DNA of 64,000 nucleotides from contig JAFGYB010000020.1 in the NCBI GenBank assembly GCA_016936355.1, positions 62,001 to 126,000 of the forward strand. The letters are read 5' to 3'. The position numbers and the translations under genes are program-made. The notes below the pieces were generated by a model, which ran no database searches, was not told the DNA's origin, and was given only the letters and a program-made list of their open reading frames with translations. Below, piece after piece: positions 1 through 64,000 of the stretch; position 1 is the first letter of the stretch, and each line of letters begins with the position of its first letter. This DNA comes from Bacteroidales bacterium. GTDB lineage: Bacteria > Bacteroidota > Bacteroidia > Bacteroidales > F082.

Positions 1-548
1 TCGATCTTCCCGGGAGAATCGATAAAAGCCACCGGTTCATCCAAAAACAAAAAAGGCGTATCCTGAACCAAGGCTCGGGCCAGCAACATTTTCTGCTTTT
101 CTCCGTCGCTGAGCTGATAAAAGGTTTTGTCTTTTAAATGAGCGACATGCAACAGATTCAGTGTATTTTCCACCTCTTCCAGATCCGATTTCTTTAACCT
201 TCCGTAAAAAGAAGCATAGGGGAAACGCCCCATACTTACCACTTCAAACGCCGTCAAAAACGGATCATTAATCTGTCCTGTGAACACAACTGCCACTTCT
301 CTGGCCCTGGCTTTCAGGCTCATCGATTCAAGGTTTTTACCAGAGAAACTGATTTTTCCCGAAAGGGGTTGATGAAATCCCGAAAGCGTGCGCATCAACG
401 TGGATTTCCCGGCGCCGTTGGGCCCCAGCAAACAAACAAGATCGCCTGGATGCAAGAATGCTGAGATGTTTTCCTGCAAAACGGTTTCTCTGCTTCCGTT
501 CCGGAAACCGTTGGTCAGTTTTTCAATACGCAATTCTTTTTCTACCAT
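1..548 (-). CDS. Iron-siderophore/cobalamin ABC transporter ATP-binding protein (C-terminus beyond window)
   Basis: This is the cytoplasmic ATPase of a FecE/BtuD-type importer and energises the permease encoded just upstream. The visible part, about 182 residues, has a Walker A motif (GPNGAGKST, about residues 37-45), a signature LSDGEKQK in place of the usual LSGGE, and Walker B FLFLDEP near the left edge of the window. The start ATG lies one base after the permease stop codon, so translation is probably coupled. The gene is incomplete because it runs off the window, so the His switch cannot be checked. The family is clear; whether the substrate is ferric siderophore, heme or cobalamin cannot be read from the sequence. 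Confidence 0.93.
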   Translation of the reverse strand, partial: MVEKELRIEKLTNGFRNGSRETVLQENISAFLHPGDLVCLLGPNGAGKSTLMRTLSGFHQPLSGKISFSGKNLESMSLKARAREVAVVFTGQINDPFLTAFEVVSMGRFPYASFYGRLKKSDLEEVENTLNLLHVAHLKDKTFYQLSDGEKQKMLLARALVQDTPFLFLDEPVAFIDSPGKI

Positions 549-549
549 C

Positions 550-1587
550 CTATTCCGTTTTGAAATGACGCCCTTTAATAATAACCCAGATGATCACCGG
601 AGCTCCCACCAGTGACGTAACTGCATTGATAGGCAGCGATACATCAGTTCCCGGCAAACGGGCCAGTAAATTACACAACAAAGCCAGTGACGCCCCCATT
701 AATACAGTGGAAGGCACCAGCACACCGTGCTGGGATGTTTTGAAAAATCCCCTGGCCAGATGCGGAACCGCTAACCCAAGAAAGGCAATGGGACCTGTAA
801 AAGCGGTCCCTGCAGAAACCAGCAAACCGGTAATCAAAATAAGCAGGGTATGAATTCTTCGGGTATGAAATCCCAGACTCCGGGCATAGCGCTCTCCCAT
901 CAGCAGAGCATTCAATGGCCTGACGAATAATAATGTAACAATCATCCCTGCCAAAGCCACAACCAGCAACATCACTGATTGAACAGCTGTAGTTTTTGAG
1001 AAGCTGCCAAGTCCCCATACCACATAAGCATGCAGTTCCTCAGCACCGCTGAAAAACTGTAAAACACCCACCACAGCAGAAACCGCATAGCCCAGCATGA
1101 TACCAATAATCAATACCGTTAATATATTCCCAATTCGTGACGAAACCAAAATAATGATCAGCAACACAACCAGCGAACCGGCAAAAGCAGCCAGAATCAC
1201 CGACAGGTTCCCAATCAGGGTCGTCATCGAAAACCAGCTACCGAAGGCACTACCTGCCAGTACAACCAGGGCCACCCCCAAACTCGCACCCGAACTAATT
1301 CCCAGTACGGAAGGACCTGCCAGGGGATTTCGAAATAAGGTTTGTAAAATCAGTCCCGATAAGGACAGTAAGATTCCCGTCGACAGGGCGGTAATGGTCT
1401 GAGGCAAACGATACTGATTCACGATAACCTCTGCCAATGTATCCTTGCTGTCGGGATGAAACAACACATCCAGTACCCGTTCCCAGCCGATGAGTACCGA
1501 ACCAAACCAGAGATTGGCCAGAAACAACACGATGGTCAGCAAAAAGAAAATAACAAACCAGATTTTATGTCGGGATAAGGAAACCAT
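550..1587 (-). CDS. FecCD/BtuC-family ABC transporter permease
   Basis: This 345-residue inner-membrane permease belongs to the FecCD family, which forms a homodimer of about ten-helix subunits importing ferric siderophores, heme or vitamin B12. It is almost entirely hydrophobic, starting with a helix at about residues 9-30. It contains the family-typical GISSGASLG segment and, near the C-terminus, a GPIAFLGLAVPHLAR stretch that is the usual ATPase-coupling region. It lies between the lipoprotein binding protein (21 bp upstream) and the ATPase (1 bp downstream), so the three form one transport operon. No TonB-dependent receptor or cobalamin riboswitch is visible nearby, so the substrate stays open. 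Confidence 0.94.
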   Translation of the reverse strand: MVSLSRHKIWFVIFFLLTIVLFLANLWFGSVLIGWERVLDVLFHPDSKDTLAEVIVNQYRLPQTITALSTGILLSLSGLILQTLFRNPLAGPSVLGISSGASLGVALVVLAGSAFGSWFSMTTLIGNLSVILAAFAGSLVVLLIIILVSSRIGNILTVLIIGIMLGYAVSAVVGVLQFFSGAEELHAYVVWGLGSFSKTTAVQSVMLLVVALAGMIVTLLFVRPLNALLMGERYARSLGFHTRRIHTLLILITGLLVSAGTAFTGPIAFLGLAVPHLARGFFKTSQHGVLVPSTVLMGASLALLCNLLARLPGTDVSLPINAVTSLVGAPVIIWVIIKGRHFKTE

Positions 1588-1608
1588 GCATTCAAATGAA
1601 CGATAAAA

Positions 1609-2742
1609 TTACTTTAAAATTTTGTAATAATGCGGCTTATAATGAGGCAACAACTCGGGATGAAAGGCTTTGATAAAATCAGCCAAAAGAACCTGAGGTT
1701 CCAGCGACCCTTTTTCAAAATAACCACTTTCGGCCTTACAATAGATGATGTGGTGCAATCGGAACGCTTTGAATTTAGTGTACAACTTATTCTCATTTGC
1801 CAGTGCCGGATAGGAAGCTTTTTCGCCGTAAGAACCCAGAATTCTCCAAAAATCGGCATGGCCGGCTTTTTTATACACCGATTCGAAATCCAGGGGAAAA
1901 CTGCCCTGTTTCCGCACATTTTTCCAAACATAATCGGCCCCTGCATCCCGAAATAAAGTAGCAATGTAACTATCACCGCCCGGAACATACCACTGACCAT
2001 CATAGAATTTATCGGATAAAACCGTAGGGCGGTATTTTACCGTGTCCGCCAGTTTCTTAAGTTTGAGATACGCCTTGGAAATGTGATTAAAAATACTGTC
2101 TGCCGTTTTTTCTTTTCCAAAGAAAGCGGCGGTAAATTTGATCCACTCAGCCCTGCCCAGCGGGTTGGCTTCCATAAAATCAAGAAACGGAATGGCCTGA
2201 ATGGAAGACAGGGCCGGCGACAACGATGCACTTCCCTGATAAGGCGAATAAAACATAGCCTGGGGATGGGTTTCCAAAATCTTTTCCACAAAAAAATTGC
2301 CTTCAACCGCCAGCTGGGCAATCTGGTGACGGGCATAGCGTTTTTGGATTTCTTCGTTTTTGATGTATTTAACATCCGATACCCCCACCACAGCATCCAG
2401 CAGTCCCAGTTTCTGTAAGGCATTTAGCTGGGTTACCGAGAAAACGGCTACCCGATTCAGGGGCACCTGAATTTCACCCTTTGCGGGAGGGTGTTTCACC
2501 AGTACAAACGAATCCAGCACTGTTCCCTTTTCCCAGGGACTGTAGACTATCACTTTCGTTTTGGCTCCTTCCCGGAACAATGCAAAGCCCCTGGCATATT
2601 GAATCTGGTTCTTCCATTCGGATATGGAATGACCGGTAGACTTTTTCTTTTCATTCTGATGACATCCGGCAAACAGAATAGCCATAACTGCAATCAAAAG
2701 GAATCCGTAGAAAATAGAAATGTGTCTCCTTGTACTCCTCAT
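1609..2742 (-). CDS. Periplasmic iron-siderophore/cobalamin-binding lipoprotein
   Basis: This 377-residue substrate-binding protein belongs to the FecB/BtuF-like class III group. The N-terminus has basic residues, a hydrophobic stretch and a lipobox (ILFAGC, Cys about residue 27), so it should be a lipoprotein facing the periplasm. The following sequence has the class III pattern: a segment on inferring 'VVGVSDVKYIKNEEI', a long linking helix, and a C-terminal lobe. Its ATG overlaps the lgt stop codon in an ATGA junction. The pairing with lgt, the enzyme that lipidates such proteins, is neat but may be coincidental. It is the binding component of the importer encoded by the next two genes. 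Confidence 0.9.
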   Translation of the reverse strand: MRSTRRHISIFYGFLLIAVMAILFAGCHQNEKKKSTGHSISEWKNQIQYARGFALFREGAKTKVIVYSPWEKGTVLDSFVLVKHPPAKGEIQVPLNRVAVFSVTQLNALQKLGLLDAVVGVSDVKYIKNEEIQKRYARHQIAQLAVEGNFFVEKILETHPQAMFYSPYQGSASLSPALSSIQAIPFLDFMEANPLGRAEWIKFTAAFFGKEKTADSIFNHISKAYLKLKKLADTVKYRPTVLSDKFYDGQWYVPGGDSYIATLFRDAGADYVWKNVRKQGSFPLDFESVYKKAGHADFWRILGSYGEKASYPALANENKLYTKFKAFRLHHIIYCKAESGYFEKGSLEPQVLLADFIKAFHPELLPHYKPHYYKILK

Positions 2743-3905
2743 GATTCAGACGGTGGCTCCTGAGCCGCTTTTCGGGTTAAAACAATCCAACCCACAATGC
2801 CGAGAATCACCAACAACGTGGAAATTAATTCTGCCTGGGTAAACTTGAAACCAAACATATCATATTTACTGTTGATACGGATGTGTTCGATAAGGAAGCG
2901 CTCTACCCCGTTAAAAATCAAATAAATGGAAAACAACACACCCGGGACTTTAATTTTTTTACGGATGGACCACAAAATAATGAATATGATCACTGCCATG
3001 GTCGTCTCATAAATCGGAGTTGGAAAAACTCCCTGAGGCAACACCATGCAATGTTCCCCGGTACATCCCGGAATGGGGATGCCTTGGTTTATGATGTTGT
3101 GCGGATAATTATAGGACCAAAGCCAGTCGGGAAGGAACGACAACCAATGCGGTTTGGTCAGCGTGTTGACAATGCCCCAGTCCCCATCACCGGCTACCTG
3201 ACAGCCGATACGACCAATGCCGTAAGCCAGGATTAATCCGGGGGCAAAACTATCGGCCATGGGTTTCCAGGGAATGTTGTTCTTATGTCCGTAGCGGATT
3301 ACAGCAACGGCAGCCACGATCAGACCACCATAAAAAGCAAGACCGCTAAAGGAAAACAACGACCCGATGGGATCGGCAATAAAAGATTGCCAATTTTCGA
3401 ACTGATTGAATATCTTCGCTCCGATAATTCCGAAAATAGCGGCTATGAAAACAATGGGCCAGGTTTGTTCGAAGGCATGCACCTCCACTTCTTTTTTTTC
3501 GGGTTTTTTCAGCTTTTTTCTTTCTTTCTGATACCAGATCACAAACGTGTACAGCACACCGAAGAGAAGTCCCCACAACCAGGAACCCGTACCTGAAAAG
3601 AGAAACTGCTGCGGGTCGTTGGCGAAAAAATCATAATGTGCTACAGCACCACCCGCTTTAAAAGCAAGAAAGAAAGACACCACAAAACTCACAAGCAATT
3701 CCGAAACAGAAGCCGGAGCGCCAACGGTTATCTTTTTCATTGTAGGCTTTAGCAACCCCTCATTTTCTTTTCGTTTCAGTTCAAGATACAGCAACCAGGC
3801 ACCGGCCATAAATGCCAGCGCCACAAAAAAACCGTAACTCATGATGGGCAGGTTCAGATGGGTTCCAAAAATCGCATTGATCAGATCACTCAGTTTCGGG
3901 TACAT
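2739..3905 (-). CDS. lgt: Prolipoprotein diacylglyceryl transferase
   Basis: Lgt transfers a diacylglyceryl group from phosphatidylglycerol to the lipobox cysteine of prolipoproteins in the inner membrane. The 388-residue protein has multiple membrane helices and the family signature as GRIGCQVAGDGDWG (around residues 230-245). The Cys-Gln-Val replaces the Asn-Phe-X of the proteobacterial motif, as in other Bacteroidota Lgt proteins. It is longer than the enterobacterial enzyme (about 290 residues) because of a Lys-rich cytoplasmic insert after the third helix. A promoter lies 23 bp upstream, and the gene overlaps the binding-protein gene by four bases, so it is the first gene of this operon. 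Confidence 0.95.
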   Translation of the reverse strand: MYPKLSDLINAIFGTHLNLPIMSYGFFVALAFMAGAWLLYLELKRKENEGLLKPTMKKITVGAPASVSELLVSFVVSFFLAFKAGGAVAHYDFFANDPQQFLFSGTGSWLWGLLFGVLYTFVIWYQKERKKLKKPEKKEVEVHAFEQTWPIVFIAAIFGIIGAKIFNQFENWQSFIADPIGSLFSFSGLAFYGGLIVAAVAVIRYGHKNNIPWKPMADSFAPGLILAYGIGRIGCQVAGDGDWGIVNTLTKPHWLSFLPDWLWSYNYPHNIINQGIPIPGCTGEHCMVLPQGVFPTPIYETTMAVIIFIILWSIRKKIKVPGVLFSIYLIFNGVERFLIEHIRINSKYDMFGFKFTQAELISTLLVILGIVGWIVLTRKAAQEPPSES

Positions 3906-3927
3906 AGGACAAATTTGGTATAATGTG

Positions 3928-3958
3928 CAAATTTAAAATTATTCCAGTGCAACGTCAA
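3928..3958 (-). promoter_or_regulatory. Bacteroidota-type promoter of lgt operon
   Basis: On the minus strand the -7 element TAAATTTG (3928-3935) follows a TTG (3956-3958) by 20 bp, matching the Bacteroidota sigma-A spacing. The start codon is 23 bp downstream of the -7 element. Confidence 0.6.
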
Positions 3959-3989
3959 TAAGCGGAAGATGAAGGCTGTTATTTTTCCT

Positions 3990-3997
3990 TAAATTTG
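3990..3997 (+). promoter_or_regulatory. -7 element of rarA promoter
   Basis: TAAATTTG matches the Bacteroidota -7 consensus TAnnTTTG, 14 bp before the rarA ATG. No good -33 TTTG is present, so the prediction rests on the -7 element. It is back to back with the lgt promoter. Confidence 0.5.
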
Positions 3998-4011
3998 CAA
4001 AAAGCAATCGC

Positions 4012-5280
4012 ATGTCCATTCCGTTAGCTGAACAATTAAGGCCCCACACACTGGATGATTACATCGGTCAGGAAGAACTGGCCGGACCCAAAGGAATTCT
4101 GAGAAGGTCACTGGAATCAGGAAAGATTCCTTCCATGATCCTGTGGGGTCCCCCGGGCGTCGGGAAAACAACGCTGGCCAATATCATTGCAGAACAATTA
4201 AGCCTCTCATTCTATACATTAAGCGCCGTAAGTTCGGGAGTGAAAGATGTTCGAAAGGTCATTGAATCAGCCGGTGCATATGGAGGAAATTCCATATTGT
4301 TTATCGATGAAATTCATCGCTTTAGCAAATCGCAACAAGACTCCTTATTGCATGCAGTGGAAAAAGGGGTGATCACCTTGATCGGCGCCACCACAGAAAA
4401 TCCTTCCTTTGAAGTGATTTCACCTTTACTATCCAGATGTCAGGTTTATATTCTAAAACCGCTCAGTAAAGAAAACCTCCGGACCCTTATTCAAAAAGGT
4501 TCGGAACACCTGGCAAAGCAACACCATCTGGAAATTGAAGTTAAAGAAGACGAAGCCCTGATGCAAATCTCGGGAGGAGATGCCCGAAAGCTCTACAATG
4601 CTTTGGAGATGTTTGTTGATCAGCACAAAAACAGTTCAGATAAATTGGTCATTGACAATGAAAGCTTGCAAAAAACCATCAGCGATAATATGGTTCGCTA
4701 CGACAAAAAAGGGGAAATGCATTACGACATCATTTCCGCTTTTATCAAGTCGTTGCGCGGCAGCGACCCCAATGCAGCAGTGTACTGGCTGGCGCGTATG
4801 ATTGAGGCCGGTGAAGACCCCAAATTCATTGCCCGTCGCATGCTCATACTGGCTTCTGAAGATATTGGCAACGCCAACCCCAACGCACTGTTAATGGCCA
4901 ACACCTGCTTCGATGCCGTGCAAAAAATCGGCTGGCCCGAAAGTCGCATCATTTTGTCTCAAACGGCCATTTATCTGGCTACATCGCCCAAAAGCAATGC
5001 TTCCTATAGGGCGATAAATCAAGCACAGGAACTGGTGAGAAAAAAAGGAGACCTTTCTGTTCCCCTTCATTTACGCAATGCGCCCACTTCGCTGATGAAG
5101 GATATCGGCTACGGCAAAAATTACCAATACCCGCACGATTACGAAGGTAATTTCGTCAATACCGATTATCTGCCTGATGAAATCAAAGGAATTCTGTTAT
5201 TCGATCCGGGTAAGAATCCCCGGGAAGAAGAAATGCGCAAAAACTTAAAAAACAAGTGGAAAAACAGATACCGTTATTGA
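4012..5280 (+). CDS. rarA: Replication-associated recombination protein A (AAA ATPase)
   Basis: RarA/MgsA is a clamp-loader-like AAA+ ATPase acting at stalled replication forks and on single-stranded DNA ends. The 422-residue protein has Walker A GPPGVGKTT (46-54), Walker B ILFIDEIHRF (about 95-104), sensor 1 IGATTENPSFE and an arginine finger region (LLSRCQVY). The C-terminal half includes RRMLILASEDIGNANP, typical of the tetramerisation domain. Length is normal for the family. Its last seven bases overlap the convergent comB gene. Confidence 0.96.
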   Translation: MSIPLAEQLRPHTLDDYIGQEELAGPKGILRRSLESGKIPSMILWGPPGVGKTTLANIIAEQLSLSFYTLSAVSSGVKDVRKVIESAGAYGGNSILFIDEIHRFSKSQQDSLLHAVEKGVITLIGATTENPSFEVISPLLSRCQVYILKPLSKENLRTLIQKGSEHLAKQHHLEIEVKEDEALMQISGGDARKLYNALEMFVDQHKNSSDKLVIDNESLQKTISDNMVRYDKKGEMHYDIISAFIKSLRGSDPNAAVYWLARMIEAGEDPKFIARRMLILASEDIGNANPNALLMANTCFDAVQKIGWPESRIILSQTAIYLATSPKSNASYRAINQAQELVRKKGDLSVPLHLRNAPTSLMKDIGYGKNYQYPHDYEGNFVNTDYLPDEIKGILLFDPGKNPREEEMRKNLKNKWKNRYRY

Positions 5281-6008
5281 TCTGTTTTGGCAGGAACAAT
5301 TTTATACCCCTTTAATATAGGTACAATACTACTGGAATTCATTTTAAAAGTGTAATCCAGTAATTCATCATCAACCAGGTTGCGAAGCCGGTTGCGGTGC
5401 GACGCATTTTCAATGTAGCTGATGATGTCTTTTTGTGCTATTTCCCATTGGTGTTTTGACATCTTAGCCGAGTCGCATTCCGTAGTAAAGCCATGCTGAT
5501 TTATTAAAAGGTTTGTCAAAGCACCGGCAAACAATGTATCCTCCATATTCACCTTGTTCTTCCAGCCGGCACAAAAAATAAGTACATTCTTATCCGTTTT
5601 TTTCAGCCAATCGGCCAAAGCCTGAAGATTGACAAACGAACCGATTACAATTTCGGATCCCCCGGCCCCTCTTTTGATGGCTTTGGTACCATTGGTTGTA
5701 GAATAGACAATCTCCTTGCCTTTAAATTTCGATTGGAAAAACGAAGTTGCCGAGTTATCCAAATCAGCAAACCGTACTTTTTTACCCCCCCGTTCAGCTG
5801 CCACAATATATCCCAGTCGTTTCAAAAAACGTGCATGACGGATTCTTTTGACAGGAATAATGGCTTTTACACCGTAATCCAGTGCAGCACAAATGGAAGT
5901 GGTGGCCCGGAATACATCCACTACTACCACCACATAGGGTTTTTCGGTAATAAAACTGGTAAACAGGCCAGGGGCCAGCACCACTTCAACAGTTTTTGAA
6001 CCTGCCAT
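5274..6008 (-). CDS. comB: 2-phosphosulfolactate phosphatase family protein
   Basis: ComB hydrolyses 2-phosphosulfolactate to sulfolactate, a step of coenzyme M synthesis in archaea and of sulfolactate formation in some bacteria. The 244-residue protein has the family N-terminal motif DVFRATT (31-37) and the downstream YSTTNGTKAI segment; length is typical. It starts four bases after the gcvT stop, so the two are co-transcribed. Bacteroidota do not make coenzyme M, so the physiological product is uncertain; a sulfonate precursor such as sulfolactate or cysteate for sulfonolipids is a possibility, but that is inference. The family call is firm, the pathway is not. Confidence 0.87.
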   Translation of the reverse strand: MAGSKTVEVVLAPGLFTSFITEKPYVVVVVDVFRATTSICAALDYGVKAIIPVKRIRHARFLKRLGYIVAAERGGKKVRFADLDNSATSFFQSKFKGKEIVYSTTNGTKAIKRGAGGSEIVIGSFVNLQALADWLKKTDKNVLIFCAGWKNKVNMEDTLFAGALTNLLINQHGFTTECDSAKMSKHQWEIAQKDIISYIENASHRNRLRNLVDDELLDYTFKMNSSSIVPILKGYKIVPAKTDQ

Positions 6009-6012
6009 AGGC

Positions 6013-7101
6013 TTATCCTTTGTAAAACGGAGGCCGGGTCACCCGAGCTTTGGCCCTCTTGTTCCTCACCTGAATATATATTTCCGAACCTTCTTTCCAG
6101 TAAGATTTATCTAAATAGGCCATCCCAACACCCTGATGCAACATGGGCGACATGGTTCCCGAAGTAACAATGCCCACCACATTTCCTTCGGCATCCACCA
6201 CTTCATAGCCGTGACGCGGAATGGCTTTTTCTTCCATAACAAAACCTTTCAGTCTTCTGGGAACACCTGAATCTTTCTGTTGTTCAAACAACGTACGATC
6301 AATGAAATCATTCCCATCAGTAAATTTGGTAATCCAACCCAAACCAGCCGCTATGGGAGAAGTAGTGTCATCAATATCGTTACCATAAAGGCAGAATCCA
6401 GCTTCCAAACGCAGTGTATCGCGGGCGCCCAGACCAATCGGCTGAATACCAAACTCTTTTCCGGCTTCCAATACTGCTGCATAGATTTTTTCTGCCTGAT
6501 GGTTGGGGAAATAAATCTCGCAGCCACCGGAACCCGTATAACCGGTCGTGGAGAAAATCACCTCCGGAACACCGGCAAATTCCAAAACTTTGAAGGTATA
6601 GTATTCCATATCCTCAACCGGTGTATCTGTCAGTTTTTGCATGGCTTTTAGCGCCAAAGGCCCCTGTATGGCCAGTTGAGAGAGTTCGTCTGAAGCATTG
6701 GTCAACCGGACATTCATTTCGTTTTGCGCATTCACATGAGCCCAATCCTTTTCGATGTTGGCAGCGTTGACCACCAACAAATATTTTTCTTCACCAAAGC
6801 GATACACCAGCAAATCATCCACAATCCCTCCTTTCCCGTTGGGGAAGCAACTGTATTGTACTTTTCCGTCAAATAAGGCAGCCACATCGTTGGTTGTCAC
6901 TTTCTGGACCAGATCAAATGCTTCAGGGCCTTCCACCCAAAATTCACCCATGTGCGACACATCAAACACGCCCACTTTGGTTCGCACCGTTTCGTGTTCG
7001 GCATTGATTCCTTCAAACTGAACAGGCATATCAAAGCCGGCAAAGTCCACCATTTTGGCACCCATTTCACGGTGCATCGCATTTAAAGCTGTTTTTTTCA
7101 T
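6013..7101 (-). CDS. gcvT: Glycine cleavage system T protein (aminomethyltransferase)
   Basis: GcvT transfers the methylene group from the aminomethyl-lipoyl H protein to tetrahydrofolate and releases ammonia. The 362-residue protein contains the expected folate-binding landmarks: FDVSHMGEF near the N-terminus, [11 protein letters not shown] mid-protein and a C-terminal GCV_T_C domain. A longer reading frame extends to 7149, but the -7 element at 7147-7154 puts transcription start inside it, so the ATG at 7101 ([12 protein letters not shown]) is preferred. The partner gene gcvP lies at 60683-63568 in this window, far from gcvT; gcvH is not seen here. Confidence 0.96.
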
Positions 7102-7146
7102 ATTTTTTTTATTCTGGGATAAGACTGTAATCTGTTTTTCAGGGCG

Positions 7147-7154
7147 CAAAGTTA
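7147..7154 (-). promoter_or_regulatory. -7 element of gcvT-comB promoter
   Basis: The minus strand reads TAACTTTG, a match to TAnnTTTG, 45 bp upstream of the preferred gcvT ATG. It decides between the two candidate gcvT starts. Confidence 0.55.
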
Positions 7155-7261
7155 AAGAAACCTTTTATTTTTTTCTTTCTAAATTATGCATCTTCATAAA
7201 AAAACAGTAAAAATTCTGAAGCCGATAATAACGGGTGAAATGTACAAAATAATTGGAATCC

Positions 7262-8542
7262 TTAAATGGACGAGGACTGAATCAGCGCGTGACCGATACT
7301 GCATTCCAAACACCGTTTCCTGTCACAATAGTTAGATTTCAGTTGCAACATCCCCTGAGACTGGGCAGCGTGTTGTACATAAACGCCTATTTTATTGAAA
7401 TTATGAACCACATGGTTGTGTTCTGCAGGAATTTTGGCCAACCAGTTGAGGGCTTTTTCTTTCAGGTCAGGATCACCAATATTATCCCCATAAACAAAAA
7501 CAAAGGGGATAATTGTATTGATAAACAGGGAATAAACGGATTCGCTTCCCATGCGCTTGGGACGGAATTTGTGGCTCTTTTTAAGTGAATAGTGGTTATT
7601 CCAGAAGCCTGAGGTTCGGGCTGTAAATAAATCAGAAACAGCCTTCATATCCTCTGTTGTCAAAATGGAGTGCAGGAGGCCTGAGGTGCGGTAAATCAAC
7701 TGGGCCAGCTGAGCCATACGAAGCGTGGGGAAATTTGAAGGACGGAGGCGCATAAATTTCCACACAGAAGAAGACATGGGTTTTAGTCCATATTTCCCGG
7801 AAAGAAAATTATATTCCGCTATCAATTGCTGCACATAGGTTTCCTTAGTTTTATGAGGCAGCAGACCTGACTGCCCCAACAAGAGCGCCTCCAGTTGCAG
7901 CAAATCATTTTTGTGTTTGAGTAGAATTTGGTAGGGTAAGGAAAGTGCCAGTTGTTCACAGGCGTCACTATTGACACCGAAGCCATAGGCCCGCATTAAG
8001 GTGCGGTAAAAAACCTCCTGAAAATCTCCGTTGTTGTTCACCAGTTTCTCTTTTATGGCCTTTGCTTTTTCTTCCATCCGCTCAACGGACAACCGTTGCA
8101 ATAAATTGAATACCGTAAAATGATTCACCTTACTGATGTCAGCGGCACAGGCAATCCACTGCTTTGAAAGCAGAAATTTCTGGTATACCTGATACAACCC
8201 GTCATCAATTGACCCTTTCAGTTGAATACAGGGAATCAACGAACCATCGTGCCGGTAAACGGGAAGATCGTATTCATAAACCACATGCAATACAATGTTG
8301 TCATAAGCTTCGTCGAAGTGGTGTTTGTGTTTGAACCATTCGCTGCTGGATGAATGAATTTCCACGTTTCCCACCCAAAGGATTTCATCGATCTTGACCC
8401 GGGCATTGAAAAAATCGGGGCCACTGTTCACATTCCGGCTTCCCGCATTTTCTATTACAACCGCATTCCCTTCCACGGTGGTAAATCTTTTGCCCTGAAG
8501 ATAATAAGACCATATGTAATATAGAAACTCTTCTTGAATCAC
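7262..8542 (-). CDS. DUF2851 family protein
   Basis: I recognise this as a DUF2851 protein, a family of about 420 residues almost confined to Bacteroidota and without known function. The N-terminal half has the family pattern of an aromatic-rich start (MIQEEFLYYIWSYYL), an SGPDFFNARVKID segment and a VGNVEIHSSSSEW motif, which resembles a nuclease-like beta core. The C-terminus ends in a cysteine cluster, CDRKRCLEC (C-x4-C-x2-C), that could bind a metal. It is a single gene on the minus strand, divergent from the zapA operon. No membrane segments or signal peptide are seen, so it is likely cytoplasmic. Confidence 0.85.
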   Translation of the reverse strand: MIQEEFLYYIWSYYLQGKRFTTVEGNAVVIENAGSRNVNSGPDFFNARVKIDEILWVGNVEIHSSSSEWFKHKHHFDEAYDNIVLHVVYEYDLPVYRHDGSLIPCIQLKGSIDDGLYQVYQKFLLSKQWIACAADISKVNHFTVFNLLQRLSVERMEEKAKAIKEKLVNNNGDFQEVFYRTLMRAYGFGVNSDACEQLALSLPYQILLKHKNDLLQLEALLLGQSGLLPHKTKETYVQQLIAEYNFLSGKYGLKPMSSSVWKFMRLRPSNFPTLRMAQLAQLIYRTSGLLHSILTTEDMKAVSDLFTARTSGFWNNHYSLKKSHKFRPKRMGSESVYSLFINTIIPFVFVYGDNIGDPDLKEKALNWLAKIPAEHNHVVHNFNKIGVYVQHAAQSQGMLQLKSNYCDRKRCLECSIGHALIQSSSI

Positions 8543-8622
8543 TGGCTTAATTGTTGGTCAGAATATCCAGCTAATATACTAATTTCTTTTAAAAGATACA
8601 AGCACTACAATCCTTAAAATCT

Positions 8623-8654
8623 ATTGCAAAGCGAAGGAAAAATCACTACCTTTG
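8623..8654 (+). promoter_or_regulatory. Promoter of the zapA operon
   Basis: TACCTTTG (8647-8654) is a strong Bacteroidota -7 element, and TTG at 8623-8625 lies 21 bp upstream. The start codon of the first gene is 22 bp downstream of the -7 element. Confidence 0.6.
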
Positions 8655-8676
8655 TACCGCTGTTATAAGGGTAATT

Positions 8677-8964
8677 ATGGCAAACAAAGCATTATTAATT
8701 TCCGGAATCGAATACAAAGTAAGGAAGTTAATTGAGCAAATCCGTTTGTTACGTAAAGAAAATAAAAACCTGCAACAGCAAACAGAATTGCTTCAAAATG
8801 AAAAGGAGCAATTGCAGCGAATGTTAAACGATAAAGAAAACAAGATTGTAAAACAATCGCTGGCAGAAGCACTGGAAAGTAAATACGGTGTAGAAAAGGG
8901 TTTAGAGATAATTGATGAGCTGATAAAAGAAATAGACCGAAGCATTGATGTAATCAGTGAATAA
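8677..8964 (+). CDS. Small coiled-coil protein upstream of zapA
   Basis: This 95-residue, highly charged protein is predicted to be a coiled coil over about residues 12-65 (repeated Leu/Ile/Gln/Glu/Lys heptads such as ENKNLQQQTELLQNEKEQL). It ends in a short acidic helix (IDELIKEIDRSIDVI). It has no signal peptide. It precedes zapA by 11 bp and shares its promoter, which points to a role with ZapA in Z-ring assembly, similar in style to ZapB; the sequence itself does not prove this. I do not recognise a named family. Confidence 0.75.
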   Translation: MANKALLISGIEYKVRKLIEQIRLLRKENKNLQQQTELLQNEKEQLQRMLNDKENKIVKQSLAEALESKYGVEKGLEIIDELIKEIDRSIDVISE

Positions 8965-8975
8965 AAAACGGTAAT

Positions 8976-9278
8976 ATGTTGCAGGAAGCTAATTTAGACA
9001 TCAAAGTGATCATTGCCGGAAGGCCTTATAAAATGAGTGTGCGCCGGGAGAAAGAAGAGATTGTAAGGAAGGCAGCGCAGATGGTAAACGACAAACTGAA
9101 AGCGTTTGCCCACTCCTATGAGTTTACAGATCAACAGGATTTAATGGCCATGATCGCCCTGCAAAACGCAGTGAGTAATTTGGAACTGAGAAAAGAAAAA
9201 GACTACGACGAACAAGAATTGGAAAAAAAGTTACTCGAAATTGACGAAGCTATTAGCAATCAGTTATCCGTCAAGTAA
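8976..9278 (+). CDS. zapA: Cell division protein ZapA
   Basis: ZapA binds and bundles FtsZ at the division site. The 100-residue protein starts with the family-typical beta hairpin (IKVIIAGRPYKMSV, residues 9-22), followed by a VRKAAQMVNDKL helix and a long C-terminal coiled coil (DLMAMIALQNAVSNLEL). It is the second gene of a two-gene operon. The 6S-like RNA directly after it matches the zapA-ssrS order known from other bacteria, which supports both calls. Confidence 0.9.
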   Translation: MLQEANLDIKVIIAGRPYKMSVRREKEEIVRKAAQMVNDKLKAFAHSYEFTDQQDLMAMIALQNAVSNLELRKEKDYDEQELEKKLLEIDEAISNQLSVK

Positions 9279-9289
9279 TTCGTTCTTAA

Positions 9290-9485
9290 GATATTCCCGC
9301 ATAGCTTAATGTTTGTAAACTCAACACTACATTCATTAGGGTAAGCCTTAGGGATTGTAGAACAGGCCTGTTTACCTTCGTGGGATTTGCCTTCGGGCAG
9401 ACACTGGACGTTCGAAAATCACAGCGGCCCTATCCATGTCAATTCGGAGTTTACTGTAACTCCTGGTTATGCGGGAATTTTTTTA
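9290..9485 (+). ncRNA. ssrS: Probable 6S RNA
   Basis: The gap between zapA and rny is closed by a 13-bp terminal stem: 9293-9305 (ATTCCCGCATAGC) pairs with 9466-9478 with one G-U. It is followed by a run of six T, as in an intrinsic terminator. Inside are a 6-bp hairpin (9446-9463), a GC-rich UUCG-type hairpin around 9387-9400 and a long rod-like centre. A rod of about 190 nt with a central bubble, next to zapA, is the known shape and position of 6S RNA, which binds the housekeeping RNA polymerase. The known Bacteroidales-1 motif has been assigned to 6S RNA. No covariance test was possible. Confidence 0.78.
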
Positions 9486-9520
9486 CTACCCAGCGCCTGC
9501 CGGCAACAAACAATTTGATT

Positions 9521-11065
9521 ATGGAAAACATTATACTTGCCGGTGTATTAATACTGGTAGCCTTTGCGCTGGGAATCCTCGTCACACAGACCTTTCTGAA
9601 AAAAGCTCTGCTGAAAAAAAGTGAGGCATTGCTGAAAGAAGCCGAAGAAAAAGCCGAAGTACTGAAAAAAGAAAAAATTCTTCAGGCCAAAGAAAAATTC
9701 CTGCAACTCAAGTCGGAACATCAAAAAATGATTGACGAAAAGAACCGCAACGTTCAACGACTTGAAAATAAGATTCATCAAAAAGAAGCTGCCGTTTCCC
9801 AGAAAATGCAGGAGGTTCAGCGAAAAAACAACGAACTCGAAAAAGAAAAAACCAATCTTACCAACCAGTTTACTGTACTTGAAAAAAAACAGGCCGAACT
9901 GGAGAAGTTACATCTGGAACAAGTGGCTCAACTGGAAAACATCAGCAAACTTTCAGCCCAAGAAGCCAAGGATCAGTTGATCGAATCCATTAAAGGTGAT
10001 GCCAAGATGGATGCCATGGTCATGATCCGTGAGATTACAGAAGAAGCAAGACTCACTGCCGAACGGGATGCTAAAAAAATCGTCATCGAAACCATCCAGC
10101 GTACAGCTGCCGAGCATGCTATTGAAAACACCGTGACGGTGTTTAACATCGCAAGCGAAGACATCAAGGGCCGCATCATTGGACGTGAAGGAAGAAACAT
10201 CCGGGCACTGGAAGCATTGACCGGTGTGGAAATCATCATCGACGACAGTCCCGATGCCATTCTCCTCTCCTGCTTCGATCCCATTCGACGTGAAGTAGCC
10301 CGTTTGTCATTACAAAAGCTTGTTTCTGACGGCCGGATTCATCCTGCACGCATCGAAGAAGTGGTAGCCAAGACCATCAAAGAAGTGGATCAGGAAATCA
10401 TGGAAACCGGGAAACGTACGGTGATTGACCTGGGCATCCACAACTTGCACCACGAATTGATCAAACTGGTGGGACGGATGCGCTATCGTTCTTCCTATGG
10501 CCAGAACCTGCTGGCTCATTCCATCGAAGTAGCGAACCTCAGCGCCACCATGGCTTCCGAACTGGGGCTGAATCCCAAGAAAGCCAAAAGGGCCGGTTTG
10601 CTGCACGACATTGGTAAGGTGGCAGAAAACGAAGCCGAACTTCCACATGCTTTGCTGGGAATGAAGATTGCTGAAAAGTTCAAAGAAAAACCCGATGTAT
10701 GCAACGCCATTGGTGCCCACCACGATGAAATTGAAATGGAAACGCTCATCTCCCCCATCGTGCAGGTATGTGATGCCATATCTGGTGCCCGCCCGGGTGC
10801 CCGCCGCGAAGTGGTGGAAGCCTACATCCAGCGGTTGAAGAACCTGGAAGAAATGGCACTTTCCTATCCGGGTGTTGTTAAAACCTACGCCATTCAGGCC
10901 GGTCGTGAGTTGCGTGTCATTGTAGCTGCTGATAAAGTTTCCGACAACGAAGCCAATACCCTGTCCTACGATCTTTCGAGAAAGATTCAGGAAGAAATGA
11001 CCTACCCCGGACAAGTAAAAATCACGGTCATCCGTGAAACCCGATCCGTAAGCTATGCTAAATAA
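9521..11065 (+). CDS. rny: Ribonuclease Y
   Basis: RNase Y is a membrane-anchored endoribonuclease that starts mRNA decay. The 514-residue protein has an N-terminal transmembrane helix (about 4-24), a long coiled coil (about 30-200), a KH domain with [10 protein letters not shown] (about 216), and an HD domain with the catalytic pair in LLHDIGK (about 358-364). An upstream in-frame start at 9380 would run through the 6S-like RNA and remove the N-terminal membrane anchor from its usual place, so the ATG at 9521 is chosen. A strong bidirectional terminator follows. Confidence 0.95.
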
Positions 11066-11082
11066 TAAGAATCTGTAAAAAG

Positions 11083-11113
11083 AAAAAGCTGCTTCAATTG
11101 AGGCAGCTTTTTT
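11083..11113. terminator. Bidirectional intrinsic terminator between rny and dciA-like gene
   Basis: A hairpin with stem AGCTGC/GCAGCT, extended by A-T pairs on both sides, has A and T runs flanking it. It can stop transcription of rny (plus) and of the recF/dciA-like pair (minus); it touches the stop codon of the latter. Confidence 0.85.
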
Positions 11114-11406
11114 TATCGGAAGACGATATCATCAATTACCTTATTCCCCACTTCCTTGTTGAGCATTTCGACCAGTTTGGAACGCGCCATGGCCAGTTCG
11201 CTTCTCAGGGCAGCAGAATCCAGAGAAACAAAGAGGATCCGGTTTTTAATCTGCAATCGTTGGGTATGTTTCGCAAAAATTCCACCCACCACTTTCTCCC
11301 AGGAACTGATTAACTGAGCTTCCAGTAGCTTGTCCTCTATTCTATAGGCTTTCAGCAGTTCCTGAAGCACCTCTTGGAGTGTATATTCGTTTTCTCTTTT
11401 AATCAT
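11113..11406 (-). CDS. DUF721 (DciA-like) protein
   Basis: This 97-residue protein belongs to the DUF721 family, which includes DciA, the ancestral loader of the replicative helicase DnaB. Visible features are an N-terminal helix (LQEVLQELLKAY), the WEKVVG segment typical of the family (about 35-40), and a KH-like beta-alpha core (ILFVSLDSAALRSELAM). It overlaps the end of recF by eight bases and is the distal gene of that operon, a common arrangement near dnaA/recF genes. The family assignment is good; helicase loading is inferred from characterised DciA proteins. Confidence 0.85.
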   Translation of the reverse strand: MIKRENEYTLQEVLQELLKAYRIEDKLLEAQLISSWEKVVGGIFAKHTQRLQIKNRILFVSLDSAALRSELAMARSKLVEMLNKEVGNKVIDDIVFR

Positions 11407-12511
11407 CCAACTGGGTGGCAGTGCCTTGTTTTACGGTAAATATTTTATGATCGATTTTTGCAGCTTCAAAAATGGATCGTATCCGCTGCAGCTGGGTATC
11501 GGTAATAAATACCTGCCCAAAGTTTTCCTGACTCACCAGCTCCACAATCTGTGCTACCCGACTGTCATCCAGTTTATCAAAGATGTCGTCGAAAAGCAAA
11601 ATGGGTTTAAACCCCTTTTTCAATCGCGTATATTCAAACTGAGCCAGTTTAATGGCCACGACAAAAGTCTTTTGCTGGCCCTGTGAGCCGAACTTTTTAA
11701 CCGGATAACCGTCGATTAAAAAAATCAAGTCGTCTTTGTGGGTACCAACCGTTGTATACCTTGCTGTCCGATCCTTTTGAAGCGACTGTTTCAACAATTC
11801 CTGCAAACCAACCTGTTCCATTTGTGAGCTGTATTCAATAGAGACCTGCTCTTTCTCGCGGGACAGAAAACCATAAAACTGGTTAAACAGTGGATTGAAC
11901 TGATCCAGGAATTCAGCCCTTTTCTCATACAGTGGCTGTCCGTGCCGGATCAGCATTTCATCCCAGGCCGAAAGTGACAGCGGATCAAAAGAACCTCTTT
12001 CTGTAAAACTCTTCAACAGGATGTTCCGCTGTTGCAATGCCTTATTATATTCCAGCAGATCATTCAAGTAAACAGGGTCAAATTGAGAGATTACACCGTC
12101 GATATACTTTCTTCGGGTATCGCTTCCTTCGTTGATTAAATCCCGGTCATAGGGTGAAATCATCACCAAAGGAATTTTTCCAATATGATCGGCCAACCGG
12201 TCGTAATCTTTTTTATTGAGTTTGAATTGTTTTTTATGGTTTCTTTTTTGAATACAACTTACCTTATCTTCATTGAGTTCAGGTTGCGTATAAGTACCGT
12301 GCACAGCAAAAAAATCCGCTTTATGGAGAATATTCTGTGAATCAACCGGATTAAAATAACTTTTGCAAAACGACAAATAGTAAATAGCGTCCAGCACATT
12401 GGTTTTCCCTTCGCCATTTCCTCCAACCAGGCAGTTTATTTTTTCACTGAACGTCAGATCAGCATCACGGTAATTCTTGAAATTACTTAAAATGAGATGA
12501 GTAAGATTCAT
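11399..12511 (-). CDS. recF: DNA replication and repair protein RecF
   Basis: RecF is an SMC-like ATPase that works with RecO and RecR to load RecA at gaps. The 370-residue protein has Walker A GGNGEGKTN (30-38), an ABC-type signature GSQGQQKT (about 273), and Walker B ILLFDDIFDKLD (about 303-314). Length is normal. No clear Bacteroidota -7 element is seen in the 194 bp upstream. Confidence 0.95.
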   Translation of the reverse strand: MNLTHLILSNFKNYRDADLTFSEKINCLVGGNGEGKTNVLDAIYYLSFCKSYFNPVDSQNILHKADFFAVHGTYTQPELNEDKVSCIQKRNHKKQFKLNKKDYDRLADHIGKIPLVMISPYDRDLINEGSDTRRKYIDGVISQFDPVYLNDLLEYNKALQQRNILLKSFTERGSFDPLSLSAWDEMLIRHGQPLYEKRAEFLDQFNPLFNQFYGFLSREKEQVSIEYSSQMEQVGLQELLKQSLQKDRTARYTTVGTHKDDLIFLIDGYPVKKFGSQGQQKTFVVAIKLAQFEYTRLKKGFKPILLFDDIFDKLDDSRVAQIVELVSQENFGQVFITDTQLQRIRSIFEAAKIDHKIFTVKQGTATQLDD

Positions 12512-12705
12512 ATCAACGGTTCCTCTTTCTGGAATTAAAAATACAAAATATGTCCGAGGATGGAGCTTAAAAAGGAGAATATACCCTGTTGAATTACCCT
12601 TTGAAAGCGATTTTCAAAATAAAAGGGCAGAAAAGTAGGGTAAATTGGATGTAAAGCATCTTAATAGTAGAAGCAAAAAAGTTTTGTTCATTAAAATATT
12701 GCATC

Positions 12706-14004
12706 ATGAAAAAGAAAATTTCCAGGGCTTTTGCCCTAATGCTCGCAGGCTTATTTATTTTGGGAGTCGGATTCTCAACTCCTGTTTATGCCTTGTCCTC
12801 TGCCCCCCAGAATGAAAAAAGCGCACCCTCTTACACCACCTACAAGGGACGCCTGATTAACAACGAAACACAAGAGCGCATTTCTTATGCCAGTATTTTT
12901 GTTCAGGGGCAAAATGTCTCGACCATCTCAAACAGCCACGGTGAGTTTATAATTAAAATTGCCGATAACAGCGGGGCCAAAAACATTGAGATCTCTCATT
13001 TGGGTTTTAAAAATCTTGTGGTACCGCTCAGCGAATTGACACACCGCATGAATACCCTCTACATGGTTCCTACATCTGTAACATTGAATCAGATTTACAT
13101 TACACCGGGTCCGGTAGATCAGATTATTCAAAAAGTAATTGCAAACGAAGACCAGAATTATTCTAAAAAACCCAGTCAGATGAAGGGTTTTTACCGTGAA
13201 TCCATCAAAAAGAGACATTCCTATATTACGCTTGCCGAAGCGGTTGTAAACATCTACAAAGCTCCGTACACAGGATTTGCCGACGACCAAGTTCGTGTGG
13301 TTATCGGAAGAATGGGCAACAATGTAAAAAGTATGGATACCTTGCTTTTCAAACTTCAGGGAGGTCCTACCACACCGCTTTTACTGGATTTGATTAAAAA
13401 TCCTTATGTTTTGCTCAGCTCTGAAATGATCAACCATTATACTTTTAGCCTTGAAAATGAGGTTAAGATCGACAACCGAGTATTTTATGTTATTAAGTTT
13501 AGCCCGATCAGTAAAGTAGGTACCCCTTGGTATTCGGGAGTTTTCTACGTAGATGTCAAAACCTATGCACTGGCTTCTGCACAATTCAAATTGGATTTGA
13601 CTCATCCCGATCAGGCAGCCTATCTGTTTATCCAGAAGAAACCTATGGGTGCCCGGGTAACCCCGATTTCGGCCGAATATATGGTGAAGTACAAGGAGCA
13701 AAACGGAAAATGGTATTTCAATTATGCCAAAGGAGATGTAACTTTTAAGGTGAAGTGGAAAAAACGACTTTTTGCCTCCAATTATTCCACCGATTTTGAA
13801 TTGGCCATTACGGATCGGTCCGAAATGAATGTGATGAAATTCAAACCCAGAGAACGCTTCAAAAAGAACGAAATTTTCACGGAATCAATGAAAGCGTTTG
13901 CAGATGAAAATTATTGGGGAAAATACAACATCATTCAACCCGATCAGTCCATCGAATCGGCTATCAAAAAGTTTGAAAGAATATTGAAAAGAGAAGGTAA
14001 ATAA
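12706..14004 (+). CDS. Carboxypeptidase-regulatory-like domain protein, paralog of the 15501 gene
   Basis: This 432-residue exported protein has a signal peptide (about 1-29, ending VYALS). Residues about 44-130 form a carboxypeptidase-D-regulatory-like domain (YKGRLINNETQERISYASIFV), the beta-sandwich found before TonB receptors. The rest, about 150-430, is a conserved region of unknown function shared with the STN-containing protein encoded at 15501-17030, including FYRESIK, DTLLFKLQGG, VFYVIKFSP and a C-terminal NIIQPDQSIESAIKKF. No outer-membrane barrel follows the regulatory domain. It lies directly before the ECF sigma/FecR pair, which suggests a signalling or envelope role, but function is unknown. 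Confidence 0.75.
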   Translation: MKKKISRAFALMLAGLFILGVGFSTPVYALSSAPQNEKSAPSYTTYKGRLINNETQERISYASIFVQGQNVSTISNSHGEFIIKIADNSGAKNIEISHLGFKNLVVPLSELTHRMNTLYMVPTSVTLNQIYITPGPVDQIIQKVIANEDQNYSKKPSQMKGFYRESIKKRHSYITLAEAVVNIYKAPYTGFADDQVRVVIGRMGNNVKSMDTLLFKLQGGPTTPLLLDLIKNPYVLLSSEMINHYTFSLENEVKIDNRVFYVIKFSPISKVGTPWYSGVFYVDVKTYALASAQFKLDLTHPDQAAYLFIQKKPMGARVTPISAEYMVKYKEQNGKWYFNYAKGDVTFKVKWKKRLFASNYSTDFELAITDRSEMNVMKFKPRERFKKNEIFTESMKAFADENYWGKYNIIQPDQSIESAIKKFERILKREGK

Positions 14005-14069
14005 TGATGCTCAAGCCAGTGAAATGCTTATTCAAAAATTTCATATCTTGAGAAAAAAATTCCTGTACA

Positions 14070-14615
14070 TTGAAAGCATTTGAGAAACATCTGCTAAAGA
14101 AAATTCGGCAGGGGGACATAAAATCTTTTGAATTCCTATTCAGGCTCCATTATGAACCCCTGCTGAGTTATTCAGTTACCATTACCAAGTCGGAAGCCGA
14201 TTCGGAAGAGGTAATTCAGGAATTATTTTACAGGCTATGGAGAGACCGGACCAAACTGAACATCAAGCATTCCATTTCTGCCTATCTGTATCAGTCGGTC
14301 TTTCACAACAGTCTTCAGGTAGTAAAAAAGGGGAAACTTACCGAGAAATACATTCAATATTCCATCAATCAACCCCGACAGGATATTGACCCCGAAGAGA
14401 TTTTAAAATACGAAGAACTCAACCGAACATTTTTTGAACTGATGGAAGAACTTCCCGAAAGACCCAGACAAATATTTAAAATGAACCGGATTCAGGGATT
14501 GAAATATAAAGAGATTGCGGACGAATTATCGATCTCACTCAAAACAGTAGAAAAAAACATGACCCTGTCACTCAAATTTTTCAGGGAAAAACTGAAAGAT
14601 TATAATTTTAATTAG
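14070..14615 (+). CDS. ECF RNA polymerase sigma factor (FecI-like)
   Basis: This 181-residue sigma-70 family protein has region 2 (about 12-80, with FLFRLHYEPLL and EEVIQELFYRLW) and region 4 (about 125-175, with LKYKEIADELSISLKTVEK as the helix-turn-helix). The reading frame has no ATG at its 5' end; the first plausible codon is TTG at 14070 (TTG AAA GCA TTT GAG), giving a start typical of the family. It is followed 32 bp later by a FecR anti-sigma factor, so it is very probably held inactive until a signal arrives through FecR. Confidence 0.9.
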   Translation: MKAFEKHLLKKIRQGDIKSFEFLFRLHYEPLLSYSVTITKSEADSEEVIQELFYRLWRDRTKLNIKHSISAYLYQSVFHNSLQVVKKGKLTEKYIQYSINQPRQDIDPEEILKYEELNRTFFELMEELPERPRQIFKMNRIQGLKYKEIADELSISLKTVEKNMTLSLKFFREKLKDYNFN

Positions 14616-14647
14616 AGTATTAATATTGACTTTGAACTAATAACACG

Positions 14648-15499
14648 ATGGAATCGCAAAAAGATTTTCTGAAAAAAACCGGGTACTTGTACAGTAAAAA
14701 AACGGATGCTGCCTGGTCGAACCTGCACAACAGAATTGAGGGAGAAAGCAGGATTTCTGACATCAAGCCTCCTTTCTATTCATCCTGGGTCTTTAGAATT
14801 GCTGCCAGTCTGATCCTTCTCATGGGCATTGCCTGGGGCATCCGTGAAATGTCCGGTGTCGGCACAGAAAAGATTGAGACCGCATTTAACCAGCGTCAGG
14901 TACTGCTTCCGGACGGAACTGTTGCATTCTTAAACAGCAACAGTCACTTAACGTACCCTCAAAAATTCCGCGGATCAAACCGAACCGTACAACTAAGCGG
15001 TGAAGCATTTTTCAAGGTGGCTAAAAATCCGCGCAAACCTTTCATTATTGAAACCAAAATAGCACAAATCAAAGTGCTTGGAACACAATTCAACGTAAAT
15101 ACTACCGGAAATAAACGCGTGGAAGTGCTGGTCAAAACAGGAGTGGTAAGTCTTTCGTCAAATGAAAACGCAGCAGATCATCTGCTCTTAAAAAAAGGTG
15201 ATTTTGGTATGGTAGAAGCCGGACAAGTGAAGACTGCAGAAGTTCCGGATGAGAATTACCTGTCGTGGCAAACCAAAAAATTTCAGTTTAACAATGAGCG
15301 ATTGAAAAACGTTGTTGAGGTATTGGGTCACGCGTATGCCAGGAAAATTGTACTTGCATCCGTATCATTAGATTCAGCCCGCTTGACCTCAACGTATAAC
15401 CAGGCCAGCTTAGAAATGATCATCCAGTCGCTTTGCCTGACATTTCATCTTCAGGCTACCCAAAAGAATAATGAGATTGTATTAAGTCCTGATAATTAA
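14648..15499 (+). CDS. FecR-family anti-sigma factor
   Basis: This 283-residue protein crosses the inner membrane once (about residues 47-66, WVFRIAASLILLMGIAWGI). It has a short cytoplasmic N-terminus for sigma binding and a periplasmic part containing the FecR domain (about 80-180, with VLLPDGTVAFLNSNSHLTYP and VLGTQFNV) and the C-terminal DUF4974 domain (about 210-280). It follows the ECF sigma gene, and the next gene begins one base after its stop, so the three are one unit. The STN domain of the downstream protein is the expected periplasmic partner. Confidence 0.92.
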   Translation: MESQKDFLKKTGYLYSKKTDAAWSNLHNRIEGESRISDIKPPFYSSWVFRIAASLILLMGIAWGIREMSGVGTEKIETAFNQRQVLLPDGTVAFLNSNSHLTYPQKFRGSNRTVQLSGEAFFKVAKNPRKPFIIETKIAQIKVLGTQFNVNTTGNKRVEVLVKTGVVSLSSNENAADHLLLKKGDFGMVEAGQVKTAEVPDENYLSWQTKKFQFNNERLKNVVEVLGHAYARKIVLASVSLDSARLTSTYNQASLEMIIQSLCLTFHLQATQKNNEIVLSPDN

Positions 15500-15500
15500 T

Positions 15501-17030
15501 ATGGTTCATGGCCCATTGAATAAGTTTTTAGTCTTTAGTTTATTGTTTTTCATGATTAAAGGCTCATTATCAGCGCAGGAAAGTGCTCTGTACCAAAAAA
15601 TCTCTGTACAATTCGTAAACATAACCGTTGATTCAGCGCTCAGAGTTCTTGAAAAGAAAACCCATCTTGATTTTACGTACAACACCAAACTGGTTCCAAG
15701 CACTAAAAAAATAACGGTCGTTTTTAATGCAACTCCGCTGGCCATTGTACTGGACAGTCTTTTGCAAAAACCACTGGTACAATACCGAATCATTGACAAT
15801 CAGCTCACCCTCTACGAAAAAAACGAACCCGTTTCTAAGGAAACCCCGGGTGTGATTCCCTCAGCCAAAACCATAACCGGTAAAATCGTAGACGGTAGTA
15901 CGGGAAGAGCGCTGCCGTTCAGCTCCATTGGGATATCACACCAACATGTTGGTGTGATAAGTAACGAAGACGGGGTCTTTATCTTTAAAATTCCTTCAAA
16001 ATTTCAAAATGACACTCTTGTTATCAGTCATTTAGGATACAGACTATATAAAGTACCGATTGCGGAAATTAATCATTTCAAATCCTATAAATTACAGCAA
16101 CAAGTTGTTTCACTCCCCGAAATTCTCATCAGAAGTGCCTCTGCGCCTGAACTGATGAGAAAGGCTATTTTGAAGATACCCGATAATTATTTTACAGGCC
16201 CCTATCGCATGCGTTCTTTTTACCGGGAGATCATAAAATGTGACAATAAATACAGGTCCTACACGGAAGCCATCCTTGATATCTACAAAAGACCAATGCG
16301 CCCCACCTTATACCGGAATGAGGTAAAAGTTGTCAAAGAAAGAAAATTCAATGAATTGCAGACCAAAGATACTTTAGTTTTCAAACTCAAAGGGGGTATC
16401 GACGCGATTTTAAAGTTAGATGCCATCAGAAACCCACTGGATTTTCTGGAACTGCATAATACAAATTATCAGTTTGCATTAGCCGATATGCAGATACTCG
16501 ACAACAAACTAGTGTACGTAATCCACTTTTCGCCTGTTACAAAACAGGAAGAAACAGCTTTTGAAGGTGATTTGTATATCGATTCCCGGTCGTTGGCCAT
16601 TCTGAAAATGAGCTTCGGGTACACTAAAAACTCACTCAAGCAGCTGAAAAATGTATTCATTGTAAAAAACAGCCGGCACTTCAAATCTTATCCCACCGAG
16701 ATCAACTATGACGTGTCCTATCAGAATCTGGACGGGAAATATTACATCCATCACATTCTGGGAACCATCAAATTAAAGATCCGGCAAAAAAAGAAATGGC
16801 TGGCCTCTCACTACAGTGTCACTTTCGAGATGATCGGCACCGACATAGAAAACAAAAATCCCATCAGGTTTGTGGGATCTGAAATCATAAAACCCAACCG
16901 GATTTTCTCCGACATGATCACCCTGGGAGAAACCAGTTTCTGGTTAAACGAAAACATCATTCCTCCGGAAGCAGACATTATTAAAGCCCTCAGGAAATTT
17001 ACGAAAGAGCAATCCAAATCAAGAAAGTAA
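15501..17030 (+). CDS. STN plus carboxypeptidase-regulatory domain protein without TonB-receptor barrel
   Basis: This 509-residue exported protein has a signal peptide (about 1-25), a secretin/TonB short N-terminal (STN) domain (about 30-105, ISVQFVNITVDSALRVLEKK), and a carboxypeptidase-regulatory-like domain (about 122-210). Instead of a plug and 22-strand barrel, it continues as about 290 residues homologous to the C-terminal part of the protein at 12706-14004 (FYREIIK, DTLVFKLKGG, VYVIHFSP, and a closing NIIPPEADIIKALRKF). In SusC/FecA systems the STN domain contacts FecR, so this protein may feed the FecR/ECF pair. It contains a 26-bp perfect palindrome at 15934-15959. Function beyond this is unknown. 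Confidence 0.78.
   Translation: MVHGPLNKFLVFSLLFFMIKGSLSAQESALYQKISVQFVNITVDSALRVLEKKTHLDFTYNTKLVPSTKKITVVFNATPLAIVLDSLLQKPLVQYRIIDNQLTLYEKNEPVSKETPGVIPSAKTITGKIVDGSTGRALPFSSIGISHQHVGVISNEDGVFIFKIPSKFQNDTLVISHLGYRLYKVPIAEINHFKSYKLQQQVVSLPEILIRSASAPELMRKAILKIPDNYFTGPYRMRSFYREIIKCDNKYRSYTEAILDIYKRPMRPTLYRNEVKVVKERKFNELQTKDTLVFKLKGGIDAILKLDAIRNPLDFLELHNTNYQFALADMQILDNKLVYVIHFSPVTKQEETAFEGDLYIDSRSLAILKMSFGYTKNSLKQLKNVFIVKNSRHFKSYPTEINYDVSYQNLDGKYYIHHILGTIKLKIRQKKKWLASHYSVTFEMIGTDIENKNPIRFVGSEIIKPNRIFSDMITLGETSFWLNENIIPPEADIIKALRKFTKEQSKSRK
15934..15959. repeat. 26-bp perfect palindrome inside coding sequence
   Basis: Two 13-base arms (TATCACACCAACA and its exact complement) meet with no spacer inside the regulatory-like domain of the STN protein. 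It encodes ISHQHVGVI in frame. A perfect 26-bp palindrome is not expected by chance in a window this size. Confidence 0.8.
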
Positions 17031-17058
17031 GTGGATTATATCCAGTTCTTCAATCGGA

Positions 17059-18126
17059 CTAACGATAGCGTGCCGTACGGAACGAATCAAGGGAAGTTGT
17101 GACGGTAAAATAATTGGGAGAGCCGGACACATGATAGGTGGATCGGGCATAATTAATCTGAAACCTTGATATGCGGATACCAAAACCCCAGCTGAAACCC
17201 ACCAATCCTTTTCTTTCAGCCAGCGCCAGTTCCTGCCTGCGCCGATAATTATAACCCAGTCGCAGAACGACATTCTTACCCAGGTACAACTCAGTTCCCA
17301 CAATGATGTGTCGCATCAGTTTGTCGGCAAAACCTGAAACACCGGTCAACGGTATGGTATCCCCTGTTATCGGATCCACCGTGCCGATGGGGTCAACAGG
17401 ATTACGATACGTCAGATCCCATTTTTCCAGATGATCGGCTACCAATGTAAAGCGAAAGGGGGCATGATCCATTTTCTTGGAAGCTGCCAGACTCAGGTTA
17501 AAGGGTAAAGGAGCCGTGACACCGGAAACAAATCCTTTCAGTTGAAGACCAATATGAGAAGCCACCAGGGATGCCGTCCAGCCCTTGTCGTTTCTGTAGG
17601 TTCCGGCCACATCCACCGAAAACCCGAACGAGCTGTAGCTTTCGTAATAAGAATTGATCAATCGTCCGGTAGCACCGATGGAAAAATGCTCATTCAGCAC
17701 CCTGCCCCACCCAACAGCCAACGCATAATCGGCGGCACCAAAAGTACCTTCACGGGTTCCGTTCACCGTAGCATAATCAAATTTTCCGTAATTCAAGGAC
17801 TGAACACTCAGTAAAAAACTACCCAGCCGGCGAAGATTTCCGGCATATTGTACCTGACCGTAATTAATTCCTGTAAAGTAATGCACATACGAGAAAGCCA
17901 GATCGTTGTTCATTTCTTTGTTGATCAACGAAGGATTAGCCAACGCCAGTGTTATATCGTTGTCATAAATGGCTAGTCCACTTTGTCCGAGGGCCATCAT
18001 CCGTGCAGAAACCGGTTCTTCCAGAAAAGTGAACGCATATGTTCCGCTGTTCTGTCCCCAGACAATCACAGGAAAAATCATCAGGAAAAATGTAAACAGT
18101 TTCTGTCTCACAGGCTTGGTCCTCAA
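17059..18126 (-). CDS. porQ: Type IX secretion system PorQ-like outer-membrane protein
   Basis: This 355-residue protein has a cleavable signal peptide (about 1-24) and the FadL/PorV-like pattern of amphipathic beta strands seen in PorQ, a component of the type IX secretion system. Diagnostic segments include YAFTFLEEPVSARMMALG just after the signal peptide and ITLALANPSLIN, with a C-terminal half rich in alternating hydrophobic strands. PorQ helps recruit or process the secreted cargo attached to the cell surface. Its presence fits a Bacteroidota host with T9SS. It is a single gene in a convergent position with the STN protein gene. Confidence 0.82.
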   Translation of the reverse strand: MRTKPVRQKLFTFFLMIFPVIVWGQNSGTYAFTFLEEPVSARMMALGQSGLAIYDNDITLALANPSLINKEMNNDLAFSYVHYFTGINYGQVQYAGNLRRLGSFLLSVQSLNYGKFDYATVNGTREGTFGAADYALAVGWGRVLNEHFSIGATGRLINSYYESYSSFGFSVDVAGTYRNDKGWTASLVASHIGLQLKGFVSGVTAPLPFNLSLAASKKMDHAPFRFTLVADHLEKWDLTYRNPVDPIGTVDPITGDTIPLTGVSGFADKLMRHIIVGTELYLGKNVVLRLGYNYRRRQELALAERKGLVGFSWGFGIRISRFQINYARSTYHVSGSPNYFTVTTSLDSFRTARYR

Positions 18127-18194
18127 TTAGAGAAATAACGTCCGAAAATACAATTTATTTTTACGTCTCAAGGAAAGAGAAATCCGCAAAGAAT

Positions 18195-18225
18195 AAAAAA
18201 AGGCCGCCTGCAGGAGACGACCTTT
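18195..18225 (-). terminator. Intrinsic terminator after aconitase
   Basis: On the minus strand an imperfect GC-rich hairpin (AAAGG...CCTTT outer pairs) is followed by a T run about 20 bp after the aconitase stop codon. Confidence 0.65.
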
Positions 18226-18246
18226 CTTCAAACTTAACTCAATGAA

Positions 18247-20511
18247 TTATGCATTCAGTTTTCTGATCAGATTCAGGGCACTACCCGATTTAAACCATTC
18301 AATCTGATTGGCATTGTAGGTATGATTTACCTTGAATTCATCCATTGAACCGTCAGCATGATGCAGTACAACCGTCAGCTGTTTGCCGGGGGCAAAATCA
18401 GCCAGGCCTTTCACATCAATCAGATCGGCTTCCTGAACTTTGTCGTAATCATCTTTATCATCAAACGTCAACGCCAGCATTCCCTGTTTTTTCAGGTTGG
18501 TTTCGTGAATACGGGCAAAGGAGCGAACCAGCACTACTTTAGCACCCAGGAAACGGGGCTCCATGGCAGCATGTTCACGGGAAGAACCTTCACCATAGTT
18601 CTCGTCACCCACAATCACAGATCCCATACCGGCATCGCGGTACGATTTAGCTGCTTCAGGAACTTCTTTGTATTGTCCATCCAGTTGATCTTTAACGTTA
18701 TTGGTTTCATCATTAAAATAGTTCACGGCGCCAATCAACAGGTTTTGTGAAATATTTTCCAAATGACCACGGAAGCGCAACCAGGGACCTGCCATTGAAA
18801 TATGGTCGGTGGTACATTTCCCTTTGGCTTTTATCAAGAGGTGCATGCCTTCGTAGTCTTTTCCGTTCCATTCCTTGAAAGGAGTCAACAACTGCAGCCG
18901 TTTCGAATCGGGAGCCACTTTCACTTCAACGGTACTGCCGTCTTCAGCAGGGGCCTGGTACCCGGGATCTTCAACGGCAAATCCGTTGGGAGGATATACC
19001 AGACCTTCGGGAACTTCCAGCATCACTTCTTCGCCATCGGCATTGATCAGCGTATCGGTCAAAGGATTAAAATCCAAACGACCTGAAAGTGAATAGCACA
19101 TCACCATTTCAGGAGAAGTAACAAAAGCGTAGGTATTGGGATTGCCGTCGTTTCTTTTGGCGAAGTTTCTGTTGAAAGAAGTAACAATAGAGTTTTTGTG
19201 TCCGTCTTTCACCGATTCACGGTTCCACTGACCGATACAGGGACCACAGGCATTAGCCAAAACGGTAGCCCCCATTTTTTCAAATTCAGCAGTCAAACCG
19301 TCCCGTTCAATGGTATAACGGACCTGTTCGGAGCCGGGAGTGATCAGCAAATCGGCTTTAACAGCCAGTTTTTTCTCTACAGCCTGACGGGCAATGGCAG
19401 CGGCACGGGTTATATCTTCGTAGGAAGAGTTGGTGCAGGAACCGATCAAACCGGCTTCCATTTCCAGCGGCCACTCATTGGCTTTGGCTTTTTCAGCCAT
19501 TTCGGAAACAGGAGTACGCAAGTCAGGAGTAAAAGGTCCGTTCAATGCAGGCTCCAGTTCGGAAAGATTAATTTCAATAACCTGATCAAAATATTTTTCA
19601 GGCTCGGCATATACTTCATCATCCCCATTCAGATAAGGAGCAATGCCCTGTGCCAGTTCAGCCACATCGGCTCTTCCGGTTTGTTTCAGGTATTCTGCAG
19701 CATTGGCATCGAATCCAAAAGTAGAGGTGGTAGCACCAATTTCGGCTCCCATGTTACAAATAGTAGCACGTCCGGTTGCTGACAAGGCACGGGCTCCTTC
19801 ACCAAAGTATTCCACAATGGCCCCGGTACCGCCTTTAACAGTCAGGATATCGGCTACCATTAAGATTACATCTTTAGGAGCAAGCCAGCCACTCAGTTTT
19901 CCGGTCAGTTTTACCCCGATCAGTTTGGGGAATTTCAGTTCCCAGGGCATATCAGCCATCACGTCTACAGCGTCAGCGCCGCCCACACCAATAGCGAGCA
20001 TACCCAAACCACCGGCATTCGGTGTGTGAGAGTCGGTTCCAATCATCATTCCGCCGGGGAAAGCGTAATTTTCCAGCACTACCTGGTGAATGATACCGGC
20101 ACCCGGTTTCCAGAAACCAATGCCGTATTTATTGGAAACAGTGGAAAGGAAATCATACACTTCCTGGTTGGTATAATTGGCCTGCGCAAGGTCCTCTGCA
20201 GCTCCCTCCTTGGCCTGGATCAGGTGGTCGCAATGCACAGTAGAAGGTACTGCTGTATTGCTCTTACCGGCCTGCATGAATTGCAACAAAGCCATCTGTG
20301 CCGTTGCATCCTGCATAGCCACGCGGTCAGGACGAAAATCAACATAAGAATCTCCCCGTTTGTACTCTTCTGTTGCTAAACCCTGGTCAAGGTGGGCATA
20401 CAGAATTTTTTCTGATAAGGTGAGTGGTTTATTCAGCAGTTTTTTGGCTGCTTCCACCCTTTCGGGAAACCGTGCGTACACCTTTTTGATCATTTCAATA
20501 TCGAATGCCAT
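18247..20511 (-). CDS. acn: Aconitate hydratase, mitochondrial-type
   Basis: Aconitase isomerises citrate and isocitrate in the TCA cycle using a [4Fe-4S] cluster. The 754-residue protein has the cluster cysteines in [10 protein letters not shown] (about 360) and [11 protein letters not shown] (about 420), the substrate segment [10 protein letters not shown] (about 170), and the C-terminal swivel domain with [15 protein letters not shown] (about 615). Length and sequence fit the mitochondrial-type clade rather than AcnA or AcnB of enterobacteria. It is a single transcription unit with its own promoter, a palindromic site upstream, and a terminator. Confidence 0.96.
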
Positions 20512-20580
20512 AATCTATTTATTTAAAGGTTAAATATCTTTATTATCAGGCTATTAAACCATTTGCTTTAATAGGGAGTG

Positions 20581-20588
20581 CAAAGTTA
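20581..20588 (-). promoter_or_regulatory. -7 element of acn promoter
   Basis: The minus strand reads TAACTTTG, matching TAnnTTTG, 69 bp before the aconitase ATG. Confidence 0.55.
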
Positions 20589-20610
20589 CAAAATCGGGGC
20601 AAAAAAGTCA

Positions 20611-20625
20611 TGTGAAATGTTCACA
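20611..20625. promoter_or_regulatory. Palindromic operator candidate upstream of acn
   Basis: TGTGAA-ATG-TTCACA is a perfect inverted repeat located about 22-37 bp upstream of the acn -7 element, so it covers the -33 region. It resembles a Crp/Fnr half-site pair, but the spacing is one base shorter than the classical TGTGA-N6-TCACA. Confidence 0.45.
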
Positions 20626-20649
20626 AAAAAATGAAAAGTTTTCAGCGTT

Positions 20650-21609
20650 TTATTCCAGTAATCCCCTGCCCTGTTTCTGAATCAGCCCCTGCTCTTTCAA
20701 TTCTACAATCAACTTATCCAACACCCCGTTGATAAAAATCTTGCTTTTCTGAGTGCTGAAATACTTGGCCAGCTCGATGTACTCGTTCATGGTTACCTTA
20801 ACGGGAATGGTGGGCATTTCACGAAGCTCCACAATAGCCATCTTCAGCAAGATAACATCAATCAGCGGAATGCGATCGTAATCCCAGTTACGGGTCTTTC
20901 CTTCAATAATTTGCGAGTATTCTTCGTTGTTCAGGATCACTTTTCGGTACAGCGCTTGAACAAAGATCCTGTCTTCGTTAACCTTATCATCGGCAGTATT
21001 GTAAATTGCCGGCAGTTTCGTATCAGCACCGAACTTTGGAGAAATGGTATCCATAAACTTGACCAGCAATATATCAGTCAGATCATAGCCGTCGCCATAA
21101 TACATATCGATTTCGTCGTAGTGGGATCGCAGCAAATCGAAATCCGACATCAGCCGGTCGATTACCTTAATGATGAACTTTTTATCTTCGTCCAGCGACA
21201 GGTTAGGATCAGCCATGTATTTCTTATAGAAATCTGCATTGCGCATCATCAGATAAAACTTCAGCACCATTTCTTCAGAAACAGCCCAATTGATCTTCAG
21301 TGCGGCCTCTTTTTTCAGAAAGTCCCTGTTTTCTTCCAACAAGTTCAAAACCTTGTTCTCGATAAATTTCAAATTGGGATTCAGGTCTTCCTGGGTGGGA
21401 TAATATTTATTCTTGTTTTCTTCAATTCTGACCTGAGCAAAACGCTTAATTTCCAGAAGGAAAGAAAGCTGGTAGATAAAAAGCTCGTACACTTTATCAA
21501 TACTCTGAAACAACTGCCGTTCCCCTTTGGGTAAATCGTCAACACTACCCGAAAACCACTCATAAAGTGCCTGAAGCGCTTTGATCCTTAAATGTCTGCG
21601 GTATAACAT
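20650..21609 (-). CDS. nusB: Transcription antitermination factor NusB, long form
   Basis: NusB binds boxA RNA with NusE to allow antitermination in rRNA operons. The 319-residue protein carries the NusB fold in its C-terminal part (about 190-310), with VNEDRIFVQALYRKVI and the end pattern VTMNEYIELAKYFSTQKSKIFINGVLDKL. It has the extended helical N-terminus (starting MLYRRHLRIKALQALYEW) seen in Bacteroidota NusB, roughly double the 140-residue enterobacterial protein. It is preceded by a good -7 element and transcribed alone. Confidence 0.9.
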   Translation of the reverse strand: MLYRRHLRIKALQALYEWFSGSVDDLPKGERQLFQSIDKVYELFIYQLSFLLEIKRFAQVRIEENKNKYYPTQEDLNPNLKFIENKVLNLLEENRDFLKKEAALKINWAVSEEMVLKFYLMMRNADFYKKYMADPNLSLDEDKKFIIKVIDRLMSDFDLLRSHYDEIDMYYGDGYDLTDILLVKFMDTISPKFGADTKLPAIYNTADDKVNEDRIFVQALYRKVILNNEEYSQIIEGKTRNWDYDRIPLIDVILLKMAIVELREMPTIPVKVTMNEYIELAKYFSTQKSKIFINGVLDKLIVELKEQGLIQKQGRGLLE

Positions 21610-21646
21610 GAAAAGCCCTACTGTTTAATGAACTAAAAATCGGGGG

Positions 21647-21654
21647 CAAAGGTA
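21647..21654 (-). promoter_or_regulatory. -7 element of nusB promoter
   Basis: The minus strand reads TACCTTTG, a strong match to TAnnTTTG, 37 bp before the nusB ATG. Confidence 0.6.
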
Positions 21655-21875
21655 GAAATATTTGCCTGATAAAATGGAAAATATTGGATTCCTCTGATAA
21701 AAAAACATTTTAAGAGAATTGCGCAACTTTGGACCGAAATACCTATTTTTATACCTGGTTTTCCTCTTCTGAAGAAAAGCATTAGGAAGAAAAAAATCAG
21801 ATTACAAGTAACTTAATTTCAGTACAATCGCAGAATTCTGCACCAACCTTTCGGGTCGGGCAGGAAACAAGAATC

Positions 21876-22691
21876 ATGAAAAAAACGGAAGAATTGATCA
21901 ATCAGGCCTGGGAAAACCGGGCACTTTTAAAAGAATCGGAGGTCGTTCATACCATTGAAGAGACCATTGAACTGCTGGACAAAGGCAAACTCCGAGTAGC
22001 CGAACCTGTGGGTAAGGAATGGAAAGTGAATGAGTGGGTTAAAAAAGCGGTAATCTTATATTTCCCCACCAGGAAAATGGAAACCATGGAGTCCGGCATC
22101 TTTGAATACCACGATAAGATTGCACTAAAACACAACTTTGCAGAACAAAACATACGGGTGGTACCGCATGCACTGGCACGATACGGAGCGTTTCTGGCAC
22201 CGGGTGTTGTGATGATGCCTTCCTATGTAAACATCGGGGCTTATGTGGATTCGGGAACCATGGTGGATACCTGGGCCACGGTGGGTTCCTGTGCACAGAT
22301 CGGCAAAAATGTTCATCTCAGTGGAGGTGTGGGTATTGGAGGTGTTTTGGAACCCGTACAAGCGGCCCCTGTTATCATCGAAGACAATTGTTTCATTGGA
22401 TCCAGAAGCATCGTGGTGGAAGGAGTACGTGTGGGCAGTGAAGCCGTTTTGGGAGCCAACGTGGTATTAACCCAAAGCACCAAGATCATCGATGTCAGCG
22501 GTTCGGAACCTGTAGAATACAAAGCCTATGTCCCCCCCCGGTCTGTAGTGATTCCGGGCAGTTATACCAAACAGTTCCCCGCCGGAGATTACCAGGTATC
22601 CTGTGCATTAATCATCGGGAAAAGGAAAGAATCCACGGATAAAAAAACTTCCCTGAACGATGCCTTACGTGATTTTGACGTAGCCGTTTAA
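21876..22691 (+). CDS. dapD: 2,3,4,5-tetrahydropyridine-2,6-dicarboxylate N-succinyltransferase
   Basis: DapD succinylates tetrahydrodipicolinate in the lysine/diaminopimelate pathway. The 271-residue protein has the N-terminal helical domain (about 1-95, with WKVNEWVKKAVILYF) and a left-handed beta helix of hexapeptide repeats (about 100-230), including VMMPSYVNIGAYVDSGTMVD and GGVGIGGVLEP. Length matches the family. It starts 15 bases after an AGG-containing stretch in the leader. The 266 bp between nusB and dapD contain no other gene; I found no convincing -7 element for dapD. Confidence 0.96.
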   Translation: MKKTEELINQAWENRALLKESEVVHTIEETIELLDKGKLRVAEPVGKEWKVNEWVKKAVILYFPTRKMETMESGIFEYHDKIALKHNFAEQNIRVVPHALARYGAFLAPGVVMMPSYVNIGAYVDSGTMVDTWATVGSCAQIGKNVHLSGGVGIGGVLEPVQAAPVIIEDNCFIGSRSIVVEGVRVGSEAVLGANVVLTQSTKIIDVSGSEPVEYKAYVPPRSVVIPGSYTKQFPAGDYQVSCALIIGKRKESTDKKTSLNDALRDFDVAV

Positions 22692-22709
22692 GAACTAAAT
22701 GCTGTGACT

Positions 22710-23285
22710 ATGAATGAACAATTATCCAAAGAAATCGATCGCACAGTAAACTTACTCAAAAAAGGAAAGGTTATTTTATATCCCACCGATACGGTTTGGG
22801 GATTGGGCTGTGATGCTTTTAATGCACGGGCAATAAACAAGTTGTACCACATCAAAAAACGATCGGAAAGCAAAAGTATGATTGTTCTGCTGCACGATAA
22901 AGACGAACTGCACAAATACATCGAAAATGTTCCGGCTGTGGCTTACGACCTGATGGACAATACCAGCGGTCCGCTGACCATCATTTATTCAGGTTCCAAA
23001 GACAACCTGAAACATGTCAGAGCCGTAGACGGAACCGTAGCCATTCGCATCATTCAAGATGAATTCTGCGCACCGGTCATCAAAAAACTGGGAAGACCCA
23101 TTGTTTCCACATCAGCCAATGCCTCGGGAGAACCCACTCCCACCACCTTCCGGCAAATAGATGATGAAATCAAAGAAAGTGTGGATTATGTGGTGAATCT
23201 TTTTCAGGCCAGGCTGAGTTCCACCAAACCCTCTACGTTGATCAAACTGGAAGATAATTTTAAATTTAAGGTATTGCGTTCCTAA
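22710..23285 (+). CDS. L-threonylcarbamoyladenylate synthase (TsaC/YrdC/Sua5 family)
   Basis: Members of this family make threonylcarbamoyl-AMP from threonine, bicarbonate and ATP for the t6A modification of tRNAs. The 191-residue protein contains the core motifs YPTDTVWGLGCDAF (about 24-37), KKRSESKSMIVLL (about 48-60), and STSANASGEPTP (about 132-143). An in-frame GTG at 22704 is possible, but the ATG at 22710 (MNEQLSK) is preferred. It lies 18 bp after dapD and is probably co-transcribed. Assignment to the TsaC or YciO-like subgroup cannot be fixed by eye. Confidence 0.9.
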   Translation: MNEQLSKEIDRTVNLLKKGKVILYPTDTVWGLGCDAFNARAINKLYHIKKRSESKSMIVLLHDKDELHKYIENVPAVAYDLMDNTSGPLTIIYSGSKDNLKHVRAVDGTVAIRIIQDEFCAPVIKKLGRPIVSTSANASGEPTPTTFRQIDDEIKESVDYVVNLFQARLSSTKPSTLIKLEDNFKFKVLRS

Positions 23286-23290
23286 GGCAC

Positions 23291-23713
23291 TTAAAAACGC
23301 GGTCCTGAGAGCAACCGATCTACTTTCTGCCGAAACTCACTGAAATTAATGGGTTTGGATACGTAATCATCACATCCTTCTCCTTTGATGTATTCATCAT
23401 CACCGGGCATGGCATAGGCAGTGACAGCCAATATGGGTGTTTCTTTATATTTAGGCAGCATCCTCAGTTTATGGGTCAGTTCTATTCCGGTGATTCCCTT
23501 ACCCAGCTTAATATCCATAAGGATTAAATCATATTCGGATTCCTCTGCCATTTTCAGCGCTTCATTTGCCTGAGCAGCCATTTCCAGATCATACTTATTT
23601 CGAAGAATATGTTCTACTAGGAACTGACTGCTGACATCGTCCTCAACATACAAGATCCTCTTTCGGATCACCAACTTTGCATCGCTATGTTTGTTAATTG
23701 TATACGACAGCAT
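23291..23713 (-). CDS. Stand-alone response regulator receiver
   Basis: This 140-residue protein is a single receiver domain without a DNA-binding output. It has the acidic pair in LYVEDD, the phosphoacceptor Asp in LILMDIKLGKG, Thr in AVTAYAMPG, and Lys in YVSKPI, so all catalytic residues are present. A longer frame starting at 23785 would overlap the kinase gene by about 60 bases; the ATG at 23713 leaves a 13-bp gap and is preferred. It is the likely phosphorylation partner of the kinase encoded directly upstream. Confidence 0.88.
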   Translation of the reverse strand: MLSYTINKHSDAKLVIRKRILYVEDDVSSQFLVEHILRNKYDLEMAAQANEALKMAEESEYDLILMDIKLGKGITGIELTHKLRMLPKYKETPILAVTAYAMPGDDEYIKGEGCDDYVSKPINFSEFRQKVDRLLSGPRF

Positions 23714-23726
23714 TTTTAGTTCATTT

Positions 23727-25967
23727 TCAGGTATTCTTATCTTCAGGAATGAACAAAGTAAAGGCAGCCCCTTTCCCCACTTCACTCTTCAATTCAATAA
23801 AACCGCCCAACAAATCCATATACTTTCGTGCAATACTCAACCCCAAACCGGTTCCCTCGTATATTCTTCCATATCCCACACTTTCCTGTTGGAAATCTTC
23901 AAAAATTAATTTCTGATTTTCTTCAGAAATACCAATCCCTGTATCTTTTACAGTAACCTTCTTGTAGCTCTTACCAATCCGTTCTTCCCTGGAAAGGGTA
24001 ATGCTAACATAACCTTCGTTGGTAAACTTAATGGAATTGTCCAGTAAGTTTTCCAGCGTATCAGTCACAAATTTTAAATCTGTCTCCAGTTCACATTTTC
24101 GCTGACCCGGATCGAAACTCAACACTAGCCCTTTTTGCTGTGCACTGGCTTTAAATTTATCAATCAGTTGCTCGGAAACCTCCACCAGGTCGACTCGTTC
24201 GTACTTAGGAGTAAAATTACCGGCTTCCAGGCGCGATACATCAATCACCAGATTTAAAGTCCGCAGCAAACGCTGTCCGCTTTCGTTAATATACCCAACC
24301 ATCTCCCGGATCTCATTCATATCGTCGAGCTCCGAAATCAGGGCAGAAAAACCGAGGATTCCGTTCAGGGGTGTTCTCAGCTCATGACTCATATTGGTCA
24401 ATATGGCCGTCTTGAGCCGGTTGGCTTCTTCTACCTTATTTTTTTCCTGATCGAGCTGATTTTTAATTTCTATCTCCCTGGTTACATCGCGCCGAATGGA
24501 AGAATAGTTTGTAATGTTGCCTTCTTCATCAAAAACAGGAAAAATATAAGTCTGATCGATGTATTTTCTTCCATCCTTTTTTTTATTGATAAACTCTCCT
24601 CTCCAGGATTTACCAGAGGTTAGAAGATTCCACAACTCAGTATATCTTTCCTTTGGAGTTTCACCGCTGGAAAACATTTTGGCGTTTTTCCCGACCACTT
24701 CCTCAAAACCATAGCCTGTATTCTCAGTAAAGGCGGCGTTGATGTATTCAATATTTGCATTTACGTCGGTGATAATTACCGACAAGGGACTCTGATCCAC
24801 AATAACAGAGATTTTCTTTATCTGATCCCGGGCTTCCTTCAGTTTACTGATATCGTACACGGTACCAATGGCGGCCACTTCCTTTTTAAAGGTGATGGAA
24901 GCAGCAGTAAAGTCAATCCACTTTTCTTCACCGCTTTTGGTTACTACCTTAAACTGATAATGAGATTCCGGGTTCTTTCCATTAACACGTTCTTTTCCTC
25001 TTCTCTTGATCAATTCCCGGAAATCGGGATGGACCACATCCCAATATTTCATGTTGAGCAATTCATCACGGGTATATCCCATCATTTTGCACAAAGCCGG
25101 GTTGACAAACAAAAAACGGTCCGAACCATAAATAAAAATACCCGCTCCGGTACTTTCAGTCAATGTTCTGAAGAGCGCTTCCGATTCTATAAATGAGGCT
25201 TCTGTTTTCTTCAACTCTGTAATATCCAGTAAATAACCCTGAATTCGGGTTATTTTACCGTTTGAATCTAATTCAGCGTAGGCATTTTCTAAAATAATCA
25301 AAGGATCCCCGTTTCGGGTGTGCATCTTAAGTTCCTTGTTGATCACTTTTTTCCCCGAGCGCAAAAGAGCATGAACTTCATCCCGCTGTTTGGGATCTTC
25401 ATAAAGGTTAATCTGGTCATACTCTTTCAATTCTTCAATGGACTCGAACCCGAAAATATCCAGTAAGGTTTTGTTACAGTATACAATCTCGTCGCCTATC
25501 TCCAGATAATCGCCTGAAATGTCGTGTTCTACAAATTCCTGAAAGCGCTGGTAACTTTTTTGTAGTTTCAGTTCGGCCAGTTCCTTTTCACGACGCAGTT
25601 TTTCCTGCTCCAGCAATTTCTGAACTTTAAAACCCAGCCTGACAATATGGTCGTAGGCAATATATTCAGAAGCCCCTTCCTTAATCACCTCCAGCGCCAG
25701 GTCGTCTTCCACGGTTTTCGTCAGCAGTATGTAAGGAACTTCCGGAGTGATCTGATTTCTCCAATGTACCAAACGAATTCCGTCTAAATGCTGTGCCTGA
25801 TGACTTACCAGAATGATATCCGGTTGAAAATTTGTCAGCGATTGCACAAAATCGTTCTCTGCTGTAACAGTATGTAATGAAAATTCAAACCGCTCATTCA
25901 AATGGCGTTCAATTACACTTACTTTTTCTGAATCCTGTTCAGCCAGTAAAATTTTTATTTTCTCCAT
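23727..25967 (-). CDS. Multi-PAS sensor histidine kinase with degenerate N-terminal receiver
   Basis: This 746-residue cytoplasmic kinase has four kinds of domain. Residues 1-125 form a receiver-like domain whose phosphoacceptor position is Ser (DIILVSHQAQ) and whose conserved Lys is lost (EYIAYD). Three PAS domains span about 145-510. A HisKA domain has the phospho-His in SHELRTPLNG (about 527). The HATPase domain has NLLDNSIKF, DTGIGI and GTGLGLSIA. There is no transmembrane segment, so signals are probably sensed inside the cell. It is followed 13 bp later by a stand-alone receiver. The PAS ligands are unknown. Confidence 0.9.
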   Translation of the reverse strand: MEKIKILLAEQDSEKVSVIERHLNERFEFSLHTVTAENDFVQSLTNFQPDIILVSHQAQHLDGIRLVHWRNQITPEVPYILLTKTVEDDLALEVIKEGASEYIAYDHIVRLGFKVQKLLEQEKLRREKELAELKLQKSYQRFQEFVEHDISGDYLEIGDEIVYCNKTLLDIFGFESIEELKEYDQINLYEDPKQRDEVHALLRSGKKVINKELKMHTRNGDPLIILENAYAELDSNGKITRIQGYLLDITELKKTEASFIESEALFRTLTESTGAGIFIYGSDRFLFVNPALCKMMGYTRDELLNMKYWDVVHPDFRELIKRRGKERVNGKNPESHYQFKVVTKSGEEKWIDFTAASITFKKEVAAIGTVYDISKLKEARDQIKKISVIVDQSPLSVIITDVNANIEYINAAFTENTGYGFEEVVGKNAKMFSSGETPKERYTELWNLLTSGKSWRGEFINKKKDGRKYIDQTYIFPVFDEEGNITNYSSIRRDVTREIEIKNQLDQEKNKVEEANRLKTAILTNMSHELRTPLNGILGFSALISELDDMNEIREMVGYINESGQRLLRTLNLVIDVSRLEAGNFTPKYERVDLVEVSEQLIDKFKASAQQKGLVLSFDPGQRKCELETDLKFVTDTLENLLDNSIKFTNEGYVSITLSREERIGKSYKKVTVKDTGIGISEENQKLIFEDFQQESVGYGRIYEGTGLGLSIARKYMDLLGGFIELKSEVGKGAAFTLFIPEDKNT

Positions 25968-26107
25968 TGATGAACGAACTATCAGGAATTAGTTATGCTT
26001 TCCCAGGTTTTTTTGTTTTCATTGACCAAAGATCAAACTACAAATATAAAATATTTTTTTGCCTGAGATTACAAACCCTTAAGTACAATTTACCCGGATC
26101 ATTGATT

Positions 26108-27010
26108 TCAATGGTTACGGGGATGAAAATTCAGGATTGTTTTTCTGAGATCGTGAATATTTAAATGGGTATAGATTTCGGTAGTGGTAATTGAAACATG
26201 CCCCAGCAACTCCTGCACCGCTCTGAGGTCCGCGCCATTTTGAACCAGATGGGTCGCAAACGAATGACGGAACGTATGCGGGCTGATTACCTTTTTAATT
26301 CCTGCTTTTACACACTGTTTCCGCACCATGATAAAAACCATCTGCCGGCTCAGTTTTCCTCCGGTCCGGTTCAGAAAAACGATGTCCTCGGCTCCCTTTT
26401 TGGGTGTGATGTGATTCCTAACATGGGTTATATAGGTAAGCATTTGCTTTTTGGCCGGTTCCCCCAGAGGAATCAGCCGTTGCTTGTCCCCCTTGCCGGT
26501 CACCCGGATCACATTTTCGTTGAAATGAATATAGGAAAGACGAAGGTTTACCAGTTCCGACACGCGCAAACCACATCCGTAAAGGACTTCCAGTATCGCT
26601 TTGTTGCGTTCGCCCTCAGGCAACGATAAATCAACCGAGTGGATGATTTTTTCCACTTCCGTCAGGGAAAGAACTTCCGGCAGTTTCATCCCCAGTTTCG
26701 GGGACTCAATCAAAGCCGTTGGGTTGATTTCCACTTCTTTTTCCTGCATCAGAAAACCGTAAAATGACTTGATCCCCGACAGGATCCGGCTCTGCGTATA
26801 AGCACTCAGCCCCAGGCGATGAATGTGCTGCAGGAAATCCCGCAGATCTTCCTGTTGTACCTTTTGATAGGACAACCCGTTTTTCTCCTCAGCAAGAAAC
26901 CGAAACAACAGTTCCACATCATGCAAATAGGCTTCCAGGGTATTATCCGATAAGCCTCTTTCGAGTCGAAGGTACGTCTTAAAACTGCTATGGATAATGG
27001 GTTGCTGCAT
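26108..27010 (-). CDS. xerD: Tyrosine recombinase XerD
   Basis: XerD acts with XerC at dif to resolve chromosome dimers. The 300-residue protein has all catalytic residues: Arg149 in CGLRVSEL, Lys173 in GKGDKQRLIP, His246 and Arg249 in HTFRHSFATHLV, His271 in GHVSITTTE, and Tyr280 in EIYTHL. The N-terminal SAM-like core-binding domain spans about 8-95. The frame extends to 27043, but the ATG at 27010 (MQQPIIHS) fits the family length. It is a housekeeping copy and not associated with any visible mobile element. Confidence 0.93.
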   Translation of the reverse strand: MQQPIIHSSFKTYLRLERGLSDNTLEAYLHDVELLFRFLAEEKNGLSYQKVQQEDLRDFLQHIHRLGLSAYTQSRILSGIKSFYGFLMQEKEVEINPTALIESPKLGMKLPEVLSLTEVEKIIHSVDLSLPEGERNKAILEVLYGCGLRVSELVNLRLSYIHFNENVIRVTGKGDKQRLIPLGEPAKKQMLTYITHVRNHITPKKGAEDIVFLNRTGGKLSRQMVFIMVRKQCVKAGIKKVISPHTFRHSFATHLVQNGADLRAVQELLGHVSITTTEIYTHLNIHDLRKTILNFHPRNH

Positions 27011-27081
27011 TTCTCCGTTCAAACGATTGTAAAGATGAAACAAATTTTATTACCAAAATAGGAAATATTGTGCAGAAACTG

Positions 27082-27089
27082 TACTTTTG
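27082..27089 (+). promoter_or_regulatory. -7 element of acyl-CoA dehydrogenase promoter
   Basis: TACTTTTG matches TAnnTTTG and lies 62 bp before the preferred ATG at 27152. The reading frame continues upstream to 27068, which precedes the transcription start, so the internal ATG is favoured. Confidence 0.55.
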
Positions 27090-27151
27090 TTTCCCGTGTT
27101 AACCTAACGTTTTCAGACAACAAATTATTAACATCTATAAATAATATTGCA

Positions 27152-28294
27152 ATGATTGATTTTTCATTAGAACCTAAACACATCGAGCTCCGTGAGAAAG
27201 TCAGGGATTTCGCGCAGAGAGAAATGATCCCCAATTCGCGTAAATACGACGAGTCGGCTGAATTTCCGTGGGACATCGTAAAAAAAGCCTACGACGAAGG
27301 CTTAATGAATGGCCCGGTTGAAAAAGCGTACGGTGGTCACGGACACAATATTTTCGAAAGCGCCCTGGCATCGGAAGAACTGGGTGCCGGTTGTGTGGGT
27401 ATTGGTATTTGTATGGACGCCAACACACTGGCTTTGACCCCCTTGATGCTGGGTGCCAGCGAAGAACAAAAGAAAAGATTCTTCGGTCAGATCAACGAAA
27501 CCAAAGGGGTTGCCGCCTATGCGCTGACAGAACCCAATGCCGGTTCTGATGTGGCAGGTATTAAATCCACCGCGATCTTACACGGTGATAAATATTTATT
27601 GAACGGGCACAAACGCTTCATCACCAACGGTGCGGTTTCCGAATTCATTACCGTATTTGCCATGACCAATCCCGAGAAAGGAGCCCGCAGTTTGAGTGCT
27701 TTTGTGGTGCCTACGAAATCACCCGGGGTAAAAATTGTTTCCAACCTCTCGAAGATGGGGCAACGGGCTTCGGTTCAAACCGAATTTATATTTGAAGATG
27801 TGGAAATTCCCAAAGAAAATATGATCGGTGGCGAAGGTCAGGGCTTTGTGCTGGCCATGAAAACCTTTGAGCGAACCCGTACCGGAGTAGCTGCTTTGAG
27901 TGTGGGGAATGCCCGTGCTGCTTACGAAACATCCATGAACTGGGCCAAAAACAGAATTCAGTTCGGGAAACCGGTGACCGTTCACCAGGGAGTGAGCTTT
28001 ATGCTGGCCGATATGGCTACCGAAATCGAAGCCGCCCGTCTGGTAACCTGGCACTCCGCCTGGTCATACGACAACAACCAGGGCAATAAAAACCTGCTGT
28101 CTGCTATGGCGAAACTGTACGCTTCGGATGTAGCCATGAAAGTAACCACTGACGCTGTTCAGGTAATGGCCGGAGAAGGTTATTCTACTGATTATCTGGT
28201 AGAAAAAATGATGCGGGATGCCAAGCTTTGCCAGATTTACGAAGGGACCAATCAGGTACAGCGACTGGTCATCAGCAAAGGTATTTTGAAATAA
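27152..28294 (+). CDS. Acyl-CoA dehydrogenase, short/medium-chain type
   Basis: This 380-residue flavoprotein oxidises acyl-CoA to enoyl-CoA in beta-oxidation or in branched-chain degradation. It has the FAD/substrate motif LTEPNAGSDVAG (about 125-136), the RTGVAALSVGNA segment (about 245-256), and the C-terminal catalytic Glu in YEGTNQVQR (about 364), the position used by short-chain and medium-chain enzymes. No electron-transfer flavoprotein genes lie nearby. Chain length preference cannot be decided. Confidence 0.94.
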   Translation: MIDFSLEPKHIELREKVRDFAQREMIPNSRKYDESAEFPWDIVKKAYDEGLMNGPVEKAYGGHGHNIFESALASEELGAGCVGIGICMDANTLALTPLMLGASEEQKKRFFGQINETKGVAAYALTEPNAGSDVAGIKSTAILHGDKYLLNGHKRFITNGAVSEFITVFAMTNPEKGARSLSAFVVPTKSPGVKIVSNLSKMGQRASVQTEFIFEDVEIPKENMIGGEGQGFVLAMKTFERTRTGVAALSVGNARAAYETSMNWAKNRIQFGKPVTVHQGVSFMLADMATEIEAARLVTWHSAWSYDNNQGNKNLLSAMAKLYASDVAMKVTTDAVQVMAGEGYSTDYLVEKMMRDAKLCQIYEGTNQVQRLVISKGILK

Positions 28295-28315
28295 TAGTTA
28301 CAAATTCTATATCCG

Positions 28316-28347
28316 AAAAGAGGAACAGAATCTGTTCCTCTTTTTTT
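28316..28347 (+). terminator. Intrinsic terminator after acyl-CoA dehydrogenase
   Basis: A nearly perfect 14-bp hairpin (arms AAAAGAGGAACAGA and complement, one-base loop centre) ends in seven T. The A run on the left could also serve the minus strand. Confidence 0.85.
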
Positions 28348-28400
28348 ATCTCTATTAAGCATTTTAGCCAAACAGGTTTAAGGATTATTCGAAAATTTCC

Positions 28401-28892
28401 TTACAAGGTACCTGATGATGTCCGTTTATTAAGTTGAGTAAAGTATTCCTCCAGTGCATTAAAGCGATAGTCAAAAATTTCTTTCAATTTTTTTCGGATC
28501 AACAGCCTGTTGGTTATTCTTCCCAGAATTCCGAAAGGCGGAGCATAAGTAACAATATCAGTCATCAGCACTCCCCCGTCCCTCGCTTCAATTTTATGTT
28601 GATGATGCCAGAGTTTGTAAGGGCCTATGCGTTGTTCGTCAACAAAATATTTCAACGGCTTCACGTGGGTGATCTCTGTCATCCATTTGGTAGGAATATG
28701 CAAAACCGGTCTTACAATGTAGGTAATGATCATTCCCGGATACATTTTTCCTTCCGCCGATTTACCGGTTATATCAAAACCCATGGAAGGTGGTGTAATC
28801 TTTTTTAAATTTTCAGGTGCAGAAATAAAATCCCACACACGTTCCAAATCAGCCTGAATGAATTGCTCTTGCCTTATTTGATAAAAAGCCAT
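28401..28892 (-). CDS. SRPBCC (START-like) family protein
   Basis: This 163-residue cytoplasmic protein has the SRPBCC ligand-binding fold: an N-terminal strand and helix (FIQADLERVWDFISAPENLKK), a central beta sheet (HHQHKIEARDGGVLMTDIVTY), and a long C-terminal helix (IFDYRFNALEEYF). Proteins of this kind are often encoded next to photolyases in light- or stress-responsive groups, as here, where it is divergent from the photolyase gene. Its own promoter at 28910-28917 is next to the two operator-like repeats, so it may be co-regulated. The ligand and function are unknown. Confidence 0.82.
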   Translation of the reverse strand: MAFYQIRQEQFIQADLERVWDFISAPENLKKITPPSMGFDITGKSAEGKMYPGMIITYIVRPVLHIPTKWMTEITHVKPLKYFVDEQRIGPYKLWHHQHKIEARDGGVLMTDIVTYAPPFGILGRITNRLLIRKKLKEIFDYRFNALEEYFTQLNKRTSSGTL

Positions 28893-28909
28893 CTCATTTA
28901 AAGTTTCGG

Positions 28910-28917
28910 CAAAGGTA
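28910..28917 (-). promoter_or_regulatory. -7 element of SRPBCC gene promoter
   Basis: The minus strand reads TACCTTTG, 17 bp before the ATG. Its -33 region falls inside the inverted repeat at 28926-28945. Confidence 0.55.
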
Positions 28918-28925
28918 TGAATTAT

Positions 28926-28945
28926 TTATTACATTATCGTATTAT
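28926..28945. promoter_or_regulatory. Upstream operator-like repeat (site 2) between SRPBCC and photolyase genes
   Basis: TTATTAC-N6-GTATTAT, five of seven left-arm bases matching the better site 31 bp away (centre to centre). It also covers the -33 region of the divergent SRPBCC gene. Confidence 0.55.
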
Positions 28946-28956
28946 TAAATAACTTT

Positions 28957-28976
28957 ATAATACATATTCGTATTAT
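28957..28976. promoter_or_regulatory. Operator-like inverted repeat overlapping photolyase promoter (site 1)
   Basis: ATAATAC-N6-GTATTAT is a perfect 7-bp inverted repeat (8 bp including the flanking T/A). Its right arm overlaps the first three bases of the -7 element TATATTTG, so a bound protein would block RNA polymerase. The same repeat with the same offset occurs at the carotenoid promoter (38052-38071). Confidence 0.7.
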
Positions 28977-28981
28977 ATTTG
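28974..28981 (+). promoter_or_regulatory. -7 element of photolyase promoter
   Basis: TATATTTG, part of a 13-base stretch GTATTATATTTGC (28970-28982) that is identical in the carotenoid operon promoter. It is 51 bp upstream of the photolyase ATG. Confidence 0.65.
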
Positions 28982-29032
28982 CAGGTCAAAAGTTATCTTC
29001 TAAAACATCCTTATCTTTCGGAAGAAAAAAAT

Positions 29033-30328
29033 ATGAACCGCTCACATCAAAAAATAGTCGTCTTCTGGTTTCGGCGCGATCTGCGACTGGACGACAACGT
29101 GGGGTTAAACAAAGCGCTGGGCCACGGACTCCCTGTATTGCCGCTGTTTCTGTTTGACGATCAAATTATTAGTGAACTTCCCGAAGACGACGCCCGAATT
29201 ACATTCCTTTACGATCGTTTGAAAAATATGAATCAACAATTAAAGATGCATGATTCATCACTGTTGTGTTTGAAAGGAAAACCGGAAGAACTATGGACAA
29301 AGCTTTTACAGGAACGAAACATTGCTGCCGTTTACTGCAACGAAGATTATGAACCGTATGCCAGGGAACGGGATGATAAGGTGAAGAAGATACTGGAACA
29401 ACAGGGCGCCACCTTTCATCAGTTCAAAGATCAGGTTGTCTTTGCTAAGGAAGAAGTATTGAAAGACGACGGCAAACCTTATACGGTATATACACCCTAT
29501 ATGAAAAAATGGAGAACCGCGTTTCAGAATCATCCACCAATAGCTACAGCATTACCCAAAACACCAATTTTTTTATCGGTTGATTATCAACTTCCCTCAC
29601 TGGAATCAATAGGTTTCAAAAGGTCACCAATCCATGCAGAAGCGTACCGTTTGAATAAGCTGGAAAATTACCGCGAAAGGCGCGACTTCCCGGCACTGGA
29701 TCAAACCAGTAAACTGAGCGTCCACCTTCGGTTTGGCACAGTCAGCATCCGGAAGGTAGTGCAGCAGGTTCAAAACAACGAATCTTTTCTGAATGAACTG
29801 ATCTGGCGTGAGTTTTTTATGCAGATTCTGTATCATTTCCCTAAAGTGGTTGCGCATAATTTTCATGCCAAATACGACGGTATTCAGTGGCGCAATAAGA
29901 ATGATGAATTCGAACGATGGAAGAAGGGAATGACCGGTTATCCGCTGGTGGATGCGGGCATGCGTGAGCTCAATGCCACAGGCAATATGCACAACCGGGT
30001 CAGAATGGTTACCGCGGGTTTTCTGGTGAAGCACCTGCTCATCGACTGGCGCTGGGGTGAAGCCTATTTTGCGCTGAAGCTTCTGGACTATGATTTGGCT
30101 GCCAACAACGGGAACTGGCAGTGGTCAGCGGGTACCGGTTGTGATGCCGCTCCGTATTTCCGGGTGTTTAATCCCCTTTCGCAACTGGACAAGTTTGACA
30201 AAGACAGGGCGTACGTAAAAAAGTGGATTCCCGAGCTGGATACAGCGGCGTATCCCAAGCCCATGGTGGATCATAAAACGGCACGTTTAAGAGCCATAAA
30301 AACTTACAATGAAGCGCTTGGGAAGTGA
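29033..30328 (+). CDS. phrB: Deoxyribodipyrimidine photolyase/cryptochrome family protein
   Basis: This 431-residue flavoprotein most likely repairs UV-induced cyclobutane pyrimidine dimers using blue light. The N-terminal antenna domain begins VVFWFRRDLRLDDNVGLNKA, the class I photolyase pattern, and the FAD-binding C-terminal half has LNELIWREFFMQIL (about 270), GMTGYPLVDAGMRELNATG, MHNRVRMVTAGFL and NNGNWQWSAGTGCDA (about 375). Tryptophans of the electron-transfer chain appear present. The upstream in-frame start at 28979 overlaps the promoter and is rejected. A cryptochrome role cannot be fully excluded. Confidence 0.93.
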   Translation: MNRSHQKIVVFWFRRDLRLDDNVGLNKALGHGLPVLPLFLFDDQIISELPEDDARITFLYDRLKNMNQQLKMHDSSLLCLKGKPEELWTKLLQERNIAAVYCNEDYEPYARERDDKVKKILEQQGATFHQFKDQVVFAKEEVLKDDGKPYTVYTPYMKKWRTAFQNHPPIATALPKTPIFLSVDYQLPSLESIGFKRSPIHAEAYRLNKLENYRERRDFPALDQTSKLSVHLRFGTVSIRKVVQQVQNNESFLNELIWREFFMQILYHFPKVVAHNFHAKYDGIQWRNKNDEFERWKKGMTGYPLVDAGMRELNATGNMHNRVRMVTAGFLVKHLLIDWRWGEAYFALKLLDYDLAANNGNWQWSAGTGCDAAPYFRVFNPLSQLDKFDKDRAYVKKWIPELDTAAYPKPMVDHKTARLRAIKTYNEALGK

Positions 30329-30418
30329 GTTTTTTTTATAATCAACGACTGGTTTCGGTTTTATAACCGAGCATCTTTCGTATCCTGGACAACTAACTCC
30401 ATCAATCACCGGATCTTA

Positions 30419-31405
30419 TCAATAATTCCTTTCGTATATTTTCTTTGCAAAAAGACTGATCAAGGCTACTCTTTCCGGATCCAGCGAAAGGGCTTCCAAA
30501 GAATCTATGGCTTTTGTATAATAATGTCGCATCATCCTGTAGGTGTCTTTCTGAATATTAAATTCGCTCAACATCTTTTTCATCTCCCACATCTTTTTTT
30601 CTTCGTCCCTTTCCTGAAAGATCTGATTCAATTTCCTTTTGGCTGCAGCATCAGCCTTTTCTGTTAACCGACAAATGAGAAATGTTTTCTTGTTCTGAAC
30701 AATATCTCCACCAATGCGTTTTCCAAAGGTTTTTTGATCACCAAAAACATCCAGATAATCGTCTTTTATTTGGAATGCAATCCCCAGATTTTCTCCAAAT
30801 GCATAAATACTTTTCTGATCTGATGCGTCAGCATCTCCAAGCAAAGCCCCCATTTGAAGGGCACCGGCCAGAAAAACAGAGGTCTTTAAACGAATCATGT
30901 GGATGTATTCCTGAACACTGATTTCCTCTTTCTTTTCAAACTCTACATCCAGCATTTCCCCTTCAATAACACGGGAGGAGATTTCGAGGAAAATGTTCAG
31001 TAAATCATAATGTTTCTTGCGGGGGACTTTATTCAACACTTTCATGGCGTGTAACGACATTACATCGCCGGTTAAAATGGCTTTTTTGATCCCGAAAGAT
31101 TTATGCACCGTAGCTTCATTTCTGCGTAAGTCGGCCTCGTCAATTATATCGTCGTGTACGAGGGTAAAATTGTGATAAACCTCTATGGCTGCTGCTGCAT
31201 CCAGTGCGTTGGATAACGTTCCGCCGAATGCTTCGCAGGCGGCAAGCAACAATACGGGCCGGATACGTTTGGCTTTCATTTTCATGATGTGTAACGTAGG
31301 CTCGTACAGCGGCTGAGGAAGATCCTCAAAACCCTTTGCAAACAGGTGCTGCTCAAAAAGTTCCTTCAGTTCGCTGTAGGAATGGAGTTTGGTAGTTGTA
31401 ATCAT
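30419..31405 (-). CDS. crtE: Polyprenyl diphosphate synthase (GGPP synthase type)
   Basis: This 328-residue prenyltransferase should condense isopentenyl diphosphate to make geranylgeranyl diphosphate for carotenoids. The first aspartate-rich motif is DDIID (85-89) and the second is DDYLD (about 214-218), with KRIRPVLLL near residue 46 and GKRIGGDIVQNKKTFL after the second motif. It is the last gene of the carotenoid operon and overlaps crtI in an ATGA junction. Product chain length is inferred from context; the operon position supports C20. Confidence 0.9.
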   Translation of the reverse strand: MITTTKLHSYSELKELFEQHLFAKGFEDLPQPLYEPTLHIMKMKAKRIRPVLLLAACEAFGGTLSNALDAAAAIEVYHNFTLVHDDIIDEADLRRNEATVHKSFGIKKAILTGDVMSLHAMKVLNKVPRKKHYDLLNIFLEISSRVIEGEMLDVEFEKKEEISVQEYIHMIRLKTSVFLAGALQMGALLGDADASDQKSIYAFGENLGIAFQIKDDYLDVFGDQKTFGKRIGGDIVQNKKTFLICRLTEKADAAAKRKLNQIFQERDEEKKMWEMKKMLSEFNIQKDTYRMMRHYYTKAIDSLEALSLDPERVALISLFAKKIYERNY

Positions 31406-32892
31406 GCTTTTGTAGTTTTGTAATTCAGAACTCTTTCTGTTGTAAGCTTTGAGCTGATGATGGCCATGGGTAGACCGGCCCCCGGTATGGTGGATGCCCC
31501 CACATAAAACACATTTTCATACTTTTCATCAAAATTCGAGGGTCTGAAGGCTCCAATCTGGCCCATGGTATGCGACAAGCCCAGCCCCGAACCTTTGTAT
31601 AAATTGAAGGTATTTTGCCATGTTTCCGGTGTAAAAATGGTTTTGGACACAATCATCCGGGCAATATCTTTCCCTGTTCTTTCAGAGAAATCTTCAACGA
31701 TACTGTCCACAATCTTATCACGGTCATCCCAATGATCTTTGTAAAGCAAATTGGGAACCGGGCAAACAAAGAACAACGCTTCATGGCCTTCGGGAGCACA
31801 TTCCGTATTGTGTTTTGAAACCACATTTACATAATAATAGGGCTTTTCGAGTGTCCCCGGATTTTTCATCACATCTTTTGCGTATTCCTCAAAATTGCTG
31901 CCCAGATAGTAATTGTGGTGCTCTACCTCTGGCAACTTTTCATTGATTCCCAGGTAAAAGGTCAGGTAGCCCATTGTCCAGCTTTTTTTCTTTAGCTTGT
32001 TCTCTGAAAATGCTTTTCTCCTGAACACCTTTCCCCTGAAAAATGCCGCATCTGAATTAATCACAAATAGATCGGCAGTCCATTGTGTTCCGTTTTGATC
32101 AATCAAACAAGTAAGCTTCCCGTTTTCTTCCTTAAAATCTGTAACCTCTGTTTCATAAGCAATCTGAACCCCTGCTTTGTTGAGTTCTTTCACCAGTCCT
32201 TCAACAATCCGATACATCCCTCCTTTTACATTGTAATAACCGTCGTGTTTGAACTCGGTATAAGAAAGAAGTGAATAGACCGAATTGGTATCAAAAGGGG
32301 TTCTGCCCAAAAAGAAAGCCACCAAAGATAAAATCTGGCGTGCTTCTTTGGAAGAAAAATAGTGCGTTACATGGTTCCAAAAAGTCTTCAGCAACACGGG
32401 AAGGTGAACAGGATTTACCCTCATCAGCGCCAAAATGTAACCCGGTATTGAATCAAAGTTTTGTTTGATCACTATGTCAACGGTATCGTGAAATAAGGCC
32501 CCTGATTTCTTCAGATACTTTTCAAACTTTTCTTTGAAATCCGGTTCCTGGTCTTCAAACTGCCGGGCCAGTTTGTCACTATCTCTGTAGAGAAAATATT
32601 TCTTCGGGTTTCCCCTGAAATGTACGGTATAAAGCGGGTCGAGTTCCACATATTCAAAAGGCAACTTTATGCCGCAGTCTTTGGCGAATTCTTCAAACTC
32701 GTAGGACATGCTGAAAAAACTCGGACCGGTATCAAAGGTAAAACCGTCTTTTTTGATCTGATTTAACCGGCCACCGGCCCGTTCATTTTTTTCGATCATC
32801 TGCACCTGATACCCTTTGGTGGCCAACCGCAAAGCGGTAGACAATCCACCCAAACCGGCACCTACAATCAAAACCTTTTTATTGTTCATCAT
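31402..32892 (-). CDS. crtI: Phytoene desaturase family protein
   Basis: This 496-residue flavoprotein belongs to the CrtI family. It has the N-terminal dinucleotide-binding motif VLIVGAGLGGLSTALRLA (about 5-22), EKNERAGGRLNQ, and the C-terminal FVCPVPNL and FYVGASTIPGAGLPM (FAD-binding, about 465-480). It is the only desaturase in the cluster, so stepwise desaturation of phytoene to lycopene is the simplest role; a CrtD-like 3,4-desaturation is the alternative. The start has two Met in a row. It overlaps the preceding TPR-like gene by up to 14 bases. Confidence 0.9.
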   Translation of the reverse strand: MMNNKKVLIVGAGLGGLSTALRLATKGYQVQMIEKNERAGGRLNQIKKDGFTFDTGPSFFSMSYEFEEFAKDCGIKLPFEYVELDPLYTVHFRGNPKKYFLYRDSDKLARQFEDQEPDFKEKFEKYLKKSGALFHDTVDIVIKQNFDSIPGYILALMRVNPVHLPVLLKTFWNHVTHYFSSKEARQILSLVAFFLGRTPFDTNSVYSLLSYTEFKHDGYYNVKGGMYRIVEGLVKELNKAGVQIAYETEVTDFKEENGKLTCLIDQNGTQWTADLFVINSDAAFFRGKVFRRKAFSENKLKKKSWTMGYLTFYLGINEKLPEVEHHNYYLGSNFEEYAKDVMKNPGTLEKPYYYVNVVSKHNTECAPEGHEALFFVCPVPNLLYKDHWDDRDKIVDSIVEDFSERTGKDIARMIVSKTIFTPETWQNTFNLYKGSGLGLSHTMGQIGAFRPSNFDEKYENVFYVGASTIPGAGLPMAIISSKLTTERVLNYKTTKA

Positions 32893-33640
32893 TCATTCTG
32901 TTTTTTAGAAATTCAGGATATATCTTGTTTTTCACCCAATCAAAGTCAGGTGCTATGGTTAAAATCAGCTTGTAAGCACTATTGGCTTTTTCATATTGCG
33001 CTGTTTCTTCATAGGCCTGGGCTATGGATGTCAGCAAACTCAGATAATTCCAGTTTTCATTGATATATTTCTCCCTGTTCCGATGCATCATTTTCTCGGC
33101 CTTCAAATAATAGTACAATGCTTCAGTTTTGGAACCGCCAAAAATGACCGGCCTATAATACAGTGCGTTGGCGTACTGAATGTATCCGAAAGGATTTGTT
33201 GAATCCTGTTTCATCGAAAGTCTGGAATAATTCACGCTTTTGGGGCCGTAAAAGGGAGCTTTTATGGGACTTAATCCGATTTTATAGCCATATACTGCCG
33301 ACAGGTAGGCACTCACAAAAGATAGCTGAAAGTTGTTCTTTTTGAGTCGTTTCAAATTTTTTTCCAATAAATCAAGGTAACGGTAAGCCTCGTCAGTATT
33401 TTGGGTACCGATACACCAGGCTACATAACCATATTCATAGTTTGCCAGCTCCAGGAGTACTGAGTCGGGTTTACCGGGCCTTGCTTCCAGCAGATCTATT
33501 ACCCCCTTCCAGTTGCCCATATTAGTGCCCAGATAGGACTGATAAACGATTTTTCTGTATGCATCAACCTGAGCTGATAAAGTACTGACAAACAGAAATA
33601 AACCTGCGCCAATCATAAGGATATGTTTCTTGATTTCCAT
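32879..33640 (-). CDS. Exported TPR-like protein of the carotenoid operon
   Basis: I do not recognise a named family. The 253-residue protein has a signal peptide (about 1-23, ending in STLSAQ) and a helical, tyrosine-rich body with repeat-like segments (LLELANYEYGYVAW, GYIQYANALYY, LTSIAQAYEETAQYEKANSAYKLI), typical of tetratricopeptide-like folds. It should sit in the periplasm or on the outer membrane inner face. It overlaps genes on both sides within the carotenoid operon, so it is made with the pathway enzymes; a role in carotenoid or lipid handling is inference only. Confidence 0.7.
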   Translation of the reverse strand: MEIKKHILMIGAGLFLFVSTLSAQVDAYRKIVYQSYLGTNMGNWKGVIDLLEARPGKPDSVLLELANYEYGYVAWCIGTQNTDEAYRYLDLLEKNLKRLKKNNFQLSFVSAYLSAVYGYKIGLSPIKAPFYGPKSVNYSRLSMKQDSTNPFGYIQYANALYYRPVIFGGSKTEALYYYLKAEKMMHRNREKYINENWNYLSLLTSIAQAYEETAQYEKANSAYKLILTIAPDFDWVKNKIYPEFLKNRMNDEQ

Positions 33641-34704
33641 TGGTATTGATTAGTTGTTCTGTTTAGTATTGCCTGTAAAATCATCTGTCCCATTGTGACT
33701 TGTTCGGGGATCAGGGTTAATATTGATGTGATGATCTTTCGATTGCTTTTGATTGCAATCAGAATCCGGATAAGAAGTAAGGAAATGAAATAGATAATGA
33801 TCATCAGCCGGTTCCCCGCCCAAACAACAGGTAGAAAACCGAAGGTGGTCACCATCCAAAACAGGATGGCTAACAATGCTGAGTTGCCAAAGAACATAAT
33901 TATATTCTTGGAAAAACCATAAACGGCCTCATGATATCCTGAATACATACGGCAACTTACCTCTTCAATACCTGTTGTACAGGATACAGGAACCAGTTTT
34001 CTTTTCAGATAACGGGCGATCTGAATATCTTCAACTTTACTGTTTTTAAACGTTTTATGCGGTTCATACTGACGATAGACAGAAGCTTCAAACAGCATAA
34101 ACTGACCGTTGGCAGCTGTAAGTGAGGGCCGGTTGGATTGACGAACCAATACCAGAGGCAAAAGCGACAGCAAAATATAATTCATCACCGGGACAGTCAC
34201 TTTCTCGCCCACCGTTTTCATAATTTGAACAGGAAATATACTCAACAAGCCGGATTGCTCTTTTTTCAGAAAATGCACGGCCTTTGATACGGCGGATCTT
34301 TGTAGCCGGACATCTGCATCAACAAAGAGGTAAAAGGTTCCCTGAGCAAGTTCAGCAGCACTGTGGCAGGCATAATTCTTTCCCAGCCAGTTCGGGGGTA
34401 ATCCACCGGAATGCATGAGCCGCAGGTTGTCCGATTTCTTACTCATTTCCTTTACAACCTCAACCGTACGATCTTCTGATTCATCATCAAAAACAAGAAT
34501 TTCCAGATTAGTATAGTCTTGCTTTGATAAATCTTCCAGAATCCAATGAATGTTTTTTTCTTCGTTGCGTACCGGGATAATGACGGAAACAAGATCTTCG
34601 CCCGTATCTTTCGCTTTTAACTTGTGTAGAAAAATCAGGTTGCTCAAGGCAACAAGAAGTTGAATAAGAGCAAATAGGAATAGTATGTAGGCAACAACGA
34701 TCAT
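33613..34704 (-). CDS. Membrane GT2-family glycosyltransferase (CruC/CrtQ-like)
   Basis: This 363-residue protein has an N-terminal membrane helix (about 3-25), a GT2 catalytic domain with VSVIIPVRNEEKNI, the nucleotide-sugar DxD-type FVDADVRL, LPPNWLGKNYACHSAAE, and EDIQIARYLKR, and two or three C-terminal membrane helices. This layout resembles carotenoid glycosyltransferases (CruC/CruG and CrtQ). The frame extends to 34737, but the ATG at 34704 overlaps the preceding stop codon by one base (TAATG), so that start is chosen. In this operon it probably glycosylates the hydroxylated end of the carotenoid. Confidence 0.82.
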   Translation of the reverse strand: MIVVAYILFLFALIQLLVALSNLIFLHKLKAKDTGEDLVSVIIPVRNEEKNIHWILEDLSKQDYTNLEILVFDDESEDRTVEVVKEMSKKSDNLRLMHSGGLPPNWLGKNYACHSAAELAQGTFYLFVDADVRLQRSAVSKAVHFLKKEQSGLLSIFPVQIMKTVGEKVTVPVMNYILLSLLPLVLVRQSNRPSLTAANGQFMLFEASVYRQYEPHKTFKNSKVEDIQIARYLKRKLVPVSCTTGIEEVSCRMYSGYHEAVYGFSKNIIMFFGNSALLAILFWMVTTFGFLPVVWAGNRLMIIIYFISLLLIRILIAIKSNRKIITSILTLIPEQVTMGQMILQAILNRTTNQYQWKSRNISL

Positions 34705-35327
34705 TATTCGACTTTGGATTTTTGGCGTTGAATACATCCGTTATAGAAATTCTGATACATCTTTTGCATGGTTTCAATTCCCATGGAGAAATTTTCCATT
34801 TCCTTGGCATATATACTCAGCGATGGCTTAGCATTTGAAAAATAATCCACCATATTGGCTACCATAATTACTTTAAGTTTTCCATGATTTTCAGCTACAA
34901 TACGTTCCATTCCCTTTTCAAAAGTGAAGTGTTGGTTGTGCATGGAATTAATTTTTCCCTGTGGAAAAACGATGACCATATTGTCTTTACTTTTCAACAA
35001 CGCTGCAGCATAGTCCAACGATTCCAAAATGGATCTGGAGTTCTTCGACACGGAAAACCCTCCGGCATAATTAAAATACCAGTGTTTACGGAGTTGCTCT
35101 TTCAACATCATAAAATGAAACTTTTTGTGCAACACTTTAAGGTTCAAAAGCATGAGCCAGAAGCCATCCCACCAGCTAATGTGATTGGCAATCAGCAAAA
35201 CCGGATAATCTTCCACGTCCACATGGCTATAAATTTGAACCTTTTCAAAGTGCCGTTTCACAATGTATTGGGCATAGCTTTGAAAAAAAGGATCTATAAT
35301 AAAGTGATGTTTTGCTTTTATAATCAT
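34704..35327 (-). CDS. PlsC-like acyltransferase (CruD/CrtO-like)
   Basis: This 207-residue protein has the acyltransferase motifs of the PlsC family: NHxxxxD as ANHISWWDGFW (about 49-58) and a second block with FPQGKINS (about 125-132). It lacks a long membrane region, so it is probably membrane-associated. Between a GT2 glycosyltransferase and a cruF-like gene in a carotenoid operon, the likely role is acylation of the sugar of a carotenoid glucoside, as done by CruD in green sulfur bacteria and CrtO in Staphylococcus. Both ends are coupled to neighbours by ATGA and TAATG overlaps. Confidence 0.82.
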   Translation of the reverse strand: MIIKAKHHFIIDPFFQSYAQYIVKRHFEKVQIYSHVDVEDYPVLLIANHISWWDGFWLMLLNLKVLHKKFHFMMLKEQLRKHWYFNYAGGFSVSKNSRSILESLDYAAALLKSKDNMVIVFPQGKINSMHNQHFTFEKGMERIVAENHGKLKVIMVANMVDYFSNAKPSLSIYAKEMENFSMGIETMQKMYQNFYNGCIQRQKSKVE

Positions 35328-35962
35328 GGCTTCAACAGTGCTAGGAGGACAAAAAAGATAAGCTGGCTGAAATAAACCACAGCAGATAACGGATTCCGGG
35401 TCCCGATCTTCAGGATTTTAAACAAGAATATAAATACAAAGGACAAAACAAACCAGGCCAGATAATTTTGAACAGGAACTTTATTCCCCATCCACGACCA
35501 CATGTTGAGGGCAGGCGCGGCTACTTCCAGAAATAAATCAAAGAATACTAATAGAAAAGCGCCCAGTACACTTTGAATCAAAATATTCAACCTCGTACCA
35601 TTAAACAAATCAGCAACCGAGTAACTCAGTACCAGCCAATTGACACCAATAATTAACGGAACATCGAAGAGTTTAAAGCCTAAACTATTCCCGTAAGAAT
35701 ACGAGCCAAAAACCGCTCCAGTGTGCACTCCAAGAACTTCAATACCAAAGCCCGCCAAAAAGACGAAAACAAATACGAGAGAATCTTTTAAACCAACCTT
35801 CGTTTTTTTATAAACGAAAAGCATCGCTGCATTAAAGAGTAAGGCGAAAGGAATTAACAGAACAAAATAGGGACGGGTAGCGTCCATCAAAATTCCTGCT
35901 ATTCCAACCAGATAGAAGAAAACAACAATCAAACGACCCGCCATTACAGCCCCTTTGTTCAT
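35324..35962 (-). CDS. CruF-like carotenoid 1',2'-hydratase (DUF422 type)
   Basis: This 212-residue membrane protein has six or seven hydrophobic segments and the CruF/DUF422 signature: GFGIEVLGVHTGAVFGSYSYG (given in parts as GIEVLGVHTG, about 70-79, and FGSYSYG), VPLIIGVNWL (about 100-109), and a DLFLEVAAPALNMWSW segment (about 140-155). CruF adds water across the 1,2 double bond of the open psi end of gamma-carotene to make a tertiary hydroxyl, a substrate for glycosylation. It overlaps neighbours on both sides by four bases. The exact substrate here is inferred. Confidence 0.83.
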   Translation of the reverse strand: MNKGAVMAGRLIVVFFYLVGIAGILMDATRPYFVLLIPFALLFNAAMLFVYKKTKVGLKDSLVFVFVFLAGFGIEVLGVHTGAVFGSYSYGNSLGFKLFDVPLIIGVNWLVLSYSVADLFNGTRLNILIQSVLGAFLLVFFDLFLEVAAPALNMWSWMGNKVPVQNYLAWFVLSFVFIFLFKILKIGTRNPLSAVVYFSQLIFFVLLALLKP

Positions 35963-36657
35963 ACTTTTTTAGTTTTGAGTTCGGCAATTTTTCTGAAGCT
36001 TTCGATAAAAATCAAGTTGATTAAAATCAGGCTGAAGCCGTAGAAAAAGTCTTCTACCGGTATGGTTAATATTCTAAAGCCAAGAATCTCGTTGCTGTTG
36101 TACCATACCACTTCACCCTTAATGAAACTACCTGTTAATAATCCGTTTACAATGAAAAACGGAATCAAAATAAGAAGAAAGGAAACAAAGAATTTTGCCA
36201 GCGTTTCCCTGACAAAAACATAGGCCAATAAAAGAGAAGTCAGTGTGAGAATGCCAGCATACAAAGTATACTCTCTGTGGTGGAAAAAAACAAGTGCAAC
36301 CATAGCGGCCAGTGACAACAGCATAGTGTAAGTCAACACCGATTGGCGGGGATAACGCTCGGGGAAATAATGAAAGAACGAATAATGGATAAACAGACTG
36401 GCATAGGGAATCACAATAAAAAACAGGATCTCTTCAAGCGGCAAATTAAAAATATTGATTCCCAGCAGATAATGAGGATTGAAGCCCCAGATACCATATT
36501 GTGCAAAAAAAATGTCAGGAATAAGAAACACAACAGCCGTCAGAAAGATGGAAGGAAGTACAAATTTCCATTGTTTGTAAAACTGAAGCTTTGCATCAAA
36601 GCTGAGCGCCAGAGGAACCAGTCCGGAGACAAAAAGTAAAACGGCATACAATTTCAT
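35959..36657 (-). CDS. crtYcd: Lycopene cyclase, CrtYc-CrtYd fused type
   Basis: This 232-residue membrane protein contains two lycopene-cyclase-domain repeats with the catalytic-type motifs NLPLEEILFF (first half, about 73-82) and TIPVEDFFYGF (second half, about 203-213). This is the fused version of the heterodimeric actinobacterial CrtYc/CrtYd and of archaeal and fungal cyclases, and is unrelated to plant-type CrtY. The frame extends to 36711, but the ATG at 36657 (MKLYAVLLF) comes four bases after the crtZ stop and is preferred. It should form one or two beta rings; with CruF in the operon, one ring is likely. Confidence 0.86.
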   Translation of the reverse strand: MKLYAVLLFVSGLVPLALSFDAKLQFYKQWKFVLPSIFLTAVVFLIPDIFFAQYGIWGFNPHYLLGINIFNLPLEEILFFIVIPYASLFIHYSFFHYFPERYPRQSVLTYTMLLSLAAMVALVFFHHREYTLYAGILTLTSLLLAYVFVRETLAKFFVSFLLILIPFFIVNGLLTGSFIKGEVVWYNSNEILGFRILTIPVEDFFYGFSLILINLIFIESFRKIAELKTKKV

Positions 36658-36661
36658 GGCA

Positions 36662-37153
36662 TCAGCTTTTAAAATGTTTGAATGGAAAAATGAGCAATCC
36701 GTAACTGTCAAAATCTTTCTTGTTTTTCGGATGATGATGGGCTCGGTGTGCTCTGATCACGGCTCCCATATAATTACTGTGATTTTTTTGTAAAAAAGAG
36801 ATCGTTAACCTTTGGTGGTAAATGATTTCATGAACAATAAAATACGTCATTCCGTAAAGCGTAATACCGATTGCCACTGACACCAGAATAAACTCCTGAA
36901 CGGCAAATCCGGTAATCATTAAAATCATTGCAGGAACTGCATAAATCAGAAAAAACAAATCATTTTTTTCCCAGACAAAGCCTTCTTCATGACGGACCTG
37001 TGCCGGCTTCATATCGTTAATATGATGGTCTTTATGCCACTTCCAGAGAAACCCGTGCATGATATACTTATGACTGAACCAGGCTACAAATTCCATAAAA
37101 AGGTAGGCTGATAAAAGAGCGGTCCCGTTGTATAAAAAGACAGTCATATCCAT
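36662..37153 (-). CDS. crtZ: Beta-carotene hydroxylase
   Basis: This 163-residue membrane di-iron enzyme adds the C-3 hydroxyl to beta rings. It has four histidine clusters typical of CrtZ: HKYIMHG (about 28-34), HKDHH (about 40-44), HEIIYHQR (about 108-115), and HRAHHHPKN (about 135-143). Three or four hydrophobic helices separate them. It follows crtB by two bases. Hydroxylation of the ring formed by the cyclase encoded next is the expected role. Confidence 0.93.
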   Translation of the reverse strand: MDMTVFLYNGTALLSAYLFMEFVAWFSHKYIMHGFLWKWHKDHHINDMKPAQVRHEEGFVWEKNDLFFLIYAVPAMILMITGFAVQEFILVSVAIGITLYGMTYFIVHEIIYHQRLTISFLQKNHSNYMGAVIRAHRAHHHPKNKKDFDSYGLLIFPFKHFKS

Positions 37154-37155
37154 TA

Positions 37156-38004
37156 TTACTGAAGCAGGTTGAGTTTGTTTTCCACATAGGCCAGCCCCAG
37201 GAGCAGCGATTTATAGCCATTGCTGATGCGGATGCGATCGCGAAGAATGAGTTGGGCATCGGTACGTTCAATTTTTCTTAACAATCCTGAGTAATACTTA
37301 TATGCAACATAGACTGCCAGCCGGGCATTTTGGGGTAGTTTCCGAATCCCTTTTAAGGCTTCCTGAAAATCCAGACGAATTTCTTCCGTTATTTTTTGTT
37401 TGGCTTTGTTATCAAAAGTATGGGAGTTGACCCCCGGAAAATAGCTTCGGTCCAGAATTTGCAAATCATTTTTCAGATCTCTTAAAAAATTCACCTTTTG
37501 AAAGGCTGAACCCAGCTTTTGTGCCGGTTGTTTGAGTTCATTGTACAATGCCTCGTTTCCGTTGGAAAAAACTTTTAGGCACATGAGCCCTACCACATCG
37601 GCTGAACCATATATATAGGCATCCATTTCTTTTTTTGAACCGTACTGCTTTTTCCTGAGGTCCTGTTTCATACTGTTCAAAAATTCTTCGATCAGATCGT
37701 ACGGGATTTGGTATTTATTGACCGCTATTTGGAACGATTGCAACAACGGGTTTAAACTGATTCCCTGATGCTGTGCATTCAGATAGTCGGTTTCAAATTT
37801 TTTCAACAGACTTTCCTGATCGTCAATATCAAACGTATCAACAATTTCATCCGCAAACCTCACAAAGCCATAGATGGCAAAAATACCCTGCCGGGTCTCC
37901 TTGTCAAAAAGCCTTGATGCCTTGTAAAAGGAGGTGCTGTAGTTTTTGGTGACCAGTTCCGAAACCTCAAATGCCGTATGGTCAAATAAACTGAGGGATG
38001 TCAT
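37156..38004 (-). CDS. crtB: Phytoene synthase
   Basis: Phytoene synthase condenses two geranylgeranyl diphosphates head to head. The 282-residue protein has both aspartate-rich motifs: DEIVD (about 52-56) and DLKND (about 173-177), with YGSADVVGLMC between them. It is the first gene of the nine-gene carotenoid operon, 43 bp downstream of the shared-type promoter. Early steps start here while crtE is last, so the operon is complete from GGPP to product. Confidence 0.94.
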   Translation of the reverse strand: MTSLSLFDHTAFEVSELVTKNYSTSFYKASRLFDKETRQGIFAIYGFVRFADEIVDTFDIDDQESLLKKFETDYLNAQHQGISLNPLLQSFQIAVNKYQIPYDLIEEFLNSMKQDLRKKQYGSKKEMDAYIYGSADVVGLMCLKVFSNGNEALYNELKQPAQKLGSAFQKVNFLRDLKNDLQILDRSYFPGVNSHTFDNKAKQKITEEIRLDFQEALKGIRKLPQNARLAVYVAYKYYSGLLRKIERTDAQLILRDRIRISNGYKSLLLGLAYVENKLNLLQ

Positions 38005-38046
38005 ACCTGTGTGAATTAATTAAACTGCGTAAAAGTATTAACGCGG

Positions 38047-38054
38047 CAAATATA
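38047..38054 (-). promoter_or_regulatory. -7 element of carotenoid operon promoter
   Basis: The minus strand reads TATATTTG inside GTATTATATTTGC (38058-38046), the same 13 bases as in the photolyase promoter. It lies 43 bp before crtB. Confidence 0.68.
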
Positions 38055-38071
38055 ATACATTTTTGTAATAT
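38052..38071. promoter_or_regulatory. Operator-like inverted repeat overlapping carotenoid promoter
   Basis: ATAATAC-N6-GTAATAT, one adjacent base swap from the perfect photolyase site, extended by flanking T/A. It overlaps the -7 element by the same three bases as in the photolyase promoter. Confidence 0.68.
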
Positions 38072-38087
38072 AATTTACATTTAACTC

Positions 38088-38100
38088 AAATTCGTATTAT
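38088..38100. promoter_or_regulatory. Operator half-site upstream of carotenoid promoter
   Basis: ATTCGTATTAT repeats the arm and spacer edge of the photolyase sites, centred 29 bp from the main operator. The opposite arm matches at only four of seven positions, so this is a half-site. Confidence 0.45.
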
Positions 38101-38209
38101 TTTAACAAAATACAACACCGGTACCCTCAGGAATAAGTGCACGGCATATTCCTCACCTAATCAGGCACTACATAAGAAGGGAACAAAAAAGAAATACAGA
38201 AAAGGGCGG

Positions 38210-38866
38210 TCAACCTAAATATTTACTGTAGAGCTCGGTAAGCTCGGTATTTTTATCCTTTTCAAAAATGGTCTGGTGGAAATCACCCAGTTTGGTCATC
38301 ATTTCGATCCCGCTTTTCAGTTCCTCAGGATTCAGGTTGCCGGTGATCAGCAGCGATACTTCGTACATACGGTTAAAGGCACTAAAAAGTTCTTTTTTCC
38401 CTTCACCGGTCAATACTACAATTTTGGATCTTTTGTCACTGGCATCATCGGTCTCCGTTATCAGCCCTTTTTTCACGAGTCGTTTTATGATCTCAACACC
38501 AGTGGTAATTTCCATCAGGTGTTTGTTGATCAGCTCTGTTTTAGTCAGCGGGCCTTCCTTCAGCAACGTAGCCAAAAAACCAAACTCATCAATGGATTTG
38601 AAGTGGGAGTCTTTAAAAACCTGCTTCAGATAGCGATTGGCGAAGCGGTAAAGGCGGGTCAGAATGGCCGAGAACTCAACCTGGGGTATGGCTTTATAAT
38701 CGAGATATTCACTCTCCTTGAGTCCGTCTCGGGTGCTGGCATCAATCTCAAACAGTTTGTCCTTAAGGTAAATGGAAAACAATTTGACATCTACATTTTG
38801 ATTATCCTGGACATAGTTGTCAATATGGGGAAGCAACTGATCCAGCAGGTTAAGTTCACGCGACAT
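38210..38866 (-). CDS. MarR-family transcriptional regulator
   Basis: This 218-residue protein has a winged-helix MarR domain (about 85-190). It includes a recognition region FLATLLKEGPLTKTELINKHLMEI (quoted here as two parts, LLKEGPLTKTELI and NKHLMEI), the wing DDASDKRSKIVVLTGEGKK, and helical dimerisation segments at both ends. A longer frame starts at 38980, but the -7 element at 38871-38878 lies inside it, so the ATG at 38866 is preferred. It is encoded just upstream of the carotenoid operon and is the best candidate to bind the inverted repeats at the carotenoid and photolyase promoters. Confidence 0.85.
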   Translation of the reverse strand: MSRELNLLDQLLPHIDNYVQDNQNVDVKLFSIYLKDKLFEIDASTRDGLKESEYLDYKAIPQVEFSAILTRLYRFANRYLKQVFKDSHFKSIDEFGFLATLLKEGPLTKTELINKHLMEITTGVEIIKRLVKKGLITETDDASDKRSKIVVLTGEGKKELFSAFNRMYEVSLLITGNLNPEELKSGIEMMTKLGDFHQTIFEKDKNTELTELYSKYLG

Positions 38867-38870
38867 AAGG

Positions 38871-38878
38871 CAAAAATA
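38871..38878 (-). promoter_or_regulatory. -7 element of marR-like gene, near-leaderless
   Basis: The minus strand reads TATTTTTG only four bases before the ATG at 38866, so the transcript would have no or almost no 5' leader. Confidence 0.5.
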
Positions 38879-39007
38879 TGAGGTTGTAAAATTAGTAAAA
38901 AAAGTGCTGTAACCTTTTTCATTCCATCCCATGAATCTTATCCTACAAAACTGAATCGTTTCACCGAAAGGAGCGCTCAACCAGTTCAGAAATCATTTGA
39001 TACAGGC

Positions 39008-40474
39008 TCAAGCCCTGTTGTCGTCAGCTGTGTACTCTTTCTTTTCGGGAAGCAGCAAACTGAACAAAACGGCCATACTGAATGCCAGAATATAACTCCC
39101 CAGCCGCTCTGAGATTCCCGTCACATCCACCAGCCACGTTTTCCAGATGACTGCCGATACGGTTCCGGTGATCAGACTGGCATAAGCACCGGCCCGTGAA
39201 AACCGTTTCCATAATACCAAGAGGACGATGGCCGGCCCGAAGGAAGCCCCGATACCACTCCAGGCATAGGACACCAGTCCGTACACCGTATCCTTCATGG
39301 ATATCGCCAGCAGAAAACCCACTGCCCCCACAGCCAAAGTCAACACACGATTCAGAAGAAGTAATTTTCGTTCCTGAATTTTCTTTTTGGTTACGTGCAG
39401 ATACAAGTCTTCTGTCATGGAGGAAGATACCACCATCAGTTGGGAAGAAGCCGTCGACATCATGGCCGAAACCGCACCCGAAAGCAAGATCCCGGCAAGG
39501 ATGGGATTCAACAGTGTCATCACCATCACGGGCATGATTTTCTCAGAGTCTTTGGCTACGATGGCTGCATTGGCGCCCAGCGCCCCGGCCTGTACCAGCT
39601 TGTAACCGATGATCCCGATCATAAAAGCACCCGTATACGCCAGCAATGTCCAGGCAATGGCTACCCAGCGACTTTGCCGTGTTTCTTTTCCGCTCCGCAT
39701 GGCCATCATCCGGGTAAGCAACTGCGGTTGTCCGGTATACCCAAATGCCCAGCTCAGTCCGTTCAGGATCAGCAAACCGCCGGTAATATTTCTTGCAGCA
39801 CTCAGGTTATGTGGAACCGTGTACTGGGCATGCAGGAGCGCATCGGCAAAATTTATGTGGTAACTGGCGGCTATAAACAACGCCACTATGGGCAACACCA
39901 CGCAGGTAACAACCATCAGTACGGCCTGAAAGGCATCGGTGGCTACCACGGTAATGAATCCGCCCAGCATGGTATAAATCGTCACCAGTGCCGAACCGAT
40001 GACCATACCCCAGAAAGGATCAATGTTGAACGTATCGTTAAAGATCTTTCCCGAACCGCTGAACTGCGCCGCAATGTACAATACGAAAAAGAAAATAATA
40101 ATTACAGAAGATAAAATACTGAAGCTGCGACTGGTTCCTTTAAACGTCTGCGAAAACAATCCGGGAACCGTCAGAGCGCCGGTTTCCGAAGTTATCCGTT
40201 GCAACGGCTCGGCCAGCACCATCCAGAGGAACAGGATTCCGGCCACACAACCCACGGCAATCCAGATGGCGGCCATCCCCTCGGAATAAGCAATCCCCGT
40301 TAATCCCAGCAGCAGCCAGGCCGATTCACCGGTGGCGCGCTCCGACAAGGCCAGCGAGATGCCTGAAATCTTTTTCCCGCCCAGGACGAAATCATTATTT
40401 GTTTTGGAACGCCGGGCCGAATAAGCCACAATCCCGATAAGGACCACAATGTAAACAATGAAGACAGCGATCAT
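39008..40474 (-). CDS. Sodium:solute symporter (PutP-like)
   Basis: This 488-residue member of the SSS family should import proline or a related solute with sodium. It has about 13 membrane helices, the N-terminal NNDFVLGGKKISGISLALSE followed by SAWLLLGLTG, which matches the PutP region binding sodium and proline. It also has the GLSWAFGYTGQPQLL segment with MAMRSGKETRQSRW, a PutP landmark. The frame extends to 40570, but the ATG at 40474 (MIAVFIVYIVVL) gives the normal length. It is a single gene; substrate is likely proline but not proven. Confidence 0.87.
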   Translation of the reverse strand: MIAVFIVYIVVLIGIVAYSARRSKTNNDFVLGGKKISGISLALSERATGESAWLLLGLTGIAYSEGMAAIWIAVGCVAGILFLWMVLAEPLQRITSETGALTVPGLFSQTFKGTSRSFSILSSVIIIFFFVLYIAAQFSGSGKIFNDTFNIDPFWGMVIGSALVTIYTMLGGFITVVATDAFQAVLMVVTCVVLPIVALFIAASYHINFADALLHAQYTVPHNLSAARNITGGLLILNGLSWAFGYTGQPQLLTRMMAMRSGKETRQSRWVAIAWTLLAYTGAFMIGIIGYKLVQAGALGANAAIVAKDSEKIMPVMVMTLLNPILAGILLSGAVSAMMSTASSQLMVVSSSMTEDLYLHVTKKKIQERKLLLLNRVLTLAVGAVGFLLAISMKDTVYGLVSYAWSGIGASFGPAIVLLVLWKRFSRAGAYASLITGTVSAVIWKTWLVDVTGISERLGSYILAFSMAVLFSLLLPEKKEYTADDNRA

Positions 40475-40639
40475 ATGGATCTGTTTTTCAGGAAGGGGAC
40501 TAAGATAGAAAATTCTGTAAAAATGAATGGATATCAAAATTATCCCGCACTCTAAAAAAAATTCATCCACTTATCTTAGGATAAGAACAAAACAACACCG
40601 TATCGATACCTTTATCCATCAACCTAAAAAATTAAAACG

Positions 40640-41746
40640 ATGAAACAGTTACTACCTGTCTTTTTACTGATGGTTATTGCCTTTACCGGATGCAAAAAAG
40701 ATACGAACACGCAGCCCTACCCTGATGCCCGTATTGAAGTAGTTTTGAATGAAATTCCTTTTACTACTGAGACCAATTTAAGAATTGGTTATGCGTTGAA
40801 AACCTGGGAATATGAAAAAGACGGACTGAAATTGGTGACGATTATTGTGATGAATCAGAATAATACAGAACTAGCACAGTATCAGGCTGGCGATTTCAGG
40901 CGAATTTACAAGAACCCCATTACCCCTTCGCCCTTTTTTCAGTGGAGCACCCTCGACAGTTATTATATTTCCATTCAGTTACCCATCGATTTAAACGCCA
41001 CTCCTCCCGCATCTCTGAACCACCAACTGGTTTTTGAAGATACCATTCAAAACAAGGAAGTCATCCTCAAAGGAGGGAGTTTCACACCCCGGTACAGTGA
41101 AAGTCCGCTAATTATAGCCTCACCGGTGAAAGGCGAAAGACTGTTGTTTATCAATCAGTCTACGTCGCTGTACCACTTTGATGCACTCATCTTTTTAAAT
41201 GATGAAGTTTACGGACCCGAGCGGTTTGCATTCGACAACGTCCAGTACAACAACACCTATACGGATATTTATACGGGCGATCCGACAGTAAACACTTCCT
41301 ATGATATTTATGGAGACACCATTTATGCCGTAGCCGCCGGAACGATTGAAAAAGTTACTGACGGCAGGCCTGAGAATCATGGCAATCAGGCGGATGTTGT
41401 GTTTCATTCTGCCAATGAATATGCGGGAAACTACCTGATCCAGAAAATTGGTACCGACCGGTATGCCTATTATTGCCACATCATCCCCGGGAAGATTTTT
41501 GTCAGCGCCGGAGATCAGGTTACCGAAGGACAGCCGCTGGCACTACTGGGCAATTCAGGAAACTCGACAGCTCCACACCTCCACTTTCATGTAGCTGATG
41601 GTGTGGAATTTTGGACATCACACGGTATTCCCATTGTTTTAAAAAAGTACACCAAAACCGGTGATGCGTTTACCGGACCCGTCAGCCCTTATGAAGTACA
41701 AAATGCCATGATGGAAGAAACCACGATGGTAACCATCGATAATTAA
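40640..41746 (+). CDS. M23-like peptidase-domain lipoprotein, zinc site incomplete
   Basis: This 368-residue lipoprotein has a signal peptide with lipobox AFTGC (Cys about residue 18). The first 190 residues are beta-rich and unrecognised. The C-terminal 150 residues form an M23/LytM domain: NTSYDIYGDTIYAVAAG, YYCHIIPGKIFVSAGDQV, LLGNSGNSTAPHLHFHV. The HxH pair is present, but the first zinc ligand of the usual HxxxD motif is Asn (NTSYD), so peptidoglycan hydrolysis is doubtful. It may be a degenerate regulator or a divergent enzyme. It stands alone, upstream of a Crp-family gene. Confidence 0.8.
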   Translation: MKQLLPVFLLMVIAFTGCKKDTNTQPYPDARIEVVLNEIPFTTETNLRIGYALKTWEYEKDGLKLVTIIVMNQNNTELAQYQAGDFRRIYKNPITPSPFFQWSTLDSYYISIQLPIDLNATPPASLNHQLVFEDTIQNKEVILKGGSFTPRYSESPLIIASPVKGERLLFINQSTSLYHFDALIFLNDEVYGPERFAFDNVQYNNTYTDIYTGDPTVNTSYDIYGDTIYAVAAGTIEKVTDGRPENHGNQADVVFHSANEYAGNYLIQKIGTDRYAYYCHIIPGKIFVSAGDQVTEGQPLALLGNSGNSTAPHLHFHVADGVEFWTSHGIPIVLKKYTKTGDAFTGPVSPYEVQNAMMEETTMVTIDN

Positions 41747-41862
41747 CGGCTCATAACGGAGCAGGTTTTCTTTGTGTAATCCCGGTATCTGACTTCGGAT
41801 TCTGCGCAGAAAGTATTCTTTCATCAGAATTAAGCTAAGGGCATGAAATTCAATTTTTTTCA

Positions 41863-41870
41863 TAAATTTG
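41863..41870 (+). promoter_or_regulatory. -7 element of Crp-family gene promoter
   Basis: TAAATTTG lies 26 bp before the ATG at 41897 and inside the longer frame from 41843, so the downstream ATG is preferred. Confidence 0.5.
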
Positions 41871-41896
41871 TTTCCCTCATAAAATGGGGACATCTC

Positions 41897-42505
41897 ATGG
41901 AAGAGGACTATAAGAAACAAATCAGGGGCTTCATCAATTTCATCGTTCCCATCTCTGAAAAGGATTGGTCAGAATTTTCCTGGAGACTTCATTATAAAGA
42001 ATATGCTAAAAACGATATCCTGCTCCGTGCCGGAGAAACAGAGAATTTCATGTATTTTATGGTTTCCGGGATCAGCAGGATCTTCCAGATGAAGAACGGC
42101 ATAGAATACACACTCCGCTTCAATTTTCCTGTTTCAGTTTTCAATTCCTATGCCTCATTCATCAGTCGCAAACCTTCACTGATCAATGTTCAGGCTGTTA
42201 CCGATCTGAGGGCATTCAGGATGTCGTATGCTGATATGGAAAGCTTATATGATGCTGCCCCCAGCGCCGACAGAATCGGAAGAAAAATGCTGGAACTGCT
42301 GTACCTGCAACGGGAACTGAAAGAGCTGGAAATGAATTCCAAAACCGCTGAAGATTATTATTGCGAACTGATCAAAGTCAACAAAAACCTCACGGAAGAG
42401 ATTCCTCAAAAATATCTGGCATCTTATCTGGGGATCACACCCGAAAGTTTGAGCCGGATCAAAAGAAAAATATCAGATCGTTTGAATATCCCGGAAAATA
42501 AGTAA
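41897..42505 (+). CDS. Crp/Fnr-family transcriptional regulator
   Basis: This 202-residue protein has a cyclic-nucleotide-type sensory domain (about 20-120, with NDILLRAGETENFMYFMVSG) and a C-terminal helix-turn-helix (about 160-195, with IPQKYLASYLGITPESLSRIKRK). No cysteines in the Fnr arrangement are seen, so an iron-sulfur sensor is unlikely. The sensory domain lacks a clear arginine-serine phosphate cassette, so the ligand is unknown. It is a single gene with its own promoter. Confidence 0.87.
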   Translation: MEEDYKKQIRGFINFIVPISEKDWSEFSWRLHYKEYAKNDILLRAGETENFMYFMVSGISRIFQMKNGIEYTLRFNFPVSVFNSYASFISRKPSLINVQAVTDLRAFRMSYADMESLYDAAPSADRIGRKMLELLYLQRELKELEMNSKTAEDYYCELIKVNKNLTEEIPQKYLASYLGITPESLSRIKRKISDRLNIPENK

Positions 42506-42621
42506 TCACAAGTTACTACCTGTTTTTTCCTCCAAATTAATTCTCGCTACAAACCTTCAACAAGCTCAGAATGAAGCTTTCCCGAGATCGACGGAAACAT
42601 TCCTGAATTCCTCCCGCTTCC

Positions 42622-42655
42622 TTTGTCCGATTCCCGGCAAATAACTTTATTTTTG
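42622..42655 (+). promoter_or_regulatory. Promoter of the UvrD/PcrA helicase gene
   Basis: TTTG (42622-42625) and TATTTTTG (42648-42655) are 22 bp apart, close to the Bacteroidota spacing. The GTG start is 21 bp downstream. Confidence 0.55.
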
Positions 42656-42676
42656 CGGCTGTAAAACCAGAGACCA

Positions 42677-44947
42677 GTGGAAGATTATTTAAAAGGACTA
42701 AACAAAGAACAATACGAAGCGGTAGTACAAACCGATGGACCTGTGATGGTGATTGCGGGTGCCGGATCGGGGAAAACCAGGGTGCTGACTTTTCGGGTGG
42801 CGCACCTGTTGCAAAAGGGCGTGGATCCGTTCAACGTACTGGCGCTGACCTTTACCAATAAGGCGGCCCGTGAAATGAAGGAACGGGTCATCCGGCTCAT
42901 TGGCGACGGCGAGGCCCGCAACGTATGGATGGGAACCTTTCACTCGGTTTTTGCTAAAATTCTGCGCTTCGAAGGACAGCACCTGGGCTATCCTTCCAAC
43001 TTCACCATCTACGATACCGACGATACCAAACGGCTGATCAAAAACATCATCACCGACATGAAGCTGGACCCGAAGGCCTATCCGCCCAATTTTGTACGGG
43101 CACGCATTTCCATGGCCAAATCGCATCTCATCGGTCCCGAAGAATATGCTCAGAACACAGAAATTACCGAAGCCGATAAAAGCGGTGCCAAACCGTTGAT
43201 CAAAGACATTTACAAAACCTATCAGCTCCGGCTGAAACGGTCCGATTCCATGGACTTCGACGACCTGTTGTTCAATACCTACATCCTGTTTCGCGATTTC
43301 CCCGAAGTATTGTACAAGTACCAGCAGAAATTCAAATACATCCTGGTGGATGAGTACCAGGATACCAACCACGCCCAGTATCTGATCGTGAAAAAGCTGG
43401 CCGCCAATACCGAAAACATTTGCGTGGTGGGCGACGATGCCCAGAGTATTTATGCTTTCCGTGGTGCCAACATCCAGAACATCCTGAACTTCCGGAAAGA
43501 CTATCCCGATTACAAACTGTATAAGCTGGAACAGAACTACCGATCCACCAAGGTGATCGTGGAAGCAGCCAATAAAATCATCGGGTTCAACAAGGATCAA
43601 ATCAAGAAAACAGTATGGACTGATAATGATGAAGGCAACAAAATAGGACTGATCAAAGCTACCAGCGACAACGAAGAAGGCAAACTGGTAGCCGATGCCA
43701 TTTTCGCCGCCAAGATGACGGAACAGCGACCCAACAGCGACTTTGCCATTTTGTACCGTACCAATGCCCAGTCGCGGGCCATGGAGGAAGCCCTGCGCAA
43801 GCTGAACATTCCGTATCGTATTTACGGCGGGCAGTCGTTTTACAGCCGCAAGGAAATCAAAGACCTGCTGGCTTACTTCCGTTTGGTGATCAATCACAAC
43901 GATGAAGAAGCCCTGCAACGGGTGATTAATACTCCCGCCCGTGGCATCGGAAAAACCACCATGGAACGCATCGTAGTTGTAGCCGACGAAAACAATGTAA
44001 GCCTCTGGGAAGTGGTGAGCAGTCCGGGAAAATTCGGCCTGCAGGTGAATACGGGAGTGGCTACCAAACTGGCCAATTTCGCCACCATGATCAAAAGCTT
44101 TGCCGCCGAGATGAAGAAAAAAGAGGCGTACGAAGTGGCTCAGCTCATTGCCAACACCACGGGACTGGTACGAATGTACCGCGAAGAAGACACACCGGAA
44201 GGTTTGAGCCGGGTGGAAAACATGGAAGAGTTACTGAACGGCATCAAGGAATTCAGCGAACGCGGTGCCGAAGCCAACGAAGGCGATCTGGAATTTCAGG
44301 GAACGCTGGACGAATTCATGCAGGATGTAGCCCTGCTCACCGATGCCGATCAGGACGATGAAGACAACGACAAGGTTTCGCTGATGACCATCCATGCCGC
44401 CAAGGGACTGGAATTCCCTTATGTGTTCATTGTAGGTCTGGAAGAAAATCTGTTCCCGTCCATCCAGTCCATCAGCACCCGGGCTGAACTGGAAGAAGAA
44501 CGCCGGTTGTTCTACGTAGCTCTGACCCGTGCTGAAACCAAAGCCACGCTGTCGTTTGCCGAAAGCCGTTACCGCTGGGGGCAGTTCACCATTACCGAAC
44601 CCAGCCGTTTCCTGGATGAAGTGGACGAAGCCCTGCTGGAAACACCTTTTAGAAGCGGACTGAAACATCATTCCGCCCGACCCGAACGGGAAACTGCTGC
44701 TCCCAAAACACCGGAGCTTAGCCGTAGAAACCTGAAACCGGTTGACAATTCATCGGAAGAAAAATCATTCGTACCCGATGACACCGGTGACCTGGTGGCC
44801 GGTATGGAAGTGGAACACGACAAATTCGGCAAAGGAAAAGTATTGCAGGTGGAAGGCAGCGGTCCCAACAAGAAAGCCACCGTATTTTTCAACAGCGTAG
44901 GAAAAAAGAATCTGCTGCTGCGTTTTGCCAAGCTGAAAATAGTTTAG
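42677..44947 (+). CDS. UvrD/PcrA-type ATP-dependent DNA helicase
   Basis: This 756-residue SF1A helicase unwinds DNA in repair and at stalled forks. It has Walker A AGAGSGKTRVL (about 27-37), motif II VDEYQDTN (about 229-236), motif III GDDAQSIYAFRGA (about 252-264), NYRST (motif IV region), and motif V/VI KGLEFPYVFIVGLEE and YVALTRAET. The C-terminal 60 residues form a Tudor-like tail (GMEVEHDKFGKGKVL), as in PcrA. Translation starts at GTG (42677). The stop codon opens a 70-bp heptamer repeat. PcrA and UvrD orthologs cannot be separated by eye. Confidence 0.94.
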   Translation: MEDYLKGLNKEQYEAVVQTDGPVMVIAGAGSGKTRVLTFRVAHLLQKGVDPFNVLALTFTNKAAREMKERVIRLIGDGEARNVWMGTFHSVFAKILRFEGQHLGYPSNFTIYDTDDTKRLIKNIITDMKLDPKAYPPNFVRARISMAKSHLIGPEEYAQNTEITEADKSGAKPLIKDIYKTYQLRLKRSDSMDFDDLLFNTYILFRDFPEVLYKYQQKFKYILVDEYQDTNHAQYLIVKKLAANTENICVVGDDAQSIYAFRGANIQNILNFRKDYPDYKLYKLEQNYRSTKVIVEAANKIIGFNKDQIKKTVWTDNDEGNKIGLIKATSDNEEGKLVADAIFAAKMTEQRPNSDFAILYRTNAQSRAMEEALRKLNIPYRIYGGQSFYSRKEIKDLLAYFRLVINHNDEEALQRVINTPARGIGKTTMERIVVVADENNVSLWEVVSSPGKFGLQVNTGVATKLANFATMIKSFAAEMKKKEAYEVAQLIANTTGLVRMYREEDTPEGLSRVENMEELLNGIKEFSERGAEANEGDLEFQGTLDEFMQDVALLTDADQDDEDNDKVSLMTIHAAKGLEFPYVFIVGLEENLFPSIQSISTRAELEEERRLFYVALTRAETKATLSFAESRYRWGQFTITEPSRFLDEVDEALLETPFRSGLKHHSARPERETAAPKTPELSRRNLKPVDNSSEEKSFVPDDTGDLVAGMEVEHDKFGKGKVLQVEGSGPNKKATVFFNSVGKKNLLLRFAKLKIV

Positions 44948-45010
44948 AGTTCAGAGTTCTGAGTTCTGGGTTCAGAGTTTTGAGTTTGGAGTTTGGAGTT
45001 TGAAGTCTCG
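44941..45010. repeat. Ten tandem heptamers AGTTYNG
   Basis: Ten consecutive 7-base units (AGTTTAG, AGTTCAG, AGTTCTG, AGTTCTG, GGTTCAG, AGTTTTG, AGTTTGG twice, AGTTTGA, AGTCTCG) begin inside the last codons of the helicase gene and keep the period exactly. The variation is mainly at positions 5-7, typical of an old, diverging repeat. Confidence 0.85.
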
Positions 45011-45211
45011 AACGCTTACAAGACCTACATTCTGAACTTGTGTTAGTTGAAGCCCCCTTTTTATTTCAATGCGATATTTGTCCTCATAAGAGAAATCTTT
45101 TGCCGTAATCCTGGTTTATCTGGAAGTCAGTCTGGAATTTAAAACAATGTTTTTTCTCCTCATCAGTACCTCCCCTGGTCCTGCATTCCTCCGACATAAG
45201 GCAGGGGTTTC

Positions 45212-45244
45212 TTCGAAGTTCATTCGAAGTTAACTCGAAGTTTA
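45212..45244. repeat. Three 11-bp direct repeats with TCGAAGTT core
   Basis: TTCGAAGTTCA, TTCGAAGTTAA and CTCGAAGTTTA are adjacent units with an 11-base period. The last unit runs into the left arm of the long inverted repeat. Confidence 0.7.
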
Positions 45245-45287
45245 TACATAGTTAATTCAATTAAAATTGAATTAACTATGTATAAAC
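45240..45287. repeat. 48-bp inverted repeat, 23-bp perfect arms, 2-bp spacer
   Basis: The left arm starts GTTTATACATAGTTAATTC (23 bases in all, 45240-45262). The right arm 45265-45287 is its exact complement, with AA between them. It is AT-rich and not followed by a terminator T run, so it looks like a protein-binding or mobile-element structure rather than a terminator. Confidence 0.85.
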
Positions 45288-45365
45288 AACATTTTTACTT
45301 AATTTTAACCTATGACTTATGTAGGAGGAAGACAAGAGTTGCCTCCTGCGAAACACTATTGAATT

Positions 45366-46031
45366 ATGGCACGATCTGATGCAAGTATTTTAGGCGACTT
45401 TACCGGACGTATCGGTAACATTATTGTTTATAAACTCAACGGGAAAACGGTCATGCGTATCCGCCCCAACACCACCAAAAGAAAACCCACACCACGGCAA
45501 AAGCAGAGCCGCGATGACTTCACCCTGGTTATGCGGTATATGGGAAGCCTGAAACGGGTCATCAACACAGGTTTTTATGATGTAACTGAAGGCCGTTTTG
45601 CATATCATTCGGCCCTGTCGACTAACTTAAAAGCCTATAAAGCTGCCGGCAGACCTGAAGGCGCTGAGTGGTTGAAACTGAGTGAAGGTAATCGTGCCGG
45701 AGCGGAAGACCTGCAACTGGAGGTACTGGAAAATAACAAGTTTAGGATATCCTGGGGCAAGCCCACAGCAGGCGCTTATGAAAACCATGATGACCGGGTT
45801 TTTGTAGTAGCTTTAAACAATAGCGGTGATAGATGGTATAGGTACACCGAACAGCAGAACAACCTAAGAAGTCAGGGAGAAACCTTAATGGAATTAAACT
45901 TCGCCACAGCACCGGGTGATGAAATTTACTTTTTCCTGTTTTTCCAGGATGTGGACGGCAGCCTGCGCAGGAAAGATCCAAAGAATGTTTCCGCCAGCCA
46001 GTTTGTTGGAAAAGCAGTGATCCAGGGGTAA
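45366..46031 (+). CDS. DUF6266 family protein
   Basis: This 221-residue protein has the DUF6266 N-terminal pattern: FTGRIGNIIVYKLNGKTVMRIRP (given as FTGRIGN and GKTVMRIRP, about 13-38) followed by TPRQKQSRDDF. The C-terminal half resembles a fibronectin-like beta sandwich (NNKFRISWGKPT, RVFVVALNN, DEIYFFLFFQDVDG). The family is found in Bacteroidota and has no known function. There is no signal peptide. It stands alone after a highly structured intergenic region, which makes it a candidate mobile or surface-related gene. Confidence 0.75.
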   Translation: MARSDASILGDFTGRIGNIIVYKLNGKTVMRIRPNTTKRKPTPRQKQSRDDFTLVMRYMGSLKRVINTGFYDVTEGRFAYHSALSTNLKAYKAAGRPEGAEWLKLSEGNRAGAEDLQLEVLENNKFRISWGKPTAGAYENHDDRVFVVALNNSGDRWYRYTEQQNNLRSQGETLMELNFATAPGDEIYFFLFFQDVDGSLRRKDPKNVSASQFVGKAVIQG

Positions 46032-46062
46032 AATACTCGGTACAAAGCTTAAAGGGCAACGG

Positions 46063-47997
46063 TTAAAACTTAAACCCGAGCACATTCCAGTAGTACAACA
46101 ACCCGGTGTACAGAAATCCCAGCAGGAGAAACAGGGTGTAAAAAACCATGCTTTTCGCCGAAGCATCCCCTTTTCCTATCGCCTGGAAATAACGTACCAG
46201 GGTAAGGATGAGGAAGACCACCGCAAGGATCAGGATCGACTGCACAACATACAGATCGGGTCCTACCCCGTAGGCCAGCCCGACCGATAATTCCCAGGCG
46301 GGATGCAGCACAAAAAACACCAGTCCCATGCCCAGCCAGTGCAGCACAAACAGGGCTGCCGTCCAGGTACTGGCACGCTTCAGCCTTTGTCCAGCCATCG
46401 AAAGGGAACTTTTCCTCCTTTTCGGAAGGAGTAAAAATACGAACCGGGCCAGGAGAACCAAAATAAAGAAGGTCAGTAAACTGCCCAGCAGGAAAAGCTG
46501 AACATTTCGGGCGTAAAATTCAGGAGTCTTCTCAAATACAGCTGTTCCGGCCGTAAACAGGAACTTTGGCTGACCGTTGGCATCCGATTTAAAGGCGATG
46601 TAGTAATCATCGTCAACGGACTGAAAAACACCCGGCTGTACCTGAATCAGCCGTCGGGGATTTCCAAAATAATCGGGCATCATAAGCATGCCGCTGTCGT
46701 TTTTCCAAATGCGCACCGATCCGCCGTAACCGAATAACAGCGATATTTTGGTAAAGTCATCGTGCGGATAGCGGGTAGTGCGGTAATAACCTGTGTATTT
46801 TACCACATCGCGGTCGTATTCCGGAAGTTTCTTCAGTGGATACGGTTCGCCGGAAGGCTGTGTGTGGTTAAAAAACCTGTGTACAAAAGCATAGCTGATG
46901 TTTTCGATGGCCTGGTTGTTCATCACATTGGTTGCCATAAAAAATCCCGTTTTCCTTTCGGGAAGCAGCCACATGCGGGTAGCCACGCCCAGGTATCCGC
47001 CATCATGACCGGCCACCTTATTCCCATCCACATCAAAAAGATTAAAGGCCAGCCCCATCGAACCATTCAATTTGGGATTTTGTGTAAACTGGGTCGACTG
47101 CATCCGTTCGGTGGTACCGGGTTTCAGAATGCGAACCTCCCCGGTCGAGCCATCATTCAGCTGACACATCATAAACCGGGAGAACTCATCAGCACTTGAA
47201 AGCAGTTGTCCTGCCGGATAATCGCCCAGGTAATCAAAGGGAAAAGGCCTGAACTGACCACCCTGAACCACATACCCCTGATAGAGGTGCTCTAACCGGT
47301 AGGGATTCAAACGGAAACTGGTTTCTTTCATTCCCAGCGGGATGAAAATATGCTGCCGGCAATATTCATTGTAGTCCTGTCCCGAAACATCCTGAACCAC
47401 CAGCGCCGCCAGTGCATTGCCAAGGTTGGAATACATAAACAACTCCCCGGGGGGCTCAATGCGGGCGGGCAGCATCTTTTGAAGGAACGACTGCAACGAA
47501 GGCAGTTCCGCTTTCGTATGGAATGACTTTCCCATGTACCGGTCATCGAATCCCGCTGTATGGGTCAGCAGATTGCGCAGGGTGATTGGTTTGCCGAATT
47601 TTTCAGGTACTTTCATCCCTTTCAGATAATCATTTACATCACGGTCCAGATCCAGTTTACCCTCATCCACGAGTTGCATCACCGCTGTAGCGGTAATCAC
47701 CTTCGAAATGGAAGCGATCCTCCAGACGGTTTGACGGGGGTCGGCGGGCATCTTTTTTTCAAGATTCGCCTCACCGTACCCTTTTTCAAAGAGAATATGG
47801 TTGTCTTTCACAACGGAAACCACCAGGCACGGGATGTGTGTCTGTTGCATTTTAAGCGGCACAATAGAATCAAAAAAATGGGCCACGGCACCGGTTAAGG
47901 AATCGCCCGGAGTATTTGCCGACAAAGATGGGGAAACAAAGAGAATCAGGAATACCAACAGCATCCTCTCTTTTAGGGAACGGGTTAATTTTTTCAT
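46063..47997 (-). CDS. Class C beta-lactamase-like serine hydrolase with C-terminal membrane domain
   Basis: This 644-residue exported enzyme has a signal peptide (about 1-30), then a penicillin-binding/beta-lactamase-like domain (about 35-370) with the SxxK motif as SISK (about 97-100), YxN as YSN (about 185-187) and HDGG in the third-motif position. A non-catalytic region (about 375-470) follows. The last 170 residues have four membrane helices. It may be a peptidase or esterase; true beta-lactamase activity is not implied. The start could also be 48009 (MNLNMKK). It converges with the DUF6266 gene. Confidence 0.85.
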   Translation of the reverse strand: MKKLTRSLKERMLLVFLILFVSPSLSANTPGDSLTGAVAHFFDSIVPLKMQQTHIPCLVVSVVKDNHILFEKGYGEANLEKKMPADPRQTVWRIASISKVITATAVMQLVDEGKLDLDRDVNDYLKGMKVPEKFGKPITLRNLLTHTAGFDDRYMGKSFHTKAELPSLQSFLQKMLPARIEPPGELFMYSNLGNALAALVVQDVSGQDYNEYCRQHIFIPLGMKETSFRLNPYRLEHLYQGYVVQGGQFRPFPFDYLGDYPAGQLLSSADEFSRFMMCQLNDGSTGEVRILKPGTTERMQSTQFTQNPKLNGSMGLAFNLFDVDGNKVAGHDGGYLGVATRMWLLPERKTGFFMATNVMNNQAIENISYAFVHRFFNHTQPSGEPYPLKKLPEYDRDVVKYTGYYRTTRYPHDDFTKISLLFGYGGSVRIWKNDSGMLMMPDYFGNPRRLIQVQPGVFQSVDDDYYIAFKSDANGQPKFLFTAGTAVFEKTPEFYARNVQLFLLGSLLTFFILVLLARFVFLLLPKRRKSSLSMAGQRLKRASTWTAALFVLHWLGMGLVFFVLHPAWELSVGLAYGVGPDLYVVQSILILAVVFLILTLVRYFQAIGKGDASAKSMVFYTLFLLLGFLYTGLLYYWNVLGFKF

Positions 47998-48045
47998 ATT
48001 CAGGTTCATTTGGTCAACGAATTGGGTTTCCGGAAGTCCGGATAT

Positions 48046-48053
48046 CAAATATA
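48046..48053 (-). promoter_or_regulatory. -7 element of serine hydrolase promoter
   Basis: The minus strand reads TATATTTG about 37-49 bp before the two candidate starts. The upstream frame to 48048 starts inside this element and is rejected. Confidence 0.55.
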
Positions 48054-48067
48054 AGCAAAATAGGGCC

Positions 48068-49957
48068 TCAAACCTGCACCTTCTTCATCACATCGCCCAG
48101 AGCTGTCGGAGTTCCAAACACATGAAGCACATCGCCCAATTTGAGGTAGGTTTCTCCATGAGGAACAAAAGAGGTTTTGTCGCGTTTGATCATCATCAGA
48201 ATAGCATCGTTATGGAAAGGAATTTCGCGAAGGAACCTGCCGTCGAGTTCGCGGTTGGTTACGGCTATTTCTTCCACACTAAATCCTTCGAAAGTTTCCA
48301 CCAAATCATGATAGGTACTGGGACGGAAAATAAAGTTCTCGATGGCTGTAGCCAGCACCCGGTGAATATCCACAGATTCCACACCCAGTTTCTGGTATTT
48401 TTCCATGCAGGGCAACTTACAGGCCCGCGTAATGATGCGCTCGTGCATCATTTCGTTTCGCAGCAAATCCACCACAGCATAATTACGTTTGTCTTCCCCG
48501 GTTTCAACTACGACATAATTATCAGGAGTCAGCTTTAGCTTTTCGTAAATTGATTTTTGCAGCCCGTCACCCAGGAACACATTAAACCCTTTGCTTTTTA
48601 TTTCATTATATCTGGCTTTGTCTTTCTCTATTATTATTGCCTTTTTAGCGTGCATATTCATTCTTCGGGCCAATAAAACAGCCGTGCTGCTACCTCCCAC
48701 TAAGATTGTTTTTTCACCTTCAGTTATATCTACCGGGTACATCCAGTTGAACACCACAGGAGCTATAAGACTGGTCAGAACAGCCATCAGTACAAAGCTT
48801 GCGTTGATACCCGGTGTAATCACCCCAAGCTGCAAACCAATTACCGAAGCAGCAATAATCAGACTCAGCTGCGAAGTCATCAGAAATCCACCCGCCAAAG
48901 CCTTTCGTGTACCAAACATTTTTGTCCAGATAAAGGATGGGATAATTTTGATGGCAAATAAAATAATCAGTAAAATGATGAGGAACCAAATGAGAGAAGC
49001 GTCAAATTCTTTGAATGCAGACGGATCGAACATAATCCCTACCATGATAAAGAAAATGGGAATAAAGAATCCATACCCCATCCCATCGAGTTTTATCATC
49101 AGCACGGAGCGTTCTTTGTGCAACATACTCGAAAGCAACAACCCACTTAAGAAGGCTCCCAAAAGAATAACTTCCTCCCCGATATACTGCGATATTCCCA
49201 CAAAAACCAACATCATCAAGACCGAACTTCTGACCCTGATTTGTGAAGCTGCATGTGAAAGCTGATAAAAGATCCTCTTGAACAGTACAACCCTCTTTAA
49301 TCTTCCAGTAAGGCGATATAAGATGAAAAAAACAAAGAAAACTATAAGAATATACAGCAGCTCAATTTTAAACCCGTGCCGCAGGATAAAAGCCGTAAAA
49401 GTGAACAAGATAATACTGAGCACGTCGGCTACTGCAGCAGCAATAATAAGCATCTGGCCGTAGCGGCTCGACAGCTCTCCCCTGCCCTTCAGCACCGGCA
49501 ATACTATGCCCACCGAAGTGGTGACCATAATGAGGGCGAAATACCAGCGGTTGGGAATCTGTACAAACAAGGAAAGCAGGTAGGTACTCAAATAGGACAG
49601 GATGACCACGAAGGCAAAGTATACCAGACTAAGGATGAGCGGGCTTTTCGCGGCCGTGCGGGAGGTTCCTTTTTTGGGAAGGGAAGAGAATATCTGATCC
49701 ACATCGATCTCCAGGCCGCTGAGGAACATCAAAAAGATAAATCCGGCAGCTGCCAGAAACTCAAGAATATGAAAGCTGCTTCCCGAACGGGAAAGAAAGA
49801 AAAAAACACCCACCACGTAGCCCAGTACTATCTCCACGATGACCGAAGGCACATTTTTAATCTTCAGCAACGACAGCGCCAGCGGAGCCAGCCAGGCAAT
49901 GCCCACCACTATCAGCAGCGGGATGTAGTCGAAATGAAAGGTGATGTTCAGCAACAT
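48068..49957 (-). CDS. CPA2-type cation:proton antiporter with TrkA domains
   Basis: This 629-residue protein has about 12-13 membrane helices (about 5-400) of the Na/H exchanger fold. These are followed by a cytoplasmic TrkA-N/RCK nucleotide-binding domain (about 412-530, ILVGGSSTAVLLARRMN and VVETGEDKRNYAVVDLLR) and a TrkA-C domain (about 545-629, with LKLGDVLHVFGTP). This is the Kef-like layout; it probably exchanges K+ or Na+ for H+ under nucleotide control. The first glycine of the RCK motif is present (GGSST). It stands 34 bp before the S9 peptidase gene stop on the same strand. Confidence 0.88.
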   Translation of the reverse strand: MLLNITFHFDYIPLLIVVGIAWLAPLALSLLKIKNVPSVIVEIVLGYVVGVFFFLSRSGSSFHILEFLAAAGFIFLMFLSGLEIDVDQIFSSLPKKGTSRTAAKSPLILSLVYFAFVVILSYLSTYLLSLFVQIPNRWYFALIMVTTSVGIVLPVLKGRGELSSRYGQMLIIAAAVADVLSIILFTFTAFILRHGFKIELLYILIVFFVFFILYRLTGRLKRVVLFKRIFYQLSHAASQIRVRSSVLMMLVFVGISQYIGEEVILLGAFLSGLLLSSMLHKERSVLMIKLDGMGYGFFIPIFFIMVGIMFDPSAFKEFDASLIWFLIILLIILFAIKIIPSFIWTKMFGTRKALAGGFLMTSQLSLIIAASVIGLQLGVITPGINASFVLMAVLTSLIAPVVFNWMYPVDITEGEKTILVGGSSTAVLLARRMNMHAKKAIIIEKDKARYNEIKSKGFNVFLGDGLQKSIYEKLKLTPDNYVVVETGEDKRNYAVVDLLRNEMMHERIITRACKLPCMEKYQKLGVESVDIHRVLATAIENFIFRPSTYHDLVETFEGFSVEEIAVTNRELDGRFLREIPFHNDAILMMIKRDKTSFVPHGETYLKLGDVLHVFGTPTALGDVMKKVQV

Positions 49958-49991
49958 AACTCAAGGTTTTTAAGTGAACGGAACACAACGG

Positions 49992-51065
49992 TTAAAAACG
50001 ATAGGCTGCTTTTTTCAGCTGGTTAACATTTTCGATGGGATGCTGCGGATGCAGATATTCCGCAAGAAACTGATAGATCTTCACCCGGACTTTTTGAGCA
50101 AACTGAGTATCGATCCGGTCAAACGAATGACCGCCCGGAATGTCCTGGTAGATTTGGTACCTGAATTTTTTTCCGGCTGCTTTCAGTGCCTGGATCAGGT
50201 GTTCCACTTCCAGCACATTTACATCGTCGTCGTTGGTATTGGTATGGATCAGCAGCGGGGTTTGCAGTTTTTCCGCATTCCAGGCCGGAGAACGACGCTT
50301 GTACTCTTCCACATTTTGGTTGGCCGTTTTCCCCAGATGATAATCAGCCGAATACAGTTTGCGGTAGTCGTCGGTCATATAGCCCATTCGGGCAATTAAA
50401 TCACTCACCGGATTGCCGGCAAAAGCAACCTTGTACGCTTTGGGATGGGCAAAAATATTCATCAGCGTAATCATACCGCCATGGCTCCAACCAATAATAC
50501 CTACTCTTTCAGGATCGATAAAATTATAGTTCTCCAACATCCAGTTTCGGGCGGCAAAAACATCTTCATTTTCCAGTCCCCCGTAATCGATCTGCCGGTA
50601 AAATGACTTTCCATAACCTGTACTACCACGATATTCAGGTGCCACCACCACATAACCCTGTGCCATCATTTCACGGATGATGTGGGTATAGTAGGTGGTA
50701 AAGTCACCGTGCACTCCCCCGTGGGGAAAGACCAGCAACGGGTATTTTCGGTTGGGATCCAGATTCTTTGGAATGAACACATAAGTCCAGAATTTCACCG
50801 GGTTTTTCACTCCCATGGCTGTGGGGTTTTCTACAACAGCAGGCGGAGGTCCGGTGATGTACACCTTGTCCACATAGGCCACATCGCCCACTTTTTGAAA
50901 CCAAAGCAGGTCCTCAATGCCTTTTTGCACCTGATTGAAATTGTGTTGCAGGTCATTTACCTGCTGTTCCAGTTGATTTGTCGGATGGTTGCTTTTCTTC
51001 TCCTGAGCCATCAGATTTGGCACCAGCAGAATAAGGATCAGTATCGTTCCTGTACAAATTTTCAT
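49992..51065 (-). CDS. Exported prolyl-oligopeptidase-family (S9) peptidase
   Basis: This 357-residue alpha/beta hydrolase has the catalytic triad in GWSHGG (Ser), TNTNDDDVN (Asp) and GGHSFD (His), and the S9-type YRGSTGYGKSFYR segment. An N-terminal signal peptide (MKICTGTILILILL) supports export. The beta-propeller of full S9 enzymes is missing, replaced by about 100 residues, so it could act on small peptides or esters. A start at 51119 is possible; the chosen 51065 gives a standard signal peptide. Confidence 0.88.
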   Translation of the reverse strand: MKICTGTILILILLVPNLMAQEKKSNHPTNQLEQQVNDLQHNFNQVQKGIEDLLWFQKVGDVAYVDKVYITGPPPAVVENPTAMGVKNPVKFWTYVFIPKNLDPNRKYPLLVFPHGGVHGDFTTYYTHIIREMMAQGYVVVAPEYRGSTGYGKSFYRQIDYGGLENEDVFAARNWMLENYNFIDPERVGIIGWSHGGMITLMNIFAHPKAYKVAFAGNPVSDLIARMGYMTDDYRKLYSADYHLGKTANQNVEEYKRRSPAWNAEKLQTPLLIHTNTNDDDVNVLEVEHLIQALKAAGKKFRYQIYQDIPGGHSFDRIDTQFAQKVRVKIYQFLAEYLHPQHPIENVNQLKKAAYRF

Positions 51066-51181
51066 TTCCCCGTAAGTATTAAAGGTTTCTTTAATTCTTC
51101 CATTCATTACCCGCACCATATCTTCATTAGGACAACGCTAACAGGCACTCAGTCAACAGCGAAATAACAAACGGAACAGGT

Positions 51182-51189
51182 CAAATATA
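51182..51189 (-). promoter_or_regulatory. -7 element of S9 peptidase promoter
   Basis: The minus strand reads TATATTTG, 116 bp before the ATG at 51065. The leader is long, so the alternative start at 51119 remains open. Confidence 0.5.
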
Positions 51190-51200
51190 ATCATTTTAAT

Positions 51201-51215
51201 GGTTAGGTCCTAACC
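51201..51215. promoter_or_regulatory. Operator candidate GGTTAGG-T-CCTAACC
   Basis: This perfect 7-bp inverted repeat with one central base lies just upstream of the S9 peptidase -7 element, in the -20 to -33 region, and upstream of the divergent small-protein gene. Confidence 0.5.
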
Positions 51216-51280
51216 TCGTGTGTACATCAGGTGATTTTAAAAAACAATCCTACCGGCCGTGTTTTTTTACTATTTTTCAA

Positions 51281-51288
51281 TACATTTG
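51281..51288 (+). promoter_or_regulatory. -7 element of the small membrane protein gene
   Basis: TACATTTG is 20 bp before the ATG at 51309. Confidence 0.5.
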
Positions 51289-51308
51289 AAAAATAAAATT
51301 AGCTGGCC

Positions 51309-51593
51309 ATGGAAATTAGTACAAGATTCATCAAAACCATACTTATTGTCATTGCAGTGGGCATTTGGGTCATCGTTTTTCAAAATGCCGGTGTCATTCC
51401 GCAGGTTGCCCCGCAAAAGGTTGTTGCCGACTCGCTGATGCGGGTTACAGGTGCCGTGGATGTAAACAATACGGTTTTCATTAAGGGGGCGGTGGACGCC
51501 AACATTGAAAGCATTAACGGGTACAGCAAATTCTATAAAGACCCCCGAACCGGACAGTATTACGTGCTGCCTGTGACGGACCCTTACCAGTAG
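51309..51593 (+). CDS. Small single-span membrane protein
   Basis: This 94-residue protein has an N-terminal membrane helix (about 7-24, TILIVIAVGIWVIVFQ) and a short periplasmic part with repeated valine-rich units (VTGAVDVNNTV, IKGAVDANIESI). I do not recognise a family. It has its own promoter and lies between divergent and convergent genes. A structural or envelope-associated role is possible, but nothing in the sequence shows it. Confidence 0.75.
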   Translation: MEISTRFIKTILIVIAVGIWVIVFQNAGVIPQVAPQKVVADSLMRVTGAVDVNNTVFIKGAVDANIESINGYSKFYKDPRTGQYYVLPVTDPYQ

Positions 51594-51606
51594 AATACAT
51601 TTATTC

Positions 51607-52197
51607 TTACTTCTCGTAAAAATGCATCTCCTCGATGTAGCGATACACTTTTTCCGGCATCCAGAAATGCATTTCCTTTTTGGCTTTGATCCCTTTCCGT
51701 ATAAAACTGGATGATATTTCCATGTGTGGTGCCGGAAAGACCTTTATTTTAGGATGGTTTTCGTAGGCACCCATTTCATAACCCGGACGCGGATACACAT
51801 ACATACCGTAGTGTTCCAGAATCTGATCCTGATTTTTCCATTTGTGGAACTGGCCAAACACATCCGTTCCTGAAATCAGAACAAATGCCTTATCAGGATA
51901 TTTTTCGCTCAGCCAGGTGAGGGTATCGATGGTATAGGAAGGCCGCGGCATTTTGAATTCAATATCGGTCACCTGAAATTGAGGATAGTCTTCCACCGCC
52001 AGTCGCACCAGCGCCAGCCGGTGATGATCAGCCAGTAAGCCTTTCTTTTGTTTCAACGGGTTCTGAGGCGAAACCACAAACCATACTTCGTCCAGATCAG
52101 TAAACTGCGACATGTAACTGGCCAGAATCAGATGCCCGTTGTGGATGGGATTAAACGTCCCGAAAAACAGTCCTATTTTCTTTTTTTTCTTAGGCAT
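51607..52197 (-). CDS. nadD: Nicotinate-nucleotide adenylyltransferase
   Basis: NadD makes nicotinate adenine dinucleotide in NAD synthesis. The 196-residue protein has the nucleotidyltransferase motif GTFNPIHNGH (14-23), QNPLKQKKGL in the substrate region, ISGTDVFGQF (about 105-114), and the C-terminal ISSSFIRKGI (about 162-171). It follows thyA by two bases and is probably co-transcribed. Confidence 0.95.
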   Translation of the reverse strand: MPKKKKKIGLFFGTFNPIHNGHLILASYMSQFTDLDEVWFVVSPQNPLKQKKGLLADHHRLALVRLAVEDYPQFQVTDIEFKMPRPSYTIDTLTWLSEKYPDKAFVLISGTDVFGQFHKWKNQDQILEHYGMYVYPRPGYEMGAYENHPKIKVFPAPHMEISSSFIRKGIKAKKEMHFWMPEKVYRYIEEMHFYEK

Positions 52198-52199
52198 GA

Positions 52200-53024
52200 T
52201 TACACTGATATAGCCCCTTTGATGTGCGGATGCGGATCGTAATCCTTCAATTCAAAATCTTCGTAGCGGAAACCAAAAATATCCTTCACCTCAGGATTGA
52301 TCACCATACGCGGTAACTTCCGGGGTTCCCGGCTCAATTGCAGTTTCACCTGATCCAGGTGGTTGAGGTAGATGTGGGCATCGCCCAGGGTCTGAATAAA
52401 AGTCCCCGGTCTGAGTCCTGTTACCTGAGCCATCATTTGGGTAAGCAAGGCATAGGAGGCAATGTTGAACGGAACGCCCAGGAAAATATCCGCACTGCGC
52501 TGGTACATCTGACACGACAGTTTTCCATCGGCCACGTAGAACTGAAACCAGGCATGGCACGAGGGCAACGCCGCTTTGCCGGCAGCTACATTCTCGGCAA
52601 AAGTCTTTCCCGATTCAGGCAATACCGATGGATTCCAGGCCGAAACAATGATGCGCCGGCTGTTGGGATTGTTTTTAATGGTATCCACAGCATTCTGTAT
52701 CTGGTCAATTCCGTCGCCGTTCCAGTTGCGCCACTGGGCTCCGTAAACCGGACCCAGATCACCGTTCTCATCGGCCCATTCGTTCCAGATGCGTACTCCG
52801 TTTTCCTGCAAATACCGGATATTGGTATCCCCGGTCAGGAACCACAACAATTCGTGGATGATCGACCGTAAATGCAATTTCTTGGTCGTCAGGAGGGGGA
52901 AACCTTCTTCCAGATCAAACCGCATCTGATACCCAAAAACACTCAGTGTTCCGGTACCGGTCCGGTCCTCTTTCTTCGTTCCGTTCTTTAAAACATAATC
53001 CAACAAATCCAGATATTGGCGCAT
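52200..53024 (-). CDS. thyA: Thymidylate synthase
   Basis: ThyA methylates dUMP using methylenetetrahydrofolate. The 274-residue protein has the catalytic Cys in [10 protein letters not shown] (about 155), [19 protein letters not shown] (about 170-188), and [13 protein letters not shown] (about 215). The start [12 protein letters not shown] is the usual one. It is followed by nadD. The gcvT and gcvP genes in this window supply one-carbon units that ThyA uses. Confidence 0.97.
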
Positions 53025-53114
53025 GAAAACAGTTTTTATATGGTTAACTTATTTAAAATCATGTGAAATAACAACAACGCCACGTTGATACAATCGTTTT
53101 CGTTGAAATTATTT

Positions 53115-53122
53115 TACATTTG
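53115..53122 (+). promoter_or_regulatory. -7 element of the nucleoside symporter promoter
   Basis: TACATTTG lies 43 bp before the ATG at 53166. Confidence 0.5.
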
Positions 53123-53165
53123 CTCTTATTTTTTCCAAAATTAAAAATATTCAACAACAATCAAT

Positions 53166-54416
53166 ATGGGAATTAAATTTCGATTGACCGTAATGAACTT
53201 TCTACAGTTCTTTGTGTGGGGTGCCTGGCTTTTGTCCTTTGGAAAATACCTCGGTGCAACCCTGCATTTTTCTGGGGAGCAAATCGGGGCTGTTTTTATG
53301 ACACTGGGGATTGCCTCTATCTTTATGCCCGGTTTGATGGGGATTATTGCCGACCGCTGGGTCAGTGCCAACAAACTGTTTGCCATCCTCCACATTGCCG
53401 GTGCGTTCCTGCTTTTTCTGGCTGCCCGTGAAACACAATTTGATTCCCTCTACCTGGTGATGCTGCTGTACCTGATGCTGTACATGCCTACCATTGCCCT
53501 GGACAACTCTGTTTCGTATGCTATTCTGGAAAAAAACGGGTACGACATTGTGAAAGTTTTTCCGCCCATACGGGTTTGGGGTACCATCGGTTTTATTGTT
53601 GCCGTTTGGATTGTGGATATTTTCGGCTGGGGACTGACCAATTATCAGCTCTATTTTTCAGCCATCTTTTCCATGGTACTGGGACTTTACTCCCTGACCC
53701 TTCCCAACGTAGGAGTCGCCAAGTCCGACCAGAAAAGAACACTGGCTCAGGCGATGGGACTGGATGCACTGGTGCTGTTTAAAAGCAAAAAAATGGCCAT
53801 CTTCCTGATTTTCGCCATGCTGCTGGGGGCTGCACTCCAGATCACCAATATGTGGGGCGAAGCTTTTCTGCACGATTTCAGTAAAATTGCCGCCTATAAA
53901 GATGCTTTTGCAGTTAAAAACAACGGAATTTTGATGTCCATTTCACAGATGTCGGAAACCCTGTTTATTCTGACCATTCCCTTCTTCCTGAAACGCTTCG
54001 GAATCAAAAAGGTCATGCTCATGAGTATGTTTGCCTGGGTGTTCCGTTTTGGTCTCTTCGGCATTGGATACCCCACTGGTTTCGGACTGGGTTTACTGAT
54101 CCTTTCCATGATCATTTACGGTATGGCCTTTGACTTTTTCAATATTTCCGGATCGTTGTTTGTGGAAATGGAAGTCAAACCTTCCATCAGGGCCAGCGCC
54201 CAGGGGTTGTTTATGATCATGACCAACGGATTGGGAGCCATGATCGGAGCATACGGAAGCGGGGTCATCGTACAGATGTTTACCCACAACGAAACCAGAG
54301 CCTGGCCCGATATCTGGTACATCTTTGCCGGCTACGCATTGATCATCGGAATCTTCTTTATCTTCCTGTTTAAGTACAAACACAATCCCGATAAACTGGC
54401 TGAAGTCCATCCTTAG
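53166..54416 (+). CDS. Nucleoside:proton symporter (NupG-like MFS)
   Basis: This 416-residue protein has 12 predicted membrane helices and the sequence pattern of the nucleoside H+ symporter family, including the N-terminal MNFLQFFVWGAWLLSFGKYL, GIIADRWVSANKL, and IRVWGTIGFI (about 135-144). It should take up nucleosides for salvage. It is divergent from thyA, an arrangement consistent with pyrimidine nucleotide metabolism. Substrate range cannot be read from the sequence. Confidence 0.88.
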   Translation: MGIKFRLTVMNFLQFFVWGAWLLSFGKYLGATLHFSGEQIGAVFMTLGIASIFMPGLMGIIADRWVSANKLFAILHIAGAFLLFLAARETQFDSLYLVMLLYLMLYMPTIALDNSVSYAILEKNGYDIVKVFPPIRVWGTIGFIVAVWIVDIFGWGLTNYQLYFSAIFSMVLGLYSLTLPNVGVAKSDQKRTLAQAMGLDALVLFKSKKMAIFLIFAMLLGAALQITNMWGEAFLHDFSKIAAYKDAFAVKNNGILMSISQMSETLFILTIPFFLKRFGIKKVMLMSMFAWVFRFGLFGIGYPTGFGLGLLILSMIIYGMAFDFFNISGSLFVEMEVKPSIRASAQGLFMIMTNGLGAMIGAYGSGVIVQMFTHNETRAWPDIWYIFAGYALIIGIFFIFLFKYKHNPDKLAEVHP

Positions 54417-54433
54417 GATAAAATACAGATACC

Positions 54434-54467
54434 AAAAAAGCATCCGCCAAACGACGGATGCTTTTTT
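54434..54467. terminator. Bidirectional terminator between symporter and nuclease genes
   Basis: A hairpin with arms AAAAAAGCATCCG/CGGATGCTTTTTT and an 8-base loop lies between two converging genes, with A and T runs that serve both strands. Confidence 0.85.
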
Positions 54468-54485
54468 GTTTGCCAGGGTCGTGTC

Positions 54486-55088
54486 TTATTTTTTCTTTCT
54501 TTTTTTGATCTCATCCCGTAACCGGGAGGCTTCTTCATAATTCTCCTCCTGGATGGCTTTTTTCAGCATCTCTTCCAGTTCGTCCAGCAAGTAGTCTTCA
54601 TACGCTGAAATATCTTCTTCACTTAACGGATCATCCTCTTCTTCCTGGATTCCGTGCAGAGCTTCCTCTTCCATGTTTTCATCCATGGTGATACCGGCTT
54701 CATCGATAATGGACTCCAGCGCATAGATGGGACATCCGAATCGCAAAGCCAGCGCCACAGCATCCGAAGTACGGCTGTCGATTTCCGTAATCTTTCCGTC
54801 CTTTTCGCACACCAGTTTGGAGAAGAAAATACCTTCTTCAAATTTATTGATGAGGACTTCCACGATATTGATTCCATACTGATGGGCAAATTTCTTGAAC
54901 AAATCGTGCGTCAGCGGTCTGGCGGGTTTCATTTTCTCCAACTCGATGGCGATGGCCTGTGCCTCATAACCACCTATGATGATGGGCAACCTTCGCGACA
55001 TGCCTTCCACTCCCAGAATCAGTGCATAAGCACCACTTTGGGATTGGCTGTAAGACATGGCGACGATTTCCATTTTCAGCTTCTTCAT
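54486..55088 (-). CDS. Bifunctional nuclease-family protein (DUF151) with UVR tail
   Basis: This 200-residue protein has the DUF151 domain (about 1-135; RLPIIIGGYEAQAIAIELE and SRTSDAVALALRFGCPIYA), an acidic linker (EEEDDPLSEEDISAYEDY), and a C-terminal UVR motif (about 165-195; LEEMLKKAIQEENYEEASRLR) that in UvrB and UvrC mediates protein contacts. The frame extends to 55163 but the ATG at 55088 is typical. DUF151 proteins of thermophiles and plants have nuclease activity; here the role, possibly DNA repair-related, is not proven. Confidence 0.88.
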   Translation of the reverse strand: MKKLKMEIVAMSYSQSQSGAYALILGVEGMSRRLPIIIGGYEAQAIAIELEKMKPARPLTHDLFKKFAHQYGINIVEVLINKFEEGIFFSKLVCEKDGKITEIDSRTSDAVALALRFGCPIYALESIIDEAGITMDENMEEEALHGIQEEEDDPLSEEDISAYEDYLLDELEEMLKKAIQEENYEEASRLRDEIKKRKKK

Positions 55089-55256
55089 GCTATAAAGGGA
55101 TAATTTGGTATGCGAAGTTACTAACAAAAAGTCAATTTTTAGGGGATTGTTATTTATACACAAAACAAATAGACATTAAATCACTGGATATCAATCGTAA
55201 AAAAATATTTATTTAAAAAATGTTAAAAAAATTTAACGACGGAAGGTACTGAACAC

Positions 55257-55286
55257 TTTGCCGTTAATAATGAATTTCTATTTTTG
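55257..55286 (+). promoter_or_regulatory. Promoter of first membrane pyrophosphatase gene
   Basis: TTTG (55257-55260), 18 bp, then TATTTTTG (55279-55286). The same pair with identical spacing precedes the second pyrophosphatase gene, so the promoter was duplicated with the gene. Both leaders also share GCAAACGTTTTAAATC. Confidence 0.7.
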
Positions 55287-55339
55287 CACCTTATGCTATC
55301 GCAAACGTTTTAAATCTGTATTAACATAATCCCATTATT

Positions 55340-57751
55340 ATGAAAAAATTTCTATCTCTCCTGGCCGTATTGACAGCACCGGCCTTTGCCATGGCGAGTG
55401 AGGCTGACCTGGTGATACCCGATGGGGTCCGTGGTGCCAACGTCCTGTATTGGGGGTTCATCATCATCGCTTTTGGATTTTTATTCGGTATCATGCAATA
55501 CCTGAAAGTAAAAAAAATCACCGCTCACAAATCCATGCTCGAAGTGGCTGATGTGATTTATCAGACCGGAAAAACCTACCTGATCCAACAGGGGAAGTTT
55601 TTAGCCATTCTGTTTGTGATCATCGGTATAGTGATCGCCTTTTACTTTGGCTTTTTATCCGACGCCCACTTTGGTTTCGGCGGTGTTTTAATGATTTTGG
55701 GATGGACCGTTTTGGGGATTCTGGGTTCTTACAGCGTGGCCTGGTTTGGCATCCGAATGAATACCCTGGCCAACTCGAGGATGGCATTTGCCTCGTTGGA
55801 AAGAAAACCTGTTAAGTTACACAAAATCCCGATCACAGCCGGTATGAGCATTGGTGTGGCTCTGGTTTCGCTGGAACTGCTGATGATGATGATCATCCTG
55901 CTGTTTGTTCCCGGAAAATATGCCGGAGCCAGCTTCATCGGATTCGCCATCGGTGAATCATTGGGAGCCACCGCACTGAGAATTGCCGGGGGTATCTTTA
56001 CCAAGATTGCCGACGTGGGTTCCGACCTGATGAAAGTGATTTTCAAGATCGGGGAAGACGACCCGAGAAACCCGGGAACCATTGCCGACTGTGTGGGCGA
56101 CAATGCCGGTGACAGCGTGGGACCTACCGCCGACGGTTTCGAAACCTACGGGGTAACCGGTGTGGCCTTAATTTCCTTTATCGTACTGGCGGTAGCCGAC
56201 AAGAGCATGCAGGTGGACCTGCTGGCCTGGATCTTCGTCATGAGAATCCTGATGGTGGCTACTTCCATTATCTCCTACTGGATCAACAACGGAATTACCC
56301 AAAGCAGATACAAACATGCAGACGACATCGATTTTGAAGCCCCGCTGACCTCGCTGGTCTGGATCACTTCCATCCTGTCCATCGTTGCTACCTTTGTAGC
56401 CAGTTACTTCATGATTCATCATCTGCCCAACAACCTCTGGATTACCCTGTCCATTATTATCAGTGCCGGTACACTGGGTGCTGCCCTGATCCCTGAATTT
56501 ACCAAAATCTTTACCAGTCCCAAATCCACCCACGTAAAAGAAGTGGTGGAAGCTTCCAAAAAAGGAGGTGCTTCACTGAACATCCTTTCCGGTCTGGTTT
56601 CCGGTAATTTCAGTGCTTTCTGGCTGGGTATGGTCTTTTTCCTGCTGATGTTTGTCGGATATTATGCCAGCACTTTCGGACTGGATGCTTTCATGATCTA
56701 TCCTTCCATTTTTGCCTTCGGGCTGGTAGCGTTTGGATTTCTGGGTATGGGACCGGTGACCATTGCCGTGGACAGTTACGGTCCGGTTACCGACAACGCT
56801 CAGTCTATTTATGAACTTTCGCTGATCGAAGAAAATATTGACCAGGTTACTCCGGAAATTGAAAAAGAGTTTGGTTTCAAACCCGACTTTGAAAAAGCCA
56901 AATACTATCTCGAAGCCAACGACGGCGCGGGAAACACATTCAAAGCTACGGCCAAACCTGTATTGATCGGTACTGCCGTGGTGGGAGCCACTACCATGAT
57001 TTTCTCCCTGATCCTGGTGATCAAAAACGTGTTGCACATCGAGCCGCACGAAATTCTGAACCTGCTGAACCCCTATTCAATTATTGGATTCCTGTTGGGT
57101 GGCGCAGTGATTTTCTGGTTCAGCGGAGCCTCCATTCAGGCGGTCACCACCGGTGCTGCCCGGGCCACTGAATACATTCGTAAGAACATCAACCTGGACC
57201 CCAACGCGGAGAAAAAAGCCGATATAGCCAAATCCAAAGAAGTAGTCCAGATTTGTACCGTTTATGCACAAAAAGGAATGTGGAACATTTTTATTGCCCT
57301 GTTCTCTTTTGCACTGGCGTTTGCCCTGCTTTCGGCACCTACCAATGCTGAGGCAGCAGCGGTCGACTGGCACACCTCACCCGTATCCCTGTTCGTCAGT
57401 TATTTGGTTTCCATCGCATTCTTTGGTCTGTACCAGGCCGTATTCATGGCCAATGCCGGCGGTTCCTGGGACAATGCCAAGAAAGTAATTGAAGTGGATA
57501 TGCAGGAAAAAGGAACCGAATTGCATGCCGCTTCGGTTGTGGGGGATACCGTAGGCGATCCGTTTAAGGATACTTCTTCTGTTGCCATGAACCCGGTGAT
57601 CAAGTTTACAACCCTGTTTGGACTGCTGGCTATGGAAATTGCCATTACTCCTCAGTTCAGGGACATGGCCCATTACGTTGGCTTTGCCTTCCTGGTGGTT
57701 GCACTGGTTTTTGTCTACAGATCTTTTTATAAAATGAGAATCAACGGATAA
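55340..57751 (+). CDS. hppA: Membrane-bound proton/sodium-translocating pyrophosphatase, copy 1
   Basis: This 803-residue ion pump couples pyrophosphate hydrolysis to ion export. It has an N-terminal signal-like segment, about 16 membrane helices, the catalytic GEDDPRNPGTIADCVGDNAGD (given as EDDPRNPGTIAD and VGDNAGD, about 236-250), AVDSYGPVTDNAQ (about 473-485), and the C-terminal NAGGSWDNAKKVIE and VVGDTVGDPFKDTSS (about 705-750). The GNTFKAT motif has Lys where K+-dependent enzymes have Ala (GNTTA), pointing to a K+-independent proton pump. A second copy follows. A 15-residue insertion lies before this motif. Confidence 0.92.
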   Translation: MKKFLSLLAVLTAPAFAMASEADLVIPDGVRGANVLYWGFIIIAFGFLFGIMQYLKVKKITAHKSMLEVADVIYQTGKTYLIQQGKFLAILFVIIGIVIAFYFGFLSDAHFGFGGVLMILGWTVLGILGSYSVAWFGIRMNTLANSRMAFASLERKPVKLHKIPITAGMSIGVALVSLELLMMMIILLFVPGKYAGASFIGFAIGESLGATALRIAGGIFTKIADVGSDLMKVIFKIGEDDPRNPGTIADCVGDNAGDSVGPTADGFETYGVTGVALISFIVLAVADKSMQVDLLAWIFVMRILMVATSIISYWINNGITQSRYKHADDIDFEAPLTSLVWITSILSIVATFVASYFMIHHLPNNLWITLSIIISAGTLGAALIPEFTKIFTSPKSTHVKEVVEASKKGGASLNILSGLVSGNFSAFWLGMVFFLLMFVGYYASTFGLDAFMIYPSIFAFGLVAFGFLGMGPVTIAVDSYGPVTDNAQSIYELSLIEENIDQVTPEIEKEFGFKPDFEKAKYYLEANDGAGNTFKATAKPVLIGTAVVGATTMIFSLILVIKNVLHIEPHEILNLLNPYSIIGFLLGGAVIFWFSGASIQAVTTGAARATEYIRKNINLDPNAEKKADIAKSKEVVQICTVYAQKGMWNIFIALFSFALAFALLSAPTNAEAAAVDWHTSPVSLFVSYLVSIAFFGLYQAVFMANAGGSWDNAKKVIEVDMQEKGTELHAASVVGDTVGDPFKDTSSVAMNPVIKFTTLFGLLAMEIAITPQFRDMAHYVGFAFLVVALVFVYRSFYKMRING

Positions 57752-57772
57752 AATTCATTTCACGCATTTTTG

Positions 57773-57804
57773 GAAAGGGGGTCAGATGGCCCCCTTTCTT
57801 TTTT
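57773..57804 (+). terminator. Intrinsic terminator after first pyrophosphatase gene
   Basis: A 9-bp perfect stem (GAAAGGGGG/CCCCCTTTC) with an 8-base loop is followed by six T. The remaining 200 bases up to 58011 are AT-rich with no gene or further motif seen. Confidence 0.85.
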
Positions 57805-58011
57805 CCCTATTTTTTTGGAGCACTCTACGGGAAACCGGCTGGTGAATGGATGAAATCACAGTGAAAACGATAAGAATCTAAAAATTTACATTTTTTTAAC
57901 CTGTTATTTATAAACAAAAATAATATATCTATAAATTTATATGTCAACCCTTTAAACAAGAAACAAACAGGCAACCCGGACAGATTCTACCAATCTCATC
58001 ACAGGCATCAT

Positions 58012-58041
58012 TTTGCTGTTCATGATGAATTTTTATTTTTG
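58012..58041 (+). promoter_or_regulatory. Promoter of second membrane pyrophosphatase gene
   Basis: TTTG (58012-58015), 18 bp, then TATTTTTG (58034-58041), the same layout as for copy 1. An upstream start at 58039 overlaps it and is rejected. Confidence 0.7.
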
Positions 58042-58089
58042 CTGTCACGTTCTGCAAACGTTTTAAATCAGTTCATCAAAACAATTACA

Positions 58090-60495
58090 ATGAAAAAAGT
58101 TTTATCTCTCCTGGCCATCACAACGCTGTTACCTGCCTTTGCGATGGCCAATGAAGCGAGCCTGGTAATACCCGACGGTATCCAAAGTACCCCGGTGTTG
58201 TATTGGGGATTTATCATCATTGGGTTCGGATTTTTATTCGGTCTGTACCAGTTCCTGAAAGTGAAACACATCAAGGCCCACAGTTCCATGCTGGAAGTGG
58301 CCGACGTGATTTACCAGACCGGAAAAACATACTTAATCCAACAGGGTAAGTTCTTGGCTATTTTGTTTGTGATCATCGGTGTGGTGATTGCCTTTTACTT
58401 CGGTTATCTGACCGGCGGGCATTTTGGTTTCGGAGGAGTTATGATTATTCTGGGATTTACGATGCTGGGGATACTGGGATCCTATGGCGTAGCCTGGTTT
58501 GGCATCCGAATCAATACCCTCGCCAATTCAAGGATGTCCTTTGCCTCCCTGGAAAGAAAACCGGTAAAGCTGCACCAGATTCCCATCACAGCCGGAATGA
58601 GCATCGGAGTGGCCCTGGTTTCGCTGGAACTGCTCATCCTGTTAATTATCCTGCTGTTTGTTCCCGGTAAATATGCCGGCGACAGTTTCATCGGTTTTGC
58701 CATTGGTGAATCACTGGGTGCCACCACACTCCGCATTGCCGGCGGAATTTTCACCAAGATCGCCGATGTGGGTTCCGACCTCATGAAGGTGATCTTTAAG
58801 ATCGGGGAAGACGACCCGAGAAATCCCGGTACCATTGCCGACTGTGTGGGTGACAATGCCGGCGACAGCGTGGGTCCCACTGCCGACGGTTTTGAAACCT
58901 TCGGTGTAACCAGCGTGGCCCTGGTGTCCTTCATTATTCTGGCAGTGTTTGACAAAACCATCCAGGTGGACCTGCTGGCCTGGATCTTCGTTATGGGCAT
59001 CCTGATGGTAGCCACTTCCATTCTCTCTTACTGGATTAACAGTTTCATTACCAAAAAAAGATACAAACATGCCGATGACATCGATTTTGAAGTCCCGCTG
59101 ACCTCCCTGGTCTGGATTACTTCCATCCTGTCAATCATCGCCAACTTTGTCGCCAGCTATGCCATGATCCGTCATCTGCCCCACCACCTCTGGATCGTGC
59201 TCTCCATCATTATGAGTGCCGGTACGCTGGGTGCAGCACTGATCCCCGAGTTCACCAAAATCTTCACCAGCCCCAAGTCCACCCACGTCAACGAAGTGGT
59301 GGAAGCCTCGAAAAAAGGAGGCGCTTCACTGAACATCCTTTCGGGCCTGGTAGCCGGTAATTTCAGTGCTTTCTGGCTGGGCCTCGTTTTCGTTGTACTG
59401 ATGTTTATCGGCTATTATGCCAGCACCTTTGGTTTGGCCAGTTTCATGTCCTATCCGCCGGTTTTTGCTTTCGGACTGGTTGCTTACGGATTCCTGGGAA
59501 TGGGTCCGGTGACCATTGCAGTGGACAGCTACGGACCCGTGACCGACAATGCCCAGTCCATTTACGAGCTTTCGCTGATTGAAGAACACAAAGAGGAACT
59601 CATTCCTGAAATTGAAAAAGAGTTTGGCTTCACTCCCGACTTCGAAAAGGCAAAATACTATCTGGAAGCCAACGACGGGGCAGGCAACACATTCAAAGCC
59701 ACGGCCAAACCCGTATTGATCGGCACCGCCGTGGTAGGTGCCACCACCATGATTTTTTCACTGATCCTGGTCATCAGAAATGTGTTGCACATTGCGCCAC
59801 ACGAAGTGATCAACCTGCTGAATCCCTATTCCATCATGGGATTCCTGTTGGGAGGAGCTGTCATTTACTGGTTCAGCGGAGCCTCCATTCAGGCGGTCAC
59901 CACCGGAGCCGCCCGGGCCACAGAATACATCCGCAAAAACATCAACCTCGATCCCAAGGCGGAAAAGAGAGCCGATATCGGAAAATCGAAACAGGTGGTT
60001 CAGATTTGTACCGTTTATGCACAAAAAGGAATGTGGAATATCTTTATTGCCCTGTTCTCTTTTGCCCTCGCCTTTGCGTTGCTGTCGGCCCCCTCATCGG
60101 CGAACGCCGACTGGCATACCTCCACGGTTTCCCTGTTTGTGAGTTACATGGTTTCCATTGCCTTCTTCGGTTTGTACCAGGCCGTATTTATGGCCAATGC
60201 CGGAGGTTCCTGGGACAATGCCAAGAAAGTGATCGAAGTGGATATGCAGGAAAAGGGAACCGATCTGCATGCCGCCTCTGTGGTGGGCGATACCGTGGGC
60301 GATCCTTATAAAGACACTTCTTCGGTAGCCATGAACCCGGTCATCAAATTTACTACACTGTTCGGTGTGCTGGCCATGGAGATTGCCATTGCTCCCCAGT
60401 TCAGGGCAGCATCGCATTATGTGGGTTTTGCCTTCCTGGCCATCGCATTATACTTCGTTTACCGGTCCTTTTATAAAATGAGAATCAACGGCTGA
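58090..60495 (+). CDS. hppA: Membrane-bound proton/sodium-translocating pyrophosphatase, copy 2
   Basis: This 801-residue pump is a close paralog of the gene just upstream; the two differ mainly in the signal-like N-terminus and scattered conservative changes. It has the same catalytic motifs (EDDPRNPGTIAD, AVDSYGPVTDNAQ, NAGGSWDNAKKVIE, VVGDTVGDPYKDTSS) and the same GNTFKAT, so it is also predicted K+-independent. The internal poly-Ala patch of copy 1 (AEAAAVDWH) is shorter here. Whether the copies differ in ion (H+ or Na+) or regulation cannot be told. A strong terminator follows. Confidence 0.92.
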   Translation: MKKVLSLLAITTLLPAFAMANEASLVIPDGIQSTPVLYWGFIIIGFGFLFGLYQFLKVKHIKAHSSMLEVADVIYQTGKTYLIQQGKFLAILFVIIGVVIAFYFGYLTGGHFGFGGVMIILGFTMLGILGSYGVAWFGIRINTLANSRMSFASLERKPVKLHQIPITAGMSIGVALVSLELLILLIILLFVPGKYAGDSFIGFAIGESLGATTLRIAGGIFTKIADVGSDLMKVIFKIGEDDPRNPGTIADCVGDNAGDSVGPTADGFETFGVTSVALVSFIILAVFDKTIQVDLLAWIFVMGILMVATSILSYWINSFITKKRYKHADDIDFEVPLTSLVWITSILSIIANFVASYAMIRHLPHHLWIVLSIIMSAGTLGAALIPEFTKIFTSPKSTHVNEVVEASKKGGASLNILSGLVAGNFSAFWLGLVFVVLMFIGYYASTFGLASFMSYPPVFAFGLVAYGFLGMGPVTIAVDSYGPVTDNAQSIYELSLIEEHKEELIPEIEKEFGFTPDFEKAKYYLEANDGAGNTFKATAKPVLIGTAVVGATTMIFSLILVIRNVLHIAPHEVINLLNPYSIMGFLLGGAVIYWFSGASIQAVTTGAARATEYIRKNINLDPKAEKRADIGKSKQVVQICTVYAQKGMWNIFIALFSFALAFALLSAPSSANADWHTSTVSLFVSYMVSIAFFGLYQAVFMANAGGSWDNAKKVIEVDMQEKGTDLHAASVVGDTVGDPYKDTSSVAMNPVIKFTTLFGVLAMEIAIAPQFRAASHYVGFAFLAIALYFVYRSFYKMRING

Positions 60496-60516
60496 CACAG
60501 ATCTATTGAACATCAA

Positions 60517-60548
60517 AAAGGGGATCAACGGGTCCCCTTTCTTTTTTT
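60517..60548 (+). terminator. Intrinsic terminator after second pyrophosphatase gene
   Basis: An 8-bp stem (AAAGGGGA/TCCCCTTT) followed by CTTTTTTT, near the start of the intergenic gap before gcvP. Confidence 0.82.
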
Positions 60549-60613
60549 ATATTCAGGAAATTTTACTCTGAAATTTCAGTGTTCAACGTAAAACAATTCA
60601 TACAAATAGTTTT

Positions 60614-60621
60614 TACCTTTG
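60614..60621 (+). promoter_or_regulatory. -7 element of gcvP promoter
   Basis: TACCTTTG is followed by a small hairpin in the leader (CATCCC-CTAA-GGGATG, 60631-60646). No -33 element is clear. Confidence 0.55.
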
Positions 60622-60682
60622 CACACCTTTCATCCCCTAAGGGATGAACAATGGTTTTGATACCTGTTTTAATTTTAAATGG

Positions 60683-63568
60683 ATGAATTACAACTCTTTT
60701 ACAACCCGCCATATGGGCCCGCAAAGCGATGACATTAAAGCCATGCTGGAGAAGATGGGCCTTGAATCAATCGACCAGCTGATCAGCGAAACCATTCCCC
60801 AACACATCCGGCTTGCCAACGACCTGGAGCTGGAAGAAGGCATCGGTGAATTTCAGTACCTGAAACTGGCCCGTGAACTGGCTGCAAAAAATAAAGTATA
60901 TAAAACGTACATTGGCCTTGGCTACTACAACACTTTTGTACCGCCCGTGATCCTGCGCAATGTATTTGAAAATCCCGGCTGGTATACAGCGTACACGCCT
61001 TATCAGGCCGAAATCTCTCAGGGACGCCTGGAAGCCTTGCTGAATTACCAGACCATGGTAGCCGACCTGACCGGTCTGCCGCTGGCCAATGCCTCTTTGC
61101 TGGACGAAGGAACCGCTGCCGCCGAAGCCATGTTGTTGTTCTATAATGCCCGCCCCAGGGCACTGGTCAAAGCCGGAGCCAACATTTTCCTGGCTTCTGA
61201 AGACCTGTTCCCGCAAACACTGGAAGTATTAAAAACCAGGGCCGGCTCACAAAATATTGATCTGAGGATTGTTCCCGACGATCAGCTGATCCCCGATGAA
61301 AATGTCTTTGGTATCATGGTCCAGTACCCAAACCAAAGGGGACAAGTGAACGATTATGCCCAACTGGCTGCAGACTTCAAAGAAAAGAACATTCCCCTGG
61401 CTGTCGGTACCGACCTGTTGTCGCTGACACTCTTAACTCCTCCGGGAGCATGGGGTGCCGATGTGGTTTTCGGCACTTCCCAGCGTTTGGGTGTTCCCAT
61501 GGGCTACGGTGGTCCCCATGCGGCCTTCTTTGCCACTACCGAAAATTACAAACGTCAGCTCCCCGGCCGTATCATCGGCATCTCCAAAGACGTCAACGGG
61601 AACCAGGCCCTCCGCATGGCGTTGCAGACCCGGGAACAGCACATCAAAAGAGAAAAAGCCACTTCCAATATTTGCACCGCTCAGGCCTTGCTGGCCATGA
61701 TGGCCGGATTTTACGGGGTGTACCACGGAAAAGAAGGACTGATCAGCATTGCTGCTGAGATCCACCACAAAACGGCTCAACTGGCCGCCGCACTGGAAAA
61801 ACTGGGATTCAAAAACCGGAACACCGCTTTCTTCGATACGTTGTATCTTGAATTACCGGTTGATGCTGAGAAATTGCGCGCTGAAGCAGAAAAACGAAAC
61901 ATCAACTTCCGTTATCCGGATGCCAGCCACATCGGCATCAGCCTGGATGAAACCACCGAATGGCCGGATGTGCAGGACATCGTTGAACTGATGGCTGCTG
62001 TAACAGGAAAATCAGCTCCTGAAATTTCGGAAGAAAAAAAATGTACCATCCCCGAAAGCCTCAGGCGCACCAGCGACTTCATGAGTCATCCTGTATTTCA
62101 CCAATACCGTTCCGAAACGCAGATGATGCGTTACCTGAAAAAACTGGAAAACAAGGATCTGGCTTTGAACCGCAGCATGATTCCGCTGGGGTCCTGCACC
62201 ATGAAACTGAACGCTGCGGCGGAAATGATGCCGGTGAGCTGGCCCGAATTCACCAACATTCATCCTTTTGTACCGGCCGGTCAGGCACAGGGCTACCTGG
62301 AAATGATCGATGAAATGGAACAGATGCTGTGCACCATCACCGGTTTCGACAGCCTGTCGTTTATGCCCAATTCGGGTGCTGCCGGAGAATATGCCGGATT
62401 GCTGGTGATTAAAGCCTACCAGGAAAGCCTGGGACAAAACCAGAGAAATATTTGTCTCATCCCCGCTTCGGCCCACGGAACCAATCCCGCCAGCGCCGTC
62501 ATGGCCGGCTTTGAAGTGGCCGTGGTGAAAACCGACGCCAACGGAAACGTGGATGTGGACGACCTGAAGGAAAAAGCGGAAAGATACAAGGACAACCTGG
62601 GTGCTTTCATGATCACCTACCCCTCTACCCATGGGGTATTTGAAGAAAACATCAAAGAAATTATTGAGATCATCCACAACTACGGCGGTCAGGTGTATAT
62701 GGACGGTGCCAACATGAATGCCCAGGTAGGTTATACCCACCCCGGTTTCATCGGTGCCGATGTTTGCCACCTGAACCTGCACAAAACCTTCGGTATCCCC
62801 CACGGCGGTGGCGGTCCGGGGGTAGGTCCCATTGGCGTGGCCAAACATCTGACGCCCTTCCTTCCCAGCCATATTTTCTCACCGAAAGGTGTTGAAGGCG
62901 GCATTACTGCTGTTTCTTCCGCACCGTTCGGCAGTGCACTGGTACTGATGATTTCTTATGGTTATCTGAAAATGCTGGGGAAAACCGGGTTGAAAGAGGC
63001 CACGGCCATGGCCATTCTGAATGCCAACTATCTGAAAGAAGAGCTGAAAGATCATTATCCCATTTTATATACCGGCAAAAAAGGCAGGGTGGCCCACGAA
63101 ATGATCCTCGACTGCAACGGTTTCAGCCGTAGTGCCGGCGTGGAAGTGATCGACATCGCCAAACGACTCATGGACTACGGTTTCCATGCCCCGACCGTTG
63201 CTTTCCCGGTACACGGAACTTTGATGGTGGAACCCACCGAAAGCGAACCGCTGGAAGAACTGGACCGCTTCGTGGAAGCTATGAAATCCATCCGCGAAGA
63301 AATCCGTGAAGTGGAAGAAGGCAGAGCCGAACAGAAAAACAACGTGGTTTCCAATGCTCCGCATACGGCTGAAATGATCATCACCAGCGACTACCAGCTC
63401 CCCTACTCCAGGGAAAAAGCTGCTTATCCGCTGGACTGGGTACGCGAAAGCAAGTACTTTACCCCCGTCGGCAAAATTGACGATGCCTTTGGCGACCGCA
63501 ACCTGTGTTCCTGTCTTCCTATAGAAGCCTATGACAATCCGGTGATGGAATTCAACCAGATGGATTAA
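60683..63568 (+). CDS. gcvP: Glycine dehydrogenase (decarboxylating), fused P protein
   Basis: The P protein decarboxylates glycine and passes the aminomethyl group to the lipoyl arm of GcvH. The 961-residue protein holds both halves in one chain, as in proteobacteria and eukaryotes, unlike the split GcvPA/PB of many Firmicutes. The PLP lysine is in LNLHKTFGIPHGGGGPG (about 701), and the glycine-rich stretch follows. MNYNSFTTRHMG is the preferred start because an upstream in-frame ATG at 60644 overlaps the leader hairpin; the family usually starts near this point. gcvT is elsewhere in the window (6013-7101). Confidence 0.96.
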   Translation: MNYNSFTTRHMGPQSDDIKAMLEKMGLESIDQLISETIPQHIRLANDLELEEGIGEFQYLKLARELAAKNKVYKTYIGLGYYNTFVPPVILRNVFENPGWYTAYTPYQAEISQGRLEALLNYQTMVADLTGLPLANASLLDEGTAAAEAMLLFYNARPRALVKAGANIFLASEDLFPQTLEVLKTRAGSQNIDLRIVPDDQLIPDENVFGIMVQYPNQRGQVNDYAQLAADFKEKNIPLAVGTDLLSLTLLTPPGAWGADVVFGTSQRLGVPMGYGGPHAAFFATTENYKRQLPGRIIGISKDVNGNQALRMALQTREQHIKREKATSNICTAQALLAMMAGFYGVYHGKEGLISIAAEIHHKTAQLAAALEKLGFKNRNTAFFDTLYLELPVDAEKLRAEAEKRNINFRYPDASHIGISLDETTEWPDVQDIVELMAAVTGKSAPEISEEKKCTIPESLRRTSDFMSHPVFHQYRSETQMMRYLKKLENKDLALNRSMIPLGSCTMKLNAAAEMMPVSWPEFTNIHPFVPAGQAQGYLEMIDEMEQMLCTITGFDSLSFMPNSGAAGEYAGLLVIKAYQESLGQNQRNICLIPASAHGTNPASAVMAGFEVAVVKTDANGNVDVDDLKEKAERYKDNLGAFMITYPSTHGVFEENIKEIIEIIHNYGGQVYMDGANMNAQVGYTHPGFIGADVCHLNLHKTFGIPHGGGGPGVGPIGVAKHLTPFLPSHIFSPKGVEGGITAVSSAPFGSALVLMISYGYLKMLGKTGLKEATAMAILNANYLKEELKDHYPILYTGKKGRVAHEMILDCNGFSRSAGVEVIDIAKRLMDYGFHAPTVAFPVHGTLMVEPTESEPLEELDRFVEAMKSIREEIREVEEGRAEQKNNVVSNAPHTAEMIITSDYQLPYSREKAAYPLDWVRESKYFTPVGKIDDAFGDRNLCSCLPIEAYDNPVMEFNQMD

Positions 63569-63589
63569 CCATCCTGGTTTTAAAATACG

Positions 63590-63623
63590 AAACCGCCCGT
63601 ACAGTGTACGGGCGGTTTTTTTT
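63590..63623 (+). terminator. Intrinsic terminator after gcvP
   Basis: A 14-bp perfect stem (AAACCGCCCGTACA and complement) with a short loop is followed by a run of T. Confidence 0.88.
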
Positions 63624-63699
63624 ACCCTATCCTTCGCATACTCTTATTTTTCAGGGAATCCCGTACGCCAAAAAATTAGCTATTTCAATAAACAGGTTG

Positions 63700-63707
63700 T
63701 ACTTTTG
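63700..63707 (+). promoter_or_regulatory. -7 element of the CitD-like gene promoter
   Basis: TACTTTTG matches TAnnTTTG, 14 bp before the ATG at 63722. Confidence 0.55.
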
Positions 63708-63721
63708 TAAAAAACAAACGT

Positions 63722-64000
63722 ATGGACAATACAGGCGTTGCCGGGAATGAGGGCACCAGCGTCCGATCCGATGCCAGAGTGAGTGTACAGCTGCTCCAGT
63801 CAGGCGGAATTCAGATTGACCTGAAAAGTAAAGTCAAAACCCTTTTCGGAAAGCAAATCATAAGGTTAGCGGAAGAAATCATTCATTTTTTCGACATCCA
63901 ACATGCTCAAATGGAAATTGTCGATACCGGTGCCCTGGACTTTGTGCTGGCAGCCCGCATCGAAGCAGCGATCAAAAAAGTTTTCCAAACGGAAAAAGAA
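63722..64000 (+). CDS. CitD-like (citrate lyase acyl carrier) domain protein, cut by window end
   Basis: The visible 93 residues match the gamma subunit of citrate lyase (CitD), an acyl carrier: an N-terminal GNEGTSVRSDARVSVQL resembling the CitD segment with the prosthetic-group Ser, GGIQIDLKSKVKTLFGKQI, and the family end DTGALDFVLAARIEAAIKKVF. In Bacteroidota this domain is often fused to an HpcH/HpaI-type lyase (CitE-like). No stop codon is reached, so either an independent CitD or such a fusion is possible. The Ser attachment site is inferred. Confidence 0.72.
   Translation, partial: MDNTGVAGNEGTSVRSDARVSVQLLQSGGIQIDLKSKVKTLFGKQIIRLAEEIIHFFDIQHAQMEIVDTGALDFVLAARIEAAIKKVFQTEKE

Follow-up and report, generated by a model that had tools for sequence, protein, structure and literature searches.

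Candidate MarR-family operators at the photolyase and carotenoid promoters of a Bacteroidales genome

The 64-kb stretch of Bacteroidales DNA analysed here (the window) carries a photolyase gene and a run of carotenoid genes with nearly identical inverted repeats in their promoters, which raises the question of whether DNA photorepair and carotenoid synthesis are controlled by one repressor and, if so, which protein this would be. The photolyase gene phr (29033–30328, plus strand) encodes a 431-residue member of the cryptochrome/photolyase family with the Pfam domains DNA_photolyase and FAD_binding_7; its matches to the NCBIfam photolyase models lie below their cut-offs. The divergent neighbouring gene (28401–28892, minus strand) encodes a 163-residue SRPBCC/polyketide-cyclase-like protein, as judged from a weak Pfam match below the cut-off. 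The carotenoid run (30419–38004, minus strand) comprises crtB, a crtZ-like gene, lycopene cyclase, a CruF-like gene, an acyltransferase, GT2, a TPR-like protein and members of the CrtI and GGPP-synthase families. A gene for a 218-residue MarR-family regulator (38210–38866, minus strand) is arranged in tandem with crtB.

Candidate operators and −7 elements

A perfect ATAATAC-N6-GTATTAT repeat occupies 28957–28976 (plus strand) in the phr promoter and shares three bases with the −7 element TATATTTG at 28974–28981 (plus strand). The crtB promoter has the repeat at 38052–38071 (minus strand) with one mismatch, again sharing three bases with TATATTTG, here at 38047–38054 (minus strand). The −7 consensus of Bacteroidota is TAnnTTTG. 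The 13-mer GTATTATATTTGC is identical in the two promoters and occurs nowhere else in the window. Weaker second sites are located 31 bp further upstream at phr (28926–28945, plus strand, two mismatches) and 29 bp further upstream at crtB (38081–38100, minus strand, three mismatches). The repeats, overlaps, 13-mer and second sites had all been described in an earlier sequence-only reading and were verified. The second sites lack the 13-mer and, like the distal operator half, stand apart from the −7 element. Because the site at 28926–28945 is positioned just upstream of a −7-like element of the SRPBCC gene (TACCTTTG, 28910–28917, minus strand), it may serve that divergent promoter.

Mismatch counts within the window are unimpressive and too weak as evidence: six matches with up to three mismatches were found against a mean of 2.5, and four of 100 shuffles reached as many. 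Over the whole genome, three places match with at most one mismatch (a Markov model of the window predicts 0.83). The genome-wide search with up to two mismatches that had been proposed as a check gave only mild enrichment, with 30 places against 19 from the Markov model and 13 for a reversed-pattern control. The discriminating pattern is the combination of operator and −7 element: TAC-N6-GTAWTA-NN-TTTG occurs at exactly two places in the genome, the phr and crtB promoters (0.2 expected), in agreement with the earlier claim of a repressor-type site common to both, and falls to background when two mismatches are allowed (224 places against 215 in the reversed control). The third palindrome with at most one mismatch (C19:3184) sits upstream of a gene of the Rrf2 family and probably serves this regulator itself. 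Neither this near-match at the Rrf2 gene (L002) nor a palindrome at icmF (L008) was judged to be related.

The MarR clade and its promoters

MarR proteins have a winged dimer fold that binds a palindrome of 16–20 bp; the palindrome at the putative target sites spans 20 bp. The window MarR matches PF01047 (30.6 bits, cut-off 24.6) and HTH_27 (31.4 bits, cut-off 22.2), and the best PDB matches of its clade profile are MarR proteins. It has no cysteine, and its winged helix (residues 94–147) follows a long N-terminal part; an AlphaFold model from two sequences is a poor fold model, with a mean pLDDT of 44.

Relatives of the window MarR have the operator at their own promoters. A weight matrix trained solely on six marR promoters from other genera ranks the sites at 38052, 28957, 28926 and 38081 first, third, fourth and sixth in the window; its best, second and third scores were reached in 2, 5 and 0 of 200 Markov-shuffled windows, respectively. 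Among eight further marR promoters (that of a second copy in the same genome, marR2, and seven others), five score at least 10 (L052, L056, L061, L062 and L065), compared with 1.6% of windows drawn at random from these loci, a lenient null because such windows are not all promoters; the matrix scan found no operator in the other three (L053, L063 and L064). A stricter operator pattern gave nine sites, one of them intragenic, in seven of 15 genomes against a single reversed-control site, and the operator is also present at an unlinked lipoprotein/TonB operon in two genomes. In a related genome (L051) the crtB operator is kept despite much divergence of the flanking DNA, and a block within the weaker second crtB site is conserved as well. 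The 13-mer is found at seven distinct promoters among the collected loci, all of the regulon, these loci being enriched for it by selection. The crt-linked members of a second clade appear, by eye, to have a different palindrome.

The link to carotenoid genes extends to gene neighbourhoods. Phylum-wide, 14 of 29 clade loci (29 of the 38 listed matches outside this genome) have crt, phr or idi genes nearby, against none of 30 generic MarR loci. For these controls the generic MarR domain with the highest score was taken from each genome; the set of genomes was nearly that of the clade loci, and the flanks were slightly shorter. SRPBCC-like genes stand among crt genes at four of the 29 clade loci, and one distant genome has MarR, crtI, crtB, SRPBCC, crtZ, lycopene cyclase and photolyase genes in a single row. 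Within the order, a crt, phr, idi or BLUF gene lies no more than 1.5 kb from the MarR gene at only three of 28 loci. A count over ±8 kb used a wider set of queries (phr, five crt queries, idi, a TIGR01777 oxidoreductase, lipocalin, BLUF and folE); here L213 enters through folE alone, the photolyase matches in L223 and L228 are just 28% identical, several stretches stop early at contig ends, and the single control match (L233) is a stretch that also holds a clade member (G390:C1:1225236). Among photolyases with a usable start in other MarR-carrying genomes, none of 16 has the operator in the upstream 300 nt at up to three mismatches; two partial matches, L085 and L086, stand outside this count. 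The phr link is therefore not general at the promoter level and is visible instead as a gene neighbourhood.

Candidate regulators and rival explanations

From the sites and their positions, their rarity in the genome, their conservation in a relative and the occurrence of the same operator at clade promoters, we infer that the repeats are quite probably operators of one MarR-family repressor clade, common to phr and crtB. Sequence comparison lends good support to a putative MarR repressor common to photorepair and carotenoids. A MarR dimer on TAC-N6-GTA would cover the leading bases of the −7 element and would block RNA polymerase at phr and crtB; the second site would extend this block to the divergent SRPBCC promoter. 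Release of the repressor would increase photorepair and carotenoid synthesis together. The signal is probably linked to light, either directly or through an isoprenoid or oxidized-lipid ligand. The repressor would be the window MarR and/or its paralog marR2 (C53:31007–31660), which is 45% identical to it and probably also controls itself and a divergent TonB-receptor gene.

The sequence-only reading had favoured the MarR protein at 38210–38866. A regulator of MarR type is likely, given the ranks obtained with the matrix from other genera, but this copy is not singled out, since the operator is present at the marR2 promoter (best matrix score 11.8) and absent from that of the window marR (0.0) in the matrix scan. 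Autoregulation is common among MarR proteins; the window copy would lack it, as its promoter has no operator. The acting regulator could thus be the window MarR, marR2 or both. That marR2 is the acting repressor, and the window MarR a diverged copy serving a different role or signal, is possible, if on balance doubtful. Operator-like sites lie in the marR2 promoter region, which is back to back with that of the divergent TonB gene, and likewise at the marR2 ortholog in G295; the matrix-training motif stems from relatives that cluster with marR2 or close to it in the tree, in which the window MarR and its L051 ortholog form a long branch. Against this, the putative recognition helices of the two paralogs are nearly alike (EITTGVEIIKRL and EISSGSEILKRL), in L051 a MarR of the window type (88% identical) has stayed paired with the crtB operator, and clade members adjoin crt genes in other genomes.

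A reader from outside the MarR family, such as the Crp-like protein encoded 3.8 kb away (41843–42505), a regulator of the Rrf2 type or a specialized sigma factor recognizing GTATTATATTTGC, is unlikely. The proximity of the Crp-like gene, the near-match upstream of the Rrf2 gene and the regulation of light genes by the Crp/Fnr-type LdrP in Thermus (from a reference title in PMC7064467) would speak for it; however, in other genera the operator follows marR promoters, a protein related to the Crp-like one was found at one of 30 MarR loci (L127), and the distal operator half and the second sites lie away from the −7 element, the latter without the 13-mer. Chance resemblance of an AT-rich −7 region to a palindrome might be suspected from the loose motif counts, which are close to background, but is highly improbable in view of the exact pattern at phr and crtB alone, the conservation of the crtB site in a second genome and the recovery of the same sites by an independent matrix.

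Relation to known light-responsive systems

The nearest known system is CrtR, a repressor of MarR type that acts on carotenoid genes in Corynebacterium glutamicum and other actinobacteria (PMC6739363, PMC5401885, PMC7432914); control of carotenoid genes by a MarR repressor thus has a precedent (PMC6739363, PMC5401885). As described in the available text of these papers, CrtR adjoins crt genes, represses carotenoid synthesis from a site overlapping promoter elements, and belongs to a light-inducible system in which no LitR, LOV or BLUF protein was found; the candidate described here resembles it in family, gene position and site placement and, presumably, in repression. GGPP releases CrtR from DNA. 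Clusters in related bacteria can include phr, epi, idi and lipocalin genes (PMC5401885, in the text available). The two systems differ in that crtR is divergent to crt whereas the window marR is in tandem with crtB, and in that phr here has the same operator as crtB, unlike in C. glutamicum as far as that text describes it. CrtR also needs a TTAA core, in contrast to TAC-N6-GTA: TTAA is missing from three of the four sites here, including both main operators, and in 38081–38100 lies at the edge rather than the centre. No CrtR model was listed in an NCBIfam scan, and none of the three papers has 'Bacteroid' in its main text.

Light-dependent carotenoid synthesis is elsewhere controlled by the B12-dependent MerR-type regulators LitR/CarH (PMC6739363), and class II LitR proteins control phrB, ufaM, folE and cryB in Pseudomonas (PMC9758184), according to the portions of these papers available. 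The window MarR would be analogous to them in function and belongs to a different protein family; a domain search revealed neither a B12 domain nor a MerR helix in it. Searches for B12-binding and MerR domains found no CarH/LitR-like gene in the assembly (94% complete), the B12-binding matches being frames of 1263, 711 and 1135 residues and the MerR matches frames of 137 and 109 residues. The contrast with B12-dependent regulators drawn in the sequence-only reading is in keeping with this.

Chryseobacterium lacus has a light-induced crt cluster whose regulator its authors call unknown, with no car or lit operon genes (PMC7064467, in the text available). Its gene order there (lipocalin, lycopene cyclase, crtZ, hypothetical, crtB, crtI) is similar to that of the MarR-headed rows L210 and L217, which have an SRPBCC gene in place of the hypothetical one; MarR is absent from the main text of that paper. 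In the myxol cluster of Nonlabens spongiae a MarR-family gene is annotated among the crt genes, by annotation only in the text available (PMC11855829). Searches of open-licence PMC papers brought up no account of this operator, nor of a Bacteroidota MarR whose role in carotenoid synthesis had been tested.

More broadly, we tentatively suggest that a Bacteroidota-wide MarR clade may be the missing B12-independent switch that links carotenoid, photolyase, SRPBCC/lipocalin and isoprenoid genes to light where CarH/LitR is absent, with a regulon that in this genome would extend over separate promoters through operators on or beside the −7 element. A light-induced pigment without CarA/LitR genes is described for C. 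lacus in the available text (PMC7064467). With a candidate regulator clade, an exactly defined operator and a small regulon now named, the question of which regulator connects light to pigment becomes testable.

Paired operators at the photolyase and carotenoid promoters

Direct reading of the sequence reveals a perfect ATAATAC-N6-GTATTAT inverted repeat at 28957–28976 and a copy with one mismatch at 38052–38071. Both overlap by three bases the -7 element TATATTTG (the Bacteroidota-type consensus is TAnnTTTG), and the 13-mer GTATTATATTTGC is the same in the two promoters and occurs at no other place in the window. The first repeat precedes a photolyase/cryptochrome-family gene, phr (29033–30328, plus strand), and the second a carotenoid gene run (30419–38004, minus strand; crtB, crtZ-like, lycopene cyclase, CruF-like, CrtI-family and GGPP-synthase-family genes), beyond which lies a MarR-family gene (38210–38866, minus strand; PF01047 above the cut-off). 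Weaker copies are found at 28926 (two mismatches) and 38081 (three mismatches). These repeats, their overlap with the -7 elements, the common 13-mer and the weaker second sites had all been described in the sequence-only reading and are borne out here. The site at 28926–28945 is directly upstream of the -7-like TACCTTTG (28917–28910, minus strand) of an SRPBCC-like gene (28401–28892, minus strand). The phr/SRPBCC intergenic region thus has one site per promoter, and we infer that this copy serves the SRPBCC promoter and the perfect repeat that of phr.

The arrangement at crtB is retained in Bacteroidales bacterium ZodW_Metabat.54 (JAFGXS010000080.1; locus L051), in which the MarR is 88% identical and the crt operon is syntenic. 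Both the repeat, with one mismatch, and the 13-mer are in the same position, and a TTACGAATTTGAGTT block from the weaker site further upstream is also retained, with much of the remaining intergenic DNA diverged. Here the GGPP-synthase gene is followed by an acyl-CoA dehydrogenase gene where the window has the phr/SRPBCC pair, and a search of this genome for a photolyase gave no match at E 1e-20.

The assembly containing the window (3.10 Mb, 74 contigs, 94% complete) has the repeat at up to one mismatch in three places: the two main sites and a copy ahead of an Rrf2-family gene. The two-mismatch search proposed with the sequence-only reading returned 30 places, above both the Markov-model expectation of 19 and the 13 for the reversed pattern; this count is unconvincing by itself, and a loose motif at or close to genomic background counts against a shared operator. 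The operator plus -7 pattern TAC-N6-GTAWTA-NN-TTTG occurs in exactly two places, phr and crtB (0.2 expected), and it is this combination, rather than the repeat alone, that matters. At one mismatch it occurs in 16 places, ten of them within open frames. Those in intergenic DNA include sites on either side of a divergent promoter on contig C53 between a TonB gene and marR2 (C53:31007–31660), a second MarR that is 45% identical to the window MarR. Both paralogs are also present in the L051 genome.

The near-match palindrome at C19:3184 (L002:1501–1520) is probably the own operator of the Rrf2-family gene (L002:1041–1454), which adjoins cupin-like and hemerythrin-like genes (by eye). The same locus encodes a protein of ∼220 residues (MARSDASI...; L002:1728–2387) similar to one at 45366–46031 of the window, far apart in the same genome. 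Another palindrome, ATATTACGCAAGCGTAATAT (C10:154067; L008:1501–1520), is flanked by an iron–sulfur protein gene (by eye) and a gene with a B12-binding domain in a frame of 1135 residues.

The operator at marR promoters of relatives

A search of 295 genomes from the order gave MarR matches in 29, including this one, and many of their marR promoters carry a TAC-N6-GTA palindrome against the -7 element (e.g. TTATTACAAATTTGTATTAATTTTGC). A weight matrix trained on six of these promoters (L054, L055, L057–L060), none from this genome or L051, ranked the window positions 38052, 38413 (inside marR), 28957, 28926, 1611 and 38081 in that order; among 200 Markov-shuffled windows the best score was reached by two, the second by five and the third by none. 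A score of at least 10, reached by 1.6% of random windows from the same loci, was found in five of eight marR promoters outside the training set and was absent from those of L053, L063 and L064. Since 17.4 chance matches would be expected in 468 kb at this threshold, the matrix was applied to promoters only. The marR2 promoter has an operator (score 11.8); the window marR promoter scores 0.0 and has no operator by this measure. The L056 site overlaps the beginning of the divergent gene, and in divergent marR2-type regions the two -7 elements share TTTGCAAA, with an operator-like flank at each (by eye).

An exact pattern search of 15 genomes gave nine sites in seven of them (reversed control, one): phr, crtB, three marR promoters, three lipoprotein-operon promoters and one inside a gene (G163). 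The lipoprotein operon is conserved, and in the loci examined a TonB-receptor gene lies downstream of it; in G171 and G264 the operon is on a different contig from marR, so the operator follows a regulon and not merely a locus. The 13-mer was found in seven distinct promoters among the loci examined, all of this regulon (phr, crtB, L051 crtB, lipoprotein genes of G128, G010 and G264, and idi of G264). The lipoprotein (∼245 residues; L091:1550–2284, L096:731–1474, L094:1542–2288) has a conserved D-x-x-(S/T)-G-A-T-P motif; the L091 and L096 members matched nothing in Pfam even at an E-value of 10.

Gene neighbourhoods of the MarR clade

A search of 395 genomes of the phylum with a clade profile gave matches in 32, including this one. 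Among 29 of the 38 matches from other genomes, 14 have crtI, crtB, phr or idi within 1.5 kb, versus none of the 30 best generic MarR loci from nearly the same genomes. Extending the flanks to ∼8 kb either way and the gene set to further families (folE and lipocalin among them) changes these counts to 16/29 and 1/30, the sole control match being a stretch that also contains a clade member. The order MarR, crtI, crtB, SRPBCC, crtZ, lycopene cyclase, photolyase (L217), and a photolyase and MarR divergent to crtI (L211), indicate that the photolyase and SRPBCC genes, on separate promoters in the window, belong to MarR-headed crt rows elsewhere.

The link to light-type genes is thinner within the order than across the phylum: such neighbours lie within 1.5 kb at three of 28 loci (crtI, photolyase, and idi with BLUF, once each), with TIGR01777 oxidoreductases at five and TonB receptors at nine. 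At up to three mismatches, none of 16 photolyases from other MarR-carrying genomes has the operator directly upstream, which counts against the proposed regulon. The tree places the window MarR in an order-level clade supported at 95/92 (15 rows) and resolves a separate clade of same-class genomes (99/98, 13 rows), 11 of whose 13 members are linked to crt, phr or idi. Members of this second clade appear by eye to have a different palindrome (TAGTATA...TATACTA), so the claim of a common operator is restricted to the order-level clade. In L060 (9938–10904) the divergent marR promoter leads into a NUDIX gene that resembles idi and a gene for a BLUF blue-light sensor, the BLUF protein being a candidate photoreceptor of the regulon in that genome. 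In L134 (124–1484) GTP cyclohydrolase I and short-chain dehydrogenase genes immediately precede MarR and crtB; both gene types also occur in the Pseudomonas LitR light regions (PMC9758184).

Predicted mechanism and known systems

The shared operator of phr and crtB is real; its proposed MarR-type reader stands as most likely, in the form of a predicted repressor clade. In the simplest reading a MarR dimer at the -7 element would repress sterically. The putative recognition helices of the window MarR and marR2 are alike, making cross-binding likely. The absence of cysteine from the window MarR favours a bound ligand over a thiol switch.

B12-binding frames of roughly CarH size (290–430 residues) occur in four of 26 MarR-carrying genomes (G066, G163, G099 and G546, the last below the cut-off), so the clade is not strictly exclusive of CarH-like proteins. 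Class II LitR regions with photolyase and pterin genes (PMC9758184) are a functional analogue. A search of the open-licence literature found no report of an experimentally tested Bacteroidota MarR of this kind. A light-induced Chryseobacterium cluster has a crt order similar to that of MarR-headed rows such as L217 and, according to PMC7064467, no known regulator; together with the regulon, this cluster suggests light as the signal. The nearest known system is CrtR of C. glutamicum, a MarR-type protein that adjoins crt and is light-linked without LitR (PMC6739363, PMC5401885 and PMC7432914). MarR-type control of crt genes is already known, and control through the operator shared with phr here would be a variant of it.
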